Assembly (NCBI GenBank): GCA_012959985.1
Contig: DUCD01000413.1
Span: forward strand, 33,959-70,267
DNA from: Verrucomicrobiales bacterium
Lineage (GTDB): Bacteria > Verrucomicrobiota > Verrucomicrobiia > Limisphaerales > DUCD01
Direction: 5' to 3'
DNA length: 36,309 nt
The translations under genes were made by a program, and so were the position numbers. Under the pieces are notes generated by a model, which saw nothing but the letters and a program-made list of their open reading frames with translations, ran no database searches and was not told the DNA's origin. Shown in pieces: positions 1 through 36,309 of the stretch. How positions within the stretch are numbered: position 1 is the stretch's first letter; every line of letters begins with the position of its first letter.

Positions 1-217
1 CAGCCCATCACGTCCGACAATTTCAGCCCCTGGGATTTTCCGAAAACTTGATGCCGATCAGTATGACTCAGCACGCTGTGAATCGGCTACTGATATCGTG
101 TCTATCAAGCGGCGCGCTGGGGACAGCAAACCCTACCGCATAGTTCAATATTACGAATACTCATCGCCACAAGTTGCAAATTGGGAAAATTGCGATAGAT
201 TGGAGTCTCCTTATTGA

Positions 218-1120
218 ATGGACGCGGTCACTTTAAGAGAAGTTAGCAAAAAATATGGCCGACACCTGGCGGTCGACCAGTTGAGTCTGACGGTGCCCGA
301 AGGTTCGATCTATGGATTCATCGGCCCCAATGGATCAGGAAAAACAACCACGATCCGGATGATTCTGCATATCATCCATCCGGATCAAGGGACCATAGAG
401 GTGCTTGGAAAAAAGGAATCCCGTGCCGCCAATGACGCTATTGGATACCTACCTGAGGAAAGAGGTCTTTACAAGAAAATGACCGTGTCACGGATTCTCA
501 AATACTACGCGTCCATCAAGGGCATGTCGGGATCCGAGGCCAACCGGGCAATGGATTCATGGTTGACGCGCATGGAATTGGAGGACTGGAAAAACAAGAA
601 AGTGGAAGCATTGTCAAAAGGAATGGCCCAGAAGATTCAGTTCATTGCTTCCGTTATCACCGGCCCCCGCCTGCTCATACTGGATGAACCATTCTCCGGA
701 CTGGACCCTGTCAATCTGGAAACTATCCGCAACGTGATTCTCGATTTGCGAAAGCAAGGCACGACCGTTATTCTTTCCACACACGACATGAGCACAGCCC
801 AGGAAATGTGTGACTTCATTTTCATGATCTACAAGGGAAAAAAAGTTCTGGACGGCAATCTGGATTCCATCCAGAAACAATATGGAGCGGACACGATACG
901 CATCAGAACCGCCGATACCGGACAAAGCCTGGAAACCATTACTGGCGTGGACAATGTTCGAGATTACGGTCACTACCAGGAAGTTCGATATGCCGGAACC
1001 TCCCAGAAATTACTACAGCATCTCGTTGAAAAGACAGAAGTTCGTCTGTTTGAAGTAACCCGACCTTCCCTTCACGACATCTTCGTCCGGATTGCCGGGG
1101 AAGATGAAACCGAGTCATGA
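218..1120 (+). CDS. ABC transporter ATP-binding protein (NatA-like, ABC-2 exporter type)
   Basis: Walker A GPNGSGKTT, signature-like LSKGMAQKIQ, Walker B LLILDEPFSGLDP, H-loop STHDM; stop overlaps the next start (ATGA at 1117-1120). Confidence 0.95.
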   Translation: MDAVTLREVSKKYGRHLAVDQLSLTVPEGSIYGFIGPNGSGKTTTIRMILHIIHPDQGTIEVLGKKESRAANDAIGYLPEERGLYKKMTVSRILKYYASIKGMSGSEANRAMDSWLTRMELEDWKNKKVEALSKGMAQKIQFIASVITGPRLLILDEPFSGLDPVNLETIRNVILDLRKQGTTVILSTHDMSTAQEMCDFIFMIYKGKKVLDGNLDSIQKQYGADTIRIRTADTGQSLETITGVDNVRDYGHYQEVRYAGTSQKLLQHLVEKTEVRLFEVTRPSLHDIFVRIAGEDETES

Positions 1121-2439
1121 AAAAAATATGGACCATTGCCTGGACGGAATACCTTAATTCGGTACGCAGCAAGGCTTTTATCATAGGCGTGCTGGCCATG
1201 CCATTGATGATGGGAGGTGCCATATTAGTTCAACAGTTTGCCAAAGACAAAGTCGATCTGAAAGATCGGAATTTCGTGGTCATCGATCATTCCAACCGCC
1301 TGTTTTCGGTTATCCGGAAAACTGCGGAACAGCGGAATGAAAACGAGATTTTTGACAAAGAGAACTCCAGCAAACAAGTTCGCCCCAAATTCATTCCAGT
1401 GTTGGAGGAGGAATCCATTTCCAAACCAGAGGATGAAGAGAAATTAAAACTGGGTCTATCGGACCGTGTCCGTGACAAGGAATTATTCGCCTTCCTGGTC
1501 ATTGATAAGGAGGTCTTCGAAGCTGATTCGACATCTGACAACCGCATTGCCTATCACACCCAGACACCTACATTTCAGGAACTTCCTCGGTGGCTTGAAA
1601 GAACCATTAACCATGAAATTCGACGCGTCCGCTTCACCCATGAGAACTTGGATCAGGAGCTGGTATCCAAATTGATTCAATCGTCTCGAGTGGAAAAGTT
1701 AGGATTACTGGAGGCAGGCGAGGACGGAAAAATCGAGAAAGCCGAGAAGGAGAATCCGATTCAGACGTTCGGCATTCCTGCAGGAAGCATGCTCTTGTTA
1801 TTCATGATGGTCATGTCCAGCGCTCCGGCTCTGCTCAACGGAGTGCTGGAGGAAAAGATGCAGAAAATCGCCGAATTCCTCATCTCCTCAGTCACTCCCT
1901 TCCAACTGATGATGGGCAAACTAATGGGGGCCCTGATGGTATCCTTGACCCTTTCCATGCTTTACCTCGCGGCGATGGGTTACACTGCGGCGCGATTTGA
2001 GGTGCTGGACTTGATTCCCATCTCCCTGTTCTTCTGGTTTCTGTTCTTTCTGGTCATGGCAATGATGATCTTCGGATCCATATTTCTGGCGATCGGCTCT
2101 GCCTGCAGTGAAATAAAAGATGCGCAAAGCCTGATGTTTCCAGCCATGCTTCTGGTGATGATCCCGGTTTTCACATGGGCTCCCATTCTAGAATCCCCTT
2201 CCAGTTCCTTTGCCAGAGCCGTTTCGCTTTTTCCACCGGCCACCCCGATGCTACTCCTCCTCAGAATGGCAATCCCGCCTGGGTTGCCATGGTGGGAAAT
2301 CGCTTTGGGAATCTTCCTATCCTTCAGTTTTATGTTGGTCAGTGTATGGGCCGGAGCCAAAATATTCCGAATCGGGATTCTTTCTCAAGGTCAAGCGCCC
2401 ACTTTCGGAAAAATGATCAAATGGATCATTTCAAAATAA
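1117..2439 (+). CDS. ABC-2 type permease (NatB-like)
   Basis: N-terminal TM segment, long extracytoplasmic region, C-terminal cluster of hydrophobic helices; overlaps the ATPase gene by 4 nt. Confidence 0.9.
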   Translation: MKKIWTIAWTEYLNSVRSKAFIIGVLAMPLMMGGAILVQQFAKDKVDLKDRNFVVIDHSNRLFSVIRKTAEQRNENEIFDKENSSKQVRPKFIPVLEEESISKPEDEEKLKLGLSDRVRDKELFAFLVIDKEVFEADSTSDNRIAYHTQTPTFQELPRWLERTINHEIRRVRFTHENLDQELVSKLIQSSRVEKLGLLEAGEDGKIEKAEKENPIQTFGIPAGSMLLLFMMVMSSAPALLNGVLEEKMQKIAEFLISSVTPFQLMMGKLMGALMVSLTLSMLYLAAMGYTAARFEVLDLIPISLFFWFLFFLVMAMMIFGSIFLAIGSACSEIKDAQSLMFPAMLLVMIPVFTWAPILESPSSSFARAVSLFPPATPMLLLLRMAIPPGLPWWEIALGIFLSFSFMLVSVWAGAKIFRIGILSQGQAPTFGKMIKWIISK

Positions 2440-2470
2440 TGAAGCGTGGAGACTCACCACCGTTAGGTTT

Positions 2471-2518
2471 AGGGATCCCTCAAAAATAACTTCGCCCATT
2501 TACTGGAGGCGAATGGGG
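2471..2518. repeat. Candidate dispersed palindromic repeat, copy A
   Basis: agggatccctcaaaaataacttcgcccatttactggaggcgaatgggg is about three quarters identical by hand alignment to 22937-22983; contains CCCATT (2495-2500) / AATGGG (2512-2517) inverted repeat. Confidence 0.5.
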
Positions 2519-2562
2519 ACTGAGGAGCAACGAAGCCAGAAGCCAAATTCGCCCCAACCCGA

Positions 2563-4143
2563 TCACGATTCAACCGACACCTTCGTGGACGGAGACCTTC
2601 TTCTGTTTCGAGGCCTTCTATTGCGAGATCTTCTTTGCGAACTTCTCGGCTCTTCAGGGTTTTGATCGCTGGAGTCAGAGTCTCGCCTATTAAAAGGCCT
2701 TCTTCGAGAACCCGTTGACTGCCCGGAGTTTTGTTCGGTAGCGTCACCTCTGTTTTCACCGCTCCGTCGGGGAGGCGCCGCAGACCTAGGTCCGGGTTTA
2801 AGCCGCCGATCGGATATAAACAGCTTCGGCAGTTTTGCTATCTTATTGAATGCTTCGTGAACCTGCCTCGAGGAAAGGCCATAGACCGGTTTCATCAAGA
2901 CCACCAACATCCATGCCTCTCGAGTTCCGGACGGAATCTTCTGCACCGGCCCGGAATCCGCACGATTACTGAGCCTTTGAAACAGTTTTCGGAAGGCATA
3001 TAGAATGGTCAATACCGGCTTAACATGAGTATCCAGAAATCCCCATTCCCCGAAGAAAGCATCAAACTCTTTTTCAATCCGATCCTTGGATCGAGATCTG
3101 CCCGCTTGATTGAGGGGATTAAATCTCAGGTAATCGGTCATTTCATCATCAAACAGGGTGGTGAGCAGACCGAGCAATGCCACCACACTCAGAACCTTCT
3201 CATTTCGTTTTAGGGCCCACTTATCCAGACTTTTCAAATAGGGCTCCAGTAGCGGCAATGGGTTGTCCAAGGCACCCTTCTTCAAGTATTTCGAGTAGGG
3301 TTTAAGCCCAAGAAGCGCCGGTAACAATCCCAGTCGATCAAATTCCCTGAAAGTTTTCTCGGCTTGACCTGAGGTTAGAAAACGCTGTGTTTCCTCCGCC
3401 AGTCGATGGCGAACCACACCTTCCAGATTTCCTGAACACTTACGGATCGCTTTTTCATCGTTCGGGGTCAGCTCCCAATCCATTCTTTCTTTGAATCGCA
3501 CCGCTCGCAGCATACGCACGGGATCTTCCCTAAAAGATCGACTCGGACTGACAATCGATCGAATAACCTGACGATTCAGATCCTTGAGCCCCCCCACAAA
3601 ATCGATCAGGACAAACTGGCCCGGATCAAATGCCATGGCGTTAATGGTGAAATCCCGTCGAAGCGCATCATCCTCCGGCGAACCGAAGGAATTCTCCCGT
3701 TTAATCATCTGCCCTTGGGCTTGCTTCTTAGGCTGCTTTCGAAAAGTAGAAACCTCGACCTCAATCCCCCCCTGATTGACAAGCACCAAACGAAATCGAC
3801 GCCCGATCATTCTGGAATTCCGAAAAGCCGCAGTCACCTGCTTGGGGCGGGCTGTGGTGACAATATCAAAATCCTTGGGGATTTTACCGAGAAGCATATC
3901 CCGGACGGCCCCACCGACGATCAAGGTCAAATGGCCATTTTGATTTAAGCGCTCGACAATTTGAAAAACACCACGATGAATCTGTCCACGTTTTATGGAA
4001 TGCTTGCCCGGCCCAATCAACGCTGGACACCCTCCCAATCGTCGATGCAACTCCTCAAACTCTGCGGGCACTTTGGGTCGGACTAATCGTCCCACTTTTC
4101 GTGTCACCTCTCTAAATACTGATAATAACCGTTCATTTCCCAT
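2563..4143 (-). CDS. pcnB: Poly(A) polymerase I / CCA-adding enzyme family, PcnB-type, with Arg-rich C-terminal tail
   Basis: IVGGAVRDMLLGKIPKDFDIVTTARPKQV nucleotidyltransferase motif, GRRFRLVLV, RRDFTINAMAF, and RFKERMDWELTPNDEKAI. Confidence 0.9.
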   Translation of the reverse strand: MGNERLLSVFREVTRKVGRLVRPKVPAEFEELHRRLGGCPALIGPGKHSIKRGQIHRGVFQIVERLNQNGHLTLIVGGAVRDMLLGKIPKDFDIVTTARPKQVTAAFRNSRMIGRRFRLVLVNQGGIEVEVSTFRKQPKKQAQGQMIKRENSFGSPEDDALRRDFTINAMAFDPGQFVLIDFVGGLKDLNRQVIRSIVSPSRSFREDPVRMLRAVRFKERMDWELTPNDEKAIRKCSGNLEGVVRHRLAEETQRFLTSGQAEKTFREFDRLGLLPALLGLKPYSKYLKKGALDNPLPLLEPYLKSLDKWALKRNEKVLSVVALLGLLTTLFDDEMTDYLRFNPLNQAGRSRSKDRIEKEFDAFFGEWGFLDTHVKPVLTILYAFRKLFQRLSNRADSGPVQKIPSGTREAWMLVVLMKPVYGLSSRQVHEAFNKIAKLPKLFISDRRLKPGPRSAAPPRRSGENRGDATEQNSGQSTGSRRRPFNRRDSDSSDQNPEEPRSSQRRSRNRRPRNRRRSPSTKVSVES

Positions 4144-4452
4144 AATGGATACTCAGGCAAGCCTGAAAAAGAGGCACTAAGCTGATCTTCCACCCTATTG
4201 TCAAGTTAAATCATGCCTTAACAATCTGAATTTCAGCCCACAGGAGGCACGGCAGGAGTCAGTGGATAGTGGATTTAACTAAGGAATAACCTAGAACGAT
4301 CACCTCGACACGCCGACTTCCCGTCTAAAGACCGCTCCAAGAAAGCTTTGGTTTCCCACAAGCAAACGGGATGAAATTGCCGTGATCAGATGTAGAATTA
4401 CATTCAGAAAAAGATTGATTTAGCACCATAACACCACCGAATGGGTGCCAAT

Positions 4453-4689
4453 ATGAATTTATCACTCAAGACCATACCGCCAGCCCTGCATAGGCAACTC
4501 AAGGAAAAAGCGGCTGAACATGGGCGCAGTTTAAGCAAAGAGAGTCTTTCGACTCTTGAATTGGCCGTTCGTCCCAGGATATTTAATGAAGAGGATTTCC
4601 TAGATCAAGTAAGGAAAAAAAGGAGGAAATTCAAACTGAATCTGACCATTGAGAAAATAGAGTCTGCTATCCATGAAGGCAGGCAATGA
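4453..4689 (+). CDS. FitA/VapB-like ribbon-helix-helix antitoxin
   Basis: MNLSLKTIPPALHRQLKEKAAEHGRSLSKESLSTLELAV resembles a FitA-like RHH N-terminus; overlaps the downstream PIN ORF. Upstream in-frame ATG at 4441 is an alternative start. Confidence 0.75.
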   Translation: MNLSLKTIPPALHRQLKEKAAEHGRSLSKESLSTLELAVRPRIFNEEDFLDQVRKKRRKFKLNLTIEKIESAIHEGRQ

Positions 4690-5102
4690 TTGTCGTGGAC
4701 ACCAACATTCTGGCGTTTTTATTTATCCAGGGAGACCACTCTGCTTCCGTCGAAGGATTATCCAAGAAAGACTCCAACTGGGTGGCACCCACTTTATGGA
4801 AAGATGAATTTATCAATACTTTAAGCACCTATGAACGAATGGGCGAATTGGAATATGCAGATTGCCTGGAGTTAATAGAGCAGGCAGATGAGCTGATGCA
4901 TGACAAAAGTTTTCAATTGCCTTCACACAGAGTTTTGGCAGTTGCACACCGTCATTCGGTCCATGGATCCGATCTTTTTCTTTTCTATTTCTCTATGTCC
5001 TCTGTGATTTTTTTTCTTGGGCCAGCTCATTCATTGATCTATTTAGAATTCTCCGCTAAAAGAGCGGTGAAGTGCATATTGATGATTCGACAGACCGATT
5101 GA
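4686..5102 (+). pseudogene. VapC-like PIN-domain toxin, C-terminus apparently replaced or degraded
   Basis: MIVVDTNILAFLF PIN start and VAHRHSVHGSD late-PIN motif, followed by non-PIN sequence (LFLFYFSMSSVIFFLG...) from a T-rich low-complexity tract. Confidence 0.65.
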
Positions 5103-8100
5103 AAAGACTGTTGCCGGATTGCATGCTGCAGGATCGTCGACGATTGGAACGGCTGCTGAACGATTCAGGGCGATCTGGGCAGCTTGACAATCACCCTACA
5201 ACCAAGCTCCGTAAAGCCATCGGAGAAGCGGAGGTTTCAGCGTTGCTGAGAAGGCACCGGGAAGAAGGCCTGCCTACTGTCGACTACCCTCCGAACCTGC
5301 CAATCACGGACAGCAGAGAAGAGATTCTGAATACAATCAAGCACTCTCAGGTAACTATTGTTCAGGGAGAAACGGGATCGGGCAAGACGACGCAGATTCC
5401 CAAAATGTGCCTTGAATCAGGTTTGGGAATCCGGGCGAAGATCGCCTGCACTCAACCGAGAAGAGTGGCGGCTCTCACCATCTCAAAAAGAATTGCCGAA
5501 GAGCTGAACCTGACATGGGGCAAGGAAGTCGGCTGTCGAATTCGGTTTGACGATCGAACCTCTCCCCAATCATATATCAAGGTCCTGACCGACGGTATGC
5601 TCCTTGCGGAAATCCAGAAGGATCGCTACCTCAATGAATATGATGCGATTATCATTGATGAGGCTCATGAACGGAGTCTGAATATTGATTTCCTTCTGGG
5701 CTATCTCAACAGCCTACTCTCAAAACGAAAAGATCTGAAGTTGATTATCACTTCGGCAACGATCGATGCCGACGCCTTCTCTGAAGCCTTCGACGGAGCC
5801 CCCATCATTCGCGTTCCCGGTAAAACTTACCCCGTAGAAGTTCGCTATGAACCCCTCAATGAATGGCTCGAAAGAGACGAAGAAACCAACCATGTCGATG
5901 CCGCTGTTCAGACAGCACAAAACATTCTAGAGGAATCAGTCCAAGGCGATATTCTGATCTTCATGCCGGGAGAACGGGATATTCGGGAAACCCGAGACCT
6001 CCTGCTTGAATCCACTGACACGGGCAATACCCTGATTCTCCCTCTTTTCGGACGACTCTCCTCAGGGGATCAGCAGAAAGTTTTTTCGAAGGCCTCAAAG
6101 CGTAAAATTATAATTGCCACCAATGTGGCGGAAACCTCCTTAACCATCCCGGGTATTCGGTATGTGGTAGACACCGGGCTGGCTCGCACCAGTCGATACA
6201 ATCCTACAACGCATACCCAGCGGCTTCCCATTGAGAAAATTTCTCAAAGCAGTGCCGATCAGCGATGTGGACGAAGCGGTAGAGTCAGTGACGGGATCTG
6301 CATTCGCCTTTATTCCGAAGAGGATTATCTGGAACGCGCTGAATATACCATGCCGGAAATTCAACGCGCCAATCTCGCGGAAGTGATCCTCAAAATGAAA
6401 GCCTTCCGTCTGGGACAGATCGAAGATTTCCCGTTTATCGATGCGCCTCGCCCCAAGGCGGTGAGGGGGGGGTATTCACTGCTGACCGAACTGGGTGCGT
6501 TGGATCAGGATCAGCACCTGACCGAGATGGGCAGAAAGATGGCGAAGCTACCCGTCGATCCGACCATCTCCCGGATCCTGCTGCAATCCATTGCTGAAAA
6601 TTGTTTAAAAGATGTCCTGGTGATTGCATCGGGATTGAGCATTCAGGATCCCCGCGAACGGCCCATGGACCGCAAAGCGGAAGCTGATGAAGCGCAGAAA
6701 AAATTCCGTCATCCAAAATCCGATTTTCTTTCACTGCTGAACTTATGGAATGCATACCAAGAGGAGTGGCGAGCCTCAAAAAAACAGGGGAAACTTCGAA
6801 AGTTCTGCCGCACCAATTACCTTTCCTATATTCGAATGAGAGAATGGGGGGAAATACAGAGTCAATTACGGGACCACTTGAAAGAGTCCAGTAAAAATAA
6901 AAAGGATGGTTCGGAGGAATCGCCCTATGCGGCCATTCACCGTTCCCTACTATGCGGGTTTTTATCAAATGTTGGAAACCGAGTTGAAAAAAACCTTTTC
7001 CGCCTGAGTGGAGACCGCAAGGCAATGGTATTCCCGGGTTCAACCCTGTTTTCAAATACCAATAAAAACACCCAAAAGCAAAAACCGCCACGAAAGGAAA
7101 AGCCAGAACCGGACAAGAAATCCGAATGGGTTCTCTGTGGAGAAATTGTGGAAACGTCACGGATTTTTGCCCGAATGAATTCGGTAATTGAATCGAAATG
7201 GGTCGCTGAACTGGGTACTCATTTGTGTCGGAAGGCCTACCGAAATCCCGTTTGGAACCGTCGGCAGGGGCGGGTTCTGATCACGGAACGGACGACATTC
7301 AAGGGCTTGGAAGTACGAAATCAGCGCGTGCCTTTCTCCAGAGTCGATCCAAAAGCTGCCAAGGAAATCTTTATTCAAGCGGCTTTGGTGGAAGCTGACC
7401 TGGACTCCAATCACAACTTTCTCAAACACAATGAAACGGTTCGGAGCCGAATTGAAACTTGGCAAACCAGGACGCGCCATGCCGGATTCCATGATCTGGA
7501 TGATCGCGTATTGAGTTTTTACTCGGAGAGGTTGCCCGATATTTCATCCATTCACGATTTGAATCGGCTGGTAAATGACCAGTACACCAAGAACCCGGAA
7601 TTCCTATTTATGGATGAGCAGGACTTGGTGGATGTTCCTGAAGAAAAAGAAACGGCTGGAGATTTTCCAGATCAAATCACGGTAGACGGTTATAAAGTAC
7701 CCATTGAATACATCTACCGACCGGGAGAGGCTGAAGACGGAGCAACGCTGTCACTTCCGTTTCAAATGATATCGTCGATCGACGAAGCATTATTGGATTG
7801 GTGCATTCCTGGCCACCACAAGGAAAAAATAGAGCAGTTATTGAAGTCACTTCCAAAATCAATCAGGCGCCAATTGGTTCCCATCAACCAGACAGCTATC
7901 AAGATTGTCGAGTCGATGAATTTCGCAGGTGAAGCTATTGAAACAGTCTTGGAAAGAGTATTGCGAACCCAATACGGTCTCTCGGTTCCCATCGATATGC
8001 TGAGAGAGCAGAAGAAGAAACTTCCGGATTACCTGAAGCCCCGAGTCGAAATCAAGGTTCGCAACAATGAAACGATTGATGTCGACAGAAACTTGGAATC

Positions 8101-9025
8101 CTTACAGAAACGAATTGAAAAACAACAAACGCATTCTGCGAATTCTGATCTCCGAACAAAAACATGCCAAAGATGGGAGCAATACGACCTGAATGATTGG
8201 ACCTTCGATGATCTCCCCCTGAAAATACAGATTGGTGAAGCGGCAGGAATGCCTATTTTTGGTTTTCCCGGACTGAGAATTGAAGAGGGTTGTGTCTGTC
8301 TGAGAATACACAATTCGTTAAAAGATGCGGAAGCAACCACTCCGTTTGGTTTTCAGAACCTACTGGAAAAAGGCATGGCAAAAAAACTGGCATGGCTCCA
8401 GAAGGATTTAAAGGATCTGAAGAAACTGGGACCCTATTTTCTGGAGTTGGGAACCACCGAACAACTATTGGAGAGCGCCTTTATTCACTTAAAGAATCAT
8501 CTTTTTAAATCACAAAAGATTCTGCCATTGGAACGTGGCAATTATGAAACCATTCTCAAGCAGGCTGAGATTCGTCTACCGGGTTTAGTGCAAAAATTTT
8601 CCCGACTGCTGAAGGAAATCCTGGAACTTCGACATGAATTGATCATTGGCAAAACCGGATACCCTGAAAAATCCATGGACTTGAATGGACTGTTCACAGA
8701 AAATTTTCTATGCCATACGAGTTTTGATGAATTCTCAAGATTTCCATGGTATCTGAAAGCGATTCGAATTCGCATTGAACGAGCTTCGGCCAATCCGCCC
8801 AAAGACCGAATCCGAGAGGATCAACTCAGTGAATTCAGAAACGCCGTCAAGCGGATCCAGTCCCGTCTTCCCGAATTCACACCATCAATGAAGAAAAGAG
8901 CCCGCTTTTTTATTTGGATGGTGGAGGAATACAAAATCTCCATTTTTGCTCAGGAACTCAAGACTCTCCACCCAATTTCCGCCAAACGATTGAATCAATT
9001 CCTTAAGGAAAACGAACTTTTATGA
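5072..9025 (+). CDS. hrpA: ATP-dependent RNA helicase HrpA (DEAH-box, with DUF3418-like C-terminus)
   Basis: GETGSGKTTQIP, DEAH, SATIDADAF, TNVAETSLTIPGIRYVVDTG, QRCGRSGRVSDGICIRLY; 1317 aa matches full-length HrpA. GTG start. Confidence 0.95.
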   Translation: MHIDDSTDRLKRLLPDCMLQDRRRLERLLNDSGRSGQLDNHPTTKLRKAIGEAEVSALLRRHREEGLPTVDYPPNLPITDSREEILNTIKHSQVTIVQGETGSGKTTQIPKMCLESGLGIRAKIACTQPRRVAALTISKRIAEELNLTWGKEVGCRIRFDDRTSPQSYIKVLTDGMLLAEIQKDRYLNEYDAIIIDEAHERSLNIDFLLGYLNSLLSKRKDLKLIITSATIDADAFSEAFDGAPIIRVPGKTYPVEVRYEPLNEWLERDEETNHVDAAVQTAQNILEESVQGDILIFMPGERDIRETRDLLLESTDTGNTLILPLFGRLSSGDQQKVFSKASKRKIIIATNVAETSLTIPGIRYVVDTGLARTSRYNPTTHTQRLPIEKISQSSADQRCGRSGRVSDGICIRLYSEEDYLERAEYTMPEIQRANLAEVILKMKAFRLGQIEDFPFIDAPRPKAVRGGYSLLTELGALDQDQHLTEMGRKMAKLPVDPTISRILLQSIAENCLKDVLVIASGLSIQDPRERPMDRKAEADEAQKKFRHPKSDFLSLLNLWNAYQEEWRASKKQGKLRKFCRTNYLSYIRMREWGEIQSQLRDHLKESSKNKKDGSEESPYAAIHRSLLCGFLSNVGNRVEKNLFRLSGDRKAMVFPGSTLFSNTNKNTQKQKPPRKEKPEPDKKSEWVLCGEIVETSRIFARMNSVIESKWVAELGTHLCRKAYRNPVWNRRQGRVLITERTTFKGLEVRNQRVPFSRVDPKAAKEIFIQAALVEADLDSNHNFLKHNETVRSRIETWQTRTRHAGFHDLDDRVLSFYSERLPDISSIHDLNRLVNDQYTKNPEFLFMDEQDLVDVPEEKETAGDFPDQITVDGYKVPIEYIYRPGEAEDGATLSLPFQMISSIDEALLDWCIPGHHKEKIEQLLKSLPKSIRRQLVPINQTAIKIVESMNFAGEAIETVLERVLRTQYGLSVPIDMLREQKKKLPDYLKPRVEIKVRNNETIDVDRNLESLQKRIEKQQTHSANSDLRTKTCQRWEQYDLNDWTFDDLPLKIQIGEAAGMPIFGFPGLRIEEGCVCLRIHNSLKDAEATTPFGFQNLLEKGMAKKLAWLQKDLKDLKKLGPYFLELGTTEQLLESAFIHLKNHLFKSQKILPLERGNYETILKQAEIRLPGLVQKFSRLLKEILELRHELIIGKTGYPEKSMDLNGLFTENFLCHTSFDEFSRFPWYLKAIRIRIERASANPPKDRIREDQLSEFRNAVKRIQSRLPEFTPSMKKRARFFIWMVEEYKISIFAQELKTLHPISAKRLNQFLKENELL

Positions 9026-9171
9026 AAATGTTTTCATTTTCTAAAAAAAACACTTGTCTCCGATATTGATTTTTTCTAGGGTCATGACGGTCACGATGAT
9101 AGTTCATTCATTCGGAATTGCGGTGGGCATTTCTTCCACCGCTTTTCTTTTGGGGAAGCCCCCTCGAAACC

Positions 9172-10089
9172 ATGGTCAAACAATTACTGACCAATCTGAC
9201 TCGGAAAATGCCTCTGCTGGTGGCAGTTTTTGGAATCTCCGCTCTTTTTGTTCCTCATTTTTTCACTCCCTTTAAGCCATTTCTTTCGTGGATTTTTGCC
9301 GCCACGATGTTGGGCATCGGCATGGTGACGAACCTTTCTGAGTTCACTCCAGTCCTCCGCAAACCCGGAACCGTCATCAAAGGTATTTTCGCTCAGTTCC
9401 TGATTATGCCTCTGATGGGTTTTCTAATCGGACGGTGGATGAATTTTGAGCCATCGCTGATCCTGGGCATGGTTCTGGTGGGCGCTGTACCGGGAGCGAT
9501 GGCTTCGAACGTGATTGCCTATCTGGCAAAGACGGATGTCGCCTACTCCATTGCTTTGACGAGTTGCGCCACCCTGCTTGCCCCCTTACTGACCCCGGGA
9601 CTGATCTTCTTCTATGCGCACACCCAAATTGATATCCCTTTCCTGCGCATGGTTAAAAGCATTGTCCTGATGGTCCTTCTACCGCTTATTATCGGCCTTC
9701 TGATTCGACGATCCCATCCAAAACAAATCGGTAGAATCGATTTTGTTTTCCCGGCCTTGTCCAGTTTCAGCATCATCCTCATCTGCTCTACCATCATAGC
9801 CCTCAACCAGGAAAAAATCTTCAGCTTGAGCATACTGTTGTTTACCGCAGTCATCCTCCACAATGCAGCTGGATATTTATTCGGTTACCAGGCCGGTCGG
9901 CTTTTTCGATTCGATACGCGGATGAAAAAAACTCTGTCGATTGAGGTTGGAATGCAGAATGCAGGAATGGGAGCCGTATTGGCTCTGAATCACTTTGATG
10001 CGGAGACGGCTCTCATCCCGGCCGTGTTTGCAGTCTGGTGTGTAATCACGGCATCAATTCTGGCTGAATTCTGGAGACGGATGAACTAA
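9172..10089 (+). CDS. Bile acid:sodium symporter family protein
   Basis: Multi-TM protein; GMVLVGAVPGAMASNVIAYLAKTDVAYSIALTSCATLLAPLLTP and the late EVGMQNAGMGAVLA motif are typical of the family. The ORF extends to a TTG at 9118 but ATG 9172 is more plausible. Confidence 0.92.
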   Translation: MVKQLLTNLTRKMPLLVAVFGISALFVPHFFTPFKPFLSWIFAATMLGIGMVTNLSEFTPVLRKPGTVIKGIFAQFLIMPLMGFLIGRWMNFEPSLILGMVLVGAVPGAMASNVIAYLAKTDVAYSIALTSCATLLAPLLTPGLIFFYAHTQIDIPFLRMVKSIVLMVLLPLIIGLLIRRSHPKQIGRIDFVFPALSSFSIILICSTIIALNQEKIFSLSILLFTAVILHNAAGYLFGYQAGRLFRFDTRMKKTLSIEVGMQNAGMGAVLALNHFDAETALIPAVFAVWCVITASILAEFWRRMN

Positions 10090-10111
10090 GGAACTCCTCA
10101 ATAATAAATCC

Positions 10112-11752
10112 TCATCGCTTTTTCCTTGATCGTTTAACCGCTGTTTTTTCCGATTTATAAAGCGAAGCGGTGCGTTCCCTGACGGCTTCGGCAATAATAT
10201 CTTTCATCGGTTTTAATGAGGATGAAATCCTATCGAAAACAGTCCGCCCGATAACAACAACTTCCACTGAGCTCAATGCCCGGACACCAGCGGCACGTGG
10301 CCGGTTATCGATCAAGGCCATTTCACCAAAGAAATCCCCGGCACCAAGTTCGGCAAGCACTTCATCTTTATTCGAATCCGGGTCCCTCCGAACCACTTCC
10401 ACCTTTCCCTTTTCAATAATGTAGAAAGTGGTTCCCGGATCACCCTGAAGAATAATATAGTCCCCGGGCTCATAAAAAGCATGCGAGACTCTTTCTGTCT
10501 GATCGGTTCTCAGATGGGTTAAGTCTCTCTGAAAGACCACTTGCCAGGCCCAGTCGAACCCTACCTTGGTTCTTCGAGACCAGGAAGGAAGTTTCATCAG
10601 ATACACCCCACGCCAGACAAACCAGGCCCAGAAACCCGAAAGGCGAAGGCCCATCATTTCCGCGACAGCCGTATGGCCTCCAATGGAGCAAAGTTGCCCC
10701 AAGGCCTTGTGATAAAACGGTTGAGTCTGTTCTCCATGAAGAACCCGTCGGATATTATGGGCAATCTGTTTTCCCTGTCTTTCGGCAAATTGCCCGGTCG
10801 GAGCGGAGACATGGCCGTCGAAATCATTGATGATCCAGGCACAATCCCCGGAAGCCCAAATTCGTGCCTGACCCTGAAGCCGCATATCAGGGTCTGCAAT
10901 CAGTCTCCCCCGTTCTTTAGGAGTATTCAGTTTCTCTATGACCGGAGACATCTGAGTACCGATAGTGCAAATCAAAGTTCCCCCTCTGATCATGCCTCCG
11001 CTTTTGAGGCGGACCCCTTCCGGAGTCGCCACGACTGCCCGTTCGTTCAACATGACATTGATCCCGGCTTCGCCCATTTTTTCGCGAGCGAATTCCCGGA
11101 GATCGCTGCTGATTTCCGGCAACACCTGAGATCGGGAATGAACCAGTACCACAGACAAATCCTGAACCGAGATATTGGAGTAATAGCGAAGGCTTCCCCG
11201 GACAAGATCATTTATTTCACCGGCTGTTTCCACACCGCTGTATCCTCCCCCAATAATGACAAACGATAGATACCAGCGTTTGCGTTCGGGATCCGAGCAC
11301 ACTTCGGCTTTCTCCAATTGCTGCATGACATGGCTTCTCACCGCCAAAGCATCGCCGATTGTCTTGAGTGGAAAAGCATGATCAGCCATACCCGGAACCA
11401 TCGTCAAGTTGACGACGGCGCCACAGGCAATCACTAAGTGATCATAGGAAATATCCTCGGAACCTCCTTGATCCGATTCAAACTCAATCCTACTTTCTGC
11501 AGGATCAATTCTAGTGACTTCCTCGGTTCGACATTGGACTCCGGGAAGCATTTGCCTCAATGGAGCACAGACTGAATCCGGATTCAGGGAACCACCGGCC
11601 ACCTCGGCAAGTAAAGGATGAAATACCATATGGTTCTCCTTGTTGAAGAGAATAATTTCAACTTGTGAAGGATCCAGAAGTTTACGAAGAACCGCCGCAC
11701 ATTTGACACCGGCGAATCCTCCACCGGCTATGATAATTCGGATCGAAGCCAT
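10112..11752 (-). CDS. NDH-2-like NAD(P)/FAD-dependent oxidoreductase fused to a C-terminal cyclic-nucleotide-binding domain
   Basis: N-terminal IIAGGGFAGVKCAAVLRK; second dinucleotide fold VIIGGGYSGVETAGEI; WASGDCAWI; C-terminal cNMP fold YEPGDYIILQGDPGTTFYIIEKGKVEVV ... GDFFGEMALIDNRPRAAGVRA. Confidence 0.93.
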   Translation of the reverse strand: MASIRIIIAGGGFAGVKCAAVLRKLLDPSQVEIILFNKENHMVFHPLLAEVAGGSLNPDSVCAPLRQMLPGVQCRTEEVTRIDPAESRIEFESDQGGSEDISYDHLVIACGAVVNLTMVPGMADHAFPLKTIGDALAVRSHVMQQLEKAEVCSDPERKRWYLSFVIIGGGYSGVETAGEINDLVRGSLRYYSNISVQDLSVVLVHSRSQVLPEISSDLREFAREKMGEAGINVMLNERAVVATPEGVRLKSGGMIRGGTLICTIGTQMSPVIEKLNTPKERGRLIADPDMRLQGQARIWASGDCAWIINDFDGHVSAPTGQFAERQGKQIAHNIRRVLHGEQTQPFYHKALGQLCSIGGHTAVAEMMGLRLSGFWAWFVWRGVYLMKLPSWSRRTKVGFDWAWQVVFQRDLTHLRTDQTERVSHAFYEPGDYIILQGDPGTTFYIIEKGKVEVVRRDPDSNKDEVLAELGAGDFFGEMALIDNRPRAAGVRALSSVEVVVIGRTVFDRISSSLKPMKDIIAEAVRERTASLYKSEKTAVKRSRKKR

Positions 11753-11827
11753 GGGATAATTTACAAATGTAACTCAATCGAGGCTCTGCGCCAACTGAAA
11801 CAAAAAGAATATGCAATAAGGAATTCC

Positions 11828-13048
11828 CTATTCACCCGACTGGAGAAACACAAAGGCTCCCTTCTTGTTACCGACGACAAGGTCCGTTCGTCCGTCGCCG
11901 TTGATATCGCCCGCAGTGATCTGCCGACCACAGCCTGAATCATCATCGATCTGTTGAGGAATAAAGCGAATTATTCCATTTTCACGATTCAGCTGAAAAT
12001 AATACAGCACGGCAGGATCACGTGCACCCGGATCACGTCCATTGTGAGCCCAGTAGCATTTGCCAGTCAAAATGTCCTTTAGTCCATCACCATCGACATC
12101 GACAAGATCGACTGCATGAAGCTGTGAGAACACCAGTCCATGAGAGTTATCTTCAGGCTTCTGATCCATTATTCGATGCTCGCGGAAAGTGATGTGGTTT
12201 CCTTCCTTGATATTCTCATACCAGCTGAGTCCGTATTGATGGGCCGATAGGGAGGTGATCACATCTGAATCCCCGTCTCCATCCACATCATAGGCATACA
12301 TCTGAGCGCCCCCTCCCCGCTTACTAAACGGGAAAAGGTTTTCCTCCCATATAGGATCGCCTTTCAAATCTTCCGGCTGTCGCCACCAACCGGACGCCGT
12401 CAGCAAATCAATACGGCCATCGCCATCGATATCCCCATAACCAAGTCCATGAGCAAAGCGACTCCAGGAATGTTTCTTCGAGACGAAATGAAACTTCCAG
12501 AGATGCGTTGGATGATCAGGGTCGAACACCGCATACCCCAACCGACCTTGAAACATGCAATACAGGTCGGGTCTGCCATCCCCATTGATATCCCGAAAAC
12601 CCGGCGATTCGTTGTCTACGTTGGGAAAAGCTTCGAATCGTTTCCAGTGCCCCGTATCGGCTTTCGGATTCCGAAACCAGTAACTCGGAGTCCCGGGAAA
12701 ACCAATCACAAAAACATCATCCCATCCATCCCGATCAAAATCATAGACAAAGGAAAAAAAATTATTGTCTACATAACCTTTGTCATTCGGATAATCCTTA
12801 GGCGGGTAAATTTCATGTTTCGATTTGAATGCAGGACCTTCATACCAGTAAGGCCCGCTGATAACATCCCCATTTCCGTCTCGGTTCAGGTCCCCGAAGG
12901 TTGCTCCTTCCGAATAATACCGATCAGTCAGTCGCTGTTTAACAAATGATTTCGATTCATTGAGTTTATCAACACCGGCCGCCGGAATCGTGAGACTCAA
13001 AATCAGGGAACAGAAAATACCATGGAAGATACCGGGTTGAGAGATCAT
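11828..13048 (-). CDS. Secreted FG-GAP/VCBS repeat protein
   Basis: Signal-like N-terminus, repeated DLNRDGNGDV, DINGDGRPDLYC, DIDGDGRIDLLT, DVDGDGDSDVIT, DINGDGRTDLVVG. Confidence 0.85.
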   Translation of the reverse strand: MISQPGIFHGIFCSLILSLTIPAAGVDKLNESKSFVKQRLTDRYYSEGATFGDLNRDGNGDVISGPYWYEGPAFKSKHEIYPPKDYPNDKGYVDNNFFSFVYDFDRDGWDDVFVIGFPGTPSYWFRNPKADTGHWKRFEAFPNVDNESPGFRDINGDGRPDLYCMFQGRLGYAVFDPDHPTHLWKFHFVSKKHSWSRFAHGLGYGDIDGDGRIDLLTASGWWRQPEDLKGDPIWEENLFPFSKRGGGAQMYAYDVDGDGDSDVITSLSAHQYGLSWYENIKEGNHITFREHRIMDQKPEDNSHGLVFSQLHAVDLVDVDGDGLKDILTGKCYWAHNGRDPGARDPAVLYYFQLNRENGIIRFIPQQIDDDSGCGRQITAGDINGDGRTDLVVGNKKGAFVFLQSGE

Positions 13049-13128
13049 CGATGATTGGTAACCGGAATTGCTTAAAGACTCAAATGAAATAAGCGCATTA
13101 AAGCACGACTACACTTGAAAGTCTCGCA

Positions 13129-14982
13129 TCACATCAGTGGAGCAGCAAAACCAGTGAAGGCATTGGCCAGTCTGAGTTTAATTTCCCGAAAGGTCAGATT
13201 GACTTCAGGAAAGCTGCCAACTGTTCGATACCGCTGGGAAAAATCGGAATGATACAAGGGGACGGGTTCCTGATTTTTCTTCAATTCATAGCAGGTTGTA
13301 TATCGAAATGGCCATATATCCAGAATGGGCAACATCGCCGAAAAACTTGCGATAATTCCACTGAAGAAAGAAATCACCGGGACGTCTCGTCTACGGGCAA
13401 CCGTCCAACTGTTCCGAGTTGAAGTATCACGCCCAATTTCCTTTTCCAGATCCTTGGAAAAATTTTCATCATCAATCAAGAGAAGGCATTCGGTATTCCA
13501 ATTGGCTGATCGGGGATCAAAATTGTGAGAACCGATAATGGAGATCCGACTGTCGATGACGATTGATTTAGCATGAATACACAATCGAGAACCTTTATTC
13601 CGCAATGGCAGAGGGGTCGAATACCGGGTACTGAATTCAGGGAATTCTTCATAGTAATCAGCAAGGACTTTTTTGTATCGCGGCATCATTTCAACAATGT
13701 CTTCCGGCACCGGCTTGAACTCATGGATTTCAAATCTAAGTTTCTTTACCTGACGTTTTCGTTTCTTGTAGGAAGCGGCGAATACCGAAACCTTGTCGGT
13801 AGAAGCCAAACTGTTGGAGGAACAGATAATTCTTAGGTCCGGATTGTTCTTCCTCATCATTGAAAACATCCGAACTGCCTCGGACGTCAGAATCAAATAG
13901 GGAGTCTGAAATACAAGTCGCTGTTCAGAGTTCTCAATATATTCTCTGATGGCTTGAAAATCGGACTCAACCGTTCCGAGATTGGTGGCATTCCTTCGAT
14001 TTTTTTCTGGGGAATCTGAAAAATACCGAACCTTATCCACAGGGTAAAGTTTTAGAGAAGACCGCTGTTTTGACAGCGCGTATTGATCCGCGGCGATACT
14101 GAGCTCATTGAACTTTGAACGATCGGAGATTCCTTTGAAGCCTGCATCCGACGAATCCGAGGTAGCCATCATTCTGGAAGCGATGTCCATGAATCGTTGT
14201 CCCTGTTCAGCTAATTCATGATTCCAGAATTCATCGAAAGACTGACTCATCTGATCAACGGAATTTCCAATGACAAGCACATCCCGATCCTTGAAATTAA
14301 AGACGGGATCTCGGTCAAAATAGGCATTTTGAATGTTTCGTCCTCCGATGATACCAATCCGTCGATCAACCAGAAACAGCTTGTGGTGCATTCTTCGATT
14401 TGCTTTTCTGAAGCGTAAAAAGAGACCGCGAGCGTAGTCGCTTGTCAAGTTAACGGCGTTGGTGGAAATGGGGTTGAAAAACCTAAACTCAATATTTGCA
14501 TGAGCCATCATCCATTGAGTCAACTTGTCCGCTGAACTGATCGGTATCAACTGATCGACCAGCAACCGGACCTTTACTCCCCTTCGAGCAGCTTTCAACA
14601 ATTCTTCAAAAACAAACTCTCCGCATTCATCTCCGATCCAAAGGTAAGTTTGAATGTCAATGCTTGTGGTTGCTGTGCGTATGAGGTGAATCCGTGACAA
14701 TAGGGCATCATCCCCAATATTGATCATGGTCAAGTAATGTCCCAATCCTGTTTCAAGTTGCTTTGCCAAATCCTGATACTCTGACGAAATAGGAGTGATA
14801 TTGCGGATTTGGGCATCTCGATCTAAAAACAAAGCCTGAGCCGCTTCTATTTTCTGACCACTGTTGACGACACACCCATTCAGGAGAACGCAGAATACCA
14901 GCAGAACAAAAGTTTCCGCATCGAAGCGTTTCAGAATTTGTTTCAGGAGGTCCATTGAAATTGGTTTTGAAAGACTCTGCAA
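13129..14982 (-). CDS. Phospholipase D-family protein, cardiolipin synthase ClsC-like
   Basis: Two HKD motifs: HHKLFLVDRRIGIIGGRNI and HAKSIVIDSRISIIGSHNFDPRSANWNTE; lipoprotein-like VLLNGC near N-terminus. Confidence 0.88.
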   Translation of the reverse strand: MQSLSKPISMDLLKQILKRFDAETFVLLVFCVLLNGCVVNSGQKIEAAQALFLDRDAQIRNITPISSEYQDLAKQLETGLGHYLTMINIGDDALLSRIHLIRTATTSIDIQTYLWIGDECGEFVFEELLKAARRGVKVRLLVDQLIPISSADKLTQWMMAHANIEFRFFNPISTNAVNLTSDYARGLFLRFRKANRRMHHKLFLVDRRIGIIGGRNIQNAYFDRDPVFNFKDRDVLVIGNSVDQMSQSFDEFWNHELAEQGQRFMDIASRMMATSDSSDAGFKGISDRSKFNELSIAADQYALSKQRSSLKLYPVDKVRYFSDSPEKNRRNATNLGTVESDFQAIREYIENSEQRLVFQTPYLILTSEAVRMFSMMRKNNPDLRIICSSNSLASTDKVSVFAASYKKRKRQVKKLRFEIHEFKPVPEDIVEMMPRYKKVLADYYEEFPEFSTRYSTPLPLRNKGSRLCIHAKSIVIDSRISIIGSHNFDPRSANWNTECLLLIDDENFSKDLEKEIGRDTSTRNSWTVARRRDVPVISFFSGIIASFSAMLPILDIWPFRYTTCYELKKNQEPVPLYHSDFSQRYRTVGSFPEVNLTFREIKLRLANAFTGFAAPLM

Positions 14983-15000
14983 CAGGAATGGATTAACAAG

Positions 15001-15438
15001 TTACTTGAATTCAGGATGAACACTGAGGAGACGTTTCATTTCATCGGGAATAGGGACCGCCTTCATTTTACCGGAATCCTGGTTTTCAACACAGATCACC
15101 GTCAATTCGCCTTCTGCTGCAGGAGGGTCACCCGGATTACTGAGATTATAAAATCGAAGGCAATAATGTATTGTCTTGTGTCGAATCTCCTGCACATACA
15201 AATGAATCTCCACTTCGTCTTCAAATTTCAGCGGACTCTTATACCGACATGCAGCATGCACTCTCGGTAACCCGAAAGAACGACTAATTTGCTTCATGAG
15301 AACCGAAAAACCAAGGGAACGATAAAACTCATGTTCCACCCGTTCCATATATCGAAAGAAATTGGAAAAATGAACCATGCCCGCCATATCCGTTTCGGAA
15401 AACTGAACTCGATGTATCGTCTTGAAATGATCTTTCAT
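15001..15438 (-). CDS. Acyl-CoA thioesterase, YbgC/4-hydroxybenzoyl-CoA thioesterase (hotdog) family
   Basis: HRVQFSETDMAGMVHFSNFFRYMERVEHEFYRSLG hotdog active-site motif. ORF opens at 15522 but the internal Met at 15438 fits the family N-terminus. Confidence 0.85.
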   Translation of the reverse strand: MKDHFKTIHRVQFSETDMAGMVHFSNFFRYMERVEHEFYRSLGFSVLMKQISRSFGLPRVHAACRYKSPLKFEDEVEIHLYVQEIRHKTIHYCLRFYNLSNPGDPPAAEGELTVICVENQDSGKMKAVPIPDEMKRLLSVHPEFK

Positions 15439-15506
15439 ATGCTGGTGCCGGGATGTGAAATGAATGTTGGATGGTTGATGGTATTTTGAGGTTATTGAAT
15501 CGTTCC

Positions 15507-18500
15507 TTATAATTCCTGCCACTTTACGTTGACTGTTTCGGAGACATCAGAAGGTAAAGTTACGGAGATTTCCTTTCCATCCGGCCAACGAATCCAGACA
15601 TGGGTTTCCTCGAATGGAGCCGCCAGGATTTGAACAAACTCGTCTTGAGATCCATCTCCCGATCCACCATGAATCTCGTGAACCGCTCCCCAATGGGTAT
15701 CGTCATGAAGCCGGAGTTGGGCTCCAATACTGAACGGGTTGCCTGAATGACCGGTCAAACGAATGCGCCGGCCACGTCGCGAGGATTGGTTCACAAATAC
15801 ACGCCCCCCTCCGCTACGACCAATTACTGCCAAGTCGACACAACCATCTTGATTGAAATCACCCACAGCAGCGCTGACTTGGTCTTCAAAAACACGGATT
15901 CCGGAGGATATTGGATCCAAAGGCAGAAAACGTCCATTACCAAGACCTTGCAGAATCTGTCCGACCCCGGACTCCTGCCCCGCCTGACTCAAGGGAACTG
16001 CAGAACAGTTTTGCGCAAGGAAGATATCTTCAAATCCATCAAGATTGAAATCCGCAATCACAGCATTATTTGCCGGTGAAATCTGGGCGACTTCCGGAAG
16101 CGGAACCGCTTCAAATCGGTCTCCCCGGTTCAGAAAGATCATGGATCTGAGTTCGCGTATCTCGTATCGCTCCATTCTGTAAGGCAACAATGCAAGCAAC
16201 TCATCAAGCGACATGGACGAATACTCCTGATAGGTGAGTCTCAAGCCCGGAACAGCCTTTCTGAGATCATCCAAGTCATTCTGTGGAACCCAATCGCCAA
16301 GCTTCCGGTCGAACCCGGCTTCGATCAATGTATAGGACTTCCGATGTTCCGGTTTTCCAACAACTAGGGCATAAGGGTAACCGGAATCAGCTTGAATAGA
16401 AGAATTCAAACCCCGGTTGCAGGCGAGCAGATCCATACGTCCATCATTGTCAAAATCAGCGACTTGGACGGATTGCCAAAGTCCCGAAAAAGAATCCAAT
16501 CCAAGGCGACTCGTTGCATCAACGAATCTCCCTCGCCTGTTCATAAAAACAAGTAGGGATCCCCATTCACGGGAAAGAGCTAAATCAGGAATTCCGTCCC
16601 CGTCCAGGTCAGAAAAAACAGCTCCTGTGATTCCCCCCACAACATCAGAATCCGACATTTCGGTTTCTTCAATTTCGATCTCTCCTTGGCTGTTTCGAAT
16701 CCAACAGCTTTGCATCCCTAAGGGATATTGCTCAGGCCTAGGGATAAACCCGACGAAAGCCTCCAAATGACCATCGACATCAATATCCGCCATGGCAATG
16801 GTCGAGGGAATTCCTCTATCGATCCCAAACAATACTTTCTTGTGCTTTCGACGGGAACCGTTGCCAGTGCTTAAAATCAAACCGGTCTCCTGTTCCTTCC
16901 CGACAGGCGGCAAAACGGATCCGAATGGAATCAAAAGATTGAAGAGGCCCCCTGCTCCACCGTTGCTCAATATTCCCCCGACGCCATTCACAAGGTATTC
17001 TGGGTTTGAATCAGGGTATAATGAGAGGAAAGTCATGTTTTCCTTTTCAAATCGATAGACCCGGATAGGGTTTCGATTGCCCGGGACAGAATCCCTACCG
17101 GCAACCAGGTCCACACGACCATCTAGATCGACATCTATCCATGAAACCCTAGATCCGATTCGTGCAGCTCCATAGGGAAGAAGAGGTTGTTTCTCAAATT
17201 CAATTGCCATCGACGTTGAAGCATTTCCTTCGGAAGGAGAGAGACGAACGCTGATTTCCAGAAACAGGGGCAAGTTCTTTGAAGGGAGCGGCTTTGAATT
17301 CATTAACTCAGGCTCTTGAATTTCATAGATCCGGTTGGATCCAACCTCGCTGATGACGCTGACCTTCCCGCTTCGCCAGAAAACCTTAATCTGCGATGAA
17401 GTTCCTTTCTGATCCAAAGCCGCAAAAACGCGAATGGAATCATCACCGGATAAATACCGTCCCCCTGAGAGGATTTCCTGGGTTTGAGTCATCTCACCAG
17501 CTGTCACCTCGATTCGGGCTCCCACGCCCATGGTGTTCGGACCCCGTCCGCGTAACCTCACCGCAATTCTAGGAGCGGTTGTCTCATTGCGGTAGATTAG
17601 GCATTCTTCATTGAGACAGTTTACGACAATGTCCAGATCCCCATCATTGTCCAGATCGCCCAAGGCCATCCCATGAGATATCCGGTCTGAGGAAAAACCC
17701 CAGTTCCGCCCTATTTCACGAAACTTCCAGTTGCCCAGATTACGGAAAAGCAGATTCGGAACACGAATTTCAGGTGTCGAAAGAATTTCACGTGAAGAGG
17801 TCCGCATCGTTCGTTTTTCATCACTCCGTTTCGCCAGACGATCCCGGTCGTTGGGATTGTGGAGATGGCCATTTGTCACCAGCAGGTCCTCGTATCCGTC
17901 CAGATCAACATCCAGGAAAACTGGAGACCATGACCAGTCGGATGCCTCCACTCCGCTGTACCAGGCAATTTCAGAAAACGTCAAATCTTTGCGCTGATGA
18001 TAAAGCATGTTCCTTGGAGCCTGGGGAAGATCACCGGGCGATTCACCTCGAAAGAGCGTCATTTGTTGACGCTTCCGATGATCCAGCCTTCGACTCAACA
18101 TTTCAGTCACAAAAATATCAGGCAATCCATCACGGTCGATATCGGCAAAATCAACACCCATTGAAGCGTAACTCATGATGCGAAATGCTGAGCCACTCAT
18201 TTCGTTGAATCGACCCTGTCCGTCGTTGATCCATAATCGATCGGGTGTCTGAAAATCATTGCACACAAATATATCAGGGTGTCGGTCCTGATTAACATCA
18301 TAGAACATGACCGCCAATCCGAAATCCGAAGGTTCCTCCATGACGGAGCCGTCCTGGTTTTTGAAGAAACCCTGCGACCAGGAGACTCGACGAAACTGCC
18401 CGACGCCATCATTCAGAAAAAGCGCATCCGGGGCGCCAAATTCCACTAGATTACCGTTGATGATCTTAATCTTGTGGGCATACCTTCCGGTGACTCGAGT

Positions 18501-19154
18501 TTTTCCTCCGACAATTCGAGTGGAAATCCGTGCGCCTGATTTAAGCACTAAACGCTCACCGAAGTTTGCGGCATAAAGATCGAGATCACCATCCCCGTCA
18601 ATATCCGCTAATGCCATCGAGGTGGTGCCGAATCGACTGGCAAAATCAGGAGACAATTCTGTGGTTTCCTTAAACCGGACTCCCTTGTGATTAATGAACA
18701 ATCGAATCCCCGAACTCATCGAGCTTACCAGCAGATCCAGATCCCGATCTCCGTCAACATCCGTGAACACGGCTCCCTTTGACAATTGCCCAGTGCACGA
18801 CACACCGAATGCATCCGCAACTTCTTCGAATTTCCAGTTTCCCAAGTTTCGAAAAAGCCGGTTCGAGTCCGCCATTCCGCAAAAATACAGATCACAGAGA
18901 CCATCGCCATCCACATCAGCCATTGCAATTCCAGAGCCATTCATCAGGCTGTGGTTTCGGACAAGGTCTCTTTCCTCAAGACGATTGGTAAAGGTCAGCC
19001 CGGTAATTCGAGATTCCAAAAGAGTAAAACCATTGGGTTTAGCTCCCGTAAGAGGTTTGACGATTTTCGAACGTGTCTGGCCGTAACCATCCTCCCCCAT
19101 GAAAAGTAAGATGGCGTTGAGCAGCAGAAAACATTGAAACGTAAAAGGTTTCAT
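15507..19154 (-). CDS. Secreted FG-GAP/VCBS + ASPIC/UnbV (CRTAC1-like) protein, paralogue 1
   Basis: Many DxDxDG repeats (ADVDGDGLCDLYFCG, TDVDGDRDLDLL), ASPIC-like VRLRGRGPNTMGVGARIEVTAGEMTQTQEILSGGRYLSGDD; stop of upstream paralogue overlaps its start (TAATG). Confidence 0.92.
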   Translation of the reverse strand: MKPFTFQCFLLLNAILLFMGEDGYGQTRSKIVKPLTGAKPNGFTLLESRITGLTFTNRLEERDLVRNHSLMNGSGIAMADVDGDGLCDLYFCGMADSNRLFRNLGNWKFEEVADAFGVSCTGQLSKGAVFTDVDGDRDLDLLVSSMSSGIRLFINHKGVRFKETTELSPDFASRFGTTSMALADIDGDGDLDLYAANFGERLVLKSGARISTRIVGGKTRVTGRYAHKIKIINGNLVEFGAPDALFLNDGVGQFRRVSWSQGFFKNQDGSVMEEPSDFGLAVMFYDVNQDRHPDIFVCNDFQTPDRLWINDGQGRFNEMSGSAFRIMSYASMGVDFADIDRDGLPDIFVTEMLSRRLDHRKRQQMTLFRGESPGDLPQAPRNMLYHQRKDLTFSEIAWYSGVEASDWSWSPVFLDVDLDGYEDLLVTNGHLHNPNDRDRLAKRSDEKRTMRTSSREILSTPEIRVPNLLFRNLGNWKFREIGRNWGFSSDRISHGMALGDLDNDGDLDIVVNCLNEECLIYRNETTAPRIAVRLRGRGPNTMGVGARIEVTAGEMTQTQEILSGGRYLSGDDSIRVFAALDQKGTSSQIKVFWRSGKVSVISEVGSNRIYEIQEPELMNSKPLPSKNLPLFLEISVRLSPSEGNASTSMAIEFEKQPLLPYGAARIGSRVSWIDVDLDGRVDLVAGRDSVPGNRNPIRVYRFEKENMTFLSLYPDSNPEYLVNGVGGILSNGGAGGLFNLLIPFGSVLPPVGKEQETGLILSTGNGSRRKHKKVLFGIDRGIPSTIAMADIDVDGHLEAFVGFIPRPEQYPLGMQSCWIRNSQGEIEIEETEMSDSDVVGGITGAVFSDLDGDGIPDLALSREWGSLLVFMNRRGRFVDATSRLGLDSFSGLWQSVQVADFDNDGRMDLLACNRGLNSSIQADSGYPYALVVGKPEHRKSYTLIEAGFDRKLGDWVPQNDLDDLRKAVPGLRLTYQEYSSMSLDELLALLPYRMERYEIRELRSMIFLNRGDRFEAVPLPEVAQISPANNAVIADFNLDGFEDIFLAQNCSAVPLSQAGQESGVGQILQGLGNGRFLPLDPISSGIRVFEDQVSAAVGDFNQDGCVDLAVIGRSGGGRVFVNQSSRRGRRIRLTGHSGNPFSIGAQLRLHDDTHWGAVHEIHGGSGDGSQDEFVQILAAPFEETHVWIRWPDGKEISVTLPSDVSETVNVKWQEL

Positions 19155-22100
19155 TAAATCTTCTCCACTCCACCATCTGAGTAGAGCACGAGTTCTTCAG
19201 AATCTTGAGGAATCACATGAACCGTAGTTGCCCCCCCCGGCCAGAGGACATGCACCCGTTCCGGAATTCCATTGTGCAAGTTCATGACTTGTACCGCTGA
19301 ACTCTGCGACCGGAAACCCGACCCGGCATGAACCAATCGAGCCGGTCCCATAAGGCCCTGCCCTTCCAATCGCAGCACGCATCCGATTCCAGTTGAATTC
19401 TCTTTGGAAAACCAAGTTCGAATCCTCAATCCGGGACGAGCCAACTGGTTGACCAATAGTTGGGTCTCCGTTCCATTCTGAGTCACGGCAATATCCAAGC
19501 GCCCGTCCTGATTGAAATCGGCGACCCCACTACTGCGTTGCGCCCCATGAATCCGTATCCCTGATTCGACACTCGCTACGGCGGTCAGAGTTCCCGCTCC
19601 ATCTCCACTTAGAAGCAGCCCAAGGCCGGCATCACTTCGCGGTGTTTTTGATCCGTAGGCAAAAAAGTTCTGCGCCAGAAACACGTCTTCGAATCCATCA
19701 CCATTGAAATCGGCAATATTCACACCGAAAGCCGGCGACCATTGCGCCTGCATCGGTAATGGAACGGCTTCGAATCGATCCCCTCGATTTAGAAAGAGCA
19801 TGGATTCAAATGTCTGAACAACCTTATTCTTTAACTTGCCCTGATAAGCACTCAATAGTTCTTCGATCGTTTTTTCTCCAAACGATTTGTGACCGGACGC
19901 CATCTGACGAACCAAAGGGAAACTCCCCGCGAAAGCGGTCATGTCTCGACGAGGCCACTGTTTTCCGTCGGTGGAACTGATATAGGCTTCTAGAATCTCC
20001 GTTGTGCCGTTCTGATCCACATCGGAATAATGCAACACAACCGGTTGATCCCGGTGATTGCCGTATTGAGTATTGAGCCCCCAGTTCGTCGCCAGAATAT
20101 CCAGCCTTCCGTCTCCATCGATATCACCCGACGTCACTCCATTCCACATTCCAGAATGTTCAAGCGTTCCCCATGCATCTGTCACATCCTTGAATTCTCC
20201 TCCTTGATTAAGGAGCACGCGGATCGCCCCCCATTCACAGGCGAGGACCAGATCGGGAAACCCGTCTGAATTCAGATCCGTGAAAGTGGAACCACTTACC
20301 AATCCCACATTTCTCCAAACCTCAGGTTGATGTGTGTCGAGGATCCAATTCCCATTTTCAAAATGGTATAATGCTGAATCCACCGATTCGGGGTATTGTC
20401 CCGGAATCAATCTCCCTCCGACGAAAACATCGAGATCGCCATCGGCATCGATATCGGCCGCCGACATAGGTCCGACCATCGTCCGGGATTGATGAACCGA
20501 CCCGGCCTTTTGAATTTGAGAAGACTGGATCATCCACTCAAAAACAGATGACTGAACCGACGTATCCAACGATTCATAATTCGAGACGCCGAATAACATC
20601 CTGACACCTGACGTTGAGGTGGGGAATGCCAGGATGGAGACCGATTCTGCTGAAGTAATACCATCGACTACAGTCAAGGATTGGGGTCGAAATCGTTTCC
20701 CGGATTCATTCGGGTACCATTTCAAATCAGCAACGCCGGTGGCATCCATCCCGAAAAACAGATCATCAAACCCGTCATTATTAAAATCCAACCATAGCAC
20801 GGGAGGTCCCGGTTGACTGAATTGGCGAGGCAGTAATGGTTGCCGTGAAAAGTCATCAAAACTGTTTTCAGAATGAGTGTGGGATAAGAGCGAAGAACCA
20901 TTTCGAAACAGGGGTTTCGGATCTGCGGCAATCGGTGCGATCGGAGCCTTAAAATGAGAATAGGTTACTTCATAGACCCGATTGGCCTGAACGTCCTCAA
21001 TTGTGGTGCGACGGCCATCTGCCCAGATGACTTCAATCTCCAAGGAATCTGACTCATCGGGAATGGCAAAAACCCGCATGGGATCATCTCCTGAAAGGTA
21101 ACGCCCACCACTCTGAATCTCCTGACTTTGCACGAGTGTACTGGAAACCAGGCTGACACGGGAACCGATGCCTTGGGAATTACCTGGCGGGCCCTTCAAT
21201 CGGACGCTGATTCTGGGACGACTTGTGAGGTTCCGATAAATCAGGGGAGGCGCATTCAGGCAACTGACCACAACATCCTGGTCTCCATCTAGATCGAGGT
21301 CTGCAAGAGAAATCCCATGAGAAACCTGAGTGGAATGGTATCCCCATTGCCGACCACGCTCTTCGAATGTCAAATCTCCGTTATTCCGGAAAAGGAAGTT
21401 CGGAGTTTTCAAGGCGGGGTATCTTCCAATGTTGTCTCGGGAATCTTTCAAGGACTGCGGACTCAGGTCTCGAATGACTTTCTGGACGTCCTTGTCCTGA
21501 GTGTCATAGGCATGCCCATTGGTCACCAGCAAGTCTTCATACCCGTCCAGATCCACATCCATAAATGCGGCGCACCATGTCCAATCGGAAGCATGCACCC
21601 CGGCAAAATGGGCAATCTCAGCCCAGGAAGAATCCCCACGATTCCAGAACAGAGTATTCATTCGAATCTGAGGCCGTTCGTCAATCACACCCACCTGATA
21701 TTTCTCTGGTGTTTCGGGCCCCATCTGGGTCATCCGCAATTGATGATTTCGACTCAACATGTCCGCCAGAAAAAAATCGTCCACACCGTTTCGATCGATA
21801 TCTGCAAAATCGACACTCATTGAAAAATGGCTGGTATGGCGAACAGCAAAGCTCGACATGGCTTGAAACTGGAGATTGCCCTGATTCAACCAGATTCGAT
21901 CGGGAGTCTGGAAATCATTGCAGACATAGATATCCGGTCTTCCATCCTGATTAATATCCCGGAACGCCACCGAAAGCCCAAGATCCCAATAGGACTCAGA
22001 CAATGGGTTGCCCAGTGGGTCCAGAAAATTTCCATCGCCCCAGGAAACTTTACTGAAATTTCCCTTGCCGTCATTCAGGTAAAAGGCGTCCGGTTCACCG

Positions 22101-22831
22101 AATTCCACCAGTTTACCATCGATGATACGCACTCGGTTTGCATATCTGCCAACGACTCTCTCTTCCCCTGCGATGGTCCGAAACCGCAATCGGCCCCCCG
22201 TTCTTAAGATTGAGTTGGCGCCATAATTGGCGATGTAAAGATCGAGATCTGAATCCCCATCGACATCGGCAAGAGCCATCGAGGTGCTTCCGGTTTTGGC
22301 AACCAGTCCGACGGCTTCGGTGACATTATTGAATTGGCCGTTTCCCTGATTGAAGAAGCAGGCATTCGGCCCACCACAAGAAGTAACGATCAAATCCAAT
22401 TGGTCATCCCCATTGAGATCTCCAAAAACCGCCCCGGTGGAAGACTGATCTTCACAGGCAACTCCTGCCTGTTCCGTAACATTCTCAAACTGCCAGTTCC
22501 CCAAATTACGAAACAAAGCGTTTGGACCTTCCAAGTTACAAAAGTATAGATCACAAAGACCGTCTCCATCGAAATCACCTGCGGCCACTCCGGCGCCATT
22601 CAGCAGGTTGTGGTTGTAACTAACCCGCTTGTAGGAAAGCTGATTCGTAAACTCAACTCCCAGATTGGCAAGATCCAACTCTTCAAAGCCTTCAGACGAG
22701 TCCGATTCCAGTTTGACATCAAACCACCGAAACCCGTCTCCCTGCTTCCATTCCGCTCCCGGCAAAACTAAAGACAACAAACCTTGAATCCAAAGACAAT
22801 AAAACCACTTAGATGGGTGAAAAAATGTCAT
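19154..22831 (-). CDS. Secreted FG-GAP/VCBS + ASPIC/UnbV (CRTAC1-like) protein, paralogue 2
   Basis: Co-linear with the 15507-19154 product; VRLKGPPGNSQGIGSRVSLVSSTLVQSQEIQSGGRYLSGDDPMRVFAI and repeated DxDxDG motifs; N-terminal signal-like segment. Confidence 0.92.
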   Translation of the reverse strand: MTFFHPSKWFYCLWIQGLLSLVLPGAEWKQGDGFRWFDVKLESDSSEGFEELDLANLGVEFTNQLSYKRVSYNHNLLNGAGVAAGDFDGDGLCDLYFCNLEGPNALFRNLGNWQFENVTEQAGVACEDQSSTGAVFGDLNGDDQLDLIVTSCGGPNACFFNQGNGQFNNVTEAVGLVAKTGSTSMALADVDGDSDLDLYIANYGANSILRTGGRLRFRTIAGEERVVGRYANRVRIIDGKLVEFGEPDAFYLNDGKGNFSKVSWGDGNFLDPLGNPLSESYWDLGLSVAFRDINQDGRPDIYVCNDFQTPDRIWLNQGNLQFQAMSSFAVRHTSHFSMSVDFADIDRNGVDDFFLADMLSRNHQLRMTQMGPETPEKYQVGVIDERPQIRMNTLFWNRGDSSWAEIAHFAGVHASDWTWCAAFMDVDLDGYEDLLVTNGHAYDTQDKDVQKVIRDLSPQSLKDSRDNIGRYPALKTPNFLFRNNGDLTFEERGRQWGYHSTQVSHGISLADLDLDGDQDVVVSCLNAPPLIYRNLTSRPRISVRLKGPPGNSQGIGSRVSLVSSTLVQSQEIQSGGRYLSGDDPMRVFAIPDESDSLEIEVIWADGRRTTIEDVQANRVYEVTYSHFKAPIAPIAADPKPLFRNGSSLLSHTHSENSFDDFSRQPLLPRQFSQPGPPVLWLDFNNDGFDDLFFGMDATGVADLKWYPNESGKRFRPQSLTVVDGITSAESVSILAFPTSTSGVRMLFGVSNYESLDTSVQSSVFEWMIQSSQIQKAGSVHQSRTMVGPMSAADIDADGDLDVFVGGRLIPGQYPESVDSALYHFENGNWILDTHQPEVWRNVGLVSGSTFTDLNSDGFPDLVLACEWGAIRVLLNQGGEFKDVTDAWGTLEHSGMWNGVTSGDIDGDGRLDILATNWGLNTQYGNHRDQPVVLHYSDVDQNGTTEILEAYISSTDGKQWPRRDMTAFAGSFPLVRQMASGHKSFGEKTIEELLSAYQGKLKNKVVQTFESMLFLNRGDRFEAVPLPMQAQWSPAFGVNIADFNGDGFEDVFLAQNFFAYGSKTPRSDAGLGLLLSGDGAGTLTAVASVESGIRIHGAQRSSGVADFNQDGRLDIAVTQNGTETQLLVNQLARPGLRIRTWFSKENSTGIGCVLRLEGQGLMGPARLVHAGSGFRSQSSAVQVMNLHNGIPERVHVLWPGGATTVHVIPQDSEELVLYSDGGVEKI

Positions 22832-22936
22832 TCACTTCACTTCACAACACAAGAGAACCCGGATTATTTCCGACCCGCAACCAATTGACAATAGTAAAGC
22901 GGTAGAATGTTGGATAGGTCTTTCCGATTAACATTA

Positions 22937-22983
22937 AGGAATCACTCAAAAACAACTTAACCATTTGCCGTAAGCGATTGGGG
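22937..22983. repeat. Candidate dispersed palindromic repeat, copy B
   Basis: aggaatcactcaaaaacaacttaaccatttgccgtaagcgattgggg matches 2471-2518; inverted repeat CCATTTGC (22961-22968) / GCGATTGG (22974-22981) with one mismatch and one G-U. Confidence 0.5.
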
Positions 22984-23217
22984 CTTCCGGCAAAATGCAA
23001 GGAAGGGGGTGGAAAGACTGCCTTTTGCTGTAGCGACGACTGCCCGCAGCTAAAAGGATTGCTAATTCCAATGAAAAAGCGCTGAGGACAGCACACGCTA
23101 AAGGGCAAATTCATCAGCAGCAGGCACTGTTAATCTCAACCTGAAGAGCGACCGTTTCCGAATTCAACAATTCTCTTTGCAGTCTGAAGCATCTTTTTTT
23201 ATAATTGAGTTTGAACT

Positions 23218-24111
23218 ATGAGCCGACGAAAGAAAAAAAAGCCTGAACAAAAGAAAAAAACACCCAATGGTCAATGGATTTTCGGAATGATTATTCTCGG
23301 TCTGATCGGTGCCGGCATCTACAATCGGATTCAACCTGAGGCCCCCTCGAATCCTCCGCCCCCCCAACATACGAAACCGACAACGCCACTCTCTAAAGGC
23401 TCCCCTACTGAATCGAAGGTGAATTCCAAAGGACCGGTTCAAGCGCCCTCACTGGATCCAAAATTAATTGACCAATTCCCAGGGGATCAGAAATTCGAAT
23501 ATGATCCAGACAAGGCCTATGAGCATCTGGACCGCGGCAACCTGCTTTTTTCGGAACAGAAAATTGCGGAAGCCGGCAGGGAATATGCATTAGCGTCAAA
23601 GTATGATACCGAGGAAGAGGAATCCCTGTTTAATCTCGGAATATGTTTCTCAAGGCTGGGAAATCTCGACAAGGCGATCGAATATTATGAAAAAACTCTG
23701 GAATTAGTGCCGGATTATCCTGAGGTCCTGAACAACTTGGGAAACGCCATTATGCGCAAGGGAGACACCCATCTGGCCGTCAAGAAATTTGAGGAAGCAC
23801 TGAACATACTCCCCAACTATCCGAAGGCATTGAACAACCTCGGCAAGGCCAAGTCCATCCTGCGACTGGAAGGAGAAGCCATGGAGAACTTCGAAAAAGC
23901 TGTCGAAATCGAATCGGATTACTTCGATGCGAGATTCAATCTTGCTATTTCCTACCTCAAGCTGCGTCGACCGGAAGACGCCGTGATAGAGTTCCAGATT
24001 CTTCTGGAAAAAAAACCACAATTCGCCCCGTTGAAAACGTGGCTTGAAAAAGCGGAAAAACTGGTGGAAATCAAGAAGCAGGAAGAAACCAAGAAGAATG
24101 CCAACCCATGA
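23218..24111 (+). CDS. Membrane-anchored TPR-repeat protein
   Basis: Lys-rich start then TM segment WIFGMIILGLIGAGIY, followed by TPR units (ESLFNLGICFSRLGNLDKAIEYYEKTLELVPDYPEVLNNLGNAIMRKGDTHLAVKKFEEAL). Confidence 0.92.
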   Translation: MSRRKKKKPEQKKKTPNGQWIFGMIILGLIGAGIYNRIQPEAPSNPPPPQHTKPTTPLSKGSPTESKVNSKGPVQAPSLDPKLIDQFPGDQKFEYDPDKAYEHLDRGNLLFSEQKIAEAGREYALASKYDTEEEESLFNLGICFSRLGNLDKAIEYYEKTLELVPDYPEVLNNLGNAIMRKGDTHLAVKKFEEALNILPNYPKALNNLGKAKSILRLEGEAMENFEKAVEIESDYFDARFNLAISYLKLRRPEDAVIEFQILLEKKPQFAPLKTWLEKAEKLVEIKKQEETKKNANP

Positions 24112-24123
24112 TCCTCAAACGAA

Positions 24124-26733
24124 GTGAAACAAAAACAGCCTATTGATTCATCACGATCCGCTCCTTCTTCGCCCCATCGAGGATCCGTCTTTGCGATGAC
24201 GATCATCGGTATGTTTTCACTCGTCTTCTTCCTCACTTCTCTCAAAACCCCCACGTCCAACAGCCGTTCGGCAGCACCATCGCCGCAAACTCAGGTTTCA
24301 ACCGTCCATCAGAATATTCAGGAACAAACCGGAACGGAAACAGCCTCTCAGACAGATACTAATTCAACGCTTCTCCCCCCCTCACCTATTACCTTTCCAG
24401 TGCAGGAACTCACCTTGAGCGAAGAAGACCGGAATTATATTTGGAGAACCGAACACCATGGAAATATTCTACGTGATTTCGGGTTTTCCACCCTGAGCGC
24501 CGCTCTTCTTAAAAACTCGAAATCAGAATTCAAGAAACAACTTTCCAATAAGTTTCAAGGCAAGCTGCCTACAACTCCGAAACACACGACCCTAAGTCAA
24601 CCGGGAATGAAGATCGACCGCACCTTAGCGGTAGGTGAGCAATTCGATACAAAAGGTGCTGAGGAATTTACGGAATGGATATTTGGACTGAGACACATGT
24701 TCACCTCCGAGTTGAATGTCCGCTGGCATGTGATCACCCTGTCACCGGAAAAACAGAAGGATTTTGAAGGCGCCTGGCAGGGAACAGGAAAACTGCACCT
24801 CTGGGGAGAACATTCAGAAGGTCAACCGAGTGACTTGTTGATCTACTTTTCAATGAACATCGACAAACTCGAAAAAGAGCATCTTCAGAATAATGGCTGG
24901 CTGGAGGAATGCCGCATTGATGAGATCCTTCAGGGTCAGTCCCGGGAATATCTTTTCCGGGAGGTGGCTGAAGAAAGAGGACTTCAGATCGATCGATTGC
25001 ATGACAACTGGAAATGCGGGAAACGCAGCGACATGGTCCTGAACAGCGGAGGAGTCTACCTTTCAGATTACAATCGCGACGGCATGACCGACCTTCTGAT
25101 CACCGATGTCGCTTCCGAATTCAATCTGGAGCTTTACCAGGGATTACCCAATGGTCGCTTCAAAAATGTAACCCTCGAAATGGGATTGAAGAAACCTGGT
25201 TTAAAGGATGTGCTGCTCGCCGCCTTTGTGGACATCGATGGGGACGGTTGGGAGGATCTGATTCACGGTTGGAAGAATTACCGAAGCGGATGCAGGATTT
25301 ACCGAAACATCGAAGGAAAACGATTTGAAGAAATCACCAAACAAAGTAATTTCCCTTACCTTGTGACCGCTGCGGAAGGATTCAACCCACCGGCCGGCCT
25401 CGCGATTGCTGACTACGATCGGGACGGGAAAGTCGATATATATGTCAGCCGATCCGCCGGCAGCAGTGCCCAGATGGGTTCATGGATTGACGGAAAAACA
25501 GGCGTTGAATCCAATAATCAGTTACTCCGAAATCTCGGCAACTGGCAATTTGAAGATGTCACTACCCGAACCGGAACCGACGGAGATGAACGGTCTACCT
25601 TCAGTTCAGTATGGATGCATGCCAATCAGGATCTCTGGCCCGACCTTTATGTCATTGACGAATTTGGAGATGGTCTTCTTTACCTGAATGAACAGGGAGT
25701 CACATTTAAACCGGTTTCGCTGGTAGACCATCCAACCGATTTCGGTTCTATGGGAGTGACCTGTGGCGATATTGACAATGACGGGTTCATCGACCTCTAC
25801 GTCAACAGCATGTATTCCAAAGCTGGAAAACGGGTCATAGGAAATATTCCCGAAGGCGCCTATACCGATGACATCATGCAGAAACTGATGCGTATGGTGG
25901 ATGGAAGCGAGCTCCATCGAGGCACGGGTAATCTGCAGTTCGAAAGGGTCGGACAGCAAAACCATGTAGATGCGGTGGGATGGGGTTGGGGCGCGGGATT
26001 GTTCGACCTCGATAACGACGGGTTCTTAGATCTTTATGCCACGGCGGGTTTCATCAGTCTTGACCGCACGAAACCGGACGGTTGAAGCTGCCTTTGGCAG
26101 GTTGTCGTGGCACAACCGTTCGACCGTGACTGTAAAGCTCCGGCACCTGGAGAACTGGATCTGGAACTCGAGGAATTCTGGGTTGACGATCCATGGCAAA
26201 TTCAGCAAAGCAATAATTTGAGCAGCTTTGAGAAGAACCGCATCTACCTGAATCATCAGGGATCCGAGTTTATGGAGATCAGCCATCTGACGGCTGCGGA
26301 CAGTGATGGGGATGGACGAAGCGTGGTTGCTGCAGATTTCCGGAATAACGGACATCTCGACCTAGTGGTCCGTCAAGTGGGTGGAGGGCCTCTTCTACTC
26401 TACGAAAACAATTTCCAATCGGGACATTATCTCACGATTTCTCTGAGAGGACGAACAAGTAATCGCCTGGGAATCGGGAGTCGGTTGATCGCAACCATCG
26501 CAAACCATAAAGTGGTGAGGGAACTTTACCCGCTTAATTCATTCAGATCCCAAATGACAAACCAAGTCCATTTCGGATTGGGCAAAGAAGAAGTCATAAC
26601 TGAACTGGAAATCAAATGGCCTTCCGGTGAAAATCAAATTTTCAAAAACATCCAGGCAGATCGACACATCATCCTAACGGAAGGCAATGCCCGAATCGAA
26701 ACCATCCAACCCGGTTCAATTTATCGACCCTAA
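24124..26733 (+). CDS. FG-GAP/VCBS + ASPIC/UnbV (CRTAC1-like) protein with in-frame TGA at 26083-26085: candidate Sec-containing protein or nonsense-disrupted gene
   Basis: GTG start 12 nt after the TPR gene. ORFs 24124-26085 and 26107-26733 are in the same frame with no other stop between them; the downstream part encodes GHYLTISLRGRTSNRLGIGSRLIATIANHKVVRELYPLNSFRSQMTNQVHFGLGKEEVITELEIKWPSGENQIFKNIQADRHIILTEG, a complete ASPIC/UnbV-like domain. Confidence 0.8.
26100..26117 (+). promoter_or_regulatory. Candidate bacterial SECIS-like stem-loop downstream of the in-frame TGA
   Basis: GGTTGT-CGTGGC-ACAACC: perfect 6-bp stem, 6-nt loop with G at loop position 2, loop starts 20 nt after the TGA; possible lower stem 26094-26097 with 26120-26123. 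Confidence 0.45.
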
Positions 26734-26816
26734 TAAACCACTATCCCAATGTTTTCGAAATCCTGCTGAAGCCATTGTTATAGGACTCAAACTGTGCGGT
26801 GATGACATGGGTGCCA

Positions 26817-28052
26817 TCAGTTTTTCTTTTCACCGAAGAGGTAGACGAAACCATCGTCACAACCAATAGCAAAGTGACCGTTGAATACGGCAGGTGAGCT
26901 ACCGATCGAATCGCCGATTTCATATTTCCAGAGTTCCTTTCCATCGGCTAAGGAAACCATATAGACTCGACCGTCTTCCGATCCGAAAATGACTTTACCA
27001 TCACAGACGACCGGCGAACTCTCTACCCGCCCCTTGGTTCGGAAGGTCCAGATCGCATCGCCCGTTTTTCGGTCGACACAGTGAAGCTTTTTGTCGCGAC
27101 CTCCGAACACCACCCGATCGGGAGTCACAGCCGGTGAGGAAAAATAGGGGAAATTACCAGCTTGATAAGTCCAGGTCATCTGCTCTTTCTTAAGATCGAC
27201 ACATTGAAAGACGTTATCATAATGACCGTAAAAAGCCTTACCGTCCACCACCGCAACCGAGCCTGCAATATAAGCTCCTCCGTCAATTTCCCTGATCTGT
27301 TTCCCCTGGGCCAGATCCAGCACATGGATCACCGCATCGCATCCACCGAATACGGTGCGGCCATTGGAAACAGCAGGTGAACCATTGATGGAATTACTGC
27401 TCTCGTATTCCCATCGCTTTTTTCCATCGGTAGCGTTGACGCAATAAAGCCTGAAATCATAGCTACCGAACAGGATCCACTTCTCCTTCCTGTCGGGAGA
27501 ATACACCCAATTAGGAGATCCAAGGATCTGGTCTTCTGTTTCAAATTTCCATTTCAATTTGCCACTGCCAGCTTCAATGGCATAGAGGAATCCATCCGTC
27601 GATCCGACATAGACCCCATCGCCCAGAACCAGAGGCGAGGATTCGATTCCGCTTTCGGTCTCAAACGCCCAGATCTTTTTCCTGGATTTCAGATCCAGGC
27701 AATAAAGACTTCCATCATCCGATCCGACATAAAGTCGATTTCCGACAAGAGCCGGAGTGGATTTCACCAGCCCTTCCGTTTTGAACTGCCATAATAAGGA
27801 AAGGTTTTCTGAAATGGCCCCTTGCGCGATTCCCGATAAATTCGGAGACCCACGGAACATCGGCCAATCCATTCCCGGTTTCTCAGAAGATTTCGAAAAG
27901 GCACTCCCGGTTCCAACCAGAGTGATCAGGATGAATAGCGTTATCCGGATTCCCCATCCAGCTATTAGAGGGGATTTCTGCATTGTTTTCCAGTTCGTTG
28001 TCTTAATCATGATTTCAGACCATGGTCTTATGAGACGGGTTTGGCAATTCAA
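26817..28052 (-). CDS. PQQ-binding-like beta-propeller repeat protein
   Basis: Repeated blades: LYVGSDDGSLYCLDLKSRKKIWAFETESGIESSPLVLGDGVYVGSTDGFLYAIEAGSGKLKWKFET...; exported N-terminus. Confidence 0.92.
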   Translation of the reverse strand: MNCQTRLIRPWSEIMIKTTNWKTMQKSPLIAGWGIRITLFILITLVGTGSAFSKSSEKPGMDWPMFRGSPNLSGIAQGAISENLSLLWQFKTEGLVKSTPALVGNRLYVGSDDGSLYCLDLKSRKKIWAFETESGIESSPLVLGDGVYVGSTDGFLYAIEAGSGKLKWKFETEDQILGSPNWVYSPDRKEKWILFGSYDFRLYCVNATDGKKRWEYESSNSINGSPAVSNGRTVFGGCDAVIHVLDLAQGKQIREIDGGAYIAGSVAVVDGKAFYGHYDNVFQCVDLKKEQMTWTYQAGNFPYFSSPAVTPDRVVFGGRDKKLHCVDRKTGDAIWTFRTKGRVESSPVVCDGKVIFGSEDGRVYMVSLADGKELWKYEIGDSIGSSPAVFNGHFAIGCDDGFVYLFGEKKN

Positions 28053-28172
28053 ACAATGCAGGCAGGCACAAATTCGAATCGAATGATCCCCTTCTGTAAT
28101 ATAAGACTCCTTCTGCCAAGATGATCACGCCCCACCTTGCTCAGGGTTCCCATCCTTAAGAGTTATCAAAAC

Positions 28173-29879
28173 TCAAGGCCGACGTAGAGTATTCTCCAAA
28201 ATCAGAAAGGACGGGCCTTTTTCGCTCCATAATTTGGCCAATGCCGGGGGAATATCTCTTGGCCCCTTGATCACTGACCCGATGACCAGATCAATATCCC
28301 CATCGGAATCCAGATCGCCTGCGTCCATGGTCAACCAACGGCCGATAATCGCTTCCTTAAATGTGAAGGCATTGAATTTGAGGTCACCCTCGTTTTCCAG
28401 ATAGACGAAGCTGTCATTAGGTTTCAGTCGATAATCCGGAAAATAGGTAATAGCGGCCAAATCCAAGTCACCGTCTTCATCAAAATCCACAGCCATGGCC
28501 TTGAAGGCGCCGTTTAACGGATAAAAGAACGCTTCTTCAAATTTATAATCTCCCTGATTCAAATAAATACGAATCCCATGATAATCCTTGTGAGGAGAAC
28601 GGTATTCTCCGTTGTCTCCATTGGTGATGATCAGGTCCAGACGTCCGTCCCGGTTGAGCTCTTATTCACCAGTTCCGATATCATAACCGGCGTCACGCCC
28701 TATACTCTCAAGGTTGAAATCCTTCATTTCAAAATAAGAAGAACCGAAAACCGGATGCTGACGGAGAATCTCGTGGGTTTTAAAGGATCCTTTTCCGTCA
28801 TTGATCAACAGATTGAAGGTCTCATAGTGCTGAGCCATCAGGACCGCGATATCCGGATGGCCATCTCCGTTGAAATCATGAATTTCAGACCGAACGGCGC
28901 CCGGCAGGTCCATCAACACTTTTTCTTGGAAATCGCCATTGTCCAGCCCTTGAAACAATGAAAATTTACCCGAAAAATTTCCAAACATACTCATAAGGAC
29001 ATCCTGATGACCATCTCCATTGAAATCGGCAAACGCTGAATGAGTGGGGCGGGGCAATTCGGAAAAAAGAACTTTCTGAAATATTTCCTGTGCCGATCCC
29101 TTCTTGAGAAACAGCAGGCTACCAAGGGGAATTTCAGAGGGATAAAAACGGCCGATACATGTCAGGTAAAGCCCTTGGTTGCCTTCATGAATCGATACGG
29201 GAATATTATCGACATTGATTGTTCGCAATAGGTTTCCTCTGGCATCCAGAATGTACAGTGATCGGGTTTGGGCATCTCCAAGGTAGATGTATCGCCCGGA
29301 ATTCGAAATCTCTAGGCAGGTGGTCATGGCTGGAGAGACTCGAAACGATGGATTATGTAATTTGAACTGCCGCAATCCCAGTTGCAGGTCTCCTTTCGGT
29401 TCCTGCGGCAAAGGATTCGTGGGAGCTGCTTCCAGGTAGTATTCCGAAATTTGCTTATACTGTTCGTCGGCAATCAGCGGAAACCGTGAGAATTTTCCGG
29501 TGGCCCAGAGCTGAGCTGCTTCAGGATTACGGTTGATGGACGCCGGATCCAAACCCAATTGAATCCGCATCCGGGGAAGCACCCCATTTTGCCAGGTTTT
29601 CTTATCCAGCAGTTCTGGATGGGGATAGATGTGACAGGTCTGGCAATAGATCAGGGATAATTGCTTTCCCATCAGCAGTCGGTCTGCCGTCACTGGCGCT
29701 TCCTTGGCACCTCCTGTGGATGGACTTTCCGCAGTGTTCTGAGAAAAAACTCGAACCGGAAAAATGAAAATGAGAAGGAACGGAAGGAGAGCACACCATA
29801 AACAAAGCCGAATTGTTGGAACAATACGATTTCGATTCGCTGGATCGTTCAGTCTGCAGTCCGGCTGCTTGCTATCCAT
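28173..29879 (-). pseudogene. Cytochrome c-type (CxxCH) domain fused to VCBS repeats, interrupted by in-frame TAA
   Basis: ORFs 28662-29879 and 28173-28562 are in one frame; N-terminal YCQTCHIYPHPELLDKKTW (heme motif), then FNGDGHQDVLMSMFG repeats; TAA at 28664-28662, after which ELNRDGRLDLIITNGDNGEYRSPHKDYHGIRIYLN continues. Confidence 0.75.
28653..28712. repeat. Apparent 60-bp in-frame insertion carrying the stop codon
   Basis: On the minus strand, cttgagagtatagggcgtgacgccggttatgatatcggaactggtgaataagagctcaac sits between ...DFN and RDGRLDL...; flanked by TCAAC direct repeats (28713-28717 and 28653-28657, + strand GTTGA) and includes the palindrome GGCGTGACGCC. Confidence 0.5.
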
Positions 29880-30038
29880 GCTTGGAGAATCCTTGAATCA
29901 ATGTCAAACGGCCAGAAAAAACGAGCTGATTTGACAAAGAGCTTTGTCTCAGCACACCACTTAACCGCTACCATCAACCCACATGAGGAGCATTGCTTCT
30001 TTTCGACGCGATGAGACTGCGTTCTAAACTCGGCTCTA

Positions 30039-33000
30039 TTATGGTTCAATCACAAAAAACACGGTAACTCCTGACTCAACAGTATACGGATTCGACTGGT
30101 CGGCAACGACTTCGTATGGCTCTTCAACATTCGGAGAACTCTTGAGTTTACCTCCTCCTTGCCAGGAAATCTGAACCAGCCCTCCCTCCAATAGGGAGAT
30201 AGTGAGTGTTATTTCCTCATCAGAAACATTGGAAACTGGAACAAAAGCCAGATAGTTGAAATCAAGGACACCTCCGGTCATTTCCCAACGCACGGTTTTG
30301 ACACCAGATGCAGTAACAGTGACAGGAATTCCCGAATTACCTTCCTCATGGGCTCGATAAAAAGCACCCGTGCTCCAGTCGCCGGAGCCTTGACCACTGA
30401 ATTCTCCAATCCATTCAACATTTGAATCGGCTACCAGAGGATTCTCAACCCACCCGATTCTGGTTCGGGGGTGCAAAGACGGATTGGTTTGGTCACCACC
30501 GGCAGAAACATGAGCGAACACATTGTATTCCGTTTCATTTTCGGGAAAATCCCGGGTAAAATTGTACCAGTCGCCAACACCAGCCCATCCGATCTTGTAA
30601 TTTGACGACACCGTGAAAGCGCCCCGATCTGCATTGCCCGTCCCGTTGAATTCAATCATTTCGGGAGCCGGTCCAGTTCCATTGGTTGAATTCCCTCGGT
30701 TGTCCTGCTCGATGGCTCTGAAACGGTAGGCTTTGGAGGCGTCACTGGAAGGATTATTCCCGGTTTCAAAAAAATCGATCCCTTGGGTTGCGCCCAGTCC
30801 GTCATAGGCACCACCGTCGTAGGGTTCGCCATATGGACCTCCGTTGGGCTTGTCCACACCATTAATTTGCCACTGACCCGGGTTCCCAGCCGCATCCGTG
30901 TAATTAAAATCCTCGACCTCAATGAACCGAGTGCCGGCTACGGCCTCAAACAGCCCTAGCATGCTGAAAGTTGTGGTGATGGCGACTTCGTCGCTGGCTG
31001 AGAATTCACCATCGTTAACAGTAAGTTTCAGAATCCAAGTGCCCTCGTCAGGAATGGTGATCGTAGGGTTCAATGTATGAGGATCAGAGAATTCGATTTG
31101 CTCCGGACCGGAGATTTGAGTCCAGACGACACTCAGCTCTGCAGGCGGATTCGGCAAACCGTCGTCTTGCACGCTGGCGTTCAGTTCGATCGGGGTGGGG
31201 TAAATGCCGACAACAACGTTCACGGCATCACCGGCATCGACTGTAGGAACGCGATTCCCGTCATTATTCAATCCGGGGGAAGCTGAACCAAGGCTGGCCC
31301 GCCAGTTGATGGCATCGTCACCATATCCGGACGGGTTGATGCGCTCAAGTGATGGACCGAATCCGTCGGCTTCGGAGGGCCAGGGTTCGCGATTGTCGTA
31401 ACGAACACGATCAACTGCGATGTAAGGCGTGTTTGTCTCACCAGTCTCGGAATCAACAACAGGCATTCCGGGGCGAAGTAAGCTCAACGTCTCCCCATTA
31501 TCCCGAAGGCTACCGCCAAAAGGACCGAAAATCGCAATTTCCTGCGGCAAATTGTTCACACTTCGAAACCGCTCAGGATCGACTGCAGATACAACACCGA
31601 CTCCGTTAGGTGGAAGCGTCACGCCGGAACTGAATCCAAAGCCGACGCCGTCCAGTTTCCAAGTGTTTTCCGGATTCTCCGGATCGAACAAATCAACGGG
31701 GTGATCCGTGATATTTTTAATTTCGATAAACTCAAGATCGTTACCGGAAGGGTTGTAACGAATTTCGTTAATAACGACAGGTCCGACTCTGGGCCCGATG
31801 TTGGGCTCGTTGAAACTGGTTTCGATTTGAGGTGGAAAGCGGGAAACATCGCGACTGGTTAGGTAACGTCCAAAGGAGACTCCGGATGCACTGGCATCAA
31901 AACGGAAACCGTCGGTGTAGCCGGTCAGGTTTCCGTCTACATCAGCCGAAAACAGAAATGCTTCCTCACCTAACGAGCTAAAGGTAAAACTACCGTCTTT
32001 GCCAGGTGTTGGGTTGAACTGATCTTCCGTGAATACGAGGAATCCTCCAACCGGGATGACAACGTCAGCCGGGATACGGAATTTATTGGGTTGCTGCAGG
32101 TTGTCACTGATTCTCCAATGGCTGATATCAGCGGGTTCATCCGTAGGATTATACAGCTCAATGGTGTCCAACTGCGGAGCGTCTGTGTTGGTAAGGATTT
32201 CGTTAATCACGACGGTCGGAATGCCGGACGGTCTGTCATCTGCGCCGGGAGAACCGCCGATGTCGGCACTGGACCGCCAGTTACCCCCATTGGTCGGGTC
32301 GAAGGCCTCATTGCTGTTCCGGGGGACCAGGGAGAAGCCCTGACCGTCCGCGAACAAGGGCCACGGCGGGCCGTCGTTGTATGCAAAACTCAATATCTCT
32401 TCACCGGAGGCATGAACGAGCGTCAGTCGTTCTCCGCCGTTATTGAGACGACCCGTGTATTGTCCAATAGGAGCCAGATCCGGATATCGGAGTTGGAAAT
32501 CAACGAGACTCTGAACAATGAGAACCACCTCCCCGGCCCCAATACGGGTACCCGGTGGAAACCGAAAGTCGATGCCACTGGTGAAATGGACGTCACTCAA
32601 GTCGATCTCTTCAGTGGTCATATTCGTCAATTCAATGAACTCCAATTCACCAACATCGGATTCCGTCGGGTGATACATTATCTCTGTAACCACAAGATCC
32701 GTGAAAGTTTGACGGCGAATGAAGGAGGCTTCGGTGAGGGCGCTCCAGATACTCCCAAACCGAGTGCGGGATTTGATCGTTCCGTTTTCGAGCAATGGGA
32801 TGGGATCGGTGTAACGGATTGCAGAAGGGGAGATGGCACCACCAGAAAGGCGTGGGTCGCTCCCATCCACCGTAAAGTAAATCGACCCGTTCGGTGAGTT
32901 AACGCTGATCTCAAAGTCAGCGGCTACAACGCCGCCATGTTGATTGTATTCGGGAGCTGCCAAGGTCGGATAGAAACCTTTGGACTTGAGTTGATTGAAG

Positions 33001-36000
33001 ACAATGTCCGAGCGACGGGGAAAGTAGTTTTCACGGATTGTATTAACCTCGGGAAGCCAGGCATTGTCACGTGTCAATGGCGTGCTACGCTTCGAATCTC
33101 CCCAACGGGCCGATTCGGCAACAACGGCCCGGTCGATCTGCTCAATACGTTTATCGAAGAGCGTGGTCGCTACTTCGACCGTCAACAGGCCCCCATTAAA
33201 GAAATGGCGATGGACATGATCAGCAACCAACAATCGAAACTCCGCATTCGCGCTCAGTTGCTGCCAGAACCACTGGGGATTGCTTTGAGGAAAATTATCT
33301 CCGGCGGGCCAAGGTCCGGTGCGATCTTGATTCACATTGAGGAGAGTGTGCTCGGCATCGTGCACAAAAGATTTAAAACCTTCCCGTTGATTACGGTTTC
33401 GGATTGAGAAAAAGTTGTTCGGACCTCTGTTCGCGCCAAAATTGGATATCGGGGCGTCCAAATTGCCTCCGTAAAGAATGATCAGCATGTAGTCGATCAG
33501 ATTGGGTAGATCGATCAAGACAGGAAAATCAAGGTTTGGGGTCCCGTCAGGATTGTTACCCTGCACACGCTGATAGGCAGCATCACTCTTCAATCCTGCT
33601 TTGGCCTGCTCCCAAAGATCCCGCCATGCTTCAATATTGCCGTCGGTGGCGGCGGCAATATAGCCTTGATTGGTATCCACTTTTATAACGTCATAGTCTT
33701 CCTTTGAACCACCGTAGTAGGTTTCTCCAAAGGAAGCTTCCGGTCGTTCGTCCGTATTGTACAAACCCCAATAGTAACCATTGATGTAAAGGTGATAGAA
33801 CTCTCCGCGCTCAGCCTGATGTCCCATGGCGAGCTGCACATCACGACTGAATTGGTCACGAATGAAGATGCCTTTTGAATCCCCTTGAAAACTCCATGAG
33901 TAGTTTTGGAAGGTCCGCAAGTCGATATTGTCGAAGGTGTCGGCTCCGTTGTCTCCAAAAAGGGGATGACGAAGTTTCGATTTGCCATACTCCTCGCGGA
34001 AGAAAAGGCGGAAAGCGTGTTTGGGGTTTTGCTCACTGCGACTGAATCCACCACGGACCCGTATCCCGGCGTCGATTTGAAACTCATCATCACCGGCAGG
34101 ATCGATCAATTCGACGGATGCAGGCCTTTCCCAATCCCGGCCGTCTTGGCGTGGGTTGGCGTAGATGCCCCCGCTCCGACTGAAGAGGTCGTCCAGATCC
34201 ATGACGATCGAGAAGGACGGAATGGTTTTAAGGTCATCAATGATCGTGTCGCGGTACTGAGGGCTGTTCACGACATCGGGATCCATTCCATAATCAAGCA
34301 CGTTGGATCCCCACTTGTTTGGCCAACCATCTTGAGCCGCCGTTTGGGGAGATTGGCGGATAACATCATCAAGGAAAAGATAGGTTTGGGTATCAACGTT
34401 CGAAGCCTCGAAACCGTCTTTGAACGCCACCGCCCGAAGAATCGTTGTTTTTTCGATACGGATAGGGCCTTCGTATAGTTGTCCCGTATTTTCGGTAGGC
34501 GGGAGCCCATTGGTGGTAAACCGTATCTGAGCACCTTCGGTTTCAGTGGTAATCTCTAAATCGAACGGTTCCTCATAAAAACCACGGTCGTGACTAAAGT
34601 TGGTATCGGCAGTAAAGGCGAAAAAGCCGCCCGTGTTTGCTTCCCCGGGTGTGGGAGTTGAGAAGTAGTGGGTGGTGTCGTTTTCAATCTTGATGTCGGT
34701 CAGTTCAACCGCGAAGAGGAAATCGTCGTCGGAAACGGATGCGTTGAGCGCCTGAATGGCCAGCACGTTCTTTCCCGGTCTCAGGAGGTCGGGAAGATTA
34801 ATGACTTCCAGAGCGGTGCTGTCGGACGCCGATTTAGCGGACGTCGCGGTTCCGTTCCAATCGGGGTTTTCCGGAGCGTTGCGACGGGCAACCTCTTCGC
34901 CGTTGAGATAGGCTATGAAACCGTCGTTATACATCGCGGCCAAGGTAAGCGTGTTGAACTCGGCACCCTCGGCGACCTGGAATGGGAACCGTAAGTAAAG
35001 AGAGGCATTGTGGCCCTTCAAGTCTGACCCGAGATCGGTTTCAAACGAGAATCCGGTGGAGTGATTATCTGGAGCATTGTCGGAAGAATGAGTGGTTCGC
35101 ACGGCGAGCCCACCCTTAGCGGTGTCACCCACGAGGCGAAACGCGTTTTCAGTCCAGAATGAGCGGGTTCCTTGAGCGGCCCAGAATTCCAGCGAGGCAC
35201 CGCCGCCCCACTCGTAATGCACGAGGCGGAGCTCGTAGTCCCCGGCTTCCGCGAATTGGAAGGTGGCGAGACTGTCCGCCGGCCCCCTTGCTCCGGGGAA
35301 AGCGAGGCGGTGGCTGCCGATGTCAAGCCCGAAACCATCGTCACTATTGACGCCGAAGGTCCAATTACCGGAAGAAGGGATGGTGATGGTCGCGGTGGCT
35401 TCGATCACGAAATTGTCGATATCCCCGCTCGCGCCTGGAAAAGGTTGATTGTTCGAGTAATGGGCGCCTCCGCCGGATCCGACGTAATTGAGTTGGGCTG
35501 CGATAACGGTCGTGACCGATGACTGAAGGCCGGGACTTGAAATCACGGTCTCGGCGCGGGCAAGATTGTTAAGGGTGGTCGAAGATTTGATATTGCGCAC
35601 CAGGAATCCCGGGACGGAGGATTGATAACCCACAGGCTGCGCGGCGGTGCGCCAAGCGGAATCATCGAAGTCGGGATCGATCCACAGTTCGTTGAGATCC
35701 CCATTCTCGGGAACGAGGTAGGCACCGGAATCATCCAGGGTGACTAAGGATTGTCGTGTCACGATTTGGCCCACACCATAAGAATTGTCGCCAGACTGTT
35801 CGGGATACTCCGGATCGAACGCGTGTTCCACAGTGACCCCGTCGGATTGTATTAAGGCGAGGTATTCTCCGTTGGCGCCCAAGCTGAAATTCGTGTGAAG
35901 CGGGACGGTTGGATCACGACGATCCTTGCCGGAGGCGAAAACGATAAAGAAGTCTTTCGGATTGATCGTCACAGCAGGAAACCGCCATTTTCCGGGCAAC

Positions 36001-36203
36001 TCCGGGTCGTCCGTCAAACGCCAATTCTCCAAATTCACGGGAGCGTCGCTGGAGTTGAAGAGTTCGATCCAGTCCGGAGTATCGCCGTCTTCGTCGATGA
36101 ATGAAGAATTATTGCCTGCCATGAACTCTGAGATCTGAATTTGGCCAGAAACAGAGGAAACTCCCAGGAGAGCCGTTGCTATAATTAAAATAATACGATG
36201 CAT
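30039..36203 (-). CDS. Giant secreted protein: lamin-tail domains, PA14-like domain, chitobiase-like domain, CotH kinase-like domain, C-terminal CBM6-like domain
   Basis: Signal peptide MHRIILIIATALLGVSSVSG; LTD motifs QISEFMAGNNSSFIDEDGDTPDWIELFN and VVNEIRYNPSGNDLEFIEIKN-type repeats; CotH-like NPKHAFRLFFREEYGKSKLRHPLFG ... FIRDQFSRDV ... FVHDAEHTLLN; C-terminal VEDFNYTDAAGNPGQWQ... Confidence 0.9.
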   Translation of the reverse strand: MHRIILIIATALLGVSSVSGQIQISEFMAGNNSSFIDEDGDTPDWIELFNSSDAPVNLENWRLTDDPELPGKWRFPAVTINPKDFFIVFASGKDRRDPTVPLHTNFSLGANGEYLALIQSDGVTVEHAFDPEYPEQSGDNSYGVGQIVTRQSLVTLDDSGAYLVPENGDLNELWIDPDFDDSAWRTAAQPVGYQSSVPGFLVRNIKSSTTLNNLARAETVISSPGLQSSVTTVIAAQLNYVGSGGGAHYSNNQPFPGASGDIDNFVIEATATITIPSSGNWTFGVNSDDGFGLDIGSHRLAFPGARGPADSLATFQFAEAGDYELRLVHYEWGGGASLEFWAAQGTRSFWTENAFRLVGDTAKGGLAVRTTHSSDNAPDNHSTGFSFETDLGSDLKGHNASLYLRFPFQVAEGAEFNTLTLAAMYNDGFIAYLNGEEVARRNAPENPDWNGTATSAKSASDSTALEVINLPDLLRPGKNVLAIQALNASVSDDDFLFAVELTDIKIENDTTHYFSTPTPGEANTGGFFAFTADTNFSHDRGFYEEPFDLEITTETEGAQIRFTTNGLPPTENTGQLYEGPIRIEKTTILRAVAFKDGFEASNVDTQTYLFLDDVIRQSPQTAAQDGWPNKWGSNVLDYGMDPDVVNSPQYRDTIIDDLKTIPSFSIVMDLDDLFSRSGGIYANPRQDGRDWERPASVELIDPAGDDEFQIDAGIRVRGGFSRSEQNPKHAFRLFFREEYGKSKLRHPLFGDNGADTFDNIDLRTFQNYSWSFQGDSKGIFIRDQFSRDVQLAMGHQAERGEFYHLYINGYYWGLYNTDERPEASFGETYYGGSKEDYDVIKVDTNQGYIAAATDGNIEAWRDLWEQAKAGLKSDAAYQRVQGNNPDGTPNLDFPVLIDLPNLIDYMLIILYGGNLDAPISNFGANRGPNNFFSIRNRNQREGFKSFVHDAEHTLLNVNQDRTGPWPAGDNFPQSNPQWFWQQLSANAEFRLLVADHVHRHFFNGGLLTVEVATTLFDKRIEQIDRAVVAESARWGDSKRSTPLTRDNAWLPEVNTIRENYFPRRSDIVFNQLKSKGFYPTLAAPEYNQHGGVVAADFEISVNSPNGSIYFTVDGSDPRLSGGAISPSAIRYTDPIPLLENGTIKSRTRFGSIWSALTEASFIRRQTFTDLVVTEIMYHPTESDVGELEFIELTNMTTEEIDLSDVHFTSGIDFRFPPGTRIGAGEVVLIVQSLVDFQLRYPDLAPIGQYTGRLNNGGERLTLVHASGEEILSFAYNDGPPWPLFADGQGFSLVPRNSNEAFDPTNGGNWRSSADIGGSPGADDRPSGIPTVVINEILTNTDAPQLDTIELYNPTDEPADISHWRISDNLQQPNKFRIPADVVIPVGGFLVFTEDQFNPTPGKDGSFTFSSLGEEAFLFSADVDGNLTGYTDGFRFDASASGVSFGRYLTSRDVSRFPPQIETSFNEPNIGPRVGPVVINEIRYNPSGNDLEFIEIKNITDHPVDLFDPENPENTWKLDGVGFGFSSGVTLPPNGVGVVSAVDPERFRSVNNLPQEIAIFGPFGGSLRDNGETLSLLRPGMPVVDSETGETNTPYIAVDRVRYDNREPWPSEADGFGPSLERINPSGYGDDAINWRASLGSASPGLNNDGNRVPTVDAGDAVNVVVGIYPTPIELNASVQDDGLPNPPAELSVVWTQISGPEQIEFSDPHTLNPTITIPDEGTWILKLTVNDGEFSASDEVAITTTFSMLGLFEAVAGTRFIEVEDFNYTDAAGNPGQWQINGVDKPNGGPYGEPYDGGAYDGLGATQGIDFFETGNNPSSDASKAYRFRAIEQDNRGNSTNGTGPAPEMIEFNGTGNADRGAFTVSSNYKIGWAGVGDWYNFTRDFPENETEYNVFAHVSAGGDQTNPSLHPRTRIGWVENPLVADSNVEWIGEFSGQGSGDWSTGAFYRAHEEGNSGIPVTVTASGVKTVRWEMTGGVLDFNYLAFVPVSNVSDEEITLTISLLEGGLVQISWQGGGKLKSSPNVEEPYEVVADQSNPYTVESGVTVFFVIEP

Positions 36204-36222
36204 TGGTTTATTATACTCTTAC

Positions 36223-36271
36223 GCATCAAGTTTTCGGATTTAAACCTCGGAATTCTTCACAAACTTGATGC
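36223..36271. repeat. 11-bp inverted repeat upstream of the giant CotH/LTD gene
   Basis: GCATCAAGTTT (36223-36233) and AAACTTGATGC (36261-36271), 27-nt spacer; the 15-mer CCGAAAACTTGATGC also occurs at 40-54. Confidence 0.6.
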
Positions 36272-36309
36272 CGGGCAGAACAGGGTGCCTGAAGGTGGCC
36301 GCGCTGAGG

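Follow-up and report, generated by a model that had tools for sequence, protein, structure and literature searches.

The in-frame UGA at positions 26083–26085 of the window, i.e., the 36,309-nt stretch of Verrucomicrobiales DNA analysed here, is very probably decoded as selenocysteine (Sec), which would make the gene that carries it a full-length selenoprotein gene; this confidence applies to the decoding and does not extend to the function of the protein. Comparison with homologous sequences shows that this UGA is maintained as a sense codon, and the hairpin downstream of it as RNA. A sequence-only reading of the window had proposed a selenoprotein candidate at this site, and the proposal is strongly supported by the TGA column in homologues, by selection on the hairpin and by the Sec machinery. 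In bacteria, SelB–GTP and Sec-tRNA-Sec bind a SECIS hairpin and insert Sec at the UGA. For the present gene, SelB–GTP with Sec-tRNA-Sec would bind the hairpin listed in Table 1, and insertion of Sec at residue 654 would allow ribosomes to complete an 869-aa protein.

The reading frame is broken once, by the TGA, and ends with a TAA at 26731–26733. Two candidate start codons are present, GTG at 24124 and ATG at 24196, the latter lying directly 5′ of a hydrophobic stretch; the ATG is the likelier start, as it precedes this hydrophobic export or anchor segment. A Pfam search of the window protein found five FG-GAP_3 stretches (125.7 bits) followed by UnbV_ASPIC on the 3′ side of the TGA (60.9 bits, cut-off 23.4), both exceeding the curated cut-offs, in agreement with the earlier observation that the frame stays open past the TGA into a normal ASPIC/UnbV C-terminus. 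The TGA position, the length of the joined product, the TPR-repeat gene upstream and all coordinates given previously were confirmed. The TPR gene and the selenoprotein gene are probably co-transcribed in this genome.

Table 1. Positions of the very probable selenoprotein gene, its proposed recoding elements and the adjoining gene in the window
Feature	Position	Strand	Description
TPR-repeat protein gene	23218..24111	+	Ends 12 nt upstream of the selenoprotein gene
Selenoprotein gene (very probable)	24124..26733	+	869 aa when TGA is Sec; N-terminal domain, FG-GAP beta-propeller, ASPIC/UnbV domain
In-frame TGA	26083..26085	+	Very probably read as Sec, residue 654, motif PDG-U-S-C-LW; same codon is TGA in 59 clade-1 and 8 clade-2 genes
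TGC, Cys656	26089..26091	+	Second residue of U-x-C; invariant in clade 1 (49/49 genes, 40/40 alignment rows)
Putative SECIS hairpin GGUUGU-CGUGGC-ACAACC	26100..26117	+	6-bp stem, 6-nt loop; starts 14 nt past the TGA, loop at 20 nt

The host genome, assembled to 7.5 Mb in 524 contigs, contains 48 UnbV_ASPIC matches, a strong expansion of ASPIC paralogues. Two of these are large proteins of ~1,220 aa encoded at 15507–22831 (minus strand), immediately upstream of the selenoprotein gene. The minus strand at 30039–36203 encodes a 2054-aa protein with lamin-tail, CotH kinase, PA14 and chitobiase C-terminal domains.

An initial search of relatives returned two orthologues and several paralogues with one internal TGA apiece; all eight TGAs of this search, including that of the window, fall in one alignment column, and, among the matches listed, ASPIC proteins at a greater distance mostly lack an internal TGA. 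A scan of 85,462 species genomes was then unable to favour TGA, as its seed patterns were drawn from sequence upstream of the TGA site, its query carried Cys in place of Sec and tblastn penalises stops. The scan yielded 46 clade-1 genes with TGA at this codon in 46/46, one of which (L069) is the orthologue in genome G024 found again. In 149 Planctomycetota genomes drawn separately, 12 matches were found in 9 genomes, with TGA in every one; one of the 12 is the gene of the K23_9 genome already found and one belongs to clade 2. The totals are 67 TGA genes (66 besides that of the window), comprising 59 of clade 1 (PDG-U-x-C) and eight of clade 2 (DL-U). In clade 1 the codon is TGA in 59/59 genes, none of which has Cys at this column; near-copies may be included in this count, 56 of the 59 being distinct over the 45 nt from the TGA. 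A maximum-likelihood tree recovered clade 1 as monophyletic (SH-aLRT 100) and placed one Asp member within clade 2. Another TGA (G111) and a TAG (G108) inside matches were rejected as recoding sites, being C-terminal, ordinary terminators that the search had passed.

The carriers belong to Planctomycetota, Verrucomicrobiota and, in one case, an Acidobacteriota (Thermoanaerobaculia) MAG. They include the complete isolate genome K23_9 (L095; CP036526), whose gene reads KPDG-U-TCFWR at the site and which also has selB and tRNA-Sec; the window genome and G024 are of the same order. A search of plasmids returned distant relatives only. ASPIC relatives of the DY-E-xxFW type that lack Sec mostly have Glu or Asp at the Sec column, and rarely Cys, and the closest Sec-less relative of clade 2 (L118) reads DL-D-SFWW. 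Bacteroidota-type relatives have a hydrophobic residue there, in a region where the alignment is looser. Cys occupies the column in two adjacent ASPIC genes of G047, a distant relative (L066, G047:C43; motif K/R-DYC-T-x-FW). Each of these two genes has a second Cys four residues upstream, and G047 has selB and tRNA-Sec. The alignment of homologues proposed earlier thus places TGA at exactly this column in 67 genes, and Cys in a more distant pair.

Protein-level conservation persists past the TGA. Over 200 residues on each side, identity between the window protein and its closest paralogue is 64% before and 66% after the TGA, and other relatives give, e.g., 50.5/54% and 54.5/57.5%; dN against the closest paralogue is 0.30 before and 0.28 after, with synonymous sites saturated. 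The decay after the TGA that would mark a degraded gene is therefore not seen in these comparisons. A paralogue in the same genome (L055, G000:C188:17764–20069; 62% identical) keeps both the TGA and the hairpin; its upstream part lies in a different frame with an overlap of a few bases, which may reflect an assembly error, a recent frameshift or recoding.

The hairpin had been described from the window alone as an exact stem, with 20 nt from the TGA to the loop and G as the second loop base, and this description is correct. Across 49 clade-1 genes, synonymous variation over codons −40 to +60 around the TGA mostly fits the codon usage of each gene and collapses precisely where the hairpin lies, at codons +6 to +10 (z −13 to −22). 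Variation also falls sharply at two Ser codons, −9 and +47, probably because serine codons are divided into AGY and TCN sets. Among the frozen clade-1 codons are Ala +6 (GCT in 44/45), Val +7 (GTC in 45/47) and Val +8 (GTG in 47/47). Changes on both sides occur in three of the six stem pairs, with a covariation score reached by none of 500 shuffles, and the inner 5-bp stem is kept in 53 of the 56 distinct sequences, compared with a mean of 2.6 and a maximum of 9 after synonymous-codon randomisation. The loops of these 56 sequences read CGUGUC (38), CGUGAC (11) or one of a few others. A hairpin is found at the same place in all eight clade-2 genes, with differing sequences. These patterns indicate that the hairpin is under selection at the RNA level. 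The folding check suggested earlier did not bear it out: when the 45 nt of the window were folded alone, the hairpin was not the minimum-energy structure (z −0.3), so that the support for it is comparative; this failure was counted as a limit of single-sequence folding.

The machinery expected for Sec decoding, i.e., tRNA-Sec, selA, selB and selD, was found in the host genome, as the sequence-only reading would require. The tRNA-Sec scores 68.8 bits and was confirmed by ARAGORN as tRNA-SeC with anticodon tca; selA, recognised from its sequence by inspection, lies on the same 3.5-kb contig, as does selB (287 bits, cut-off 242). On another contig, selD (365 bits) contains its own in-frame TGA near the N-terminus (MAIKHLFKKPTLTSLSKTCG-U-AAKLSP), which means that the host already requires Sec decoding for a known selenoprotein. 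Among 44 carrier genomes, selB is above cut-off in 39 and a strong tRNA-Sec is present in three of the remaining five, so that 42 have one or the other. The MAGs G063 and G074 have neither above cut-off, possibly because contigs are missing, and G108 has no selB. G001, also without selB, appeared to lack Sec machinery; this was rejected when a tRNA-Sec was located on the same contig as the gene, ~1.6 kb downstream and near the contig end. As background, selB is present in 19 of 58 genomes of the window's order and in 102 of 149 Planctomycetota; because it is so common in the latter, the enrichment in carriers is real but modest, and co-occurrence alone is modest evidence.

The gene adjoins selB in L069 and L075, followed by a transglutaminase-core gene and selA/selD; selA near the gene was identified by profile in L075 only, not in L069. 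The transglutaminase-core gene within this Verrucomicrobiota selB–selA–selD cluster (L069, 5145–10406; L075, 7047–12248) has a counterpart in the sel operon of a Rhodopirellula, as described in a 2016 paper (PMC4807772). Clustering of the neighbourhoods of 47 loci identified no partner: Sec genes and other ASPIC genes aside, each neighbour is found in seven loci at most. A TPR partner thus finds no support as a trait of the family.

Other explanations of the TGA were weighed against Sec decoding. One is that the gene is decaying or mis-assembled and its TGA is a sequencing error or a nonsense mutation; the sequence-only reading had considered a nonsense mutation (e.g., TGG to TGA) plausible. 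This would be in keeping with a source that is a fragmented MAG of 524 contigs and with the C188 paralogue, whose upstream part lies in another frame. However, all 59 clade-1 genes share this TGA, although they are divergent and come from many assemblies, one of them a complete isolate genome, and conservation continues beyond it with no decay, making this explanation extremely unlikely. A change of the genome-wide code such that TGA specifies an amino acid has a vanishingly small probability: this TGA aside, nothing counts for it, and against it are the tRNA-Sec with anticodon tca, the in-frame TGA of selD near its N-terminus and the C188 paralogue, which has an internal TGA in the same genome yet terminates at TGA.

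Somewhat more serious, though still very unlikely, is the possibility that the stop is read through without Sec, or that ribosomes terminate there and start again at the GTG within the hairpin (26107), giving two polypeptides. Readthrough can be promoted by a hairpin, and the GTG at codon +8, a possible start codon, is nearly invariant (47/49). However, the segment between the TGA and the GTG is conserved at the protein level, with Cys +2 and Trp +4 in 49/49 genes even as codons +1 to +3 vary at the third position; the GTG is replaced in some family members (loop GGCTGC); and the carriers have Sec machinery, in some of them adjoining the gene. Decoding of the UGA as Sec thus remains the preferred reading.

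An AlphaFold2 model from a 46-row alignment (pLDDT 85.8, pTM 0.85) places residue 654 as the first residue of a short helix (654–663) that lies after the last propeller repeat and before the ASPIC domain. The top PDB match is murine CRTAC1 (9etn_A; sequence 3.4e-35; fold E 2.2e-22, TM 0.70 by target length). The protein is probably exported and would fold as a CRTAC1-like beta-propeller with an ASPIC domain. Before the propeller, the model shows a confident alpha/beta N-terminal domain (residues ~95–275, window 24406–24948); a Foldseek match to the ketosteroid-isomerase-like (NTF2-like) structure 3hx8 (TM 0.63 by target) probably corresponds to this domain. Lipoprotein-like N-termini were seen by inspection in G024 (LWAVACS) and G001 (LSWAGCS), and in the window protein a hydrophobic segment follows Met25; from these N-termini, export of the protein is likely.

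Redox sites typically have a reactive Sec or Cys at the N-terminus of a helix. In clade 2, a thioredoxin-like domain (AhpC-TSA/Redoxin) is fused to two of three proteins scanned, and the clade-2 copies in the window's genome show the matching WCxxC motif by inspection. The helix N-terminal Sec, the U-x-C motif and the fused domain together make thiol/selenol redox chemistry the leading proposal for Sec654, with about even confidence. Sec654 would then be the reactive centre, forming a selenenylsulfide with Cys656 in clade 1; in clade 2 the Sec would be reduced by the fused thioredoxin-like domain. A competing proposal, concerning function only, is that Sec serves as a metal ligand at the propeller/ASPIC junction, at a position occupied in relatives by a conserved acidic residue. 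FG-GAP propellers are metal-binding, and Sec-less relatives of the same motif type have Glu or Asp (DY-E-xxFW; DL-D-SFWW in L118) and rarely Cys. However, Sec is always paired with Cys at +2 in clade 1, thioredoxin-like domains are fused to clade-2 proteins and the predicted location at the start of a helix is characteristic of redox Sec or Cys; a metal-ligand role, the main alternative, is the less likely of the two. Support for the redox chemistry and TPR partnership suggested earlier is weak: Sec-less relatives mostly have an acidic residue rather than Cys at the column, although redox is still the leading proposal, and a TPR partnership finds no counterpart in the unconserved neighbourhoods.

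As a very probable bacterial selenoprotein, the protein is of a known kind, while the family itself appears to be new. With known prokaryotic selenoproteins it shares the UGA, the downstream SECIS hairpin and SelA/SelB/SelC/SelD. A 2026 review (PMC13188914) counts 119 prokaryotic selenoprotein families or subfamilies, its table including those it cites from Haft and Tolstoy 2023 and 2025; most of the characterised ones have a thioredoxin-like fold, two listed families share the U-x-C motif with the window clade, and no ASPIC/UnbV, FG-GAP/VCBS or CRTAC1 protein is among the 119. Cys homologues exist in almost all selenoprotein families (PMC12013277), unlike in the window's Sec clade, which has no Cys members and whose wider family has Glu or Asp; this deep-Sep paper makes no mention of FG-GAP, VCBS or CRTAC1. 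The 2016 paper (PMC4807772) treats planctomycete selenoproteins in Porphyra-associated genomes, with candidates in its Table S9. It concerns the same phylum as the planctomycete members here, and its sel operon with a transglutaminase-core gene resembles that of L069; ASPIC or FG-GAP selenoproteins are not mentioned in its main text. No ASPIC/UnbV, FG-GAP or CRTAC1 selenoprotein was found in the searchable literature, which takes in few subscription papers or bioRxiv preprints, and no NCBIfam model matches the window protein. Like CRTAC1 and ASPIC/UnbV proteins (9etn; PF07593, PF13517), the window protein has an FG-GAP propeller followed by ASPIC/UnbV. Unlike mammalian CRTAC1, the bacterial proteins have an extra N-terminal domain and Sec; murine CRTAC1 is unaligned over the Sec-bearing segment (profile positions 264–413).

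The balance leans slightly towards a previously undescribed, exported beta-propeller selenoprotein family of Planctomycetota and Verrucomicrobiota in which Sec is exchanged with an acidic residue rather than with Cys, so that Sec would act in catalysis or metal binding outside the thioredoxin world. As Cys members are absent from clade 1, searches that rely on Cys/Sec pairs would tend to miss it; if the proposal is true, such methods could easily have overlooked the family, which suggests that further Sec-only families may remain hidden. In annotations, genes of this family probably appear as pseudogenes or as two separate fragments. The result would add a large family of selenoproteins whose fold, an FG-GAP propeller with an ASPIC domain, is missing from the 2026 inventory (PMC13188914), and it may offer a handle on the biochemistry of CRTAC1/ASPIC proteins: one conserved, putatively reactive residue at the junction between propeller and ASPIC domain.
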